Shown one piece after another: positions 1 to 64,000 of a stretch of 64,000 bases of DNA. The notes under the pieces are model-generated. The model did no database searches. It was not told the origin of the DNA and saw only the letters and a list, made by a program, of their open reading frames with translations. The translations under genes were made by a program, and so were the position numbers. Position 1 is the first letter of the stretch; each line of letters starts with the position of its first letter. This stretch comes from Podocnemis expansa (lineage: Eukaryota > Chordata > Testudines > Podocnemididae), in NCBI GenBank assembly GCA_007922195.1, contig ML682118.1, positions 1,916,393-1,980,392 on the forward strand, in the 5' to 3' direction.

Positions 1-1260
1 TATAATTCTCTCACTTTCCTAGGATTCGGTATTGGCAGCAAACATGCTGCACAGAAACCTATGGGAAAGGCTTTATCCTCCTATACAGTATTTTTACTGT
101 GGGAAGAATTTATTTATTTATTTATTTTAATTTCAATGGCCAGTAATGTTTACTTTAAGATTTTTTTAAGATGTTTATTAATTTAAACTGAACAACTGAA
201 TGAAAATATTAATCGTGAGTATTTTTCAATTGTATTGATTGAAACCATAATGACTGCAAACATGGAGAGAATCAAAAATTGTTTAATCACTCATTGATAT
301 TGAAGATCAAATAGTTGAAAACAACTATATAAATCATTAAACCAAACTGTGAACATCACGTCAAACCATAAAACATAAACATCCTTATATCACCAAATCA
401 TAAGTATTTTTAATATTTGTTTGCTTGTATAATTCGTAATGATCCTAATTCAGAAGTCTAAATCACTGATTTTTTTAACTTTATGTCGTTAAAGCATTTT
501 TCTTATTTTGCTTTTCAGTAAATTTTGATTCTCAGTGGAAATAGGTTTTTGTTGCTTTGTTTGCATAGGGTGACATCCACATATACTGATAGATAAAAAA
601 TATAATACTTCCAAGCAAAAGTATTATGTACTAAATAGCATTGCAAAGTCAAGCACTCAAATTTTAGGACTGGTCAAACTGAAGCTTCCTCATGCAATTG
701 TAGTGAAGTTGCCCTCGTCATAGTAATTTAGATACAGCTTTAATTATGTGATTATATTCCACATACATACCACAGGACTCATAAGAAAATTGAAAAAAAA
801 CCAGTAATGAGAAATATTAGACAACCTTAGTTATAGGTGTTGCTTCCAGCGGTTTCTATATTAATGCCCCATATATGGAAGCAGAAGCTCAAGAGTGGGA
901 AAGTTGTGGCCATACTGTTTAATGACCCATGCATGGAAGGATCAAGAAAAACAAAGGTGTGAACAATGGAGCATAATAGCACTAGGGGTCTATGTTCCCT
1001 CTAAGCTGTGTGCACAGCCTAGGAAAAATTAGAAGGAACATTGCTAGGGATACCAGAAGATAAGGGGTGGGGTAATTGCGGCTGTGCTGATTAACAGACA
1101 GAGGTATAGACACTTTAAGAAAGCAGAGTTGAAGTGAATATCACTTATTAATCTTATCTATATACCACAGGTCACATGTAGATTCTAATCTCTTAGTTTA
1201 TTTTGTTTAATTTATTTATTTATTTATTTATTTATTTTATTTTTGGATGCATTTATTCAG
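1..1260. other. Intronic AT-rich DNA upstream of the first visible PLA2G4 exon
   Basis: No coding exon is recognisable before 1261. The sequence is AT-rich with a TTTA-type microsatellite at about 1208-1240 that runs into the splice acceptor of the next exon. The only recognisable insertion is the tiny hAT-like element at 990-1043. Earlier exons of the phospholipase gene should lie to the left of the window. Confidence 0.6.
990..1043. mobile_element. Miniature hAT-like element, about 54 bp
   Basis: Its ends read TATGTTCCCTCTAAGC and, inverted, AGAAGGAACATTG. The same terminal sequence (GTTCCCTCTAAG / TTAGAGGGAAC) bounds larger elements at 19029-19184 and 48798-49908 and the right end near 21050. 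The flanks CTAGGGGT (982-989) and CTAGGGAT (1044-1051) look like an 8-bp target duplication with one mismatch, as expected for hAT transposons. At this size it is almost only termini. Confidence 0.55.
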
Positions 1261-1415
1261 CTGCTATTGACTCCACTGAGTTGGTGAAGAATAAAGTCAT
1301 CTCCTTGGTTGATGCTGGCATAGCCATAAACCTTGCTTTTCCACTGGTTCTCCGTCAGGAAAGGAAAGTGAAATTGATATTATCCTTTGACTATGGCCCT
1401 TTTGAGCCATTTAAG
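1261..1415 (+). CDS. Cytosolic phospholipase A2 (PLA2G4 family, gamma-like), antepenultimate coding exon
   Basis: This is a 155-bp exon between an acceptor (TTATTCAG at 1253-1260) and a donor (AAG|GTAACT at 1415/1416). The first two bases finish a codon from an upstream exon. It encodes the region around LVDAGIAINLAFPLVLR and LILSFDYGPFEPF. In group IV cytosolic phospholipases the D of the (V)D-[SA]-G motif is the catalytic aspartate of the Ser/Asp dyad, and the R and the FD(F/Y) strand are family-conserved. The enzyme releases fatty acid from membrane phospholipids in the cytoplasm. The exon ends in phase 0, matching the next exon at 2498. The nucleophilic-serine exon lies outside the window. 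Assignment to the gamma paralogue rests on C-terminal resemblance only. Confidence 0.88.
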
Positions 1416-2497
1416 GTAACTTCTAGCTTTGTTAGCCTTTTTTACAGTCATACCATCTGAGGGCCCATTGTGCCAGGTGATGTTTGAATACAGAAGAATA
1501 AATTGTTCCTGACTAAGGCAGAAGAGTCCAACAAATAAAGTTAGAATCTTTTTTAAAAAAAATAATATTATTTTCTTTATTTCATTGCTGGATGACAGTT
1601 CAGGACAGGGAGGAAGCAAGAAAATGCATATATTTCCAAACCCGCTAGAGGAAAGTTTAATGGAAATAATCTAACCAACCAAGCATAAAGTTGGCCAGAA
1701 CACTGAAGTCAAGACACATACTTTTGTGAGATGCCCTAGGGCCCATAGAAAGAGAACTTCCAAAGTACAACAAATACTTTGCTCCTTTAATCAATGGAAA
1801 TAGGTCAACACATGTATCTTTGCAAATCCACTCAAGAGTGACCTCAAGGAAAGAGATTTATTTTGCATTTTATCAGCAAGATGGAAACTCTGGTAGCCTT
1901 GAGTTTTGATGTAAAAAGTCCTAAGGTGAATATTGACTCATAGAGGAAATGATCCCCACTGAACCAAGGTCAGTGAGATAATGGTTCTTATTTGACCAGC
2001 TAGTGGTGTAATAGACAAGCTTTAGAGCTTACAATGAGCTCTTTGGGTCTTGCTGAAGCACTCGGATCTATTCCTGTTGAGCAGCAGTGGTCTGCTGTTA
2101 ATCTTTTAGCCCTGTGATGGAGTACTGGAGTCAGTGTATCTTGTGTGAGCCATGCTTATGCCTGTGCGCTGAGATTTTACAAGCCCTTAAGTGTCTTAAG
2201 TGCCCAGTTCATATAGACTGTTCCAGGCAGGTAAATTCATGCTCCTTTGAGCTTCTTTGGCAATCCCAGCCATAAAGCATCTGTGTAGACGCCTATGGTT
2301 TCAACATGAACATTCTTCCTATTCTAAAAACAGAGAGTATGGTTTCCATCAGAAGTTTTTGGCTTAGTCAACTTAATAAACACCTAAGAACAAAACTTAC
2401 ATTTTTGTGTTTTCATTTCAGTTACCTGATTTTAAGTATTTGATTTTTTGGACAGCAGTTCTTCTAAATAAAATAATCATGATTCCTTCATTCATAG
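1416..2497. other. PLA2G4 intron
   Basis: This intron of about 1.08 kb separates two phase-compatible exons, with donor GTAACT at 1416 and acceptor CATTCATAG ending at 2497. I see no recognisable repeat or conserved element in it. Confidence 0.7.
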
Positions 2498-2666
2498 GCA
2501 ATAAAGCAAGCTGCAAAATACTGTAAAGAAAACCACATCCCATTCCCTGATGTAGATGAGAAATTACTCAAAGACCCAGATAACCCTGCTGATTGCTACA
2601 TCTTCAGAGGAGACGGTGCTCCCACCGTCATGCACTTCCCACTTTTCAACAAAGTGAATTGCCCAG
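2498..2666 (+). CDS. Cytosolic phospholipase A2 (PLA2G4 family), penultimate coding exon
   Basis: This is a 169-bp exon, entered in phase 0 and left in phase 1 at CCCAG|GTAACT. It encodes the stretch with IPFPDVDEKLL, CYIFRGDGAPTVMHFPLFN and NCP. The pattern (L/I)PFP.(V/I)D ... CY.F ... PT(V/I)(M/I)HF.L.N is the C-terminal part of the catalytic alpha/beta domain in cPLA2 proteins. No stop or frameshift is present, so with its neighbours this looks like a functional host gene. Confidence 0.88.
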
Positions 2667-2832
2667 GTAACTTTAATGTCATGTCATTTTTCTTAAAGAG
2701 GTAAGATATCAACAGCGTATAGGGACTGGAATTAAAGGTCAGATCAATCTAAGCCAATGTCTTGTCTTAAAGAGTATCCAGTGACAGAAACTTAGGAGGA
2801 ACGTGGGGAAAATCACAGAGTAAGTAGTCATA

Positions 2833-3165
2833 GGCTGTGTTCACACAGCACTTTTGTTTCGAAACAACCTCGTTGTTTCGAAACAAAAAAAATGTTCACA
2901 CGATGCACCGTTGTTTCGAAACAACAGGAACCCGTTGTTTCGAAACAAGGGCGTTGTTTCGAAACAAGTTAAACCCCATTTGGGGTCAAAACAACCTTGT
3001 TTCAAAACACTTGTTTTGAAACAACGCGTGTGAACGTGTTGTTTTCGAACAAGACGTTCCAAAACAACATTTAAAGGGCTGCCCCCTCAGGACCTTGGCC
3101 AGGGTGCTGACGGGTGTCCCCTAGCCAGCAGGCACCGGCGGGGTTCAGCGCTGCCCAGCGCTGCT
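2833..3165. mobile_element. Harbinger-like MITE, TTTCGAAA-word family, right side lost in gap
   Basis: It starts GGCTGTGTTCACACAGC and continues as iterations of TTGTTTCGAAACAA in both orientations, then a GC-rich core with a CCCCTCAGGACC-type segment. The second end is hidden by the gap at 3166-3565. Related copies lie at 17146-17492, 21053-21772, 44790-45193, 47912-48371 and 61901-62348. Confidence 0.7.
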
Positions 3166-3565
3166 NNNNNNNNNNNNNNNNNNNNNNNNNNNNNNNNNNN
3201 NNNNNNNNNNNNNNNNNNNNNNNNNNNNNNNNNNNNNNNNNNNNNNNNNNNNNNNNNNNNNNNNNNNNNNNNNNNNNNNNNNNNNNNNNNNNNNNNNNNN
3301 NNNNNNNNNNNNNNNNNNNNNNNNNNNNNNNNNNNNNNNNNNNNNNNNNNNNNNNNNNNNNNNNNNNNNNNNNNNNNNNNNNNNNNNNNNNNNNNNNNNN
3401 NNNNNNNNNNNNNNNNNNNNNNNNNNNNNNNNNNNNNNNNNNNNNNNNNNNNNNNNNNNNNNNNNNNNNNNNNNNNNNNNNNNNNNNNNNNNNNNNNNNN
3501 NNNNNNNNNNNNNNNNNNNNNNNNNNNNNNNNNNNNNNNNNNNNNNNNNNNNNNNNNNNNNNNNN
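3166..3565. other. Assembly gap (400 N)
   Basis: A run of exactly 400 N lies in a GC-rich, inverted-repeat MITE core. Reading frames that cross it have no meaning. Confidence 0.99.
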
Positions 3566-3660
3566 TGGGAGTGGTCCTGCTTTTTTTGGCAGGGGGTTGG
3601 ACTAGATGACCTCGTGGGGTCCCTTCCAACCCTATGATTCTATGATTCTATGATTCTATA
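3566..3660 (+). repeat. CR1 LINE 3' tail fragment
   Basis: It reads GGGTTGGACTAGATGACC ... CCTATGATTCTATGATTC, the typical 3' untranslated end of CR1 with its short terminal repeat. Near-identical tails end the CR1 copies at 8397 (- strand) and 39884 (+ strand). Confidence 0.85.
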
Positions 3661-4905
3661 TGTAAAAAACATCAAATAGCTACCAACATTATGAATGGTC
3701 TAGTTTACTTATAAGGAATGACCCTCATTAGCATTTGTATTTTCCTTTAATATGTCTTTGAAGGGCAGATTTGAGCTATGCAACTTGCAAAGTCCTTATT
3801 TTTACTGGCCCAGAGTCAAAATGTATATTGAATCCTATCAGCATTTGGCTTTGATGATATGTGCCAGGAGTTCCACAGGTTATCTCAGTGTAAGAAAAAT
3901 AGTGTTTACTTTTATTATTTTTATGTTTGCAAATGATCTGTTTAGCCAGAGCTAAGAATTGGTTGCCTTCTTTCTTTAGCACCAGTCAAGACATAGGAGC
4001 CAAATCTTCTCTCTATTATGCAAGTGAAATCAAAGGAATTAATACCAAAGGTAGATTTATACTACTGCAATCAAAAGATGAGTCTGGAACATAAGGACAA
4101 ATTCAGAGTGGAATGCAGAGGAGTCTAAAATTTGATGAACTTTTCTCCTTCTTTCAGCTGTCTGGGCATGCTCAGACTCCCAAACAGTCTGCATAAGTTC
4201 TGTGTTTTATTCACTGTGCATACAGATTGTGACAGCAGTAGGTGTCCATCTACCAAAATCATAGGAGTTTTGTAAAAACACAGGGGCAATACTTCTTAAG
4301 GAGTCTAATGGAATTAGGTACCAAAAACCATTGTTTCCTTTGGAACCCATAGATAGGTAGATACATGGCACTCTAGGTTAATTTATTTTAGTGCAAATAA
4401 GAGCAGAATTTGCTTCTTGTTTTTTTTCATGAACGTGCTGGATATAGGGACTATAGAGAAAAGGAAAGAGAAACAAGACAGTGGAGAAAGAGGGAAAATT
4501 GAAGAATAAATTTGATAGAATTAAAATAAAAAAAAGTCGAAGTCAGGAGACAACAGGAGGCAAGACCCCCGAGAAGTACAAAGAACCCAGCTTAGTTCAA
4601 GAGGCTACTGACGCTGAGTCCTAAAGATTACAGTTTATGGAAATGCATTAGGTATGTTACTGCTGATTGTTGTAGACAAACATCTAGATGTTTTGATACT
4701 GTGAATAGAGTATTTGGAAAATCCCTTTCCTTACACATGAGCCTCACTTGATTCTTCTTCTTAAGTCTGGGAAGCAAAGAACCCCTCTCACAACTTCCTG
4801 GATCCCTAGAATGCAATCATAATAAGAGAAGTTGTTGACACTATGGTAGTCATATTAATACCCTCATTCTAAAAATGTATTTACATAATTTCTCTTTGAT
4901 TTCAG

Positions 4906-5078
4906 CCTATGTGAAAGAATGGCTGGTTCGATTTACTCCTCTTCGCTTTGTGTACAATGAAGGAGATGTCAACAAACTCCTCCAGACAGCCAGATTGAAT
5001 GTGTTGAACAACAAAGACAAGATCCTGGAAGAGATCAGACACATCGTGTGTTGCTCTAATGAGAAGTCAAGCTATTAG
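4906..5078 (+). CDS. Cytosolic phospholipase A2 (PLA2G4 family), terminal coding exon
   Basis: After the acceptor TTGATTTCAG (to 4905) the exon completes the split codon and encodes YVKEWLVRFTPLRFVYNEGD, a segment with LLQTARLNVLNNKDKILEEI, and a short tail before TAG at 5076-5078. The alternation of a strand ending in F.Y and a helix with LNNK(D)KI(L)EEI matches the extreme C-terminus of group IV phospholipases. The tail contains CC eight residues before the end but no CaaX box, so a prenylated end as in human cPLA2-gamma is not supported. Confidence 0.86.
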
Positions 5079-5204
5079 GAGGCTCCTATGTCTATACCCT
5101 GCTTAGGTTAAAGCTACCTGATACATTTTTCAAACTATAGAATCATTAGTTTGCTGGAAAATGTCATTAATTGGGAGTTTCAGCCTCTGGTGTGAAAGCA
5201 CCTA

Positions 5205-5571
5205 GGGTATGTTTACACTGGAGACTTAAATCAACTTAACCTTCCTTAAATGGGTGTAAGGAAAGCTCCATCCACACTGGGAATATATTATGTTGATTGA
5301 AGCTCTTCCTTGAGTTGACTTAATAACCCTACATCTTAAAGTCAACTTAACGCGTATGTTGACCTTAGTAAGTGGACTTAAAGTAATGTAGATGGAGAGT
5401 AGCCCTTAAGTCCACTTACTAAGGTCAATGTAGCAGCTGGCAGTGAGTATGTGGGCAATCTACAGAAGTTTTCAGTGTAGATGCTCTAAGTCAACTTATA
5501 AGGTTGACTTTAAGTCAACTTAAATTTGACCTTGTTAAAATGACATAACAAAGCCTCATGCAGACATACCC
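5205..5571. mobile_element. Harbinger-like MITE, AAGTCAACTT-word family, copy 1
   Basis: The ends are GGGTATGTTTACACTGG and, inverted, GCAGACATACCC. They are flanked by CTA at 5202-5204 and 5572-5574, a 3-bp duplication of the type made by PIF/Harbinger elements. The body is repeated words TTAAGTTGACTTAA / AAGTCAACTTAA. Confidence 0.75.
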
Positions 5572-5574
5572 CTA

Positions 5575-5873
5575 GGCTATGTCTACACTAGAGGACTCTT
5601 TTGAGTCACTTTAATAAGGTTGATTTAAAGTCAAGTTTATTAAGTTGACTAAGACACTTCCCATTTGTTTAAGTCAACTTTAATGGCCATATTTTGTTAC
5701 ACCAACTTAATAAAGTTGACTTAACCCTAAAAGTCAGCTTTAAGGGTGACAGCTATTAAGTTGACTTAAGTAAATGATTATGGTGACTTAATGAACTCCA
5801 AATGTGGCCCTGGAGTTCCTTAAGTTAACTTAAGCCTGGTTAAGTCAACTTAAACCTCCAGTGTAAACATATC
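5575..5873. mobile_element. Harbinger-like MITE, AAGTCAACTT-word family, copy 2
   Basis: It starts GGCTATGTCTACACTAG directly after the CTA that closes copy 1 and ends CCAGTGTAAACATATC. The body uses the same words as copy 1. It lies head to tail with copies 1 and 3. Confidence 0.7.
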
Positions 5874-5876
5874 TTG

Positions 5877-6258
5877 GGCTATGTCTATGCTAGAGGGCTC
5901 ATATAAGGACCTTTTTGAGTTGACCTAGAGAGTCCCCATTTGTTTAACTCAACTTTATAAAGTCAACTGAAGCCAAGGTACCCATTTGAAGTCAACTTAA
6001 TAAAGTTGACTTTAAATGGGTCCCCTTGCTCGGATGGACTTTATAAAGTTGATTTACATAGCTCTCCTGCCTTAAGTCAAATTTATTAAGTCGGCTTTAA
6101 TGGCCACATTTTGTAAATCATCTTTAAGGGTGAGAGTTGTTAAGCTGACTTAAACAATTGCTCAAGTCAACTTAATGAATTTGAAAAGTGACCAGGGAGT
6201 TATTTAACTAGGCTTAAGCCTTGTAAAGTCAATTTAAGCCTCCATTGTAGACACAGCC
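5877..6258. mobile_element. Harbinger-like MITE, AAGTCAACTT-word family, copy 3
   Basis: It starts GGCTATGTCTATGCTAG and ends TTGTAGACACAGCC, followed by TTA. The body is AAGTCAACTT / TTAAAGTTGACTT words. Together with copies 1 and 2 it forms about 1 kb of nearly continuous inverted repeats in the probable 3' UTR of the phospholipase gene. Confidence 0.7.
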
Positions 6259-6450
6259 TTAATGCCTAGCACTTGCGTTAATTCCTTAAATTTACTGTGC
6301 TGTAGTTCCAATTCTTCTGGTTAATCACAGAGGAAAATCCCTCTTGGTATAACTCCATTCTTTGCTGCTTGTTGTGAATTTTACTCAAACAGTCTCTGCT
6401 CTGTGCAGGGCCAGATGCCATTGCCTCCTGCTCACAACTAATGTTTAGAC

Positions 6451-6456
6451 AATAAA
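6451..6456 (+). promoter_or_regulatory. Candidate polyadenylation signal of the PLA2G4-like gene
   Basis: The canonical AATAAA is followed within 30 bases by a GT-rich element (CAGTGTGTGTTC). No other hexamer with such context was noticed between the stop codon and here. Confidence 0.45.
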
Positions 6457-6460
6457 GCAT

Positions 6461-6984
6461 CTAATATCACACAGTGTGTGTTCATCCTAGACATGGTCTG
6501 CACAAGAAAAAGTATTAACCACCTGAGCTAGAGGCCGTATCCCTAAGCTTTTATCATATTACAGATTATTTGATACATTGAGGGATTAGAAAAAAAGATA
6601 AACTTGTTTTGTGGGGTAAAATCATTAACATTCTGAAGATGCGTAATTTTTTTGTAAAAAAAATATTGGAAATGCTATTGAAGTACTTATTAATGTGTTT
6701 AACTAGAAGCCCATACTTTGGATAAATTGAACCTTTTGATAATGTTTTCACTCATAAATTCTGGAGATAAAAATGGGGAAAAAGAATGCGTATTGGTGAG
6801 CTATCCATCACAGTTCAGTGTGCCTCTGTTGGAGTCGGGCCATCTTCATACAGGTGAAATGGGGAGCAGAATCCTGTCCACTATTTTCTTCAAATGTGTT
6901 CAGCTTCTTAAAGGAGTTGGGGTACCAACGTGAATGTGAAGAAAAAAACTATTTTATGTCTAGCTGTCATCTGGTAACAGAGGT
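6461..6984. other. Intergenic, nothing recognised
   Basis: AT-rich unique-looking sequence between the phospholipase 3' end and an old CR1 fragment. Confidence 0.5.
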
Positions 6985-7905
6985 TAGTGAGGCAGTTTTG
7001 TTCAAATTTTCATTAATGATTTGGAGGATGGGGTGAATTGCACACTCAGCAAGTTCGCAGCTGACCCTCAGCTGGAGGAAGTGGTAGATATGCAGGAAAG
7101 TATGTATAGGATAAAGTGTGACCTAGGAAGATTGCAGGATTGGGTAAAAAGAGACCTGAGCTGGAAGAAACTCATGCCCTGCTATGCAATGGGGACTGAC
7201 TGGCTATTTAACAGTTCTGCAGAAGAGGATGTGGGGATTACAGAGGGCAAGAAGCTGAGTATGAGTCAACAATATTCTCTTATTGTCAAGAATGCTAATA
7301 GTATATTGTGCTGCATTAGTAAGAGCATTACCAGCAGACTGAGGGAATCATAGAATCATAGGGTTGGAAGGGACCTCAAGAAGTGATCATTTCCCTCTAT
7401 TCAGCAATGGTGAGGCCACATTTGGAGTAATGCATCCTGTTGTGTGGGCTACAAAGCTGGACACATGTGGATAAATTGGGGAGAGTCCAAAAGAGTGGAA
7501 TGAAAATGTGTAGGGGGCTGGAACACATGGTTTATGAGGAGAGACTGAGGGAACAAGGCTTGTTCAGTCTGCAGAAGAGAAAAAGGAGGGGCTATTTGAT
7601 AGCAGCTTTCAAGTATCTGAAAGGAGGTTCCAGGGACAATGCAGCTAGACTGTTCTCAGTGGTAGCAGGTAACAGAACTAGGAAAACAGACTAAAATTGC
7701 AGAAGGGGAGGTCTAGTTTGGATATTAGAAAAATATTTTTCACTATCAGGGTGGTGAAGCACTGGAAAGGATTACCTAGGAAGGTGGTGGACTCTTCATC
7801 TTAGAGGTTTTTAAGATGTGGCTTGACAAAGCCCTGACTCAGATGATTTAGTTAAGGTTGGTCCAGATTTGAACAGGAAGTGGGACTACATGACATCTAT
7901 GTAAC
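6985..7905 (+). pseudogene. Old CR1 LINE fragment (C-terminal RT part of ORF2 and 3' UTR)
   Basis: Broken frames read like a decayed CR1 ORF2: a segment with CTLSKFAADPQLEE corresponds to the RT active-site region (FADDT in active CR1). It is followed by HLEY-equivalent text, LFSLQKRKRRGYLIAAFKYL, and the LFSV / KHW / VVDS end. About 39 bp resembling the antisense CR1 tail (AATCATAGAATCATAGGG) sits at 7349-7387 between homologous flanks. Divergence is much greater than in the copy at 8397-12985. Confidence 0.8.
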
Positions 7906-8396
7906 CAATGGTAAAAGGCTCAAGAGCCACAGAGTTTAAAAGAAAATGAAGAAAGAAGTGGGGCCCCTAAGCAGTGAGGATGGGAAGGAGGTTAAGAATA
8001 ATGTAGTCATGGCTTATTATCTAAACAAATATTTTTGCCATCATATTTAATGAATCTAATGATGAGCCTGGGGATTGTGCTACTGTGACTAATGATAATG
8101 AGAATTTGGAGGTTGAAATTACCATATGTTCGGTAGAAGGCAAACATTAACTGCTTAATAGGACTAAATTGGGGGCCCTTGATAATCCATCCAAGTAGTC
8201 ATTGGAAACACAGGGGTAGAGGAGGGAATGTGTGTGAAGAAGTCATAGGTTTGATGGCTCATGACCAATGACAATTCAACAGCAATTAAAGACCCCTGTT
8301 TGGGGGCAGGATGTCTACGTGACAACTAAGAAAAAAATATATTCAGTTAGTTATGATATCTTTGTTATCTGAAGAAACCTATCCTTTCAAAATAGC
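7906..8396. other. Intergenic, possible older CR1 remnant
   Basis: At about 7925-8170 the text resembles the linker between endonuclease and RT of CR1 (a frame reading YLNKYFCHH), but it is too decayed for a firm call. Nothing else was recognised. Confidence 0.3.
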
Positions 8397-8476
8397 AGAA
8401 TCATAGAATCCTAGGGTTGGAAGGGACCACATAGGTCATCTAGTCCAACCCCCTGCCAGAGGCAGGACCACTCGCA

Positions 8477-11301
8477 CTAAACCATCCCAGTCATGGTTTT
8501 GTCCAGCCGGGCCTTAAACACCTCCAGAGATGGAGACTCCACCACCTCCCTTGGCAGCTGATTCCAATGCTTCACCACTCGCCTAGTAAAAAAGTTTTTT
8601 CTAATATCCAGCCTCGACCTCCCTAACTGCAACTTGAGACCATTGCTCCTTGTTCTGTCCTCTGTTACCACCGAGAACAGTTGAGCTCCATCTTCCTTAG
8701 AGCATCCCTTCAAGTAGTTGAAGGTTGCTATCAAATCCCCCCTCAATCTTCTTTTCTGCAGACTAAATAAGCCTAATGCTTTCAGCCTATCCTCATAGGG
8801 CTTGTGCTCCAGCCCTTTAATCATTTTGGTTGCCCTCCTCTGAACTCTCTCTAGCATGTCCCTGTCCTTTTTGTAGTGGGGAGCCCAAAACTGAACACAG
8901 TATTCTAGATGGGGCCTCACCAGTGCAGAGTATAGGGGAATGATCACATCCTTTGATCCGCTGGTAACACTTCTTTTGATGCAGCCCAGTATGCCATTGG
9001 CCTTTTTGGAAGCAAGAGCACACTGCTGACTCATATCCAGCTTCCCATCCATCATGACCCCCAGGTCCTTTTCTACACAGCTGCTACTTAGCTGAATGTT
9101 CCCCAGCCTGTAGCAGTGCATGGGGTTTTTCCGTCCCACATGGAGGATTTTACACTTGTCCTTATTGAACTTCATAAGATTTTTATTGGCCCATTGTTCC
9201 AATTTATCTAGGTCTCCCTGAATCCTGTCCTTGCCCTCCAACGTGTCTACTGTTCCCCCCAGCTTGGTGTCATCCACAAACTTAGTGAGAGTGCAGTCTA
9301 TTCCATTGTCCAGATCATTGATGAAAATGTTGAACAGAACCGGCCCCAGGACCGACCCCTGGGGCACACCACTCGTGACTGGTGCCAGCTAGACATGGAA
9401 CCATTGATTCCTACATGCTGAAACTGTTGATCTAGCCAGTTTTCTATCCACCTTATAGTCCACCTATCCAACCCATACTTCCTTAATTTGCCAATGAGAA
9501 TGCTGTGGGAAACTGTATCAAAAGCCTTGCTAAAATCAAGGTGTATGACATCAACGGTTCTTCCTACATCCAGAAAACCAGTCATCTGCTCATAGAAGGA
9601 AATGAGATTGGTCAGGCATGATTTACCCTTGGTAAATCCATGCTGACTGTTCCTGATCACTTTATTTTCTTCTAAGTGTTTGAGAATGGATTCTTTAAGA
9701 ATCTGCTCCATAATTTTGCCAGGGATTGAGGTGAGGCTGACTGGTCTATAATTCCCCAGATCCTCCTTTTTCCCTTTCTTGAAAATAGGCACTACATTTG
9801 TTTTTTTCCAATCCTCTGGCACCTCCCCTGTTTTCCATGAGTTTTGAAAAATAACGGCCAGCGGTGCTGCTATCTCGTCGGCCAATTCCCTCAGCACCCT
9901 TGGATGCAGTTCGTCCGGCCCCATGGACTTGTGCACTTGCAGCTTCTTTAAGCAGTCCCTAACCTGACCTTCCGTCACCAAGGGCCTCTCTTCTTCTCTC
10001 CCATCTGCCATATCCATGGTAGTGGGCTGGGAGCTGACCCTGCCTGTGAAAACTGAAGCAAAAAAAGCATTGAGCACTTCAGCTTTTTCTTCATCCTCTG
10101 TCACGAGGATGCCTGCCCCATTCAGCAAGGGACCTACACCATCCCTGATCCTCTTCTTGTTATTAACATACTTGTAGAATCCCTTCTTGTTATCCTTTGC
10201 ATCCCTCACTAGCCGCAGCTCCATTTGTCCTTTGGCCTTTCTGATTTTGTCCCTGCAGTCCCTAGCAATATCTTTATATGCTTCCTTGGTCATCTGACCA
10301 AGCTTCCACTTCCTGTAAGCTTCCTTTTTATGTTTAAGCTCAGAGCAGAGTTCTCTGCTAAGCCATTCTGGCTGCCTCACATGTTTGTTCTTTCTCCTAA
10401 TTGGAATGGCAACTTCCTGTGCCCTTAGGAGGGTTTCTTTAAAATATAACCAGCTTTCTTGGACTCCTTTCCCCTTCAGATTAGCTTCCCAAGGGATCCT
10501 GCCCATCAGTTCCCTGAGGGACCCAAAATCTGCTCTTTTGAAGTCCAGGGTTTTTGTTTTGCTGCTTTGCTTCCTTCCTTTAATGAGCATCTTGAACTCA
10601 ACCATGTCATGGTCACTACTGCCTAGCTTGCCATTTACCTCTACCTCCCTGATCAATTCTTCTCTGTTTGTGAGCAGCAGGTCGAGAGGTGCAAGGCCCC
10701 TAGTTGGTTCCTCCAGCATTTGTACTAGAAAGTTGTCCCCAACACACTCTAAAAACTTCCTGGATTGCCCATGCACTGCTGTATTGGCCTCCCAGCAGAT
10801 GTCAGGGTAATTGAAGTCCCCCATGAGCACCAGGGCCTGTGATCTACAAGCTTCCTCTAGTTGTCCATAGAACACCTCATCCACCTCCTGCTTCTGGTCT
10901 GGTAGTCTATAGCAGACCCCCACCACAACATCCCCCTTGTTGCTTTTCCCTCTCAATGTAACCCACAGACTTTCTACAGGCACGCTTCCACTTCCATAAT
11001 GGAGCTCTGAGCACTCATAGAGCTCTTTTACATATAGTGCTACTCCTCCCCCTCTTCTTCCCTGCCTGACTTTCCTGAACAGTTTATACCCATCCATGGC
11101 AGAGCTCCAGTCATGCAGACTATCCCACCAAGTCTCCGTTATTCCTATGATATCATAGTTCCTTGTCTGCACTAGTACTTCCAGTTCTTCCTGTTTATTT
11201 CCCAGGCTCCTCGCATTAGTGTATGGGCACCTAAGATACCCGGTCACTTGCCCTACTTTGTCAGTTTGGTTTTCAATTCTATTGCATAAACCTCCTTGCA
11301 T
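8477..11301 (-). pseudogene. CR1 ORF2: AP-like endonuclease and reverse transcriptase, one frameshift
   Basis: It nicks target DNA and reverse-transcribes CR1 RNA. The N-terminal part (11301 down to about 10550) has endonuclease motifs ARSL, ITETWW, GDFNYPDICW and SSDHD. The RT part has GPDELHP, NYRPVSLTS, HGFTKGKS and LDFSKAFDTVSH. At about 9385 one base is missing relative to the CR1 copy at 38702-39884. The frame shifts just before [18 protein letters not shown], which continues in the other frame to 8477. The active-site box reads FVDDTK, where FADD is usual. The C-terminal part contains HLEYCVQFW and ends near GMV. I take the first ATG at 11301, but the frame may start further upstream. 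Confidence 0.9.
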
Positions 11302-11515
11302 TTTTTCTTGGAGTCCTCCTCCCCCACTCTCCTCGTGTGTTGGCGCTTCAGTGGAACATTTAAGACAATTATTTGACCCCCCCCCCCATGTTCCAACTAC
11401 CTTCTCTTTTATTGCTGATACTACAGTCCCAACACCCCCCCAAGTTCCATCCCTTCCCCCAGATCTCCCACATTGCCACTTACCTGTGGGCTTTGGTCTC
11501 CTTCCCCCATTGAAC

Positions 11516-12580
11516 CTAGTTTAAAGCCCTCCTCACTAGGTCAGCCAGTCTGTGCCCAGATACACTCTTCCCCTTCCTGGACAGGTAAAGGCCATCTCTG
11601 CCTATCAATCCTCTGTCCTGAAACAGAACTCCATGGTCAAGGAAGCCGAATCCCTCCTGACCACACCGTCTTCTCAGCCAGGCATTCACCTCTAGGATGC
11701 ATCTGTCTCTCCTCAGGCCTCTAGCCTTGACTTGAAGGATTGATGAGAACACCACCTGTTCTCCAAACTCCTTCACCCTCGCTCCCAGAGCCCTGAAGTC
11801 ACCTTTGATCTGCTGAGGATCACCTATCGCAGTATCATTGGTACCCACATGGATAAGAAGCATGGGGTAGTAGTCTGAGGGGCGGATGATTTTTGACAGT
11901 CCCTCCGTAACATCTCTGATACGGGCACCTGGCAGGCAGCATACCTCTCTAGAGGCCTTGTCAGGGTGACAGATGGGTGCCTCCATGCCTCTCAGGAGGG
12001 AGTCCCCAATCACCACAACCCTAAGTTTCCTCTTAGGTGAGGTGGCTGTGAGCTCCCCAGCCTCTGGGGTGGATGGCATCTCCTCTACCTCCTTCATCGT
12101 GTCCAGCACCGCATAATGGTTCCTCACCACAATGGATGGTGGGATGTGAGCAGGCGTGGAGCACTGTCTGCTGCCAGAGGTGACCAGCTGCCAGTGTCCT
12201 CCCTCTGCCATAGGCATCCCATCCGTTTCCAGAGCTGTAGTAGTAGCCCTTGGCACTGGGATAGGGTCCTCCTCCTTGCAGGTCTCATCGTGGACACTGT
12301 CAAGGAACTTTTCCAGGGCATGGATACCCCTGAGTCGTGACACCTCCTCCTGTAACTCTCCTACTTGTTTCTGGAGAGATGCCACCAGAAGGCACCTATC
12401 ACATAGGCTCATCTCCCTAGCCTGATCATCTGTGGCAGGAAAATGAAGGCCACAGTCCTTGCAAATCCACACCAGGATCTGGGTGGAGATATCCATTGTC
12501 AGACACTTTGTCTGGCTACAAACAGTGGCAAAGGAAACAGCAGGGGCACTGGCACCAGCAGTGCGGCTCCTCTTCACCAT
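11516..12580 (-). CDS. CR1 ORF1: zinc-ribbon, coiled-coil and SGNH/GDSL esterase protein
   Basis: An intact 354-codon frame. Residues about 35-62 contain WICKDCG and CDRC, a CXXC...CXXC zinc module of the kind described in CR1 ORF1. A coiled coil follows (KQVGELQEEVSRLRG). The C-terminal half has VVVIGDSLLRG (block I, nucleophilic Ser), then HVGTNDT (block III), and ends with a DGLYLS segment (block V region). In the CR1 clade this esterase-type ORF1 is known and thought to help RNP or membrane association. It lies upstream of ORF2 with a gap of about 215 bp between the ORF1 stop and the first ORF2 ATG. Confidence 0.9.
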   Translation of the reverse strand: MVKRSRTAGASAPAVSFATVCSQTKCLTMDISTQILVWICKDCGLHFPATDDQAREMSLCDRCLLVASLQKQVGELQEEVSRLRGIHALEKFLDSVHDETCKEEDPIPVPRATTTALETDGMPMAEGGHWQLVTSGSRQCSTPAHIPPSIVVRNHYAVLDTMKEVEEMPSTPEAGELTATSPKRKLRVVVIGDSLLRGMEAPICHPDKASREVCCLPGARIRDVTEGLSKIIRPSDYYPMLLIHVGTNDTAIGDPQQIKGDFRALGARVKEFGEQVVFSSILQVKARGLRRDRCILEVNAWLRRRCGQEGFGFLDHGVLFQDRGLIGRDGLYLSRKGKSVSGHRLADLVRRALN

Positions 12581-12985
12581 CTTGGCCTCACCAAACTCCT
12601 TCTCAAACTTCCTCGCAAACTCCCCTGTTTGCTGTCCCTCGTTCGCAAGCTCCCTCTGGTCTCTCTACCAGGGGCTTTTAAAGGCCTTCTCTGCCTAGGT
12701 CAGCCCTTGCCCCTTGCTAGTCACACAGGGGGCAGGCCAATCACAAGGCTGCTAGAGGCTGCTAGAGGCTGGTGATTAAAGAGGATCAGGGAACAATGGT
12801 GCAAACAGCCCCCACCCAATCACACAAGCACAGTCCCACAACTAACAGCAATCACCTGTAGAGAAAAAGACACAAGCAAATCACCTGGAGGGAAAAAGAG
12901 ACAGTCCAATCACTTATCTAGGATGCACCTGGCACCAACTCCTTCCCTCGCAAACTCCCCTGTTTTCTGTCCCCTGTTCGCAAAG

Positions 12986-13351
12986 AAGAGTGGGAACTAA
13001 ACAGTTTTCAGTGACCAAAACTATAGTGCATGCTTAACTTACATTGGTTTAATTTCTCACAAACAAGGAGATGTTGAGATGAATCCAGCAGGTTGCAATC
13101 TTGTATCAATTGAGACGAAGATGCCTGCATTGGTGAAGTCATGTCTAGATGCAGAAAAAAGTGTGCTTTTAGGGAAGGTTCACATATCTCAGCTGAAAGA
13201 AAGAAAAGCATGAGACTGGATAATGCATTTTTGTAGGATTTAAGAAGCCTTAATCTTCCTGTAGTGACCTTTGTCAAAGGCAGAAGACTTCCAATTCACC
13301 AATTAAGACAGAATCCAATTGTACATGTCCCATGACACCTCTGTCTCCATA
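12986..13351. other. Intergenic, nothing recognised
   Basis: Short AT-rich stretch between the CR1 5' end and the next MITE. Confidence 0.5.
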
Positions 13352-13774
13352 GGCTCTGACTACACTAGGAAAAGTTTATTTGAATTTGCTAATTAGAACT
13401 AATAAGTTTGAGTTTAGTTCGAACTAACTTCAAACTTATTAGTTTGAATTAACAGCGTGGACTAATTTGAACTGACGTTAGTTTGAATTCATCCGCTTTG
13501 TTAATACAGACTAACTGCCCTTTGTTCAAATTTATTAAGTTTGAACTAAGGCTTAATCCTTGTCTATGTCATCCTTAGTTCAAAATAATGATGATCAAAC
13601 TAAGGGCTTAGTTTGAACTAACTGGGAGCTCTTCCTAGTTCAAAATAAGCATTCATTAGTTTGAATTAAGGAATTGCTTATTTCAAACTAATGAAAGCTT
13701 AGTGTAGACAGGTGTTCAGTTAGTTTGAATTAAGTCTCCTCATTTCGAACTACCTTGCAAATGTAGACATGCTC
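13352..13774. mobile_element. MITE, AGTTTGAACTAA-word family
   Basis: It starts GGCTCTGACTACACTAGG and ends ATGTAGACATGCTCC. The arms are built almost wholly of the word TTAGTTTGAACTAA and its variants in both orientations. The same word builds 26474-26852. Confidence 0.7.
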
Positions 13775-13896
13775 CATGTGTATCTGCTAATATGCTGCTA
13801 ATTTGTACAAAGTGAGTTGGTTCAAGAAGAGATGGGACATGAATGAGCTTCTCCCATTCCCAGGCAGGTGTAATAAAAGATATATGGAGACACTAA

Positions 13897-14341
13897 ATGT
13901 ATGTCCACTCACAGTCTTTAAATAGAAATAATACAGATTTAAAAGATTGCAGGTCCACACTACATTTCTTTATATCAAGATAAAAAGCTCCCTTATATCA
14001 CAATAAGGAAAATTATTTCAATATAATAAAACCTAGCATTATATCAAAATTATGGTTAAATCGAAACTGTTATTTTCAAGTAATGCTGTATGGATGTATT
14101 AGTTCAATTTAACTGTTAAATCAGTTTAACACTTCTGCCATTCTCCTTCCCAGGGTGCTGTCCCTTTTTATATATTGGGTGGGGGCATGGCTCTTCTAGG
14201 GGGCCATTTTGCAACACCTCCCATGGTGCCCCTCTTCTAAATTGAACTAGTAAGTCCTGTCTGTGGAGGTACTAGTTCAATCTGAGTATGTTAAATCAAT
14301 TTAACTTAAATCAATTTAACTGCCTAAGTGTGGATATAGCC
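13897..14341. mobile_element. Harbinger-like MITE, TTAAATTGATTTAA-word family
   Basis: It is flanked by TAA at 13894-13896 and 14342-14344. Its ends are ATGTATGTCCACTCA and GTGTGGATATAGCC. The core (about 14145-14245) has ATTGGGTGGGGGCATGGC and CACCTCCCATGGTGCCCC. The latter segment is shared with elements at 15530, 22975 (inverted), 48170 and 54820 (inverted), while the arm words differ. Confidence 0.8.
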
Positions 14342-14690
14342 TAAGATCCCCTGGGCTGTTCTGTGAATTTAGCTTTTTTGGTTTTAATTCTTTTCTTTTG
14401 TTTTGCCATGGATGGTAGTATTTGGCAAATTTGCTTCAAATTCACAAGTGAATTAGGTCAATCAGGAAAGTATTTTTTTTCAGTGAATCAACTATTTGCC
14501 TGAAAAAAATTCCCTAGCTCCATGCAGTGTAACTCCTCCTTTGTCTCATCTACTTTTTACTGCTGTATGACAGCATCTATTTTCTCCTTTCTCATTAATA
14601 AACATTTGTTTCCCTCTGTTGGTGAAGTTCACCCTAATTAAATTGGTTATAGTCATTTTAAACCACAGCATCTCTGTTGTCAGTTGTTGA

Positions 14691-14709
14691 CTGTGTGTGT
14701 GTGTGTGTT
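14691..14709. repeat. (TG)n microsatellite
   Basis: A short run of TG dinucleotides. Confidence 0.8.
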
Positions 14710-14954
14710 CTTTCATTGTGTATATTGTCCCTGCTGTGCACAGACAGTCAAGACACCAAACCATCACTGGACTATCCAGTTCGCTAACAGATCCCTTTCT
14801 GGAACAAAGGCACTAGGCCAGACTTATGGTCAAAGAAGCATGATAAAAAGCATCTCATAAGTGCTGCAAGGGCACTGAATACTCATATGCCTGTGTCTCA
14901 GTAAACAGTGGGACTTTCTGTTCCTCACTCTGCCAGACCTAGACAATCACTTTG

Positions 14955-15761
14955 TGTATGTCTACACTTAGACTTGAATTTGAATTAATGACAATCAATT
15001 AGAATTCAATTAAGTGCATGGCAACACTCATTTTCCTCAATTTGAACTGAGGAACTCCTCAGTTCAAATTGAAGAAAGATGACTGAATTGGTCAAACCTC
15101 GTTTGACTTCAAAGTCAGGGTCAATTTGAACCTAGGAGTTTGAACTGACCCAGTGTGGCCATGCCAATTCAAACTCACTGAGTTTGAACTGACAAGGGTT
15201 GACCTTCCTCCCTGGGTGCGAAGACCAGCCCTTCAGCACCTGGGATGAGCAGCCCAAAAGGTGCCCTCACCCCCCTCCAGCCGCATTGGGCTGGAAGGGA
15301 GCAATGGGGTTTCTGTCCCTGGGCTGGGGACAGGGCCTCCAGCCCCCCCTCCAGCCCAGCTGGCCACACATGTGAAAGGCACCCCCACAGAGCCCTGGCA
15401 GGGGAAAGCATCCCCTGCCTGGCTCCTGCCTTCTGAGCCGGGGATAGGGAAAAGCATCCCCTTCTCAGCTAGAGCTGGGATGGGGATGCTTTTCCCTGGG
15501 CTGGGTTAGAGGGCTAGGAGCAGGGCAGGGGATTGAGTGGTGACATACCCCTACTGGGGGCCATGTTGCCACACTTCCCATGGTGCCCCTTCTCCAATTC
15601 AAAGTAGCAAGTCCAGTTCATGGACATGCTAGTTCAAATAGGTTTTCCTAAATTGGCCATTTTAGTTTGAATTGACTCAATTTGAACTACTCGTAATTAG
15701 TTTGATGTGATCAGTTGAAATTCAGTCAATTCGAACTAACAGTCTAAAAGTAGACATAGCC
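14955..15761. mobile_element. MITE with GC-rich insert, TCAATTTGAACTGA-word family
   Basis: The left end is TGTATGTCTACACTTAGAC and the right end is GTCTAAAAGTAGACATAGCC, with TTTG on each side. The arms use the word CAATTTGAACTGA and its reverse. About 350 bp of GC-rich sequence (15190-15530) and the shared core GGGGGCCATGTTGCCACAC lie between them. Open frames in the GC-rich part are composition artefacts. Confidence 0.75.
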
Positions 15762-16269
15762 TTTGATACTGCCTTGTATACACTGATACAAAAAGCTGCG
15801 TATTGCCTTTTGACATGTTTAGTTGCCATCTTCTGCTATAGTAAAATGCATTCTCTGATGTAGTGAGAGAGGAACTTTTGCCTTGTACCTGAAGATACGT
15901 CAAAAACATTTCTATCCCTCATATTATTCTGAGTGGCCAGTAAGCCCTCATTATCTTTGTAGTATTGCTACCTTTCTGGAACATCCTCACATGAGTGCTC
16001 AGTGTGTATTTGCCACTTACTATAAGTCTTTCATGATTGACAGCCTGACTTCTGCTAACTTTGCTTTCTAACAGCAGGACTTCACCATTACTTTAGCTCA
16101 GACTTCAAGCCTCATAGCTGGCCTGGTATATTACACCTCATGTCTCAGGCTCTCACTTTTTACTACACCCTCACATACATCCTTTGCTATCAGGTGCCAC
16201 TGCTTGGATTGGCTTTTCTTTTTTAACCTTTTAACCCACTGCATCCATCTTGAAATCATTACAAAATTA
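15762..16269. other. Intergenic, nothing recognised
   Basis: No coding or structural signal seen. Confidence 0.5.
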
Positions 16270-16825
16270 TAAGGAGTAAGATTTTGTCACAGAAGTCACA
16301 AAAGCTGTGATTTTCAAGACACCTCTTACACTGTCTTCATCAACTTCAGCACTGGCCCTGGGGAAGTGGGGCTGAAGCTGTTAGGTCTGGGTCCTGTATG
16401 CACCTCAGAGCTCTCATCTGGTGAGGTATTTGGAGCTCTCAGCTGTTGCAAGCATCAGCAGCTCTAAGCTACTGCTGGCAGAGGCCACACTTCTGTCAGC
16501 CGTGATGGGGACCCCCCAACTCCAAGCCACCCTGAATGGCAGAGGCCACCTGGCTAACAGCCTCCGTGGGTGACAGAGGCTCTGTGTCACTGAGTGCCAG
16601 CAATGGTGGCACAGTCACCTGGGGTGAGTAGTGGAAACCCCCACAGCTCTGACCCACCCCAACTTTCAGCCACTGTAGACACCCCTTTCAGTCTTCAGCT
16701 GCCATGTACTATTTTTAGTAAAAGTCACAGACAGGTGACCATTATCCACAAATCTGTATGTATTGACTGTGAACTTTCTGTGACTTTTACTAAAAGCAAA
16801 CATGAAAAAAAAATCTTAACCTAAA
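16270..16825. repeat. Interspersed repeat with TTTTAGTAAAAGTCACAGA inverted arms, copy 1
   Basis: A perfect 19-bp inverted repeat, TTTTAGTAAAAGTCACAGA at 16713-16731 and its complement at 16777-16795, closes the right part. The upstream 400 bp is a GC-rich body with GGCAGAGGCCAC. A second, related copy with the same GTGACTTTTA.TAAAAG end lies at 18120-18560. I recall repeats of this appearance as common in turtle genomes. Confidence 0.6.
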
Positions 16826-16930
16826 CAGTGTATTACACACTGTGGTCTTATCACTTTCTCCCCTCATTCTTTTTGATGTGATTTATAAATTGGAATTTCC
16901 CATTCCTCAGCCGCCATCTTCCGATTAACA

Positions 16931-17011
16931 CACTTTTTCTTTTCTTTTCTTTTCTTTTCTTTTCTTTTCTTTTCTTTTCTTTTCTTTTCTTTTCTTTTGC
17001 ATGGTAAAATG

Positions 17012-17070
<59 letters not shown>

Positions 17071-17080
17071 NNNNNNNNNN

Positions 17081-17128
<48 letters not shown>
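16931..17128. repeat. Compound microsatellite (TTTTC)n and (GT)n with a 10-N gap
   Basis: The pentanucleotide run at 16931-16998 is followed by a GT run at 17012-17128 interrupted by N at 17071-17080. It lies against the left end of the MITE at 17146. Confidence 0.95.
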
Positions 17129-17145
17129 CATTACAGTGTCTTTAA

Positions 17146-17492
17146 GGGTATGTCCACACAAGTCTTTTATTTTAAAACAACACTGGTTGTTTCAAAATAA
17201 AAAAAACTGAATGTCCACACGACATTTTCTTATTTCGAAATGACAGACTCTGTCATTTTGAAATAAGAACTGTCATTTCGAAACAGCTTAAACCCCATTC
17301 GTTTTGAAACGGCTGTTATTTTGAAATGGTTATTTCAAAATAAAACCATTTGGACATGTTGTTTCAAAACAACATGTCCAAATGGCCTTATTTCAAAATA
17401 ACCATTTTGAAATAACAGCTGTTTTGAAAGCAGGCTTTCCCTTAATTCAAATTAACTTATTTCGAAATAATGATGTATATGTGGACATAGCC
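17146..17492. mobile_element. Harbinger-like MITE, TTTCGAAA-word family, TAA duplication
   Basis: The ends are GGGTATGTCCACACAAG and TATGTGGACATAGCC, flanked by TAA on both sides (17143-17145 and 17493-17495). The body is repeated TTATTTCGAAATAA and TGTTTCGAAACA variants, and there is no GC-rich core. The target duplication and ends are typical of PIF/Harbinger MITEs. Confidence 0.85.
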
Positions 17493-17495
17493 TAA

Positions 17496-18119
17496 TGTTC
17501 TGTTACAATACTGATCGTTCTTTATACTCTCATTCAGACTTCATTCTCTCAGTTGTGAGTGGTTAGAAAAGCAAGGAATGTGAAGGGAGATGTTAAAAAG
17601 AAACTTAAATATAGAGCTGTAAACTGACCATGGTCAAAAGGTGGAATCATTCTTTTTCCCTCCCATGGGTGCAAAAGCTGTTGTAACAAAAACCCCAGTC
17701 TAAGGCTCCCGTAATAGATATGTATTGAAAGGATGGGGGAGGGGGTTGGAACCTATAGTTATAATTAAGGTCATCAGGAAAAGGAGGGGGAAGGGTGTTT
17801 CGTTAGTGTATGGAACTATGATCAGGGAAACAACTCATTCTATGGGCATATAGAACTATGATTGAGGGAAGGGAACTCTATTGGTGTTTAGAGAAATAAA
17901 CTTGACTGGTGTGAAGATCTTGGAGATATTGTTATTATGTGTGGCTTGTCAGTGCAACCCCCAATAAATCCTCCGTGGGGGTGCCTGCAGATGTACTCTG
18001 GACTGCTGACAAGTATTCTTCCAGCAAAATGTATCTGGGAACTGAGAAGGGACGGGGGAGGACAACATTATATCTGTGACTTCCAGAAACCTCCATGACA
18101 TTATCCTCTTCAGCTGCCA
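17496..18119. other. Intergenic, nothing recognised
   Basis: No supported gene or classified repeat. Confidence 0.5.
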
Positions 18120-18560
18120 AATGCAGCCCCAGGGTGGTGGCAGGGGGTGAGTATGTTAAGGTCTGGGACCTGGGGGTTGCACCTCTCAGCTACTGCTAGG
18201 ACCAGTATCGCCTTTCTGATTCCATCAGGAGACACAATGCTGTCAACTGTTCCATGGACCTCCTAACTCTGAACCAGCGTAGATGGCAGAGGCCACCCAG
18301 CTTTCAGCTGCTTCAAGTGAAAGAGACCCCGTGGCTCTGAGCCTCTGGTGCTGGTGGGGCTCTGCTGCTGTCCTCCTGGACAAGCAGTAGAGATCCCCCA
18401 ATTCTGAGCTTCCAATCAGGGTGCCACAACTTCCAAACACCGCCCCTCCATCTCATCCCCAGGTGCCTCATATTATTTTTAATACAATGATAGGTTACCG
18501 GCTTCCTCAAATTTTTGTGTGTTGCCTGTGACTTTTAGTAAAAGTAAACAAGAAAAAAAA
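18120..18560. repeat. Interspersed repeat with TTTTAGTAAAAGT end, copy 2
   Basis: It is similar in order to 16270-16825: a GC-rich body with GGCAGAGGCCACC, then an AT-rich right end with CCTGTGACTTTTAGTAAAAG. It is more decayed than copy 1. Confidence 0.5.
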
Positions 18561-19028
18561 TCTTTAAAATATCATACACATCTATTAGATACCATCTTAT
18601 CATCCTTTTCTCCTGTCTTCTTTTCTGGTATGATTTATGAATTGGAATTCCCCATTCCCTACCTGCCTAAATTTGATTCCTACTTTCATTTTTTATATTA
18701 TTTGTATTTTCCTCTCTGTAAAATTCTTCATAACAAATCTCTCTGTGTCTAAATATGAAATTAAAATGTGTTTAAACATTCTATTAAAATACTAATGTTT
18801 CTTGCTTTCTCTCTTTCGAAAGTGGTGATCTCAGAGGAAATTTCACTGCCAAACCCCTTTAGACTCCTTTGAAAATTCCAGACACCTTCTGCACTGTTAA
18901 AAACTCTTGCATTTTGTGATTTTTGCAATATTTATTCTTTAATTGGTCTGTCATTGGCTATATGTGTGTCTTCTCCCCTTGCAGCACTAGCTCTGGAGAG
19001 GAAGACTCTGTAGGGCTATGGTCACACC
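18561..19028. other. Intergenic, nothing recognised
   Basis: AT-rich unique-looking sequence. Confidence 0.5.
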
Positions 19029-19184
19029 AGTGTTCCCTCTAAGCGGGTGATGCAGCTGAGCAACTTATGGATGCAGCTGAGCAAGTTCCCAGGCCCGAGC
19101 CAGGCCCCTGAGCCACTGCCCATCGGCTCACCAACAGCATCCATAACTTGCTCAGTTGCGGCACCAGCTTAGAGAGGGAACATT
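19029..19184. mobile_element. Small hAT-like MITE with TGTTCCCTCTAAGC ends
   Basis: It begins AGTGTTCCCTCTAAGCGG and ends GCTTAGAGAGGGAACATTG, with an internal inverted pair GATGCAGCTGAGCAA / TTGCTCAG. Its terminal sequences match 990-1043 and 48798-49908. Confidence 0.65.
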
Positions 19185-20234
19185 GTATAGATTTGCTGAT
19201 TGAGATGCCTCTTCAAATAGTCAATCTTCCATCAACTCCATGTCTTTCCTTTAGCAAAATCACAGCTTGTCTTGTTGGCTTCTGCACATGACAAACATAA
19301 TACACCATTGTCCTCAGAGTAAGAAAATAGCTGACCCAATTTGACATGCTGCACCTCTCCAGATTCCATGCTCTCAGTTGCAATTAATTCATTTAGCCAT
19401 GCCATCTTAAAACTTCCAATACCTTCATATTTCTTGACATCACTGCAATTGTCTTGCACCAAACTTTTGCCTGTACACTTTGTCATTTTGTGTTATGAAT
19501 TTGTGAAGCTGCTTTGTGGGACTGCTTCTGATTTTTTGGTTGTCTGTAATCTCAGTTCACCTTTAGAAGATGGGAAAATATATAAGCAAATCTGTGAGAA
19601 ATTACACAGACAAGAGCTGATGATCATCACTCGCCAAGAATCTATTATTTTTTTTTACAGATTCCTAATGAATGTGCCAATTCTGACTAGATCTCACTCA
19701 CTGAGCTAAATGAAGTCACCCTGATTTAGGCCTATATATTACTTGAGTTGATGTTAATTAAGATCAATGAGAGTTTTTCCACTTTACTGAAAAAGTTAGA
19801 TCAGGCTGTGTTCTCTTTCTGCTACAATCCCCATCTACCAGTTTTGTGTAGTTCTTCTCTGCAAGCTTTGAACTTTCCTTTACCAGCTTCCAAATGAAAA
19901 CAGAGCTGTGCTAAAAATACAGGGAGGGGACACCTCCTCCTAAAGCCATTGTTTATGGCACTTGGTAAAGATATCAAAATGGGAGGACATGCAGTTTGCC
20001 TATAATGTATTGTCAGGGCCATTCACTTAAATGTGAGCACAAAGTGGGGTGTGCTTCTTGGATACCACAGAGCCAAGCATGTGTGAATACCTAGTATAGT
20101 AAGCCATTGAAAGATCCTGGGATGGAAAGTGCTGTAAAAATGCTGTGTGTTAATAAGGTAACATAAGGTTCTATACAGTTTTCTGTGTTTATTCTGAATC
20201 TTGGGTGGAATGTGTGTGTTGTGTCTACCTATTC
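19185..20234. other. Intergenic, nothing recognised
   Basis: No coding or repeat structure that I can support. Confidence 0.45.
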
Positions 20235-20427
20235 CACTGTTTCCCAACCAGTGTGCCACAGCACACAGGTGTGCCACAGAATTTTTTGAAAAACTACTCA
20301 AAGAGCTCTGGATTGGCTCATGAAAATGTATGGCTTCATTTGGAAACTATATGGCAGTGTGCCTCAAATGAATTAAAGTTAGCAAGGAGTTCCACTGCAA
20401 TGGCAGAGAAAACATTGGGAATCACTG
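20235..20427. mobile_element. hAT-like MITE with CACTGTTTCCCAAC ends
   Basis: The left end is CACTGTTTCCCAACCAGTG and the inverted right end is CAGTGATTCCCAATG. The flanks ACCTATTC (20227-20234) and ACCTATGT (20428-20435) resemble a decayed 8-bp target duplication. The internal GTGTGCCACAG..CACAGGTGTGCCAC is a subterminal repeat. Confidence 0.65.
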
Positions 20428-20524
20428 ACCTATGTGGCAGCAATGACTTGAAAAGGAAACAATACATTTCCTTACACATCAACACTCCCCTCCCCAACCG
20501 CGTGGCATGAGCTTACCCCCGCTT

Positions 20525-20910
20525 CTAATCTGCCCCCAGCCCGGGAGCCCCCACCCTGGCTCCTCCACTCCCCCGCATCTGCTCCCCACCAGCCCCGATC
20601 CTCCAGCTCCTCTGCTCCCCGCCAGCCCCGATTCTCTGGCTCCTCCACTCCCCACCAGCCCCGATCGCCCAGCTCTTCCACTCCCCACCAGCCCCAATCC
20701 TCCGGCTCTTCCACTCCACGCCAGCCCCGATCCTTCTGCTCCTGCACCCCCCGCCAGCCCCGATCCTCCAACTCCTCCGCTCTCTGCCAGCCCAAATTCT
20801 CTGGCTTCTCTGCTCCACGCCAGCCCTGATCGCATGGCTCTTCTGCTCCCCGCAAGCCCCAATCCCCCGGCTCCTCCGCTTCCACTTCTGCTCCCTGCCA
20901 GCCCCACCCC
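20525..20910. repeat. GC-rich minisatellite, 33-bp period
   Basis: About eleven imperfect units of the type CCGATCCTCCAGCTCC...CCAGCC follow each other with a 33-bp period. Because 33 is divisible by 3, several frames on both strands stay open. Those proline- or glycine-rich frames are not taken as genes. The array ends near a hAT-type end GCTTAGAGGGAACATTGG at about 21035-21053, so it may be the expanded core of such an element. Confidence 0.85.
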
Positions 20911-21052
20911 AGGCTTCCTGGCACCCAGGAGAAATGTTTCCTGGGCCAGGCGTGGCTTGTGGCTGCTGGACCTGTGCTGGGGTCAGGGGTTGCTGTGCCA
21001 GTGAGCAGTGGCAGCTGTGCTACTGCTCACTGGTGCAGCTTAGAGGGAACAT

Positions 21053-21772
21053 TGGTTCACGCACAAACTGCTTGTTTCAAAACAAGCCGTTTTGAAATAA
21101 TGTTTTATTTTGAAACACCTTATTTCGAAAGACAAAAAAGTGTCTTCGAAATAAGGGAAATGAAATACACTGTGGACTTGCTATTTCATTTTTGGGGAGG
21201 GGCCTACAGAACCCCGTGGGGTGAGAGGAGCCAGCGGCTAACCCCGCCAGGGTCTTCCCAGGACTGCAGACCCCAGCGGGGTGAAACGGAGCCAGATGCT
21301 TCACCCCGCCAGTGTCTGCAGGGGACTGCTGACCCCGGCGGCGTGAAGCGGAGCCAGGTGCTTCACCCTGCTGGGGTCTGCAGCCCTCTGCAGAGCCCTG
21401 CGGGTTGAGCCTGCCTGCCGGCTGTGGCTCACCCCACGGGGGTCTGCAGTCCCCCTCTCCCGCCCAGGGGACACCCCTCAGCACCCTGACCAGGGTGGTG
21501 AGGATTCCCTGGCCAAGGTGCTGAAGGGGTGGCCCTTCCTCCCAGGGTGCTTAGCACCTTGGGAGAAGGTCAAATGTTGTTTCGGAACAGTTTGCTCCGA
21601 AACAACCTTGTTTTGAAACGTAAGTAGGTTTAAGCCATTTCAAAACACGGTTTCCATTTTGAAACCATGGAACCCCTTGTTTCAAAATGGGAGTACGTCA
21701 TGTGGACATGCTGTTTCTTATTTCGAAATAACCTCTGTTTTTTCGATATAAGAAGCCTGTGTGAACACACCC
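21053..21772. mobile_element. MITE, TTTCGAAA-word family with GC-rich core
   Basis: The left arm is GTTCACGCACAAACTGC followed by TTGTTTCAAAAC words. The core (21190-21570) repeats ACCCCGCCAGGGTC-like units about 60 bp apart. The right arm has TTTCGAAATAA words and ends GTGTGAACACACCC. The core resembles the one cut by the gap after 3060. Confidence 0.65.
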
Positions 21773-22429
21773 TAGGAGAATTTGATTATATTGCCCGAGA
21801 AGGCCAAAGAGTCAGGTCAGATTTTGGCCAGATTTACTAGATATAGTGTACTTTGACAGGGCCCTCTCCAAACAGTATTAAGTAAGGTAAGCACTTGAAG
21901 AAAAAATGGAAGGTCCACTCCTGGATTGGTAACTGATTAACAGTTAAGAAACAAAGCAGAGGAATGTGAAAGAATGCTGTGTAATAAATCAAGGATTTCA
22001 AACTTGTGCCTCTCTGTGCCACTGTTGTTCCAGATACAAAGCATCCTTGACACATACCATCCTGCCTTACCATACCAGTCCTAGTTGCCTTAATCCTTTT
22101 GTTGTTTTCTTGGTATGTGAGATTCCTTTCCCCTCTGACCTTGGTCCCTTTATGAAATAATGTTAGCCTGTACCAGTAAGAAAATGTTTGGTCCTATTAC
22201 TGTTACCTTATGTATATGCATATAGCTTAATGTTGCTGTTAAGCTATAAAAGTTTCTGTAATACATCTTAGGGGTGGAGACCAGCACCTAATTGCTCTCT
22301 CCCCGCTGCAGTGATTTATACTGTAACAAACTGTTAGCTTCTGATTCTGCACTCAAGCTGGGTTCAGCTGTTGTTTTTTCTTTGACAGGAAGAAATGTTT
22401 AGTTTTCAGAATGGAGTAAAGTATATAGT
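21773..22429. other. Intergenic, nothing recognised
   Basis: No supported feature. Confidence 0.45.
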
Positions 22430-22745
22430 GGTGTCCCTGAGGAGTCTGTACTGGGACCAGTGCTGTTTAACATATTCTTGAATGATCTGGAGAAATGGCT
22501 AAACGGTGAGGTGGCAAAATATGCAGATGATATGAAACTGCATCAGATAGTTAAGTACAATGCTGGCTCTGGATATTTTCAAAAGAATCTTACAACAAAA
22601 AGGCAGATGAAATTCCATGTTCATAAATGGAAAGTAATGGACTTTAGAAAACATAACCCCAATTCTATTCATAAAATGATTGGATCTAAATTGGCTGTTA
22701 CCACTCAAAAAAACAAAAACAAAAGAAAGCGCTTCTTCACACAAC
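22430..22745 (+). pseudogene. Old CR1-like RT fragment
   Basis: A frame at 22430-22660 reads [15 protein letters not shown] and YADDMKLHQIV, the RT motif B-C region. The YADD box is retained but the rest is decayed and ends in an A-rich stretch. It belongs to an older subfamily than the copy at 8397-12985. Confidence 0.75.
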
Positions 22746-22842
22746 ACACAAACAACCTGTGAACCTGCATGCTTGGGAACTCTGTGAAGCCAAAGATTAT
22801 AATGTAATTAAAAAAGAAGCTAGGTAAGCTAATGGGCTTACT

Positions 22843-23336
22843 TAGGCAGTTAAATCAATTTAAGTTAAATTGATTTAATAAAATCAATATAAAAACATTA
22901 AATCAATTAAGTTAAATTGATTTAACATGTTCCCACTAGAAACTCAAACTGAACTAGCATGCCCATGGGCAGGACTTGCTGGATTGATTTAGGAGAGGGG
23001 CAGCATGGGAGGTGTGGCAAAATGACCCCCTGGAAGTGCCATGCCCCCACCCAATATATAGAAAAAGGAAAGCATCCTGGGAAGAAGGGCAAATGTGTTA
23101 AATCAAAATAACAGTTAAAATGAGATAACACATTCACACTGCATTATTTTGAAATAATGATTTCGATTTAACTGTCATTTTGATATAATGCTAGGTTTTA
23201 TTATATCAAAATGACTTTCCCTATTTTTAAATGAGGAAGTTCCTCATTTCAAAATAAGGAAAAGTAGTGTAGACATGCAATCTTTTAAATTGAAATAATC
23301 AGCAATATTGTGATTTAAAGACTAAGTGTGGACATT
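22843..23336. mobile_element. MITE, TTAAATTGATTTAA-word family, inverted copy of 13897-14341
   Basis: It contains the left word block CAGTTAAATCAATTTAAG, the shared core inverted (CATGGGAGGTGTGGCAAAAT, CATGCCCCCACCCAATATAT), and a right end that in antisense matches the left end of 13897-14341 (CCACACTTAGTCTTTAAAT). The arms also contain a few TTTCGATTTAA hybrids of two word types. Confidence 0.7.
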
Positions 23337-24965
23337 CCTATTGAGGATAGATCCAGCAATAGCTATTAGGCAGATAGCCAGAGATTGCCCTCTGCCAGAA
23401 GCTAGAAATGAGTGACAGGATATGGATCACTTGATGATTCTTATCACTTGCTCTGAAGCAGGGCCATCCCTAGCACAGGGCCCTGAGTGAATCACCCTTT
23501 GCAGGTCCCCACTCGCCTGCCCCCAGGGACCAGGTGAGCTGGCCAAAAGCAGCAGAATAGGAGTGCAGGGTCTGGTTCCTCAGCCACCCTTAAGCCAGTG
23601 GTTGTTAAACTTTATTCCTCAGGACCTAGCTCGAGATCCCTCTGCCACATGGTGATCCTCCACTGGAAAAAAGCAGCCACCAGAAAACTGAACAGTGCCC
23701 ATGGCTGTCGGGTGGGGCAGTGGCGGCAATCCCTCATAGCTTTCATCCTTTCTCTTGAGGCTTTTATTGCATCTCTGAAATCTACAAATCTACTTTGAGA
23801 TCACCTAAGTGGAAGATGCAGAAGGTGATCCCACATGCTCCTGTTTCAAATCAGGAAGCATGTCAAGTCTCTAAAATTGCATGTAGTAGCCTGGAGTGTA
23901 TGTGTGAGAGCTCCTTGCAAATAGGAGGTGGGAGGTGACAGGGTGGAGAAATGTGATGGAAGCGTTGAAAAGAGAGCCAATGTTAGGCTGGAAAGAAAGG
24001 TCCTGGAAGATCCTGTCTGCTGCTGAGCCTGTCCGAGTCCCTCCAGGTCCTGCTCCCTTCTCCATTGCCAAATCCCAAGAACTGTAGCAGCCCCTCTGGG
24101 TCCCACTTTCACCTCTGCACTTCATCCACTCCCTGAGTCTGCATGTCTGGTGACCCCTGGCAGTGTACATAAGGCAGCAACACAATGAGGCTATCCATTT
24201 CCCCCTTCCGATTAGGACCTTGTTATAACTTCTCCTTCCAGCAGACATATCCCTGAGCTGGATTTTGTTCTTTTACTTAGGTTATCTAATTGTAAAAAAT
24301 ATACCATACTTTGTAACACAAGCTCCTAGTAGAAGTTTGCTTTTCTCTTCTCTTTTTAGTTATTAGTCAAAAAAACTCTAGAGTTTTTATTAAAATTTAC
24401 AAGTTATAACTTTTGTTGCAAGCAAGGGAATTCTCAACCCACTGAAAAAAAGAGGCAAGTCCTAATTTGCAAAAATAACTTCAATCCCCATACCGCAGAG
24501 ATGATGGAATAAGTGGGTTTTCACAGTTTTTTTTTCTTCATGCGGTCTATTGAAAAAAAAATAAAAAAGGTTGCTTGCCAGTGACCTCAGTCCTTTTCGT
24601 ATGAATGAGAGAAGCCCAAAGATATCATGACTCGGACAGGAGGCGTAGAGGTTGTTTGAACAACAATTAGCAGCTCATTGTTAGTCCTAATGACTCACCT
24701 TTGTTGCAATGCTGATCTACTGCCATAAGCAACTTTCACCCCAAGCTACTTTTGGCTGGCCTGCCCAGTCCCTGGTGGTGGTGGGGGGCAGTGGTGCAAT
24801 CCCACGCCCCCCCCCCCCAAAGTGCAGGTCCTTGGGCGGCTGCCCCTCTTCCCCTAGCCTAGGAACAGCCCTGCTCTGAAGCACTTTGCAGTGACCAGCC
24901 AGAAGACAGGATACTGGGCTAGATGGACCACTGTCCTGCACCAGTGTGACTTTTCTTATGTTCTA
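23337..24965 (+). repeat. CR1/L3-like 3' end split by a hAT element
   Basis: Left part (23337-23458) has AGATTGCCCTCTGCCAGAAG. Right part (24882-24965) has ACTGGGCTAGATGGACCAC and CTTATGTTCT. Together they are the typical tail of an old CR1/L3 family of sauropsids. The hAT element at 23459-24873 interrupts it. Confidence 0.7.
23459..24873. mobile_element. Non-autonomous hAT element with perfect 8-bp target duplication
   Basis: The ends are CAGGGCCATCCCTAGCACAGG and, inverted, CAGGGCTGTTCCTAGGCTAG. CTCTGAAG occurs directly on both sides (23451-23458 and 24874-24881). The 1.4-kb interior has no transposase-like frame. An inner AGCCAGTGGTTGTTAAACTT near 23593 resembles another hAT end, so a nested element is possible. 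Confidence 0.85.
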
Positions 24966-25189
24966 GATATAAAGCCACTGATTCATATTACTTTAATATG
25001 GCCCTGAGCCTCCAAAGATGTATGAAAAATTAGGGAAATTCACATTTCAGGACAATTGGACTCCTGGCCTTCCACTGACTTTTTATTCTTTCTTTACTCA
25101 TTTATGGATCTGCATGGAATACTACCCAATCAAACGTCTTTACTCATTCTGGCAACAGTATTTCTCATCCACTTTTCAAAAGTGCTCAT

Positions 25190-25290
25190 GAAGAAAATAA
25201 ATTTCTTAGGCTTTAAGTGCCACAGGACCCCTTGTTTGTTTGTTTTACTGAACTAGACTAACCTGGCTATCTCTTTGGATCTTAACTTAT
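25190..25290 (+). repeat. SINE 3' domain fragment
   Basis: It contains TTAGGCTTTAAGTGCCACAG, GGACCCC and TGAACTAGACTAACCTGGCT. This is the 3' region of the tRNA-derived SINE-like repeat that also builds the palindromes at 52955-53222 and 57855-58080. Confidence 0.7.
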
Positions 25291-26473
25291 CCAAGTAATT
25301 TTTAACTTGCTCTTTCCCTATTTTAACTTCTATTCCTATTGCTCTCCTCTACATCAGACATCCAATCTCCACCAGTCTTCTCCATGAAGATTGAAATAAA
25401 GAAAGTAATTAGTCTCTCTCCTAGTGCCACATTTCATTCATTGCTTTACCCTCTTTGTTGAGTAAAGGTCTGAAACTATCCTTGGTTTTCCTCTTGTTTC
25501 TGATGTATTTGAAGATTATCTTTTTGTTACCCTTTATGCCTTCATCTAGTATGATCTCTGTTTGTGCCTTGGCCTTTCAGATTTCTCTTCTAGATAATTG
25601 TGTTATTTGTTTATAGTCCTCTTTTCTAATTTTATCCAGTTGCCAATTTTTGTAGGACTCCCTTTTTATTTTTAAATTATTGAAGGTCTCCTAGTTAAGC
25701 TAACTTGGTCTCTTGCCATATTTGTTATTCTTCCTATGCAGTGGAATGGTTCGCTCTTATGCTCTTAACATCTCTTTGAAAAACAGCCAACTTTCTTTGG
25801 TCATTTTTTTTCTTAGACATTCTTCCCATGGTATCCTTCCCTTCAACTCCTGCAGTCTCCTAAATTCTGCCTTCCTCAAATCCACTGTTTTTATTTTGGT
25901 ATTCTCTCTCCTAACATTTCTAAGAATCATGAACTCTATCGTTTCATGATCACTTCCACCTAAGTTATCTTCCATTTTCAAATTCTCAACTACTTCTTTG
26001 TTTGTCAAAACCAAACTGAGACTAGCCTTTCCACTAGTAGCTTTCTCCACTTTTTGAAAGAAAAAAAATGTCTTCAATGCATTCCAGGAATTTAATGGAT
26101 GGTTTTTGCGTTGCTGAGTTATTTTTTCAACAGAGCCTGAGTAACTGAATTTCCTGATCACCACTAAGTCCTCTGCCTTGGATGATTTTGTTAATTGCTG
26201 AGAAAAAGCTTCATCGGCCTCTTCTTCCTGGTTTGGTGGTCTGTTGTATACCCCTACCATGAGATCACCCATGTTTTTTACTTCTTTTATTTTAGCCCAG
26301 AGACTTTCAAGCTGTCTGTTTTCTATTTCCATCCCAGCCTCAGTCCAAGTATACGTATTTTTGATAAACAAGACATCTCCTCTTCCCTTTCTTCCCTTCC
26401 TGTCCTTTCTAAGCATGCAGTAATCTGCTATATTAATATTCAAATCATGCATATTATCCCACCAAATCTCTAT

Positions 26474-26852
26474 GGCTATGTTGACACTAACAAATTATTC
26501 TGGGCTAAGCAAGCTTAGTCTGGACAAATTTGGCTGGTCTACACTAGGCTTTGCCTAGTTCTAACTAAAACATTATTTAGTTTGAACAGTTAGTTTGCAC
26601 TAGGGCAATGTAGACACCTTAGTTTGAACTCAAAAAGTTTCAACTAAGCAGTTAGTTCAAACTACCTACTTTCTCTAGTTCAAACAAAATTTTAGTTCAA
26701 ACTAGCTGCACTTTTTCATTCAAACTAACATATTAGTTCAAACTAAAAAGTCCAGCTAGTTTGAACTAGCCCATGATTAGTTTGAACTAAACTGCAACTG
26801 CTTAGTTCAGACTAAGAAAGTCCAAACTAAGCTTTTTAATGTAGACATGGCC
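26474..26852. mobile_element. MITE, AGTTTGAACTAA-word family, inside old CR1
   Basis: It starts GGCTATGTTGACACTAAC and ends AATGTAGACATGGCC. The body is iterated TTAGTTTGAACTAA. It splits the CR1 endonuclease region, so it is younger than that CR1. Confidence 0.8.
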
Positions 26853-27204
26853 TGTGATAACAAATATGTCATAGTTGTGTTTGGGTATAAGCATTTCAAG
26901 TTCCTCCCGTATATTCCCCATACTTCCTGCATTTGTATACAGACATTTAAGATACTGGTCTGCTTTTTCTCCCTGCCCTTGGTTCTGATTAGTCATGCTT
27001 TTGTCTCTGTCATTAACATCCAGCCCCCCCCCCCCCAATTCCATCCTTTCCCCAAGGTTGTTCTGGTTTTCACTTACCTCTGGGCTTAGGTAAAACCTAG
27101 TTTAAAGCCCTCCTCACCAGGTTAGCAAGCCTATGTCCAAATACATTCTTACTCTTCCTCAATAAGTGGACTTTTCTGTCTAGCAGTCCATTTTTTTTGG
27201 AACA

Positions 27205-28222
27205 GCATATGTGACAGACTGCTCCCCAGATCCAGTCTGGTATGCTGTCATGACCTCCCAATTCCCAATCCTGAACCATGATTTGCCCCCCTTTGTCAAA
27301 AGACCACTCACTCCTGAGTCAGCTCACTCTGGCTTCTGACGTTCAATCGGTCCCAAGCAGTGGGTGTATGCCCTCAGGCTACTTGAGGGACAGTCCCCCA
27401 GCAAGCACCCCTGGCCCCAGTTACCATGCCAGGACCCACTGTCTACAGAGATTGGGACCCACTCCCAATCACCACACACTCAGGTCCATTCATTTGACGA
27501 AGAAATGGATTGTGCCCAGCCTTCTTCACTCACACCCTCTAAAGATCACATAACTATACAGAAAACAGCTACAAGTTTATTCACACGATTATAATTCTAC
27601 ATAAGAATATGGCCAATCATGGCAGAATCACAATATAAATGAGTCAAGAGAGACTACAAGAAAATAAAAGGTAAAATACACTTTCTAACCTAATGTTTCT
27701 ACTTATACTAACCTCATAGTCTAACCAAGTTTATGCTCCAGGTGTCTGGCTGTAAGATGTTTGCACAGCCAGTCTCTGCCTGAGGCCAGGCAGGGCCCAG
27801 ATCTTGCTTAGGGTTGTTTCCAGATGGAAGGACCCAGGCCAAAAGCCCCCAAATCTTCCAGGTCTCTCTGTTTATCACCCAGCTCAACCTCTCCCTTTCT
27901 GGGCAAAGATGATCCCTTTTTCTCTTCACAGACACCTCCATTAGCATACCTTTGTCCCTTTTGGCTAGTTGTTTGATCACCACTGCTGGGAGAGACCTCT
28001 GTCTGTTCCCCCATCCTTGAGCCATGGAAAGCATATTACATGTTTGTTCATGCATATGAAGTTGTAGGAAACATATAATCATACAAATCATGTAGAATAG
28101 GTCATCAGCATCCATAAAGAAATATTGCATGGTGTAATTGGCAGCAAATCATACAATTCCAGCATATAAATGAAAAGGAAAATCAAGTAGATCATAACCA
28201 GGGATGTGTGCAACGTGACAGC
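27205..28222. mobile_element. Unclassified 1-kb insertion in CR1 ORF1 (solo-LTR-like)
   Basis: Alignment to the intact CR1 at 11620-11650 shows an insertion between GGAACAG and CACCCCATGG, with ACAG on both sides (a possible 4-bp duplication). The inserted text has an antisense polyadenylation-like AAGTTTATT near 27570 and no reading frame of note. A comparable stretch with GGGTTTATTAG lies at 56930-57600. An LTR is my guess only. Confidence 0.35.
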
Positions 28223-28447
28223 ACCCCATGGTCAAGAAAACCAAAACCCCCCTGGTGACACCATCTCCTCAGCTAGGTATTCACCTCCAGGATGCATCTG
28301 TCTCCATGCGGACTCCTGCCCTTGACCAGAAAGATCAAGAAGTACATCACCTGTGCACCAAACTGCTTCACCTGTGCTGCCAGAGTCCTGTAGTCATCTT
28401 TGATCTTCTGAGGGTCATTTCTTGCAGAATCATTGGTTCCCACATGG

Positions 28448-28795
28448 GCTATGTCTACACACACATAGTTATTTGGAAATAAGGATTTCAAAATGAGTTA
28501 TTTTGAAATATCCTTATTTCAAAATAAATTAATTCAAATTAACAAAATGTTAATTCGAATTAAGGGAAAGCCTGCAATCCAAATAGCTGTTATTTCGGAA
28601 GGGATATTTTGAAATAAAGCCGTTTGGACCTGTTGTTTTGAAATAGTTGTTTCGAAACAACGGTGTTGTTTTGAAACAACAGGTCTAAATGGTGTTATTT
28701 CGAAATATCCCTTCCGAAATAACAGTTTTTCGAAAACATCCAGGTTTTACTTTTTCGGAACGACGATTCTTATTTCAAAAGGACGGGATCTGTCT
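28448..28795. mobile_element. MITE, TTTCGAAA-word family, truncated right end
   Basis: It begins GGCTATGTCTACACACAC inside the CR1 ORF1 remnant and continues with TTATTTCGAAATATCC words and a symmetrical centre near 28650. No matching right terminus is found before 28800. Confidence 0.65.
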
Positions 28796-29178
28796 GATTA
28801 TTTGGTGAAGTATCAACTTTGATCGTCCCTGTGCTTTGAAGAAGAAATCCATTAAATTTACATCACAATGATGTTAAATATAACAGCTTAAAATACTGGC
28901 GATAATATTTCTTTATTTTATTTTATTTTATTTTATTTTATTTTATTTTATTTTATACTTTAGAAGCACAAGAAACAACAGGAATCATACTGAAGAAATT
29001 ATCTGGTTTGTACTATACAGAAAGTCAGACCAGATTATCAAAATGGTCCCTTTTGATCTTTGAATCTATGAATCTATGAGGTTTGTGACTTATTAGGCTT
29101 GGAAGCCTACACTTATTTAGAGCAAAAACAAATTCTGCCACACAGGAAATTCCATAATTTGACATTTGATTTAATCGC
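28796..29178. repeat. Intergenic with (TTTTA)n and an old CR1-like tail
   Basis: (TTTTA)n runs at 28912-28957. A 3' tail (GGTCCCTTTTGATCTTTGAATC...) at about 29000-29079 looks like another CR1/L3 family end. Nothing coding. Confidence 0.6.
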
Positions 29179-29459
29179 AATGGGTATGTCTATAGTGTGT
29201 GTTTAAGTTGACTTAAGAGCCCTTAAGTCGACTTAAACAAAGCCCTGTCTACATTGCAGGGCAATAAAGTTGACTTTAGCATCAGCTAAAGTTGACTTTA
29301 TGACTCCCACTCATAAAGTCAACTTTACAGTTAAGTCGACTTTATAAAGTCAACCTAAGGCAATGTGGAGGGGGAGTCATCTTAAGTCAACTTTACTGGC
29401 CTCCCTACCACAGAAAACATGGAGACAGGTGCTGGCTAGAAGGCACAACACAGCGCTCC

Positions 29460-30269
29460 CAGCTATGTGCAACCCAGCCAAACTCCCCATGTTCCCCAAT
29501 TATTCCAGCATTTCCCTTGTTCTGAGCCCGATTGGGCATTGCAGCCTGATCCAACATTTCCCTGGTTCTCAGCCCAACACCAGCATCTCAGCCAGACACC
29601 AGCATCTCCCCCATTGCAGCTGGACCTTGGCATCTCACCCCAACCGCAGCATCGAAGTGTAACTCAGCATCTCCCTGCATTACAGCCTGCCCCCAACATC
29701 TCAGCCCAACCTTAGCATCTCCCTGGACTGAAGCCTGACCCAGCATCTCAGCGTGACCTGACATCTCTCCTTGCAGCTCAGCCCAACTCGGCATCTCCTT
29801 GCATCTCAGCCCAACCCGGCATCTCCCAGTAGCTCAGCCTGATCCAGCAGCTCTTCCTTTCTCCAGCCAGATCCCCTCATCTCTCCTTTTTTCAACCATG
29901 ACCTGGCATCTCTTCCATTCTCAGCTGGACCCCCCCTTGTTCCCCTTTCTCAGCCCAACCCTGCCTGTCTCCCACATTCTCAGCTTGCCCACAAGTCTGC
30001 CTCATTCTTTCTCCCCCCCTTCTGTGCCCAAACCCCGCATCGCAGCCTGACCCGGCATATCCCGGCATCTCAACCCTCCCCCAGCATCTCCCCCGTTCCT
30101 AGCCTGACCTTCCTTGTCTCCCCCATTCTTAGGCCTCCCTGCATGTCTTCCCTGTTCATAGCCCACCCAGCATCTCTCCCTCATTCTCAGCCCGACCCTG
30201 CCTGTCTTACTCCTTCTCTGCCCAACCCTCTGTGTCTCCCTCTTGCCCTTTTCAGCCTGACCCTCCCTG
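29460..30269. repeat. Degenerate minisatellite, about 30-bp unit (CAGCATCTC...)
   Basis: Imperfect copies of CAGCATCTCCCCCATTCTCAGCC-like text run up to the retrovirus. The pattern (CCTGTCTC...CCGCCCAACC) resumes at 46230-46285 after it, showing that the retrovirus split this array. Confidence 0.8.
30266..30269. repeat. Target-site duplication CCTG, left copy
   Basis: CCTG directly precedes the LTR start TGTAG at 30270 and recurs directly after the 3' LTR at 46230-46233. A 4-bp duplication is found in gamma-, epsilon- and spuma-type retroviruses. Confidence 0.85.
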
Positions 30270-32109
30270 TGTAGTCAGAGATTTTTTGCCATCTCTTTAG
30301 TATAACAAACAAACAAACAAACAAACAAACAAACATAAATAAATAATAAAAAAATATAAGGACACATATGGGTAGAAAATAGTAAGGCAATTTAGCAGAA
30401 GTTTTATGGCAAAGATGGAAAACAGCATGATATGCAGTAATTAATGGTAAAGAATTCATAAATCAATCATCTATTAATGTTTTAAAAACAAACAAACAAA
30501 CAAACAAACAAATAAATAAATAAATGCAGAAATACAGAAATAAATAAATAAAAGGGCATTCAGCAAGTGAAATGGAGAGATCATAGGTTCAGCAGATTCC
30601 ATAGGTATATATCTCTATCAGCAGATTCAACAGATATCTAAGTAGGTCAAGATGGAGGAAGATTCTGAACTTTTGAAGTCACTCAGTTCTCCTCCCATCA
30701 AGTATTCTAAGGTGTCCACCCCCTGTCAAAAGACCCATGAAAAGTATTGATTTTTGGTCAGGTGACAGGTGAAATCACCCTTTTTCCAGTTGGATGAAGA
30801 TGAACTCACATCTTTGGGACTGGTCAAGAAGCAACTGGGAGTGGCAGAACAGCGAATAAAAGGTGCTGCATAAAGCAGAACTGCGGAGATCTCTCCCACT
30901 CCTTACTGGGTTCCACTGGCCTCTGACTATGTTCCCGCTGCACTAGGAGTCTCACTCACACTCATCCCTAGAGAGTGTAACAACGTCTCTAGTGGAAGCC
31001 TGGGAGCTAAGACTTTGAACTTAGTCTCTGAAAGGCAACAGGGGCTGTGTCTCTGAGCGGTGACTCAGGACATTGTCCTTGAGCTGAGTCTCTGTGCTCA
31101 GTCTCAAAAGGTCTTCCAATAAAACTCATAAGTAAGCAGCCAACCAAGTCCTGCCATTAGCTTATGAGCAACGTTGCAGCTCTGGGTGCCCAGCAACCGC
31201 ACCTGCAAACCGCTGGAAGTTCCAAGGCGCGCCTGAGCTCCGGTTGCCTAGCAACTGCACCTGCCAGCCGCTGAAAATTCCGAGCTATGCCTGAGTTCCA
31301 GTTTCCATGGCAACCAGACCGGAGCTGAGAGAGAAAGAGAGGCCTGAACAACACGCAGCACCAGGTCTCCGTCCAGGACACTTTGCTTTTTGCTGGCTTT
31401 TTCTCTTCAATTATACCTTGTTTCTTCAACTACTGGGGTAAGCAAGGGGTCCCAAGGAGGGGAGGATCACCCATAGGGAGCAGTACTAGGGGAAATCCAA
31501 GCTTTACAAAGTCACTTTTAAAAGTAAATTGCGTAAGATAAGTGAGACAAGTAACCCAGATTAAGACCTTAAGGAGTAATATTAAGAACTGAGATGTCTC
31601 CATTCAGCCAGTGAATGGCCCTCACTTGCTGAATGTTCTTTTATATACCTCAATGTCTTTATGTTATAGTTATAAGTTAAGTGTTGCCTTTATGTTATAA
31701 TTGTGCCTATGTACCTTAATGTTTTTATGTTATAGTTATAAGTTAAGTGGTGTCTTTATATTCTAATTGTCTAGAGTAATTTTAATGCATTAAGATTAAT
31801 GTTAAATAGTGGTCTTTCTTAAAGGGACAGAAGCGTTTTATTCATTGCTTACAGTAGATATTACAATAAAGCCGCTTTTGCAATTGACAAATTATTGGCT
31901 CTAAATCCTTATTGCTTTTGGTCTGTGCTTGATCGGTGGGCTGTAGCCATATTTCCCACTTGGGACATTTATCTTAGGGTACTGATATTTGTCCGTTTAG
32001 TCAAAAAACGATCTTTTTGGGTTACCCTATAGACGTTTCAAATTAAATCCCAGACTGCTGGAGGGTCTGGAAATTAGTAAATTCAGCGATTAGATTTTTT
32101 GGGGTAACA
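30270..32109 (+). repeat. 5' LTR (1840 bp)
   Basis: It starts TGTAG and ends GGGGTAACA. U3 holds (CAAA)n and (TAAA)n runs at about 30305-30330 and 30486-30553. A TATA-like GAATAAAAGG lies at 30854-30863 and the first AATAAA at 31118-31123. A second AATAAA lies at 31865-31870, so the R boundary is not certain. About 73 bp (near 31680-31755: TTATGTTATAGTTATAAGTT type) is duplicated relative to the 3' LTR. At 1.8 kb the LTR is long for a simple retrovirus. Confidence 0.93.
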
Positions 32110-32113
32110 GAAT

Positions 32114-32131
32114 TGGCGAGCCAGGCAGGAG
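32114..32131 (+). promoter_or_regulatory. Primer binding site, tRNA-Arg type
   Basis: TGGCGAGCCAGGCAGGAG begins 4 bases after the LTR. From memory of the vertebrate tRNA-Arg(ACG) 3' end, 17 of 18 positions are complementary. It would prime minus-strand DNA synthesis. Confidence 0.75.
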
Positions 32132-32550
32132 ATTTTCACCTAAATTGGGGGATCACAGACCATAAAGCAATATAGGTCATGATGCAGTTAGCTTGTGACT
32201 AGCAATCTAAAGTGTTAAAGTGACTCGGGTGTAGTTCAAGCCATCCAGCTGGAGGACCATATCCAGTAAACCTGTAATCTATATAGTAAGGGTATAGGAC
32301 AGCCTTGCTTGAGGGGTACAGGGCCTGTGGCCACCGTGAGTGAGACATCACTATGGATGAGACAGGTTTATAGTTAGTCTCGGAGGTTATGGTTGGTAGT
32401 GGACTAACTAAGGAATTTCTAGGTATCTCTAGAGATTGGGGATCTCTTTGAGGTTTTATTAACGGAGAAGTCAGACTAGAAGATTCCGATGGGTTGCTCA
32501 GCCCTGAAGTGACTTTTTGAAATACTGTCCTGTGTTTAGAGAAAGCTTTT

Positions 32551-32630
32551 ACCCTGTCGTTGCTCAAGGCAGACAGTGTTCCTCCCGTTAGAGAGAGTGT
32601 CTAACCCTGTCGTTGCTTAAGGCAGACAGT
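32551..32630 (+). repeat. Duplicated hairpin in the viral leader
   Basis: ACCCTGTCGTTGCT(C/T)AAGGCAG... occurs at 32551-32577 and 32604-32630 (53-bp period). Each copy can fold with CTGTC pairing to GACAG and an inner TGC/GCA pair. The position between primer site and gag is where retroviral packaging or dimerisation stem-loops lie. That function is inference. Confidence 0.55.
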
Positions 32631-32776
32631 TTGTGCTGAAAAAGTACACGGTAGTATTACAATTAGTTTTGCATTTGGAAAAAAAAAGAAGAAAAGGTGC
32701 CCAATAGTATTAAAATTAATTTAAGTAAGGTTTGGAAAAGATCTGAAGCAGAAAACTTCTAGCTGAAGATTGTAAG

Positions 32777-34510
32777 ATGTTAAGGGCACAGAAACAAAAG
32801 TGTTGTGAAATTAGTAAAAGTAATTCTGATAAAATGCTAGGAGATAGTTTAGAAGATTTTGTACAAAAAATAGGAAAAGGTCCATGGAAAGAAAATGCTT
32901 TTATAGGACCAGGAGCTTTCCAACAATTATGTAAGCAATGGGATCAGTGGATTCAGGAAGATCAGAAAGGAATTTTTAAAGGAAAGCCTAGCAAAAAGGA
33001 AAGAAAAAGAGCTGCTATGCAAAGATTATATCTAGTTGCAGCCATTTTAGATAAAGAAGTAGGAAAATTAATAGAAGAAAAACAAAGAATGCAAAAAGAA
33101 AAGGATAGCAATATTAAACAGTTAAAGAATTCAGAAGCTGAAAATGGTAACTTAAGATCTGTCCTGCTAACACAATCTACTCAATTAAGAATGTTTCAGA
33201 AAGAAATAGAAGAAGGAAAAGAGGAAATCATTAGATTGCTTAAAGAAAGTGAAAAATGGGAAAAGGTGGCTACAGATAGCCAAGCCACTGTAAGAGTAGT
33301 GCTTTCAGATGCAAAAGAAAAAGGAAGGATAGAGCATGCAGATTGCTTAAAGCAGATAGAAGCTTTAAAAAGGGAATTGAGAGTTAGCAAAGGAGTAATT
33401 TCAGTAGTAAAGAGCAATGCAAGTCATTGGAGGTATGAGGAAATAGGAACAGATGAAGATGAGTGGGAAGATATTGAGGAAGATTGTGAAGGGACATTAC
33501 AGAAAGAAACCTTATACAGTGATTTAAGAAAGGAGCTAAAAGAGCTTGAGAAACCATTTCCAGTAGCACCAGTAATAACCACAAAAGTAACTAAGAAAAC
33601 AAAAACAGGCAGACAAGGAAGTACAGAGGAATGAACAGAAGAAAGACCCTATACGCCTGAACAAATTAAAGCCCTAGGAAGAACTTTAGGAGTCTTAGAT
33701 AGAAGTACAGCAGTCAAATGGCTTACCAGAATAACAGGAATGCCAGGATTAACAGGAGCAGATATATCAGCATTACTTAAGGAATGTATCGGGATGGAAA
33801 ATTTTGCAGGGCTTCCCTATGGTATACAAGGTGGAGAAGAAAAAGATAAGGACATTGTTGAAATGGAAGTTTTAAAATTCTTCCCTGGTGAAGATCCAGT
33901 TATATGGTTTCATAGGGAAAAGCAGAAGCCTGGAGAAAGACCTGAACCCTATGTAGCTAGGAAAAAGCTAGTACATAAACATTCGGGTCTTGCAACCCCA
34001 AAAGAAGACGCAGAAAATCTATGTTTAAGTTGGGGAGATCTTATTGATTATGATGTATTGCAGTTTAGAAAAGCATTATTGTTAGGGTTTGTCCCCAGTA
34101 TGAGAACAGCAATGATCTCTATGGATTCAGCAGAGACACCTTTAAGGGAGATAGAGGAAAAAGCAAAAGCACTCTGTGAAATCCAGAGAGAAACTTGCCC
34201 TATACCTAGGAAAAGAATTGAAAGGCTATCAACAGTAACATTTTCAAATGATGGTCCACAAAAGAAAGAGAATTTTCCACCTAGACAGATAAGAAATGGT
34301 AGGAATGAAGGATGGAACAGAAACAGAATAAGAGACTCCTATTCTCAAAGGAGAGCAGATCCAGGTAGAACATGGGCATGGAAAAAGTTATTGCAGTATG
34401 AGTCGAAGGATGAAATTCATGGGTTGTCAACTGCAGAAATATTAAAGAGGCTAGCAAAATATGAAAGCCCAACTCCATCTGCCCCTCCTCTCCCACCAGA
34501 ACAAGAATAG
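32777..34510 (+). pseudogene. gag: Retroviral gag with one in-frame stop
   Basis: The structural polyprotein frame opens at ATG 32777 and closes at TAG 34508-34510. A TGA at 33632-33634 interrupts it. The N-terminal part (residues about 80-215) is rich in K, E, Q and L heptads and predicts a long coiled coil, followed by an acidic patch (DEDEWEDIEEDCE). The segment after the internal stop contains a capsid-like helical region with FHREKQKPGERPEPYVARKK, near where a major homology region would fall. The C-terminus is basic, with R, N and G (RNGRNEGWNRNR), and has no CCHC zinc knuckle. Zinc-less basic Gag ends are otherwise known from spumaviruses. Homology to any named Gag is not visible by eye. 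Confidence 0.82.
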
Positions 34511-34561
34511 GGAGGCCGAGCGCCCCCTATTTCCCCAGTGTCAGCTGGAGAGCATGCTGAC
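34508..34561 (+). promoter_or_regulatory. gag/pro-pol UAG stop in a readthrough-like context
   Basis: The stop is TAG followed by GGAGGCCGAGCGCCCCC, and the same frame continues into protease. The UAG-GGAGG start and the C-rich run resemble the gammaretroviral suppression site. A hairpin GTCAGC (34540-34545) / GCTGAC (34556-34561) follows. Readthrough by tRNA suppression is inferred from frame continuity and context. Confidence 0.6.
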
Positions 34562-34900
34562 TTGGTGGCACATTTAGATCAAGATAGATGGGGAAGACCT
34601 ACAGTTTATGTAGAGTTTAAACAGGGAGTGTTCAGACAAAACATGCTAATTGATACAGGTGCCACTTTTTCCTTAGATAGTACTAAAAAGAAAAATCTAT
34701 TTGGATCCCCAGTCATTGTAAGGAACTTGCAGGGATTTAATGAAGCAGAAAGTAGGGTTCCATTCAGCCCTGTAGTGAATTTTAGATTAGGAAATAAAAA
34801 TGGAAAGTGACAATTTGGTCTAATAGAACTAGATGGAAATGGAATATTAGGAATGGACATTCTAAGAAATCTTAGGCTTATAGTTGATTTGGTAAACAGA
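34511..34900 (+). pseudogene. pro: Retroviral protease (retropepsin) domain of pro-pol
   Basis: It cleaves the viral polyproteins as an aspartic dimer. The active site LIDTGA is at about 34646-34663 (catalytic D at 34652-34654). The second signature GILGMD is at 34841-34858, followed by a VNRTLW end. A TGA at 34808-34810 interrupts the frame between them. It is in the same frame as gag. Its fold is the reference for the two extra protease-like genes at 38301 and 40016. Confidence 0.85.
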
Positions 34901-36480
34901 ACCTTATGGAAAATGTCCCTAGGTCAGGAAGATGTTACAAAAGAATCTATAATTATAGAAGCAGGCTATAGGCTATCTGCTGTAAAAGCAGCAGAAGAAG
35001 TGAAACGGCCTGAATGTCTGCAAGAAATTTTAGAAATTGCTCTACAGCATAAAGAAGTGTGGGTAAAAAGCAAAGCAGAATGGGGGAAAATAAATGCAGA
35101 AGTTTTAATTACAGGACCTGATTCCCCACCTCAAAAACAATATAAATATCCCAAAGAAGCAGAAGAGAGCTTAGCAAAAACAATTCAGAGTTTGATAGAT
35201 CAAGGAGTTGTAGTAGAAAAACAAAGTAAAAATAATGCAGCTATTTGGCCAGTTCTGAAAGCAGATAGAAAGACATGGAGATTAACTATTGACTTTAGAC
35301 CATTGAATAAAGTAACTCCAATAACTGCACCAGTTGTGGCTAAATATCCAGAGGTAATGGCTTCTATAATAGGAGGAGCAAAATGCTTCACAGTGTTAGA
35401 TCTGGCAAATGCATTCTTTTCCATACCATTACATCCAGACTGTTGGTATAAATTTGCCTTTACTTTTCAAAGCAGACAACTATGTTTCTGCCAAACTCCA
35501 TAAGGATTTCACTTGTCACCAACAATATGCCATATGCGTGTGATCAAAATGTGGGATGATATGCTCAAAAAGGATAATATCATCTCCTATGTTGATGACA
35601 TTCTGATTAGCACAAAAACCAGAGAAAAGAATTTAGAAATCTTAGATAAAGTTCTGCAGAAAATAGAGGAAACAGGTTTTAAGGTTAGCCCTGAAAAAGC
35701 ACAGATATGCCAGCAGTAGGTAAACTATCTAGGCGTAACTCTGGGACAAGAAGGGCGTTCACCAGATAAGCAAAGAGCAGAACTCCTACAGAAACTGCCA
35801 GCTCCTACAGATGTTTCCACTCTGCGATCATTCTTAGGGTTGACAAACTTTTCTAGAGATTTTGTGGAAAATTATGCAGAAAAAGCTTCTCCATTATACA
35901 AGTTGTTGAAGAAAGGTACTCAGGGGGAATGGGGAACAGACCAGCAAACAGCGTTTACCCAATTAAAACAGGCACTAGCACAGGCTCCAGCTCTAGCTTA
36001 CCCAAAGATAGAAAAACCTTTTGTGCTTCAATTAGCTAGCACAGACACCGGAATGAGCACAGTTCCTAGTCAGGATCATGGTACGGGATTAAGACCTGTG
36101 GCTTATGCTTCTAAGAATCTCAATGGAGTTGAACAAGGTTTCACTCATTGTGAGAAAGAAGTATTAGTGTTGGTATGGGCATTACAGCATTGGGAATATA
36201 TAGTTGGATTATTCCCAGTATTATTGAAAACCTCACACTCCCCTGTGAAATATGTCCTGACAGGAAAGGTTAATGAAGGTCATGTATCTAGTCCTAGGCT
36301 AGCTAAGTGGACATTAGCCTTACTGAACAAGAGTGTAAGCATGGAGAAAGTTCCAGCTTTATCTTCAGTTCCTTATGGACTTATCATAGAAGGGGAACAG
36401 CATGAGTGTCCATTGCCAGAAATCCTTCCAGAAGGTCCTATACTATTCCAAGGAGGAACAAAACTGCAGGAAGTAAAAGA
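34901..36480 (+). pseudogene. pol: Reverse transcriptase and connection region of pol
   Basis: Recognisable RT motifs in order: LIDQGVVVEK, IWPVLKADRKTWRLTIDFRP, FTVLDLANAFFSIPL, a GF.LSP segment, and the catalytic YVDD box at 35588-35599, then ETGFKVSPEKAQ and a YLGV segment near 35730. Stops lie at 35501-35503 (TAA) and 35717-35719 (TAG). The connection part contains FLGLTNFSRDFV and RPVAYASKNLNGVEQGFT, typical of gamma/epsilon-type pol. The enzyme copies viral RNA to DNA; this copy cannot be made full length. Confidence 0.9.
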
Positions 36481-37060
36481 TCAGGTAGATGAAATTTGGT
36501 TTGTGGATGGATCAAGTTATTGTAAGGAAGGACAGCATTTCACTGGGTATGCAGCAATCAGAATCTCTGACGAAAGGGTTATAAAGGGACAATGCTTACC
36601 ACATTCAGCTCAAGCGACTGAAATAGTAGCTGTTATTGTAGTATTAGAAAATGTCCCAGAAGACAAACAAGTTGCTATCTTCACAGATTCTGATTGGGTA
36701 TTGCGAGCTATAGTAGATTAGATGCCTCATTGGCAGAAAAGGGGAATGAAATCAGGAGATGGTAAGCCCATAGTTCATTCTGAAAAAAATTGATATATCT
36801 GTGGAACTTAGCTCAAACTAGATTACAACCAGTGTTAATGGGAAAAGTAAAAGCACATAGGAAAAACACAGAAGAGGCTCAATGGAATAATAAGGCAGAT
36901 GAGCAAGCCAAATTAGGACCCAAGGAGGGGTCTCTATGGAATCCCAAAGTACAGTTTCAGGCAGCCCCAATAGCCAGTATAGGAGAAGAACAAGTGGAAC
37001 AAATTGATCTAGTAGCATTGCAAAAGAAAGATCCTGAAATAAAGATACTAGTGGAGAAAG
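36481..37060 (+). pseudogene. pol: RNase H domain of pol, with stop and frameshift
   Basis: Its role is removal of the RNA strand. The motifs are IWFVDGSSY (first acidic residue), QATEIVAVIVVLE (E) and AIFTDSDW (D). A TAG lies at 36719-36721. The frame changes at an A-run near 36783-36789, after which KVKAHRK and NNKADEQAK give the H and last D region. Presence of a histidine/basic loop with KVKAH suggests a gammaretrovirus-like RNase H. Confidence 0.85.
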
Positions 37061-38244
37061 GAGAATTTTGTGAATGGCACATCAAAAGACATGAAACAGG
37101 ACTAATACTAGCAGCTAAAACAGAAGAAGACATCCCTGTATGGGTAGTACCATCTGATATTAGAACAGAAATGATAGCCTTAGCATATGATCATGGACAT
37201 TTTGGTCTAGACAAAACTTTAGAGAGACTGCAAATGGTAGGATGGTGGCCTAATATGAGATCAGATATAGAGCAATATGTGAATAATTGTTTGCCTTGTG
37301 TGGCAAACAATGCAGACACTAAGATAGTAAAAGGAAAATTAGGATACCAAAGAATTGAAGGTCCGTGGTCAAGATTACAAATTGATTATATTGGTCCACT
37401 TGCAAATACTGCTAAGGGAAACAAGTATTGCTTAGTGATTGTCGATCCTTTCACTAAATGGGTAGAATCAATTCCTACCAGGAATAATACAGTGCTAACC
37501 ACTGCTAGGGTATTAGTAGATCAAGTCTTTTCCAGATGGGGAATTCCAAAAGAGAGAGATTCAGATCAAGGTCCACATTTTGTAGGTGAGATAACAAAAG
37601 GACTGTGCCAAGCATTTGGAATTAAGCAAAGATTACACATAGCAGGACATCCACAAAGTTCAGGACAAGTAGAGAGAACCAATAGAACTATAAAGAACAC
37701 CTTAAGAAAAGTAGTAAATCTGCAAGGGAAAAATTGGGATAAAAAACTACCTTTAATATAAATTGCTATTAGAGGAACAGTAGCATCTCATGGAGTGACA
37801 CCATTTAGAGCAATGACAGGAAGAAACATGAGGTTGCCAGAACAATGGTGGTTAGTTGGGAACCCTCCAGATGAAATACAACCAAAAGTGCTAACAGATC
37901 ACTGGATGCAGCAACTCCTAAAATCTATTTCAGAAACTCATAAGCAGATAGCAATAGCCCTGAAAGCAAAAGCTCAGCAAATGGATCAGAAACTGGGTCC
38001 AATTATGCACCCACAAGAATGGCAAATAGGATATAGAGTGATATATATAGGCAGTTTAAGGAAAAAGACCATGTTCTATGTCCTGTATGGGAAGGCCCAG
38101 TTAAAATTGTCAATAAAGCAAGTCCCACTGTATATATGCTGGAGATTAAAAGAGGGAAAAAGAAAAGTAGTCAAATGGTTCCACTCCTCCCAAATGAAAA
38201 AGTGGAAGGGAGAGAAAACTGAGACAGCAGAAATAAGCCATTAA
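37061..38244 (+). pseudogene. pol: Integrase domain of pol
   Basis: It joins viral DNA to the host. The HHCC zinc module (H-x-H ... CLPC) spans about 37185-37302. The D,D(35)E triad is complete: D at 37384-37386, D at 37564-37566 and E at 37672-37674, exactly 35 residues between the last two. A TAA at 37759-37761 interrupts the core. The C-terminal part has a GPY/F-like module with KWFHSSQMKKW. Within about 38090-38150 the better match lies in another frame, pointing to a compensating pair of small indels. The stop is at 38242-38244. Confidence 0.9.
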
Positions 38245-38293
38245 GCAGGGAAAGAAAACTTTGTATATATGAATAGTTTATTTTCATTTTTGT

Positions 38294-38295
38294 AG
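38294..38295 (+). promoter_or_regulatory. Candidate splice acceptor before orfA
   Basis: TTTTCATTTTTGTAG|AAAAT lies six bases before the orfA ATG. The extra gene downstream at 40016 has the same arrangement (CATTTAG|AAATATGG), as expected for separately spliced mRNAs. Confidence 0.45.
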
Positions 38296-38300
38296 AAAAT

Positions 38301-39926
38301 ATGGAAAGTGAAAGTGAAGAAAATGGATATGAGAGTGGTATAAAAGATCAGAATAAATTATTGGATGGAGAAATTGCAAGATTAATAGAGGACTTTGATC
38401 ACAGATGGTTTACCATAGCAGCACTACTGATAGACGGAATAATAAGAAATGTGTATTTTACTATAAATACAGGAGCGGCCTTTTCAATCTTAAACATTAA
38501 TGGAATGTATGTTGATAATATAATTACAGAGGAAGCTAGATGGATTCATTCCTCATCAGGATGGGGAACAATTCCAGTAAGCATCCCTATAAAAATAAAT
38601 ATAGGAACAAAAAGGTCGCTTGGAAATTTTGGGCGTATAGATTTAGGTCCACATCAGTATAGTGTTCTAGGGCTAGATGCAATTTCAGCACTGGATTTGT
38701 GGATGCGGGAAGAGCCGTTGATGTGATATACCTTGACTTTAGCAAGGCTTTTGATACGGTTTCCCACAGCATTCTCATTGGCAAATAGAGGAAGTATGGG
38801 TTAGATGCATGGACTGTAAGGTGGATAGAAAACTGGCTACAACAACAGTTTCAGCGCGTAGGAATCAATGGTTCCATGTCAAGTTGGCAGGCAGTAACGA
38901 GTGGTGTGCCCCAGGGGTCGGTCCTGGGGCCAGTTCTGTTCAATGTTTTCATTAATGATCTGGATGATGGGATAGATTGCACACTTAGTAAGTTTGCAGA
39001 TGATACCAAACTGGGGGGAACGGTAGACACCCTAGAGGGCAGGGACAGGATTCAGGGAGACCTAGACAAATTGGAGCAGTGGGCCAAGAGGAATCTCATG
39101 AGGTTCAACAAGGATAAGTGTAAAATCCTGCACTTGGGATGAAAAAACCCCATGTACTGCTACAGGCTGGGGAGTGATCAGCTAAATAGCAGCACTGGAG
39201 AAAAGGACCTGGGAGTCATGGTGGATGGGAAGCTGGATATGAGTCAGCAGTGTGCTCTTGCTGCCAAAAAGGCCAATGGCATACTGGGCTGCATCAGAAG
39301 AAGTGTTACCAGCAGATGAAGGGATGTGATCATTCCCCTCTATTCTGCACTAGTGAGGCCACATCTGGAATACTGTGTCCAGTTTTGGGCTCCCCACTAC
39401 AAAAAGGACATGGACAAATTAGAGAGAGTCCAGAGGAGGGCAACCAAAATGATCAAAGGGCTGGAGCACAAGCCCTATGAAGAAAGACTAAAGGAACTAG
39501 GCTTCTTTAGCCTGCAGAAGAGAAGACTGAGGGGGGATTTGATAGCAACCTTCAACTACTTGAAGGGTTGCTCCAAGGAGGAGGGAGCTTGACTGTTCTT
39601 GGTAGTAACAGAGGGTAGAACGAGAAGCAATGGTTTCAAGTTACAGCTGGGGAGGTCCAGGCTGGATATTAGGAAAAACTTCCTTACTAGGCGAGTGGTG
39701 AAGCATTGGAATAAGCTGCCTAGGGAGGTGGTGGAATCTCCATCTCTGGAGGTGTTCAAGTCCCAGCTGGACAAAACACTGACTGGGATGATCTAATGGG
39801 AGTGGTCCTGCTTTTTTTGCCAGGGGGTTGGACTAGATGACCTATGAGGTTCCTTCCAACCCTATGATTCTATGATTCAATGAATTGTGTAATAGACTTT
39901 GGAAGGAAAAGGTTGTTGGAAAGTAA
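38301..39926 (+). pseudogene. orfA: extra retropepsin-like gene between pol and env, split by CR1
   Basis: The frame opens at 38301 with an acidic N-terminus (MESESEENGYESG). It has the retropepsin plan: FTIAALLIDG strand, YFTINTGAAFS at the active-site position (residues 56-59), paired IPIKINIGTK strands, and YSVLGLDAISAL, the counterpart of GILGMD in pro. The catalytic Asp of D-T-G is Asn here, so no protease activity is expected. At 38697-38701 (TTGTG) a CR1 is inserted. The viral frame resumes after the duplicated TTGTG at 39885-39889 with NRLW, as at the end of the pro domain, and stops at TAA 39924-39926. I know of no named accessory protein with this make-up. Function unknown. Confidence 0.75.
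38702..39884 (+). mobile_element. 5'-truncated CR1 LINE inserted in orfA
   Basis: A 1.18-kb CR1 3' part on the + strand, from the RT region (IYLDFSKAFDT-equivalent) through [20 protein letters not shown] and FADDTK to the 3' tail CCTATGATTCTATGATTC. A 5-bp direct repeat TTGTG flanks it (38697-38701, 39885-39889). It has several stops. It is closely similar to the - strand copy at 8397-12985 and is younger than the provirus. Confidence 0.92.
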
Positions 39927-40009
39927 GGATGAATAGAAGCAGTGCACAAAAACAATAAGGAAAAATAAAAAGTAATATAAAAAGTAATTGATTTATTCTT
40001 GTAACATTT

Positions 40010-40011
40010 AG
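40010..40011 (+). promoter_or_regulatory. Candidate splice acceptor before orfB
   Basis: TTTATTCTTGTAACATTTAG|AAAT lies just before ATG 40016. Layout and spacing are like the acceptor before orfA. Confidence 0.45.
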
Positions 40012-40015
40012 AAAT

Positions 40016-40636
40016 ATGGCGGATTGGGTAGAAGAAGTAACATCAATAGAAGAAGATGAGGTATTGAAAGTATTGGATCAAGGAGATACCACACAAGAAA
40101 GTTTAGAAATTGAGCGGATCTTGCGACCAGAAGACCAGGACGAAAAACAAAAATTGAGCAATGAGTTGAGGAAGAACATTCTCTTTGACATTCTTAATGA
40201 TACCAAAGAAAAAGGGACCCAGACAGAAGACATTCCAACAGTCATGTTTCTGGATAATAGATATGTTATAACTCCACTACTAAAAGATCACTACAATAGA
40301 CCACTGATGATAATATTTGTAAAAGTGCGAGATAGTGAAACAAGTCATGTATGTTATGTAGATCCTACAGCATCACATTATGTGATCAATACTAGAATCA
40401 TGCCACAAATTCTCTTGTATCGAACATATAAGAGAATCAGAATAACAAAGATACCAGGAACAGTGGAAATTACAACCTCCATAACAGTGAGAATAGGGAA
40501 TAAAAGGATTGAAAATATCAAATTTGGATTAGTGGAGATGGATGAAAGCCCATATGGGATACTGGGAATTGATGTCTTAAGAATGTTGAAGTGTTCAATT
40601 GATTTAGAAAAAGATGCCCTGGTCCAATTCCTCTAA
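40016..40636 (+). CDS. orfB: second extra retropepsin-like gene, intact frame
   Basis: An uninterrupted 206-codon frame in an otherwise decayed provirus. Residues 1-80 are acidic and charged (VEEVTSIEEDE; LEIERILRPEDQDEKQ). Residues about 96-205 follow the protease plan: MIIFVKVRD strand, CYVDPTASHYV at the active-site position (D116-P-T-A119 in place of D-T-G-A), ITVRIGNKRI, KFGLVEMD, and YGILGIDVLRMLKCSIDL, which closely matches pro (FGLIELD, GILGMDILRNL). Asp is kept but the essential Gly and Thr positions differ, so activity is doubtful. The N-terminal extension is absent from pro. It sits between orfA and env with its own candidate acceptor. Function unknown; possible roles are protease modulation, Gag/RNA binding or a host antagonist. 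Confidence 0.8.
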   Translation: MADWVEEVTSIEEDEVLKVLDQGDTTQESLEIERILRPEDQDEKQKLSNELRKNILFDILNDTKEKGTQTEDIPTVMFLDNRYVITPLLKDHYNRPLMIIFVKVRDSETSHVCYVDPTASHYVINTRIMPQILLYRTYKRIRITKIPGTVEITTSITVRIGNKRIENIKFGLVEMDESPYGILGIDVLRMLKCSIDLEKDALVQFL

Positions 40637-40883
40637 AGATGGTGTACCTAACCTGAAGAAGTAATTTTAAGTAGTTGTATTAGAAATTATGGCAGTATAA
40701 GCATAGACATAAGTAGTGTGTAAAATATATATATGTAGGAATATAGAAGTAACATGTTTGTTTATAGGTATATTAAGTAAAAATGACTGAGCAGGGAAAA
40801 GAAGAACAGATAATAGAAGGTGTTTAAAGAAGGAAGGAAGGTTTTTTTGTGTTTATTTCATTCCAGAATACAACGGATGGAAG
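40637..40883 (+). other. Spacer before env with candidate splice acceptor
   Basis: A-rich non-coding spacer. TTTATTTCATTCCAG ending at 40866 is a good acceptor just before env. Confidence 0.5.
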
Positions 40884-42350
40884 ATGGAGCCATATTTGCA
40901 TTGGCTTTTCTGGGTCTTTGCCTGCTTGTGTTGCTGCTATGGTACTGTGAACGAGACAGCTCTGACTGCAACCATTGAATGGAGTAAACCAACCGAGGAT
41001 TCCAGTAGTGCATATGGAAGTATGGAAGAATGTATCTTCACACTTCCACCCCTCAACAACACCAAACTTATAGCTTTTATGGGACCAACAGAGATTGTAA
41101 AACTTTTAGCTCAAAACAAAAGTTTTTCCACAAATTGTGCCCATAAATGTCCTCTTGAATTTGATAATGAAGAGGAAGGTTGGATAACTATGACTATAGG
41201 ATCTAGTAAGGCACTGACACAGCCTTTTAGTTGTACATGGAATGATACCGGAAAACAAAGGAGATTGAGTGGTAAAGTAAATAGAGTAGGTTCATGGCAG
41301 TGTGTTATCAATCAAAATTCCAATATTATTGCTAGTACATCCATTAAAAGAGTTATAAGAGAAAAAGTGCAATCACTAAACAGGCAAGAAATGGCCACCA
41401 GCATTCAATGGGTTGATTCTCCCGCAGCATGGATAGTAAATCAGGTTCAAGGTTGTGAATTCACAATTCAAAAAGGATTAAGAAAGGAGGTAGTGGGAAA
41501 GAATAAACCTTTTACTATAATGATGGGTACATTAGAAGCTATCATACAAAGGGATAACATACGAAATGTAGCTATACAACTGTCACATAAGTGTTCTCTC
41601 AGATTTGATACAGTAGAACAGGGAAGGATTTTAACACACCCACAATATTACTCCGCCCCTAAACCATCTACTTGTGGATGGGATAATAAATCAAATAAAG
41701 GAAAAATATCGGGAACAACAATTATACCAGGACATTGGCAATGTGCTATTACAGAGGGACCAAATGTACTGTCAAGATCAGAGCAAAGGACAATCATGAT
41801 TGAAGAAGAATCTAGATATGGTATTATTGTATGGTACATCCCATTGTGGAATAAGAGAGATATACAGCACATGCATGTTCGTTGGTATCATGATAGGCAC
41901 AACGATACTGTACATACATTCAAATTAGAAGATCCTATAGGAAATATTACCACCCATCCTTTTAAATGTCAAACAAATATAAGTATTTTTACCAAAGAAG
42001 ATGTAGCACAAGTACTTCCAGCAACATATAAGCACCTTACTCATGAAAAAGAGTGTCAAATGGGGTCATATCAGCAAACATTATTTCAGTATTACTGTGA
42101 AGCAGATGTAAACATAATAAGACAAAGGGGTAGTGGAACATGGAAACTTATAGGTAAAGATTTCAGTTGTACTTTTCCATTTATATGGGTACTCAAACCA
42201 ACAGTAACGAATATTGGTCCTTATGCAGTAAAAGAAGATATTAGAAAACAGCTGATCATAAATCCATCTTCTTCACTGAAGAAAGTAGTGTTAGATCTCA
42301 CACAAATTTTCTCTCTAAAACCTCAATGTCAAAATATACCAAACCATTAG
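40884..42350 (+). pseudogene. env: env surface (SU) part, frame intact to a shift near 42320
   Basis: The envelope glycoprotein frame begins with a signal-peptide-like hydrophobic stretch (WLFWVFACLCCCYG, residues 7-20). Two related domains of about 125-130 residues follow (about 33-159 and 176-307). Both have C.FT near the start, HKC.L.FD in the middle, C.W, and end G.WQC.I. A third, looser unit (about 320-430) has C.F and G.W signatures. Numerous NxT/NxS sites are present. The frame closes at 42348-42350, while transmembrane-subunit text is already open in another frame from 42326, so a small indel near 42290-42325 separates SU and TM. The other ATG at 40877 is out of frame. Confidence 0.8.
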
Positions 42351-43882
42351 AGGAAGGATGGAAAAGATGGATACACACTCAATTTTTTCCAAGTACTATT
42401 AAAGATAGGAAGAAGACAAGCATGATGGAAACAGCTCTAGGAGGAGCAGGAACAGGACTGGGAATTTTAAATAGCATAGACGTAGAAATATTGGCAAACA
42501 AATTGAGCAGGTTAGGACAACAATTGGGAAATTCGGCAAAGCCATTACAAACCTCCTTAACAGAAATGAGCTCAAGTCAATACATAGCTGCCAAACTGCT
42601 TCCAGAATGGGAAAAATCCCACAAAGCAGATCATTTAACAATTTTGGATACAATTGAAACATTGCAAAATAATGTATCTCTTGCATTAGCATGTATCCAG
42701 GCTCAAGCATGGATGCATGATGTAATGAAAGATGTCGTCAGAGCTGGAATGGGTGGACGATTGCCACTAGAAATAAAAAGTGCAATTTGGAAGCATGTTT
42801 CAAAATTTGAAACTGAGTTACATGAATGGTGGAAAATGATCAACTTCACCTATAATCCATCCGAAAATCAAATTACTGTATATATATTAATGATCACCAA
42901 GGCTCAAGTTAAATGGATATCTCCAGTAATTGGCTTAGGGATAAATTTAAACTTAACAGTAATACAGTCAATGGGATATAAATTATGGGCATTAAAACAA
43001 GGAAGTAACTGGAAAACCATAGAACTTGAGGCTTGCACTGAAGAATCAGATAGTGTTGGATATATTTGTAATCAAAATGCTATTCAATCCTGTGATGTTT
43101 GTTTGAATAGAGAACAGGGAGAATGTTATCATCAATTGAATCCAAGATCTTCCAATGAATCAATGATTGTATATGTTGGGAAAACTTGTATATGTATAAG
43201 AAGTTGGTGTACCTTGTTTAAAGTGAACTATGCTTATGATATTGTACATAATCCATATGAAAATCAATGTTTATGTAATATTACATCTTTAGTAGGGTGC
43301 GATGTCGAATACACCTTACCCCTACAGGTTGATGAAGAAATTAAAGAAGAATACCGATTGTATGAACAAATTGATCCAGTTCCATTGGGACCAAATGTTA
43401 CCATTATCCGAAAATTGATAAAACACCCTGATTTGAAGAAAGAAGTGGAAAAGGTGAAAGAAACTGCTCAAAGTGTACTGCTCACCGTGCGACATTCAGC
43501 TAAACAAATTGAACAAGTGATGGAACGAGTTAAGGGAATCTCACAACACAATTGGTGGAGAGTATTCATGGGATTGTCCCCCACAGCCACCAAGTACTTA
43601 AATGTGTTGTTACATCCAATGGTAATGTTATTAATGATGTAGATTGCCTTGGCTATTTCACTGCTAATATTAGTGTTTTGGGTAAAACGAAAAATTAAGA
43701 AATTGAAATTGCTATTGTGGTTATCGAGTGGTAAAATATATAGCCATTCCCCAACAAATTCACTTAGCAAGTCCTCACGTATGGATCCGGATGGAAGAGA
43801 CTTGTGCCAGTACGAAGACATGATGGCTCGGTCTCCTGGCATGGAGAGCCTTGAGAGCAAACTGGACAAGAAAATTCTATGA
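42326..43882 (+). pseudogene. env: env transmembrane (TM) part with in-frame stop
   Basis: The N-terminal segment has a basic stretch (KDRKK), a possible furin-type site. Next comes the G/A-rich TALGGAGTGLGIL, a probable fusion peptide, then helical text (VEILANKLSRLGQQL), W-rich WMHDVMKDVV, and three cysteine clusters (CDVCLNREQGEC, CICIRSWC, CLCNITSLVGC). A membrane-proximal coiled coil follows (EVEKVKETAQSV...IEQVMERV). A TAG at 43640-43642 interrupts the frame just before IALAISLLILVFWV, the membrane anchor, and KRKIKK. No CX6CC motif of the classic gammaretroviral kind was seen. This subunit would drive membrane fusion; the present copy is broken. Confidence 0.8.
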
Positions 43883-43988
43883 ATGGATCCCAATGGAAGA
43901 ATTGCATCATTATGAGAACACGATGATTCAATCTCCTTCAATGGAGACTTTTAAACCAAAATTAAGTGAACATCTTCCAGAGGATTAA
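43765..43988 (+). repeat. Duplicated env cytoplasmic-tail segment
   Basis: ATGGATCCGGATGGAAGA (43781) and ATGGATCCCAATGGAAGA (43883) begin two related stretches about 100 bp apart. In different frames they give QYEDMMARSPGME and HYENTMIQSPSME. The first contains Y-x-x-M. The frame difference indicates an indel between the copies. Confidence 0.6.
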
Positions 43989-44043
43989 ATTGGGCAAACA
44001 TCTTTAAAGGTGCTGGACTTGAAAACAGGTTTTCAAACCCAGC

Positions 44044-44054
44044 AAGGAGGGGAA
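44044..44054 (+). promoter_or_regulatory. Polypurine tract
   Basis: AAGGAGGGGAA lies directly upstream of the 3' LTR start (TGTAG at 44056). It would be the plus-strand primer. Confidence 0.85.
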
Positions 44055-44055
44055 T

Positions 44056-44262
44056 TGTAGCCTGAGATTTTTGCCATCTCTTTAGTATAACAAACAAACA
44101 AACAAACAAACAAACAAACACAAATAATAAAAAAATAAGGACACATATGGGTAGAAAATAGTAAGGTAATTTAGCAGAAGTTTTATGGCAAAGATGGAAA
44201 ACAGCATGATATGCAGTAATTAATGGTAAAGAATTCATAAATCAATCATCTATTAGTGTTTT

Positions 44263-44294
<32 letters not shown>

Positions 44295-46229
44295 ATGCAG
44301 AAATAAATAAATACAGAAATAAATAAATAAAAGGGCATTCAGCAAGTGAAATGGAGAGATCATAGGTTCAGCAGATTCCATAGGTATGTATCTCTATCAG
44401 CAGATTCAACAGATATCTAAGTAGGTCAAGATGGAGGAAGATTCTGAACTTTTGAAGTCACTCAGTTCCCCTCCCATCAAGTATTCTAAGGTGTCCACCC
44501 CCTGTCAAAAGACCCATGAAAAGTATTGATTTTTGGTCAGGTGACAGGTGAAATCACCCTTTTTCCAGTTGGATGAAGATGAACTCACATCTTTGGGACT
44601 GGTCAAGAAGCACCTGGGAGTGGCAGAACAGTGAATAAAAGGTGCTGCATAAAGCAGAACTGCGGAGATCTCTCCCACTCCTTACTGGGTTCCACTGGCC
44701 TCTGACTATGTTCCCGCTGCACTAGGAGTCTCACTCACACTCATCCCTAGAGAGTGTAACAACGTCTCTAGTGGAAGCCTGGGAGCTAAGGCTATGTTCA
44801 CACACAGGGGGTTATTTCAATACAGTTGTTTCGAAACAACTTGTATCGAAATAACACCTTATTTCGAAATAACTTATTTCGAATTAACAGTTTGTTAATT
44901 TGAATTAAGGAAAAAAACTCAAAGCGAAATAGTAGGTTCAGGCAACAGTTATTTCGAAACAAGTCACAATTGTTTTGAAACAACGTGTTTGCACGGTGTT
45001 GTTTCAAAACACTCGTTTTGAAACAACATTGTTTCGTCCCCGCATGGGGTTTAACTTGTTTCAAAACAACACCATTGTTTCGAAACTACGGGACCCGTTC
45101 TTTTGAAACAACCGTGCGTCGTGTGAACAGCCTAAATCTTATTTCGAAACAACCTCTGTTGTTTCGAAAGAAGAGGGCTGTGTGCACACAGCCTAAGTCT
45201 TTGAACTTAGTCTCTGAAAGGCAACAGGGGCTGTGTCTCTGAGCGGTGACTCAGAACATTGTCCTTGAGCTGAGTCTCTGTGGTCAGTCTCAAAAGGTCT
45301 TCCAATAAAACTCATAAGTAAGCAGCCAACCAAGTCCTGCCGTTAGCTTATGAGCAACGTTGCAGCTCCGGGTGCCCAGCAACCGCACCTCTAAGCCGCT
45401 GGACATTCTGAGCCACGCCTGAGCTCCGGTCGCCTACCAACTGCACCTGCCAGCCACTGAACGCTCTGAGCTACGCCTGAGTTCCAGTTTCCACGGCAAC
45501 CAGACCAGAGCTGAGAGAGAAAGAGAGGCCTGAACAACACGCAGCACCAGCTCTCTGTCCGGGACACCTTGCTTTTTGCTGGCTTTTTCTCTTCAATTAT
45601 ACCTTGTTTCTTCAACTACTGGGGTAAGCAAAGGGTCCCAAGGAGGGGAGGAACACCCATAGGGAGCAGTACTAGGGGAAGTCCAAGCTTTACAAAGTAA
45701 CTTTTAAAAGTAAATTGCGTAAGATAAGTGAGACAAGTAACCCAGATTAAGACCTTAAGGAGTAATATTAAGAACTGAGATCTCTCCATTCAGCCAGTGA
45801 ATGGCCCTCACTTGCTGAATGTTCTTTTATATACCTCAATGTCTTTATGTTATAGTTATAAGTTAAGTGGTGTCTTTATATTCTAATTGTCTAGAGTAAT
45901 TTTAATGCATTAAGATTAATGTTAAATAGTGGTCTTTCTTAAAGGGACAGAAGCGTTTTATTCATTGTTTACAGTAGATATTACAATAAAGCCGTTTTTG
46001 CAATTGACAAATTATTGGCTCTAAATCCTTATTGCTTTTGGTCTGTGCTTGATCGGTGGGCTGTAGCCATATTTCCCACTTGGGACATTTATCTTAGGGT
46101 ACTGATATTTGTCCGTTTAGTCGAAAAACGATCTTTTTGGGTTACCCTATAGACGTTTCAAATTAAATCCCAGACTGCTGGAGGGTCTGGAAATTAGTAA
46201 ATTCAGCGATTAGATTTTTTGGGGTAACA
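44056..46229 (+). repeat. 3' LTR (2174 bp with inserted MITE)
   Basis: It matches the 5' LTR from TGTAG to GGGGTAACA with about 1-2% differences over most of its length. The size differences are a 404-bp MITE plus TAA (44790-45196) and lack of the 73-bp duplication seen in the 5' copy. The segment aligned to 31165-31390 is far more divergent than the rest. Confidence 0.93.
44790..45193. mobile_element. Harbinger-like MITE in the 3' LTR, TTTCGAAA-word family
   Basis: The ends are GGCTATGTTCACACACAG and GTGTGCACACAGCC, with TAA on both sides (44787-44789 and 45194-45196). The 5' LTR has an empty site with a single TAA. The body is TTGTTTCGAAACAA / TTATTTCGAAATAA words. This dates activity of the family to after the retroviral insertion. 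Confidence 0.92.
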
Positions 46230-46233
46230 CCTG
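46230..46233. repeat. Target-site duplication CCTG, right copy
   Basis: Matches 30266-30269. Confidence 0.85.
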
Positions 46234-46285
46234 TCTCTCCCCCTCTCCGCCCAACCTTGTGTGTCTCCCCTTCTCAAAGGACCCC

Positions 46286-46445
46286 TCCAATATTTCTGTA
46301 AAAAAATACAGAGTCCGGAGGCACTTTTTAGAACTAACAAATTTATTGGATGCACTTTCATGAGAGAAATATACTTCATCAGACAGTTTGAAGATGGGGA
46401 AATTTACAGAATGGTAGGAAATAAATGCAGGGGAGTGTAAGACAC
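46286..46445 (-). repeat. SINE fragment
   Basis: GAACTAACAAATTTATTGGATG and ACTTTCATGAGAGAAATATAC...CATCAGAC match, in antisense, the SINE domain also seen at 25190 and 57900. It is diverged and lies inside the host DNA element's right half. Confidence 0.6.
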
Positions 46446-46516
46446 AGGATCAGGTCACACTCTAACAGCAAATCAAAGCAGTCGTTAAGATTCAAACACT
46501 GGGAAATAGCATGTGG

Positions 46517-46517
46517 A

Positions 46518-46565
<48 letters not shown>

Positions 46566-46578
46566 ANNNNNNNNNNGA

Positions 46579-46622
<44 letters not shown>
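46517..46622. repeat. (GAAA)n microsatellite with 10-N gap
   Basis: A GAAA run with N at 46567-46576. Confidence 0.97.
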
Positions 46623-47166
46623 ATTGTTATTTCTTTTAGATTAGATTGTGTGAAAGCTGGATTAAATCCTGACTATGGAATTTTTTTCTCCCCATTATAG
46701 CAGGTGATTTGACTTCACCTTCCTGTATGTGTTTTTCCCAGTGTTTGAGTGTTAACAACTGCTGCATCCTGCCCCTGTGCTGGTGGTTGCCCTACAGCTC
46801 CTGTTCCAGAGCCAGAGGAGTCTGGACAATGGAGGGAGGGTGTGGAGTGCTGTGCTGGCACATTTCTAGGCTATGTCAGGCTCCCTGACCTCCCTGTTGC
46901 CACACACAGTATGGAGGGTGGTGTGGTCACTCAATTCCTGTAGTAAAGGAGTGGCTGGAAGAAAGGGGCACCTCTGCTGTGGTGCAGTGTGGGCCAGGTA
47001 CCCACAATGCATCACTCCTAGAGTGACCTAGCAGCCGCCAGTGTGGACGTGGGCAGTCTTGTGGCATTCTGAGTGTGGACATACTAAGCCGGCTTAATAA
47101 AATCTACTTTAAGCAGACTTTATTAAGCCAGCCTAACCGAGCCCCATAGTGTAGACATAGCCAATA

Positions 47167-47911
47167 TGACTAAATGATTGAACTGTCAAAAGTTTCATCA
47201 GATGAAAAAATTAAAAATGCTTGGATGCAGGTGTGTCAAAAATTTCCTTTTGGCCTTTTTGATTGAAATAAAATAATTCCTCTATATGTGTTCATTTAAA
47301 ATGAATACTTCCTTTTGGAAGGAATATCTTGATTCAAACGCCATTGAGTTGCATTATTTTATGCTGAATTTAAAATAAAAAATCAATTCAAATTTAAAGT
47401 TTTCATGTCTATTTTACATTTGAAGACCAAATGTTTCATTTTGAATGGTCAGACTTCCCAAGAGAAAAATCAAATATGCATACTTTTTTTTCATAATTCA
47501 TATTTTCCCAAAGAAAGTTTTATATGAGCAAGATATTGACCAAAACCAAGAAAGAGAGCAGTTATCATCATTTCTATCCTGAAGAATTTAGAGTCCAACA
47601 GAGTGAGGCTCAGGAGACAGGGGAGCCTGCAAAAAACAGGAGATGGAGTTGTTGTAGAAGAGGTAAAATGATGGTATTAAAATGGTCCCTTCAAGCCTGT
47701 CAGTCTATGAATTTAGTCCTTTGTTTTACTTGCTGGTATACAAATATCAGAGGTGAAGAAGAATTTTCCATTACACAGCAAGCTTGGTATTTTCATGTTT
47801 CTATTAATCACAACATAGGCCAAAGAGTTGAATTGTCAAACTTCATAACATGAAAAATTGTAAAATATGTGGATGCAGAAATGGCTAAATATCTGATTTG
47901 GAATTTTTTTA
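47167..47911. repeat. Intergenic with an old CR1-like tail
   Basis: AAAATGGTCCCTTCAAGCC...CAGTCTATGAA near 47680-47710 resembles a CR1/L3 3' tail. No gene found; the frame at 47524-47853 has no family signature. Confidence 0.45.
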
Positions 47912-48371
47912 GGCTGCGTTCAGATGAGAGTTTCATTTCGAAACAACAGCCATTGTTTCAAAATAAAATTTCTTATATCCAGACGATGTTCTGTTATTTC
48001 AAAACAATGGGACCCCGTTGTTTTGAAATAACGGCCGTTGTTTTGTAACAGTAAAACCTCACATGAAATCGAAATAGCCATTGTTGCAAAACGGTTGTTT
48101 CGAAACAACGGCGTTCAGATGTGTTATTTCGAAATAACCATTATTTTGAAATAACACTTTTGCCCTTCTCCTTCCCAGGGTGGCTTCCTTTTAGCCTTTA
48201 TTGGATGGGGGAATGGCCCAGGGAGGGAGCCATGTTGCCACACCTCCCATGGTGCCCCTCTCCTAAAGCAAAATAGCAAGTTCTGTCTTTGGACATGCTA
48301 TTTCGCTTTGAGCTTTTCCCTTTATTTGAATTAACTTAATTTGAAATAACAATGTATGTGCGGACATAGCC
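47912..48371. mobile_element. MITE, TTTCGAAA-word family with shared core
   Basis: It starts GGCTGCGTTCAGATGAG and ends GTGCGGACATAGCC. TTATTTCGAAATAA words form the arms. The core at 48160-48290 has TTCTCCTTCCCAGGGTGG, GGAGCCATGTTGCCACAC and CTCCCATGGTGCCCCTCT, the same core as in families with other arm words. Confidence 0.75.
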
Positions 48372-48797
48372 TAAGTGCAACTAAACATTTGCCCATGAAA
48401 TATTCATATGAAATGAAAGCATACATTTATAAATAAATATCTTTATTTAAAATGACCTTAAGATGCATCATGTTCCTTCAGCTTTAAGTGAAAACAGCAA
48501 TACAAATCAGAAGCTTTTATTTCAGTCTGACAGTTTGAAACAAAAGTTTTTATTTCCTTTTGAGATGTCAAACTGAAGTCAAATTAACTCCCACGGAACA
48601 ATTCAAAATTCAAAGTTTCACACAAAAAATTGCTCTCTTGAAGTAACCATACTTTCAGATTGGGGGGAAACAAGGGGGGGGTCATTCTGAGGAAAAATAG
48701 CAAACATAGAAATAGTCACCATTCCTGTCCTAAAGAATTACAATCTGACAAAATAATGTTCACTAGTTGGGACACCCTGCAAAATTAGGAGGTAGGA
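48372..48797. other. Intergenic, nothing recognised
   Basis: AT-rich, no supported feature. Confidence 0.5.
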
Positions 48798-49908
48798 GCT
48801 ACGTTTCCTCTAAGATGTGCGGCTGCACAGCTGCAAGTGTAAAAACTTGTGTGGTGCAAGATTTTTTCACGGCAGCGCACATACGGAATGGGTCAGGTCG
48901 ACAGTGCAGCTGAAGATTGGCTACGTGGGGCAGGCCCAGGATAGGGATGGCCTGGACTGGGCCCATGGATCAGCTGAGAATTTCCCATGGGGGGAAAGGA
49001 GGGAGAAGCCCCAGGGGAGGGCTGGGGTGGGCCCAAGCCAGGCCTGTGGGGAAGCCAGAGATTGGCCAAGTGGAGGAGGCAGTGGCAGGCACTAGGTTGA
49101 GCCAGGACAGGCCAGCAGCTGAGGATCGGCCACATGGGACAGCACCATGGTTGGGGTCTGGCTGGGCAGACTGGAAATGCATCCAAAGATTGGTCGGGGG
49201 TCAGGGGGAGCAGGCCTGCGGGCAGGGTCTGGCAGAGCAGTCTGGAAGTGCAGCCAAGGATCAGTAGTGGGTGGAACAGGCCAGAGGGTTGCTATTCCAA
49301 GCAAAGATGGGGTTGCGAGGGAAAACTTCTCCCAGACATAGGGTTACCTGATGTTGTTTTCCAGGCATTCTAAAAATAGGTAATTTTGTCCAGCTTTTTT
49401 TACTTCAGATGAGTAGAATGTTAAAAAAGAATTTCCAGGACATGGTTTCCTAAAGGCCTCAGGAGAAACAACTTAGTGATCTATCACTCATTCTAGACAT
49501 CTGTGCAACTTTCCAAGCATCTAGTGCTGGTTGTGGGAGAGGATTCAGTCTAATGAATCAAATAAAAACAAAGACTAGAAATCATTTAGAAGTCATCCAT
49601 CTGGACAATCTGATGAGGATCAAGCTTTATTTAGCTTCAGGGCAGACCATTAACCTGGACAATATTTAATCAGTTTGGAAAACTGACAAAGGCAGATGAA
49701 CAGTACTGAAGAATTGATGAGACAGTATTACATAAGTATAAAATACATTCAAATTATTACTAAAAACAACTTTTATTAATTTTTCATTGTTCTATATTTT
49801 TAATTATTTCTTTAACGTGAGTTCACACCAAAATTTTATTCAAAAAAAAAGTTTTGCATATGGGTGGAAAATTTTGCACACATGCCACCAAACTTTAGAG
49901 GGAACATT
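48798..49908. mobile_element. hAT-like element with GTTCCCTCTAAA-type ends
   Basis: The left end is CGTTTCCTCTAAGATGTGC and the right end is CCAAACTTTAGAGGGAACATTG. The flanks GTAGGAGCTA and GTAGGACTAG suggest a decayed 8-bp duplication. The left half (48900-49320) has a GC-rich body with loosely repeated GGGTCTGGCTGGGCAG units; the right half is AT-rich. No transposase was seen, and GC-rich frames here are not genes. Confidence 0.6.
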
Positions 49909-51203
49909 GGGTAGGACTAGATAATTTCTGCACAATAAACTTGTTACAAAAGTTTTGAATTTTTATTTTGTATGAAAATATTTGCATTTTCAAACAGTTC
50001 TTACCATTTTTTTTCTGTGAACAATATGAAAGAAGTTTGTCCTGTGAATACAGGAGGAAAGGGTAGTGCCTTTCTTAACCAACCAGAGCTGCAGTCACTC
50101 ATTGTATGGCTGGCATTGGGAAAACCTCCCAATGAGCACATGGATGGAGTTGTGATTCAAGGCATTAGGTAGTGATGGGAAAAACTCTTTTTCCTCTCAG
50201 ACTTTCGGCATGTAGCCAAGACTGAATATTAACTATTGAATAGGGGTTTGCTCCTGAGTCACCAAAATTGTTTTGAAAATAAAACCCTATTAGTTAACTT
50301 TTCATTTACCCTAGTCCATAGCTCTGTAAATACAATTTTGACAAAAAAGGCAGATTCTGAGTCATAACTTCATTTGCTTTAGCAAGATATCCTCTGGCAC
50401 ATATCAGTGTAGTCATGCTGCTTTCTACAAACTGTAGGATGGCATATGAGGATGAATTTCCCATGGTTGAAATCTGCCAGCACTATTTCTAGCCATGCTG
50501 AGGGTTAATGTGTAACTCAGAAATACTCAATTCTTTCCAACTCAGTGGTGACTGACATTCAAATGAAATCAAATTACTTTTGAGTATGGAGATAATGGGA
50601 CAGAGCCCCAGTAAATCTGTTTACTTCCAGTGACTTAATGGTGCTGTGTCAACTTACAGCAAGGGTAGATTCACAACCAGATGTAGGCATTCTATGGATC
50701 AGCATTGAATAACTAAATTTCAGGTAACAAAAAGATCATTTTGTTTCCATAACCTAAGCCGGCTGCCCAGTCTTCATATACAGTAAAAGAAAATACAGAG
50801 ACACTTAACAATGAGATTTTAAAAAAATCAACATGATATATGCCAGTGGGAAACACCACATAGACTGGGGGGTTCTAAGTCCTACAGCTATCAAAGAGTT
50901 CAGTTCCTATCTCCTCCTGAAGAAGACATATCTTTCAGCCTGGGATTCTCAACTGAGAAACCTCTAATCCCACCTTAGGTGGCAAGAGAACATGGTGAGG
51001 AGAAAAGGGAGAAAAAAAGAGTATCTAGCTGTAGGAAGCCCATTCAAATTTTATTGTGGTGGTTAGGAATGTAACAGACCTGTCTTTTTGAGCCTGACAA
51101 GGAAAAAAAAAATTTAAAAGGGATCTACTTCCTCTCACGTGGATGACCTAGCAATATGGTATACCTAACATATGGCTTCCTCAATCCCCCTTAACAGAGA
51201 TAC

Positions 51204-51251
<48 letters not shown>

Positions 51252-51691
51252 TGTAAACACATTAATTGGTACTAATTAATCCTATAATGCATTGCAGGAA
51301 TTAAATAGAGTTTTCAACAAAATACTTTACAGGAGCTACAGAATGCAAAAGATAAAAATGTTCATTTCATAGAACGGGGCACATCCTCAAGTAGAATAAA
51401 TGGGCCATAACTTCTTTGAAGTCAGTGGCCCAGACTGAAAGAACCATTGGCAAAGAGAGACTGAGTGTGAACAGTTATAGAATCTGGCATTTCTTGAATT
51501 CACTGGATCCAGTCCCCTTTGCTCCAGCACATCTTCGAGGCAGCTGCCAGTCTCGACTGCTGAGTTCAAAGGAGTCACATTGATTTAGACCAGCTGAGGC
51601 TTTACCCCAAGGTATCCTTGAGCTAAAAGTCTCCAAAGCACAAGGTATCCACAGTTCTTTGTTCTTTGACAATGTTTTTATAAGATCAATA
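49909..51691. other. Intergenic 3' of the olfactory receptor
   Basis: Contains an (AAT)n microsatellite at 51208-51249. No other repeat or gene recognised. Confidence 0.5.
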
Positions 51692-52624
51692 CTATTTAGA
51701 AATCTTGAATTTTCCCAACATTTTCCCTACAGCTGTTTTCACCTCCCTGTTTTTCAGGCCATAAATGATAGGGTTTAACAAGGGTGTTAAGATGCTGTAC
51801 TGAAGGGAGATAATTTCATCCACAAACACAGAGGAGACAGAGCTTGGTTTTGTGTACTGGAAAAAAGCAGTCAGGTACAACAAACAAACCAGAATAAGAT
51901 GTGAGCTGCAGGTGGAGAAAGCTTTACGTCTCCCCTCGGCAGAGTGTATCCTCAAGATGGTGGAGATGATGTGAATGTAGGATACCAGAGTGAAGAGGAA
52001 GGAGCTTGATCCAAGTATCACAACAGAAATAAAAACCACTCTCTGACTGGTGAGAGTGTCAGTGCAGGAAAGTTGCAATAGAGGCGGGAGCTCACAGCTG
52101 AAATGTCTGATTTGATTGGGCCCACAGAAATGCAACTTGAGGGCAAAAACAGTGTTAATCATGGCATCTATGAAGCCTATTCCCCATGCACCACTCACTA
52201 GCAGAACACAGATACCTTTGCTCATTGTCTTCAGGTAACGCAGTGGGTCACAGATGGCAGCGTAGCGGTCATAAGCCATGGCTGAGAGAATGAAAACCTC
52301 AGTGACAGCAGGCAGAAAAATAAAGAACATCTGAGTAATGCAGCCTTTGATAGAAATAGTTTTGTGACCTACTAGGAAATTCAATAACATCTGAGGGACA
52401 ATAGCTGAGGAATAGCAGATGTCCACAACGGATAAATGAGACAAGAAGAAGTACATAGGGGTGTGAAGGTGAAGGTCAGTCCTTACTGCAAATATAATCA
52501 CCAAATTTGCTAAAAGGGTGATTAGATAGATAACTAAAAACACCAGGAAAAGAAAAATCTGCATCTGTGGGTCACTGGAAAGTCCCAGGAGAATAAATTC
52601 AGTTACTTTGGTTTGATTTCCCAT
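51692..52624 (-). CDS. Olfactory receptor, class II, intact
   Basis: A single-exon seven-transmembrane GPCR of 310 residues, the usual OR length, with no defects. It is an odorant receptor of olfactory sensory-neuron cilia signalling through Golf. Signatures in order: N-glycosylation NQT at residue 3; FILLGLSSDP; TM1 GN-equivalent ANLVII; PMYFFLSHLSVVDICYSS (TM2); C of the extracellular disulphide in GCITQMF; MAYDRYAAICDPLRY (end of TM3); SYIHIISTILRI and KAFSTCSSHL (TM5-6); PLLNPIIYGLKNREV (TM7). TM1 has ANL where GNL is commonest. The start is the ATG at 52624, just before the N-glycosylation site. Any 5' UTR exon is not identifiable. The subfamily cannot be fixed by eye. Confidence 0.95.
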   Translation of the reverse strand: MGNQTKVTEFILLGLSSDPQMQIFLFLVFLVIYLITLLANLVIIFAVRTDLHLHTPMYFFLSHLSVVDICYSSAIVPQMLLNFLVGHKTISIKGCITQMFFIFLPAVTEVFILSAMAYDRYAAICDPLRYLKTMSKGICVLLVSGAWGIGFIDAMINTVFALKLHFCGPNQIRHFSCELPPLLQLSCTDTLTSQRVVFISVVILGSSSFLFTLVSYIHIISTILRIHSAEGRRKAFSTCSSHLILVCLLYLTAFFQYTKPSSVSSVFVDEIISLQYSILTPLLNPIIYGLKNREVKTAVGKMLGKFKISK

Positions 52625-52954
52625 TGCTCCTTATTCAGAAAAACTAAGACCTGTCAGCCTGGAAAAAAAATAATGAAATTAACATGTATCATAAGTAAAT
52701 TGAAACAACTTGTGAACATATCCAATATGAAAGATAAATGTAAGGAAAGACATACTACTAATTATGAAATGTGTTTTTTAATAGACAAATTGGGTGAGTT
52801 TCCCAGAAGGAATCTGGCACCCAAATACCTAAATCTTAAAATCATCCTTACTATAATTCTCAAAAAACCCACTCAGGTGTGACATTGGAACAGTCTGAAA
52901 TAGGGGTCTGTTAGTTTTTGCTGTTGAAGCATAGCCAGCACAGAAATAATAAAA
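52625..52954. other. Upstream region of the olfactory receptor
   Basis: No TATA-like or O/E-type site was confidently seen. The left end of the SINE-like palindrome begins near 52900. Confidence 0.4.
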
Positions 52955-53222
52955 GAACCAGGAGTCGTGTGGCACTTTAAGACTAACAGATTTATTTTTT
53001 GCATGAGCTTTCGTGGGAGAAAATCCCACTTCTTCAGATGCTTCTAAGAGGGGTGAACTTACAGAAAGCTTTCTGTAAGTTCACCCCTCTTAGAAGCATC
53101 TGAAGAAGTGGGATTTTTTCCCATGAAAGTTCATGCAAAAAATAAATCTGTTAGTCTTAAAATGCCACATGACTCCTGGTTGTTTTATTTGCTGGACTAG
53201 ACTAACATGGTTATCCCTTTGG
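52955..53222. repeat. Palindromic SINE-like foldback element, copy 1
   Basis: Two SINE 3' domains lie head to head with no spacer. The dyad centre is between 53068 and 53069 (AGAAAG|CTTTCT). Each arm is about 114 bp with only a few mismatches, reading outward through CACCCCTCTTAGAAGCATC, AGTGGGATTTT, AAATAAATCTGTTAGTCTTA and GACTCCTGG. The right arm continues into the SINE end GGACTAGACTAACATGGTTA. A second element of the same plan lies at 57855-58080. Confidence 0.85.
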
Positions 53223-54529
53223 AAATTAATAATAAAAGAGGCATTGGAGGAGAGGGAATAAATACTCAAACTCCTACATCGAAGGACACACAGCCACCTT
53301 CCAGCTAAATCATTCAGCCTCTTGCTGTCTTGGTCCAGCCTAATATCTCTTCAATCTGTCCCATTAATGACAACAGAGCTATAGATGATTTACAAGTGGA
53401 GACTTGTCCCATTAGTCCTATGGTGCTATGGCTGTTTCACACTAACAGGGGATCTGGACAATTCAGTCAAAATAATCTCTTTTGTCTATTACATTCTGTG
53501 GTTTTGTACTGTATTAAAAATCTATAGTATCTATAAAGGGGGCCTTCAAAGAGTTTATCTGGATAATATCCTATACCCGAGAAGTGTGTGTTGTGTGGAC
53601 GTGGACAACTTTATGTATCATGCAAATGTTTAAGGAAAAAGCCAGAGAACATTTGTGACAAGAGTGAAAAAGACTCCTCTCATAGACCAAGTCATGATCA
53701 AAGGTAGTTATTTTGGCAAAATCAGAAGAGGCCAGAACAAATGAATGGTTACTCAACACTGGAAGAAGAGAAACAACAATAGAGAGAAAGAAATGACTAA
53801 ACATATGGTGTATTAATTCTCAAGGTCACAGCATATGCTCCCTGCATAGCTGAAAATTTTATTCCAAATAGGAGAATTTATGCAAATAAAGGTGGATGGT
53901 TTTAATGGGAGATTAGTGATCTAGAACTGCAGATGAACATATTAATGGGACCAGAGACCCAGGATATATAGGAGCCAGAAAATGGCAGGAAAACTGATTT
54001 CAAATACAGGTGAAACAGCACCTGATGAAAGTACAGGATACATGATTATTCCGCTGATAGAGATTATGAAGGTTGCAAGAGAGAGAGAGTACCAATCTGT
54101 GCCACAAAGTATGAAGTATGTTGATCAAAAAAGACTGGGTGATAACATACAAACACTTAAAGTAGTGCTAACAGAGATGGTGGAGAAAAAACAGTATTAG
54201 GCAGTAGAATTATGTGTTTTATGTTACATCTGGTAACATCTGATAGGTTTAACAACCAGACATCTGATGATATGAGCCACTTCAAAACTTCCCATAGTTA
54301 ATAACCTCCATGGAAATGAAATTTAAAAAATATACTTTTACTTTGAGAAACCAAACAACTGATGAATACAACAAAATCATTTCAGGAGAAAGGACAAGGA
54401 AATGTCCTTGGAGACAAAAAATCAGCTGAATTAAAGGCATATGAGAGTTGTGAAGAAACAATATAATAAACAACTGATCAATCAGCACCCTAGGCTTAAA
54501 ATATAGAAAACATGGAAATTGAAGAATCA
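53223..54529. other. Intergenic, nothing recognised
   Basis: The small open frame at 53982-54200 has no family signature and A-rich low-complexity content; it is not called a gene. Confidence 0.45.
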
Positions 54530-54580
54530 TAAGATTGAAAGGGATCTTGCAAGGTCATCTATTCCAGACCTCTGCACTTA
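54530..54580 (-). repeat. CR1 tail fragment
   Basis: AATCATAAGATTGAAAGGGA and TCATCTATTCCAGACC are an antisense CR1 3' end, diverged. Confidence 0.6.
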
Positions 54581-54647
54581 TGGCAAAACAATATAGTTAA
54601 AAAAATTTATCATACCGAGAGAACAGTCACTTGACCCAAGACACTAT

Positions 54648-55751
54648 GACTATGTCTACATTTAGACTGTTAGTTCGAATTGACTGAATTTGAACTAATC
54701 AAGTTGAACTAATTATGGTTAGTTAGAATTGAGTCAGTTTGAACTAACATGACCAGATTAGGAAAACCAATTTGAACTAGCATGTCCATGAACTGGACTT
54801 GCTACTTTGCATTGGAGCAGGGGCACCATGGGAGGTGTGGCAATAAGGCCCCCTAGTAGGGCCATTCCATCACCCAATTCCCTGCCGCAATCCAAGCCCT
54901 CTGACCACGGCACAGAAAAGCATCCCCTACCCAACTCTACCCACCCCGAGGCTAGAGCTGAGCAGGGAATGTTTTCCCCCATCCCCAGCTCAGAAAGCAT
55001 GAGCCAGGCAGGAGATGCCCTAGCTGGCTTCCTCCAGCTCCCCCTTGCTAGGAGCAGGGGGGCACGGGGGCCTCAGTCCCCTTCACCCCCCAACCCCCAA
55101 GCCCAGGGTGCCCTCCTCCTGCTGGGGATGGGGGGCTCCCCCTGTCCCCTGGCTGCCTCTGCAGGGGGCAAGGGGGCTTCCCCTGCCCTCCCGCCACATC
55201 TGCCCGGGGCAGGGAGGCTTCCCGTGCCCCCCCTGGGGGTCCAGCCTCAGGCAGGGGGGGCTTCCCCCGTGCCCTCCCAACCCATGGGTGGGGGTGCCCT
55301 GGGGAATCTCTGGCAGGAGGTTGCCATGGTGCCACCAGCAAAAGCTGTGGGGAGAGTGTGGGGGAAGCCCCCTGCCTGAGGCTGGACCTGTGTGGGGGGC
55401 AGGGGAGCCTCCCTGCCCCACGCAGACACAGCAGGGGGGGCAGGGGGGCATCCCTGCCCTGGGCAGACATGGCAGGGGGCAGGGGAAGCCCCCCTTCACC
55501 CCTGGCCTTAGCCACAGGGGGCAGGGTAATCCCGGGGGCAGGGCTTCCCTGGCCCAGCACAGGGCCTCCCTTCCCTTCCCCTCCCCTCTCCTGTTTCAAA
55601 ATAGTATGTCACACTGGACATGCTTTTTCGATTCCCTCCTTTTCCCTTATTTCATAAACACTTTTGTTATTTTGAAATACAGTGTTTTGAAATAAGGCTT
55701 TGTTTCGAAACAGCTTGTTTCAAAACATGCACTTTGTGTGTGAACATAGCC
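54648..55751. mobile_element. Chimeric MITE: left arm TCAATTTGAACTGA-type, right arm TTTCGAAA-type
   Basis: It is flanked by TAT at 54645-54647 and 55752-55754. The left end is GACTATGTCTACATTTAGAC with AGTTCGAATTGACTGAATTT-type words. The shared core is inverted (CACCATGGGAGGTGTGGCAA). A GC-rich expansion (54870-55600) follows, and the right arm has TTTTGAAATA / TTTCGAAACA words with end GTGTGAACATAGCC. One target duplication spans both word types, so it moved, or was last fixed, as one unit. Confidence 0.75.
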
Positions 55752-56929
55752 TATGAAATTATTTGATCTGAATAACCTTAAAATGCAGAATAGGCAAAAG
55801 CAGAGAATCAATAAATGACTTGGAGGGGTTTTAACACCACTGGAGAGAAATCTAGTCTGAAACTATACACAAAAAGAGAGAAAAGAAAAATGCTATATGA
55901 GATCTTTAGAGCAATGAAAATGGATTCTTAAAAAAAAACAACCTTACAATACTCCATTTTTTACAGCTTAATACATGTTTGAAGAAAGCATTTTCAGGAT
56001 GGACAGGGATAGAGAGCTCTCATTATACAAGAAAGAAAGAAGTTATAGTAATCCTAAGAATTCTGAATGAATCACATTTTTACCAACCTTATAGAATCAT
56101 TCTGAGAAACAATTCTGAGAAAGAATGTCCAGATAATGCCAGTTTGCAAAGGAATTCTGTTTCCCAAGCAAAAAGTTGCACAGAAAACATGAAAGGGACA
56201 AGAGACCACCTCAGGCTGTACAGGAAGATCACAAAGAATTGAAAGGAAAGAAAGAAAAAGTTAGTGGTTATATGCATAGTCTACCAGAAAGTATAGAAAA
56301 GTCTCCACAATCATGGATCACTGAGACATTGAAAATGAGCAAGGTTCATCCAATGCTCATTGCCTTTCTTCAGCAACCTATGTTTCACTGGAACACTTGA
56401 GTACCTTTGGAAGAGAGTGTCATTTATGAAAGCTAAATCAAAAGAGAAATCTTTTCAGAGGATCCCTTAGCTCCAGGGTTGTTTGTAGTAGTGACGCTGC
56501 TGCTGGCATGGATGCTTGTTGAAGTACGTGTTGTTCTCCCGAAAGACACAACCAGTTAACAATTTGTTAGACATGGGCAATGAGAAATTACACAGTCACA
56601 GAAAAGAGCTGCCTAGGTTGATGGTGTGTGGAAAACTTTGGTGAAGACATAAAACTGTGGGTTGGCTTGGCTGACTGTGTGTCAGCATTTGTAAAAAATG
56701 GCAAGACTGGTACAATCTGATGGCATACTAGTTATTGAATGAGCAATCCATGATGTCTCAGCCTGACCCCTACCAATAGCTGGGAAGCAGGGAGCTGTTA
56801 TAGCTATAGCATAAGAATGTTATGGAAATACAAAAGAGAAATGTCACAGAAATATAAGTACTGCAATAAAAATAAAATTCAAATGTAAGAATTTGATCTG
56901 ACCTATTAATAGTTGAGTGCTATGGAATC
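55752..56929. other. Intergenic, nothing recognised
   Basis: No supported gene or classified repeat. Confidence 0.45.
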
Positions 56930-57600
56930 CTCCAAGAGCTGTGCTCTGAAACCACTCAGGCACAGCCAGTCAGGACTCTGGAGCCTCAGAATCTGCCACC
57001 TTGGGTGTCCACACACCAGTACAGCCACCTCCTGTCTCTGGTCTTCCAGCAGTTCATTCTCCTGCTCTACCTGTGCTGTCCCCTGAGCCCTGCTGGGACT
57101 TTGGAGAGCTTCACTTGTTACCAGTGCACCCTGCCTTACAGTCAGAAGTGATTCACAGTCAGAATGGAAATCACAAGGGTTTATTAGTTCTCAAGATCAC
57201 AGCATAGAATGATTTTGTTAACAACTGAATTAGAAGTTACAGCAGTGATCACCTGGACAGACATTCTCAGATCTCCCTCTTGCCCAAGCTATCACGGTGG
57301 ACTGGTGTCTTTCCCACAAGCCACCCTCCCCAAGCCTTCCCCTTCTCTTTGCCCAGTCCTTTGTCTCCTTTCCAGACAAGGTGGTCACTCCTCCTGGACT
57401 CACCTGCCACAACTTGTTTTAGCTAATGGACCCAGCATGACAAAGAGGTTTGTGCAGCAGACATGTGGCCAGCGAAGGCCCTTCCACCCTTCACTCATCT
57501 CTACAATGGTTACAAACCCAGTCAAATCACCAAAACACATGAGTAGCATATGGGGACACAAGACTTAGGGAAAACCACCAAAGTTTCTCCACTTCATCAC
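56930..57600. repeat. Unclassified repeat-like segment (LTR-like, antisense)
   Basis: C-rich text with GGGTTTATTAG (an antisense polyadenylation-like AATAAACCC) near 57177 resembles in style the 1-kb insertion at 27205-28222. The open frames have no protein signature. Tentative. Confidence 0.25.
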
Positions 57601-57854
57601 AGAGTATGATGATAGGTGTACAGTACATTGTTGGAGTGATCACATGGACTCAAGAGGAGAAGATAAAAATGGACATCCAGGAAGTACAGTTATTGGCAAT
57701 TCATACAGTGTTGAATAACAATAAGGGTATGGACAGGATGTACATGATGTGATGAAGAAAAATCCTGATATTGATGGAGAGAGCAATTGATAATTAAGAA
57801 TATAATCTCAGAACATATGAATGGTCAAACAGAAGAGAAAGTTCCAAATGGGCA

Positions 57855-58080
57855 GCCATGTTAGTCTAGTTCAGTAAAACAAACAAGGAGACCTGTGGCA
57901 ATTAAAGACTAACAAATTTATCAATTGCATGAGCTTTCTTGGGAGAAAATCCCACTTGGTCAGACACTTTCAGCATCTTCAAAGCATCTGATAAGGTGGG
58001 GTTTTCTCCAACAATGCTCACGCAATAAATAAATTTGTTAGTCTTTAAGTGTCACAGGACTCCTTGTTTGTTTTACGGAA
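57855..58080. repeat. Palindromic SINE-like foldback element, copy 2
   Basis: The left arm in antisense has AGTTCAGTAAAACAAACAAG, AAAGACTAACAAATTTAT and GAGAAAATCCCACTTGGTC. The right arm mirrors it with TAAGGTGGGGTTTTCTCC, AAATTTGTTAGTCTTTAAGT and CAGGACTCCTTGTTTG. The centre is near 57980 with about 20 bp of unpaired text. Arms are more diverged than in copy 1. Confidence 0.8.
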
Positions 58081-59133
58081 TAAAAAAAAAATCACCATGA
58101 TAAAGCTGTGTCTGAGCTCAAGAAAGCATGAAAGAAAGGAGAAAGCAAAGTGTCAAAAAAAGACTTATATAGAAACCAGTGCATGGAGAGTGGTGGAGGC
58201 ATATCAAACCTACTGGTGATAGAAGATTAATGAAGTTATGAGCTGAACAATGAGACCTCAAAAGAGAGATAAAGCTTGATTAGGAGAGCACATGAACAGT
58301 CAATATTCCTTAATTCTCTCAGAAGTAAAATTGATCGGAGGGAAAAACAAACAAACAAACAAACCTTTCCCTAACTGCAACAATTTTGTAAAATGGGAAT
58401 GCTTGTCTTGGGCAACTGCTAGAGTCTAGCCGGGAGAGAACATAGGAACAGACACAGTAAAGTGGCCAGATGTCAGCGCTGGAGACTGCATGGCAAGTAA
58501 GGATTTGTACCAGCAATGCTTTATGCTTAACACCTAGCTGAAAGTACTCAAAGATTGAAGCGGCTAAGGTTTCGTGGCATCTCATAATTGTCACAGACCA
58601 AATGATTCAGTCAAAGATTCCAGATAACATCATAGAAATGAAGACAGTCAAGCTCATATTAACTTACGTTGTTCTCATAGCAGACAGAAAGAGATACAAA
58701 GGAAAGAGATACAAAGAGAGAAGACACCTAAGAAAAAGAACTCTGCCTAAAAGGGGAGCAATGATGGAAACTAGAACAAAGACAATCCCAGAAACTATTG
58801 AAGCACTTAGCGGGATCTGTAGGGGCAGAGCACATCAGGAGTCCATGACATCCCGGTCAGTGACTTCAATGCCCTTAATCTCTGTGAGAATGTGCAGGGA
58901 AGTCAAAGGAAAATGAATGAAACTGAACACCTAAAATGCAGGAACTGTGCAAAGCTTTAACAAAACTCTTGATTGCCCACCCCTACGGAATCTGTTCAGT
59001 GATGATTTACTTGTGACTCATGGGGTTACATTTAAGACAATAGCATTGTTTATTTTTTTAATGTAATAAGTTAGAGTGCTGTGAAAGCTGTTTTCTTTTT
59101 AAAAATATGCCTTATCTAGTACTGATTGACTTT

Positions 59134-59173
<40 letters not shown>

Positions 59174-60144
59174 ATGAATCTACCTAACAAACACTCTGTA
59201 GGCATGCTGGCATGACTTTAAAAAAAATAGAGTCTTAATGAAAGTTGATCGGACTATTGTGTTTAAAAGTCATCTAAGTGCCTTTGAATATTCGACCCAT
59301 CGGTCCTCTGACTGAGTGTCTTGCAAGTCCAAATATCAGACTGCTCATACATGAGACTCTTCTCTCGTAGAATTGAATGGCTTTTTTACATAGATGTTTT
59401 GTTCAGCATCAAACCAGTCTTGAATCATGTCTGCCAGGTGGAAACTAAATATTTTCCCTATTACCAGCTCATCAGACAAATACCCAAGCAAACAGATCTT
59501 GTGCCACAACCTGAATGTCCGCATTGGCACGTTCTGTGCAAAAAGAGTTCAGAAGTTAATCACTGGGTCTAGAGAATGTCTTTTCACCTACCTTGCCACC
59601 CTACACAGAGCACATATAGAAATTACTGTTAGCATGCCTTATCTAATAATATCTTTTGCCTCAATGTTGTCATAAGAGAGAGAGCAAAGAACTGGGTGAT
59701 TCAGCAGAGGTAACTGACTTTTCATGGCCAGAAGTTAATGGGACTCTGATATGAGACTCACCCATAGATCAGTGGAGAATCTGAGTCCTTTAAAGTAAAA
59801 GAATAAAAAGCAGTACAATAATGAATCAATTCACCTGCCGTTTGAAGATGCATCATAAATATGAGATCATTGTAACCTCTGATTTTCTCAGTCTACTCAC
59901 CTTCTTATGACTTTGGCCACTGAATCTATCTAAATGTGTCTGGAATTCAGCGTCTCAGGACATCCAAAAGGTCTCTGAATGTGAGCCTTGGAAGGTGTAC
60001 CTGGAGCAGTGAAACCACATGTGCCATGCTATCTGTGGGAGAGAAGCAAAGACCCTTTCCTCATCTGCTTCCAAGACTAAAAGCAGACTTCCTAATAGTT
60101 GCTTAAACACGGTTTTGTTCCCTCAGGATAAAATCCCTGAAGTT
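58081..60144. other. Intergenic, with (ATC)n
   Basis: (ATC)n microsatellite at 59132-59173. No gene or classified repeat seen in the rest. Confidence 0.45.
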
Positions 60145-60262
60145 ATCATATCATAGGGCTGGAAGGGACCTCATGAGATCATCAAGTCCAACCCCCTGGG
60201 AATTGAACCCAGGACCTTCTGCATGTTAAGCAGTGGTGTTAGCCACTACACTATTTCATGCT
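60145..60262 (-). repeat. tRNA-derived SINE with CR1 3' tail
   Basis: On the - strand a tRNA-like head has an A-box-like TAGTGTAGTGGCTAA and a B-box-like GGTTCAATTCC. The anticodon-loop position reads CTTAACATG, so the head most resembles tRNA-Val(AAC). It is followed directly by CR1 tail text (GGGGGTTGGACTTGATGATC). This fits a SINE mobilised by CR1. It is not a working tRNA gene because the acceptor stem does not close. Confidence 0.7.
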
Positions 60263-61900
60263 CTGTAATGAGCTACCACTTATGCTGGGCTGGGTCAGCC
60301 TTTATGCAGAGCTCCACAGTGAATAAGAATGAGAACAGCGAAACTTGGATTATCACAGGCTTTAGGTACCCATTGTCAACAAGTCAATGAAAAAGTCACG
60401 TATTTGGACTCATTCAAAACAACTAAGGACTAAATACTATACAGCAAATGATTTCATATCCCCTACGCTCCTTTGAAGCTCCAGCTATAACTTACTATTA
60501 CCAAAAAAAAGACAATATCATCATCTACATATAAAGTTCATTGACAATTAAACTTTGATAATAAATCTGGAATTAAGCTTCACTTTTAAATGGCTACTGG
60601 ATAGGGAATGGGAAGAGGGAGTAAAAACAATTTGTCTAATGTGAGTAAATAATAGGCATTGAGTAAAAGGGGGAGAGAGATTGTCAGTTTTTAGATTAGT
60701 AATATATTTGAGAAAAAAGGAAGCTTTATATAAGTCAGACATTCTTAATTTTCAAAGCAGATTCTGCTAAATTATTTCAGGCAGAAACTAGCTGGTCTAA
60801 GTTAAAAAGAAAATAGGAAGAAGAGGAGTTTCCCTGCTGCTTCTTTTCTTATAACTTTCATTTCTTGGTTATGTCACTCCTGTTGCATGTGGGAGACCCC
60901 AGTTCTCTTCCTCTGTCTAACTGCTGCATGACAGAGCTTTGAGTTGAGATCCCCCATCTCTGAAGAAAGTGCTTTAATTCTTGGTTTTCCTTTATTCTTG
61001 GGTAATGAAGTTGTTCCACATTGTATAATAATTCAAATAAATACTGAAAGGATCATGAACTTGAACTTTGGTTCTACCACTGAAGTCCCCTAAAATTAAG
61101 CTATAGTGTAATTTTATTCAAGCTTTCTCATCTAATGACTTCCCAGGATTTTGTGGGAAGTGTAATAGCTTAATAGGACAAGCTGAGAACACTCCACTCC
61201 ATTATCATTCTGTAGAGAGATGGTTAGGGCCTTCATCAGGGAAGTCAAAGTTTCAGTCCCTGCTTCATGTGAGAAAGAAGAAATATGTGAACCCAGATCT
61301 TCCAGAATATCAGTAAGTGACACTGGACTTATGGTTAGAAGAAGGGCCATGGGCTCTTCCTTTGGACACTTTTGTCAGAAAAGTCCTATTGACTTGGCTT
61401 TAAATCATAGAATCATAGAATCTTGTAGACCTCACTTTTCAGTTTAATTTTAGTGAAAATACAAAAGCTCACATAAATGGGCATACAGTGGCCAATTCAG
61501 CAAAACCTTTCCTTCTATGAACAAGCTGAACTGTAGAGATATGTAGATTTAGTCCAAACCCTAAGAGCATGAAGTATCACATATATAAAGAAGAAGACAT
61601 TTACAAAAACATCACAGATAAATGAAAAAGCCCATTCAGTGAAGAACTCCTTTCCTTCTTCCTATAGGGTTATCATATGGTGAGAAGTGAAAATTCCTCT
61701 GAAATTTTGGTTCTGGACACTGCCAGGAAAAGCTTACTGGATTATACATGGCCCTTTTGATGGATTCACTATGGTAATTTTAATGTTCCCATTACACAGA
61801 CAATGGTAAAACTGAGCGGTTTTCTTCAGCAGCATCCATGAACCACAAAGATCTCAAAATACTTTGTATGTATTAATTTGAATATATATGTGGACCTAAA
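60263..61900. other. Intergenic, with a CR1 tail scrap
   Basis: ATCATAGAATCATAGAATC at 61405-61423 is a minimal CR1-tail repeat. Nothing else supported. Confidence 0.45.
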
Positions 61901-62348
61901 GGCTATATCCACATGTACACCATTATTTTGAAATAACCCATTTTAAAATGAGTTATTTTGAAATAAAATCCTTATTTTGTAATAAGTTAATTCAAATTAA
62001 CAGTTTGTTAATTCAAATTAAGGGAAAGCCTGCTTTCGAAACAGCTGTTATTTCAAAATGGTTATTCGAAATAAGGCAGTTCGGACATGTTGTTTCAAAA
62101 CAGTTGTTTTGAAACAATACCCATTGTTTCAAAACAACGTGTCTGAATGCCGTTGTTTTGAAACAGCCGTTTTGAAACAACGGCTATTTCAATATCGAAG
62201 CAGGTTTAACAGTTTTGAAACAATGACCGTTGTTTCAGAACAATGGGTCCTGTTGTTTCAAAACAACAGTACACCATTTGGACATGAGAATTTTTATTTT
62301 GAAACAACCTCTGTTGTTTAGAAATTAGAACCCTCTGTGGACATACCC
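61901..62348. mobile_element. MITE, TTTCGAAA-word family
   Basis: It starts GGCTATATCCACATGTAC and ends CTGTGGACATACCC. It has no GC core. The body is TTATTTTGAAATAA and TTGTTTCAAAACAA words with an internal dyad near 62115. A-rich flanks make the target duplication unclear. Confidence 0.75.
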
Positions 62349-63523
62349 AAAAAGTCCATATAATACAATCAGCATTAGGATTAGTTGTATAAAATTTAGG
62401 ATTTTATAAGTATTTAGGCTTCTATTTGTCTGCTTAAGATGGTGTTCTCGTCCTGCTTTTGGTACTGCTTCCCTCCTGAAAACTCAGGTATTCAAGATAT
62501 ATATGGAAACAAAGAACAAAGATATAGTGTGTTACTCTTGCCTACACACAGCCAGATGGGTTTTATTACTGTGAGAAGAAATAAGAGATGTAGGTAAAAT
62601 GTTTCAAGATGTAGTAGGGGTTTGATATATGAATGCACAAGTGAGGGAAAGCTTTGACTCTTTTTGAAGGCAGCTGCTAGAGAAAGACCAAGCAACCAGA
62701 TAGCAGGAACACAGAGGATAAAGGCAGTTGTGAGAATGAAACACGAAAGGGACATAAATTGACAATGTCCAAAATGTAACCTTGGTTCCTCCACCTCTCA
62801 GGTGGTACAAAAGCTTCCATACTCAAGACCTTCCATCATGCAACACGGCCATAAACTAAAATGGGTGATACCATGGGAAAGGGGTCAGGAGAATACAGGT
62901 TTAATTAAGTCTGTCAAGGAGATGGAAAATAGGATAGAACTCTTTTGGCATATAGATTTATGGTTAAGGGAATAGGGAGATTTGCAAGCCTATGGAGCTA
63001 TGGTTAGGGGAGAGGGAAACTCTACTGGCAAATACAGATATAGTTATGGGAAAGGAAATCCAACTGATATAAAGAGCTATGGTTTTATGCTTGCTTTTTT
63101 TTTTTTTTAGGCCCAGTAAAACTACTGTATTTTTGTAGATTGGATTCTGGATTGCTGCTTTCACACAAACTGTGTCTGGGAATGTGGAGAGACTTGGCAG
63201 GTGAGCTTAAACATCTTTGTGCTATAATCAGATATATTTTGCTGGATAGGTAAGTAGCAGCCACGTCAGTCCACCTTGATAACATGCAGCCAGCTTCAGA
63301 CTCTCATAAGGGGAGCTGAGGGTTTTTGCAAGCTGGGGTAATGGATTTTTTAAACAACTGGATATGGAAGAATCAGGGCCTAAAACAGATACTAAGTCAA
63401 CCTAGGATGAGGTTGAAAAGGAGATGGGTTAGGTGGTAGGGGACCCCAAGAAAAGGAAGTATTGGAGAAAGGGAGGTGTTACATAGACTGTGTCCTGAGA
63501 TAGCATATTGAGTAAAATGGTTT
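62349..63523. other. Intergenic, nothing recognised
   Basis: No supported gene or classified repeat. Confidence 0.45.
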
Positions 63524-63605
63524 GTGTGGTATGTTTAGGATGGAAGCTCAAAGGATGTATATAACTATACAAATCAGTCGAGCTTCCATCTAAAACATAC
63601 CACAC
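63524..63605. other. Imperfect hairpin, 26-bp arms with 30-base loop
   Basis: GTGTGGTATGTTTAGGATGG... (63524-63549) pairs with ...CCATCTAAAACATACCACAC (63580-63605). The size is compatible with a pre-microRNA-like stem or a minute foldback element. Nothing else supports transcription. Confidence 0.4.
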
Positions 63606-64000
63606 GTTCCATTGTCTACAGCCAGGCCCTAGGATATAACTGCATTTGCTCTGATCCCTAAGACAAAGACAGACATCTGTAAAAGAATGGGAGGTAGGAA
63701 TGACTTAGAATGATCTGACACTAAGGAATCTGAATGAAGTTAGAAGAAGGATTAACATTTAATTGAATCTTTGGAATATTTTGTATTTATGAAGAAACCA
63801 GTGTGGAAAAGGCAGCAACTCCCACTCTCCTCTTAAAGCCAGGACAGGGGCTTAGGGAACCCATTTTCAGATGTTTTGGCCCAAGAAGCCACACTTCCTG
63901 ATCTAACTGACTATTCTTTTCTTGGTTTAGGATTTCCTTTCTTCCTAAATTGTTCTCTTTTCTTCTTTCTCCACCTTTACACTGCTTTTTCTTTCCTTCT
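63606..64000. other. Intergenic, pyrimidine-rich end
   Basis: The last 100 bases are CT-rich low complexity. Nothing else seen. Confidence 0.5.

Follow-up and report, generated by a model that had tools for sequence, protein, structure and literature searches.

Genes related to the viral protease, with altered catalytic loops, form an array between pol and env of an endogenous retrovirus in Podocnemis expansa

Our best explanation for the region between pol and env of this provirus, to which we assign a probability of about 0.6, is an array of genes homologous to the viral protease gene pro, with altered catalytic loops, which likely encode accessory proteins that bind without cutting. At the level of sequence, the homology, the gene order, the altered loops, purifying selection and short motifs ahead of the domain are all demonstrated.

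Gene arrangement of the provirus and its sister copies

The window, i.e., the complete 64,000-nt stretch analyzed, contains the provirus on the plus strand, to which all coordinates refer. It reaches from a 5′ LTR (TG...CA; 30270..32109) to a 3′ LTR (44056..46229) with an insertion at 44797-45192, and a 4-bp target site duplication (TSD), cctg, is found at both outer sides. An in-frame stop splits pro into a first piece (34511..34807) with the loop IDTGA (34649-34663) and a second piece (34811..34990; FGLIELDGNGILGMDILRNL) that continues into RT; the two pieces were compared separately.

Downstream follows orfA, whose first part with the head and pseudo-retropepsin domain (38301..38697; loop INTGA at 38463-38477) runs up to an inserted LINE fragment (38698..39877, ends approximate; RVT_1 match in Pfam, E 3.9e-16), presumably of CR1 type. 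The final orfA codons resume 3′ of this insertion (39878..39926). Thus, the start at 38301 given in the preliminary description holds, but its single continuous frame of 38301-39926 does not. The next gene, orfB, is an intact open frame of 206 codons exactly as proposed there (40016..40636), with an acidic head and a pseudo-retropepsin domain at about 40265-40633 (loop VDPTA, 40358-40372). Two env frames (40884..42350 and 42326..43642) lie directly 3′ of the accessory genes.

In sister proviruses of the same 2.39-Gb genome, five protease-like genes lie between integrase and env in the fixed order A-B-C-D-E, which profile matches recovered in 13 of the 16 close loci. A sixth gene, F, is present in an older lineage (order B-A-F in 9 of 24 older loci by profile matches) and was seen in none of the 16 close loci. 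The earlier characterization as pro plus two extra genes is therefore correct for the window copy and not for the lineage, in which sister copies carry pro plus five.

Of C, D and E, the window provirus retains nothing but the opening codons of C (40783..40824), which run up to a deletion junction at about 40818-40824 with at most 7 bases common to both sides. These three paralogues had been overlooked in the preliminary description. Three loci, the window copy included, have this junction in common; this sublineage apparently lost C-D-E in a single event and then multiplied further, which makes the three genes dispensable in cis. A search for segmental duplication with the window flank placed none of the 111 matches listed near the other two junction copies; it ran into a repeat, and scoring covered 40 of 1532 candidates. 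Frames are broken in many of the sister copies, and of the 28 orfB matches that rank best genome-wide, 16 are free of stops.

Relationship of the accessory genes to pro

That orfA and orfB are retropepsin-like paralogues of pro located between pol and env had been suggested from the window alone, and profile-profile comparison, phylogeny and purifying selection now agree on it. Already in Smith-Waterman comparisons with 1000 shuffles each, orfB matched the second pro piece (p about 2e-7 to 7e-7, 0/1000 shuffles) and orfA matched orfB (p 2e-6 to 4e-6, 0/1000). The first pro piece matched orfA at p about 0.002 (0 and 3 of 1000 shuffles), the strongest control being the first pro piece against gag (p 0.023). 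Not significant by this method were the first piece against orfB (p 0.2) and the second against orfA (p 0.13).

A profile built from accessory genes only (27 rows, A-E) matched the pro profile with a probability of 97.4 and an E-value of 1.1e-11 over 116 columns. Individual pairs gave 3.9e-7 (pro-A), 8.8e-8 (pro-B), 2.9e-11 (A-B), 7.1e-12 (A-D), 5e-26 (C-D), 2.8e-30 (C-E) and 1e-28 (D-E), with scores of 47.8-186 against 22.8 for the top of 36 reversed decoys. One of 18 controls, E-env1, scored 57; behind it is probably the fused frame of locus L023, in which E and env share one open frame. The pro profile matched D and E at 3-4e-4 and C not significantly (E 0.23). Similarity to the retropepsin superfamily thus extends to all five genes, for C only via its paralogues, and the profiles suggest that C-E are linked to pro mainly via A and B.

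The phylogenetic tree called for in the preliminary description (65 rows, unrooted) resolves six separate paralogue groups, each forming one side of a branch with a support of 86-99; C, D and E group together (support 99). Eight rows (five B, three E) were left out of this tree for want of a recognizable anchor, and the software flagged a small number of columns and long branches meeting. Because the unrooted tree has no outgroup, direction is not proven.

When searched alone against Pfam, the window orfB reached RVP with an E-value of 0.0038, under the curated cut-off. Among 22 B rows, 14 matched RVP, 10 Asp_protease_2 and 8 gag-asp_proteas (best E 7.8e-6); none of the A, C, D and E rows matched the Pfam aspartyl-protease families. 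A dUTPase reading was also considered and rejected, as no such Pfam family was found for A-E rows at E ≤ 0.1. Searches with orfB against 5.8 billion proteins (126 candidates, none at E ≤ 1) and against IMG/VR (seven pattern matches, none confirmed) covered collections that are probably poor in vertebrate viruses. AlphaFold models of orfB, computed with the too few rows of the window only, had pLDDT values of 37.9 and 33.2.

Catalytic loops, selection and expression signals

The altered loops INTGA in orfA and VDPTA in orfB were found in the window as previously described, and the sister copies extend this pattern. The catalytic Asp is absent from all 93 loops of A (32), C (16), D (26) and E (19), and it is kept in 39 of 42 B loops, a count that includes F segments, and in 8 of 9 pro loops; a few odd loops in these tallies are misalignments. 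Gly is retained in 29 of 32 A loops, 15 of which read INTG. In the 17 close copies of B, the window included, the loop is DPT (11), DPA (5) or DLT (1), always without the loop Gly. The D-[TS]-G loop of an active protease is consequently missing from A, C, D, E and close-copy B, and present in F. This yields a graded series from DTG in F and pro over D-P-T in B and N-T-G in A to C-E, which have neither residue.

All five genes have dN/dS values well under 1 (0.17-0.32, with D from few pairs), and every usable pair was below 1. Median values were 0.32 for A (15 rows), 0.29 for B (24), 0.19 for C (8) and 0.24 for E (11), calculated from open frames only, which biases them slightly towards low values. 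For D, 9 of 66 pairs were unsaturated and the other 57 had no usable dS; 14 of 105 A pairs were dropped as too short and 13 of 275 B pairs for lack of a usable dS. Given these low values, A-E look like working viral genes, and they occupy separate frames that are kept among the copies. Acceptor-like splice sites look good for A (p 0.03-0.25), fair for C (0.06-0.30) and weak for D and E; none was found upstream of B.

N-terminal motifs and possible functions

The acidic N-termini noted earlier for orfA and orfB proved real and contain conserved short motifs. The serine-acidic head of A carries a beta-TrCP-type motif, [DE]SGxxS, in 21 of the 29 segments reaching the site (61 A segments in total), and all eight others are one residue off. 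Shuffling of four heads produced the motif 31-101 times per 5000. In the window copy (38319-38336), this degron-type motif has one residue changed and lacks its serine. The B head carries EK(G/A)TQTE, an LC8-type motif, ahead of the domain (EKGTQTE in the window, 40208-40228). The pattern [KR]x[TV]QT occurs in 27 of the 39 B segments reaching the site (80 in total), 11 of the remaining 12 are one residue off, and shuffles of three heads gave 0-9 per 5000. C, D and E, the most altered genes, have a common acidic, tryptophan-bearing type of head.

The B anchor is flanked by K at -3 and E at +2, both of which are favoured in LC8 anchors according to the accessible part of PMC6607443, where the phage-display optimum is VSRGTQTE. 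The same text reports that LC8 binding fails for many TQT peptides and that high charge near the anchor disfavours it, so the charged flanks would count against LC8 binding by B. The functions of both motifs are assigned by resemblance. Candidate roles put forward in the preliminary description are modulation of the protease, partnership with Gag and antagonism of the host; the motifs lead us to lean towards host-factor recruitment.

We envisage that each accessory gene would be expressed from its own spliced mRNA, that the silenced retropepsin domain would serve as a binding and pairing module, and that the N-terminal head would bring in a host factor. The A head could recruit SCF-beta-TrCP in the manner of HIV-1 Vpu, leading to degradation of the target bound by the A domain. 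For the B head, binding to the LC8 hub could bring two B chains together or provide a transport link. The likely route would be duplication of an active protease followed by silencing, with F unaltered, B partly silenced and silencing complete in A, C, D and E. More tentatively, and at somewhat less than even odds, we propose that the virus derived a whole set of accessory tools from its own protease, namely five tandem retropepsins (six with F) whose sites were switched off successively, with distinct host-recruiting heads (beta-TrCP in A, LC8 in B) and with peptide-binding clefts turned into adaptors that act on host or viral targets without cutting.

Alternative explanations

A rather unlikely alternative, though the strongest of those considered, is that the dead copies regulate the protease, pairing with it or capping Gag cleavage sites and so timing or limiting its action. 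A lacks exactly the catalytic Asp and mostly keeps Gly, and its INTG resembles the catalytically dead Asp-to-Asn mutant of HIV-1 protease. Retropepsins pair at the C-terminal strand after the helix, and this strand is kept in the A-E rows that reach so far. However, retropepsin pairing is specific, and orfA and orfB share 20% and 18% identity, respectively, with the first piece of pro, and 32% and 44% with its short second piece. Five diverged copies with differing heads also exceed the needs of a dimer poison, and the conserved heads would be left unexplained. A literature search on dominant-negative HIV protease monomers turned up no relevant report.

We consider it improbable that the array instead supplies a second protease, with F and older DPG- or DTG-type B active now or once on different substrates and silencing confined to A, C, D and E. 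The loop of F is IDTG in all six readable loops, which come from older copies, B mostly retains its Asp, and some older B copies have DPG and one (L037) DTG. Against this, F was not seen in the close loci, every close-copy B including that of the window has lost the Gly, and two of the three DTG rows tallied under B are F segments.

Still less probable is an origin from a host retroviral-like aspartic protease, kin of DDI1 or ASPRV1, and not from viral pro. Among solved structures, indeed, only cellular retropepsins come near the accessory profile: a PDB search returned seven chains at E ≤ 10 (0.17-1.0), six annotated as retroviral-like aspartic protease 1 and the seventh as "Ubiquitin family protein", which we take to be DDI1 kin. 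Searches with single sequences gave DDI1 chains intermixed with noise. Yet the accessory profile matched the provirus's own pro at 1.1e-11 and the cellular chains at 0.17 or worse, a rough comparison because the methods differ. Since even the pro profile retrieved no retropepsin from the PDB, the weak scores of A-E there do not count against these genes. The weak single-sequence signals might suggest motifs arising by chance or junk frames in decay, a reading that is very unlikely given the shuffles, decoys, tree, dN/dS values and stop-free orfB matches.

Comparison with known systems

A-E share the domain plan and profile similarity of the retropepsins (RVP PF00077, Asp_protease_2 PF13650, gag-asp_proteas PF13975), DDI1 and ASPRV1, including the G-[IL]-[LI]-G-x-D region ahead of the last helix. 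Unlike retropepsins, they are separate genes outside Gag-Pol, have acidic heads and have lost Asp and/or Gly.

Duplicated accessory paralogues also occur as WDSV orfA/orfB and lentiviral vpr/vpx, with two copies each. The FLERV genes acc1a/acc1b likewise arose by duplication, with two copies versus five or six here; acc3/acc4 have no known domains, unlike A-E, as far as the accessible part of their description goes. To our knowledge, none of the duplicated accessory genes of FLERV, WDSV or lentiviruses derives from a viral enzyme. In herpesviruses, the dUTPase-related proteins represent a viral enzyme fold that was duplicated, silenced and reused in several accessory roles; this family is a parallel in working, with another enzyme, another virus class and no kinship. 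Gene A and Vpu have the DSGxxS beta-TrCP motif in common (accessible text of PMC1933454). Known accessory genes at a like position, likewise in separate frames, are not described as protease-derived in the accessible parts of the sources, and we found no prior report of protease-derived retroviral accessory genes in the open-licence literature.

Many retroviral accessory genes have, as far as we know, no traceable origin. Here, the origin is readable: the genes are kin of the viral protease, multiplied, silenced stepwise and kept under selection, and dozens of copies in one genome record the history of the array. With this array, the change of a viral enzyme into a non-catalytic effector can be tested directly. 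The array also supplies natural dead retropepsins for comparison with working enzymes.

In CrocERV29, a KIT-ligand gene captured from a host mRNA sits between pol and env, and protease paralogues are not mentioned for it or for ERV4 in the accessible part of PMC4299795. ERV4 of crocodilians and turtles resembles the provirus in that env is present and gag has no zinc-finger family (no Pfam match to one in the gag frames here); its TSD is 5 bp versus 4 bp here (same source). The nearest solved integrase to that of the provirus is the one of PFV (E 7.7e-28).

Gene array between integrase and env

With orfB as query, the host genome (2.39 Gb, 1487 contigs) yielded at least 147 matches, 150 of 375 candidates having been scored. 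Of the 28 best matches (343 bits or more), 16 are free of internal stops, part of them on twin contigs. We compared 16 close sister loci (L009-L024) and 24 older ones. The preliminary description of pro plus two extra genes holds for the window copy, but the close copies carry five genes between integrase and env, in the order A-B-C-D-E, with frames broken in many. Family profiles matched all five in order at 13 of the 16 close loci; D was not matched in L011, nor E in L013 within the fetched stretch, and A of L022, found in the first mapping, is absent from later maps. The 24 older loci show the order B-A-F in nine cases (F being a sixth paralogue), B-F in one (L040) and A-B-D-E in three (L028, L038, L042), and D- or E-like pieces often lie between F and env. 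An E query gave at least 150 genome matches (150 of 294 candidates scored), which include C (38% identity) and D (35%) of its own source locus.

In one provirus, with A and env decayed, a 406-codon open frame (L027:597-1814; G000:C155:2026496-2027713) contains both C2H2 zinc fingers (zf-H2C2_2, E 2e-21) and, continuous with them in frame, an intact orfB domain; it may be a fusion of host and viral genes.

Kinship with retropepsins

The decisive evidence for kinship comes from the relatives, not from the window sequences alone. The window pro is split by an in-frame stop into proN and proC, which were compared separately using 1000 shuffles. Here orfB-proC and orfA-orfB beat all shuffles (p about 2e-7 to 4e-6) and proN-orfA reached p 0.002, while proN-orfB and proC-orfA showed no significant similarity; the best unrelated control had p 0.023. 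Single-sequence orfB reached Pfam RVP with E 0.0038, short of the curated cut-off.

Profile-profile comparisons linked pro to A (E 3.9e-7) and B (8.8e-8), A to B (2.9e-11), D (7.1e-12) and E (9e-7), B to D (1.3e-8) and E (1.5e-8), and C to D (5e-26) and E (2.8e-30) and D to E (1e-28). Weaker pairs were pro-D (4e-4), pro-E (3.3e-4), A-C (4.9e-5) and B-C (2.9e-5), and pro-C was not significant (E 0.23). The F profile matched A (8.7e-10), B (1.8e-11) and pro (3.8e-5), with no significant match to C. The top score among 36 reversed decoys was 22.8. Seventeen of 18 integrase and env controls scored below 20; the score of 57 for E-env1 probably stems from a fused frame in L023. A joint A-E profile matched pro with probability 97.4 and E 1.1e-11 over 116 columns, which supports the proposed kinship of orfA and orfB with the protease and speaks against a similarity limited to a few chance motifs.

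Against PDB, the A-E profile found seven chains at E ≤ 10 (best E 0.17). Six of them are entries for retroviral-like aspartic protease 1; the seventh, 7d66, is labelled "Ubiquitin family protein", and we take it to be DDI1 kin. The real pro profile found none in the same database. In Pfam, 22 B rows matched RVP (14), Asp_protease_2 (10), gag-asp (8) and Asp_protease (5), and six of nine pro rows matched Asp_protease_2; none of these families was matched by A, C, D or E rows. In an unrooted tree of 65 domains (123 columns, eight rows omitted), for which the program warns that long branches meet, each of the six groups is set apart from the rest by a single branch (support 86–99), and C, D and E are united (support 99).

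Catalytic loops and selection

The loop reads IDTGA in pro, mainly I-N-T-G in A, L-R-P-N in C, L-A-P-S in D and L-I-P-S in E. In 17 close copies of B it is DPT (11), DPA (5) or DLT (1), with DPG, DPR, DST and one DTG also seen in older copies. The altered catalytic motifs described for the extra copies are present. The Asp is kept in 8/9 pro and 39/42 B loops and absent throughout A (0/32), C (0/16), D (0/26) and E (0/19), and Asp and Gly occur together in 6/9 pro loops. Some odd rows in these counts are misalignments, and two of the three DTG rows listed as B are really F. A-E very probably descend from retropepsins, with A, C, D and E silenced. We regard A-E as apparent retropepsins by descent, yet do not class them as proteases because of their altered loops. 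F, located after B-A or, in L040, after B, has IDTG in all six readable copies (L026, L030, L034, L035, L036, L040) and is thus a candidate for a further active protease, encoded separately from pol, in the older lineage.

Median dN/dS (Nei-Gojobori, open frames only) was 0.32 for A (91/91 usable pairs below 1), 0.29 for B (262/262), 0.19 for C (28/28), 0.24 for E (55/55) and 0.17 for D, the last from just 9 usable of 66 pairs. From these values below 1 we infer that A-E were functional as the lineage spread.

Heads and a possible adaptor function

In the heads, the parts N-terminal to the retropepsin-like domain, A carries [DE]SGxxS in 21 of 29 segments reaching the site, and the other eight, including the window's own, are each one residue off. 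Vpu recruits beta-TrCP by a motif of this type, according to the abstract of PMC1933454. B heads carry [KR]x[TV]QT in 27 of 39, most frequently as EKGTQTE (12) and EKATQTE (6), and 11 of the 12 others differ by one residue. The LC8 phage-display optimum is VSRGTQTE, and binding is favoured when position -3 is positively charged and position +2 is D, E or P; many TQT peptides fail to bind, and high charge is unfavourable (passages of PMC6607443). In 5000 shuffles per head, the A motif arose 31–101 times (four heads) and the B motif 0–9 times (three heads); chance is unlikely for the B site, since it is retained in B rows with as little as 33% identity to orfB.

Our preferred reading is that silenced retropepsin domains serve as binding modules whose heads would recruit host factors; to this full adaptor picture we assign a probability of about 0.4. 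Its chief rival, regulation of pro by the accessory copies through mixed pairing, we consider unlikely.

An acceptor-like site lies 5 bases upstream of the A ATG (p 0.03–0.07 in all but one of nine copies, where it is 0.25) and another 15–16 bases upstream of C (p 0.06 in six of eight, 0.27–0.30 in two); those of D and E are weak, and none was found upstream of B. With good acceptors for only part of the array, the accessory genes may tentatively be assigned separate mRNAs.

Lentiviral accessory genes and foamy-like acc genes likewise lie at the pol-env junction, as does that of a crocodilian ERV with KIT-ligand capture, but the passages available do not describe them as protease-derived (PMC5512871; PMC4299795). 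We found no prior report of protease-derived accessory genes in titles, abstracts and some passages of open-licence papers, nor any mention in the accessible parts of PMC6001957, PMC10435555 and PMC4977317.

The window provirus

The window provirus has its 5′ LTR at 30270-32109 and its 3′ LTR at 44056-46229. Its target-site duplication, cctg, is 4 bp long, and we therefore do not file it as ERV4. Between the LTRs, two aligned blocks show 62 differences in 1446 bases, and a third block, which overlaps a repeat, shows 6 in 402. Stops or frame changes break gag, pol and pro; the orfB frame is open. orfA is present at 38301-39926 as described, but is split by a LINE fragment, presumably CR1, at ~38698-39877.

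The B-C linker and first orfC codons reach ~40824 and are followed directly by the E-env linker, with at most 7 bases common to both sides. This junction occurs at two other genome places (92% and 86% identity over all 131 bases), indicating that a sublineage without C-D-E multiplied; the remaining 37 of 40 scored matches span only part of the 131 bases. Full copies perhaps helped it to spread.

The stretch 3′ of the 5′ LTR (32110-32150; tggcgagccaggcaggag) resembles a primer binding site, which we take to be of the tRNA-Arg type, reportedly used by snakehead retrovirus. The 3′ LTR contains an insertion of ~400 bp (44797-45192) with many TTTCGAAA palindromes, probably a non-autonomous DNA transposon; the motif also occurs upstream of orfD in L041. 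The 5′ flank (29700-30262) is a dispersed repeat with at least 111 genome matches. A tRNA-like match at 60196-60253 (-) (RF00005, 37.4 bits, over the Rfam gathering score; no ARAGORN call) is likely a tRNA-derived SINE or pseudogene. Modules of env were duplicated in the same lineage too: its surface part (40884-42350) contains an internal duplication of ~100 residues (score 125 vs a shuffle mean of 28; 0/1000 shuffles).
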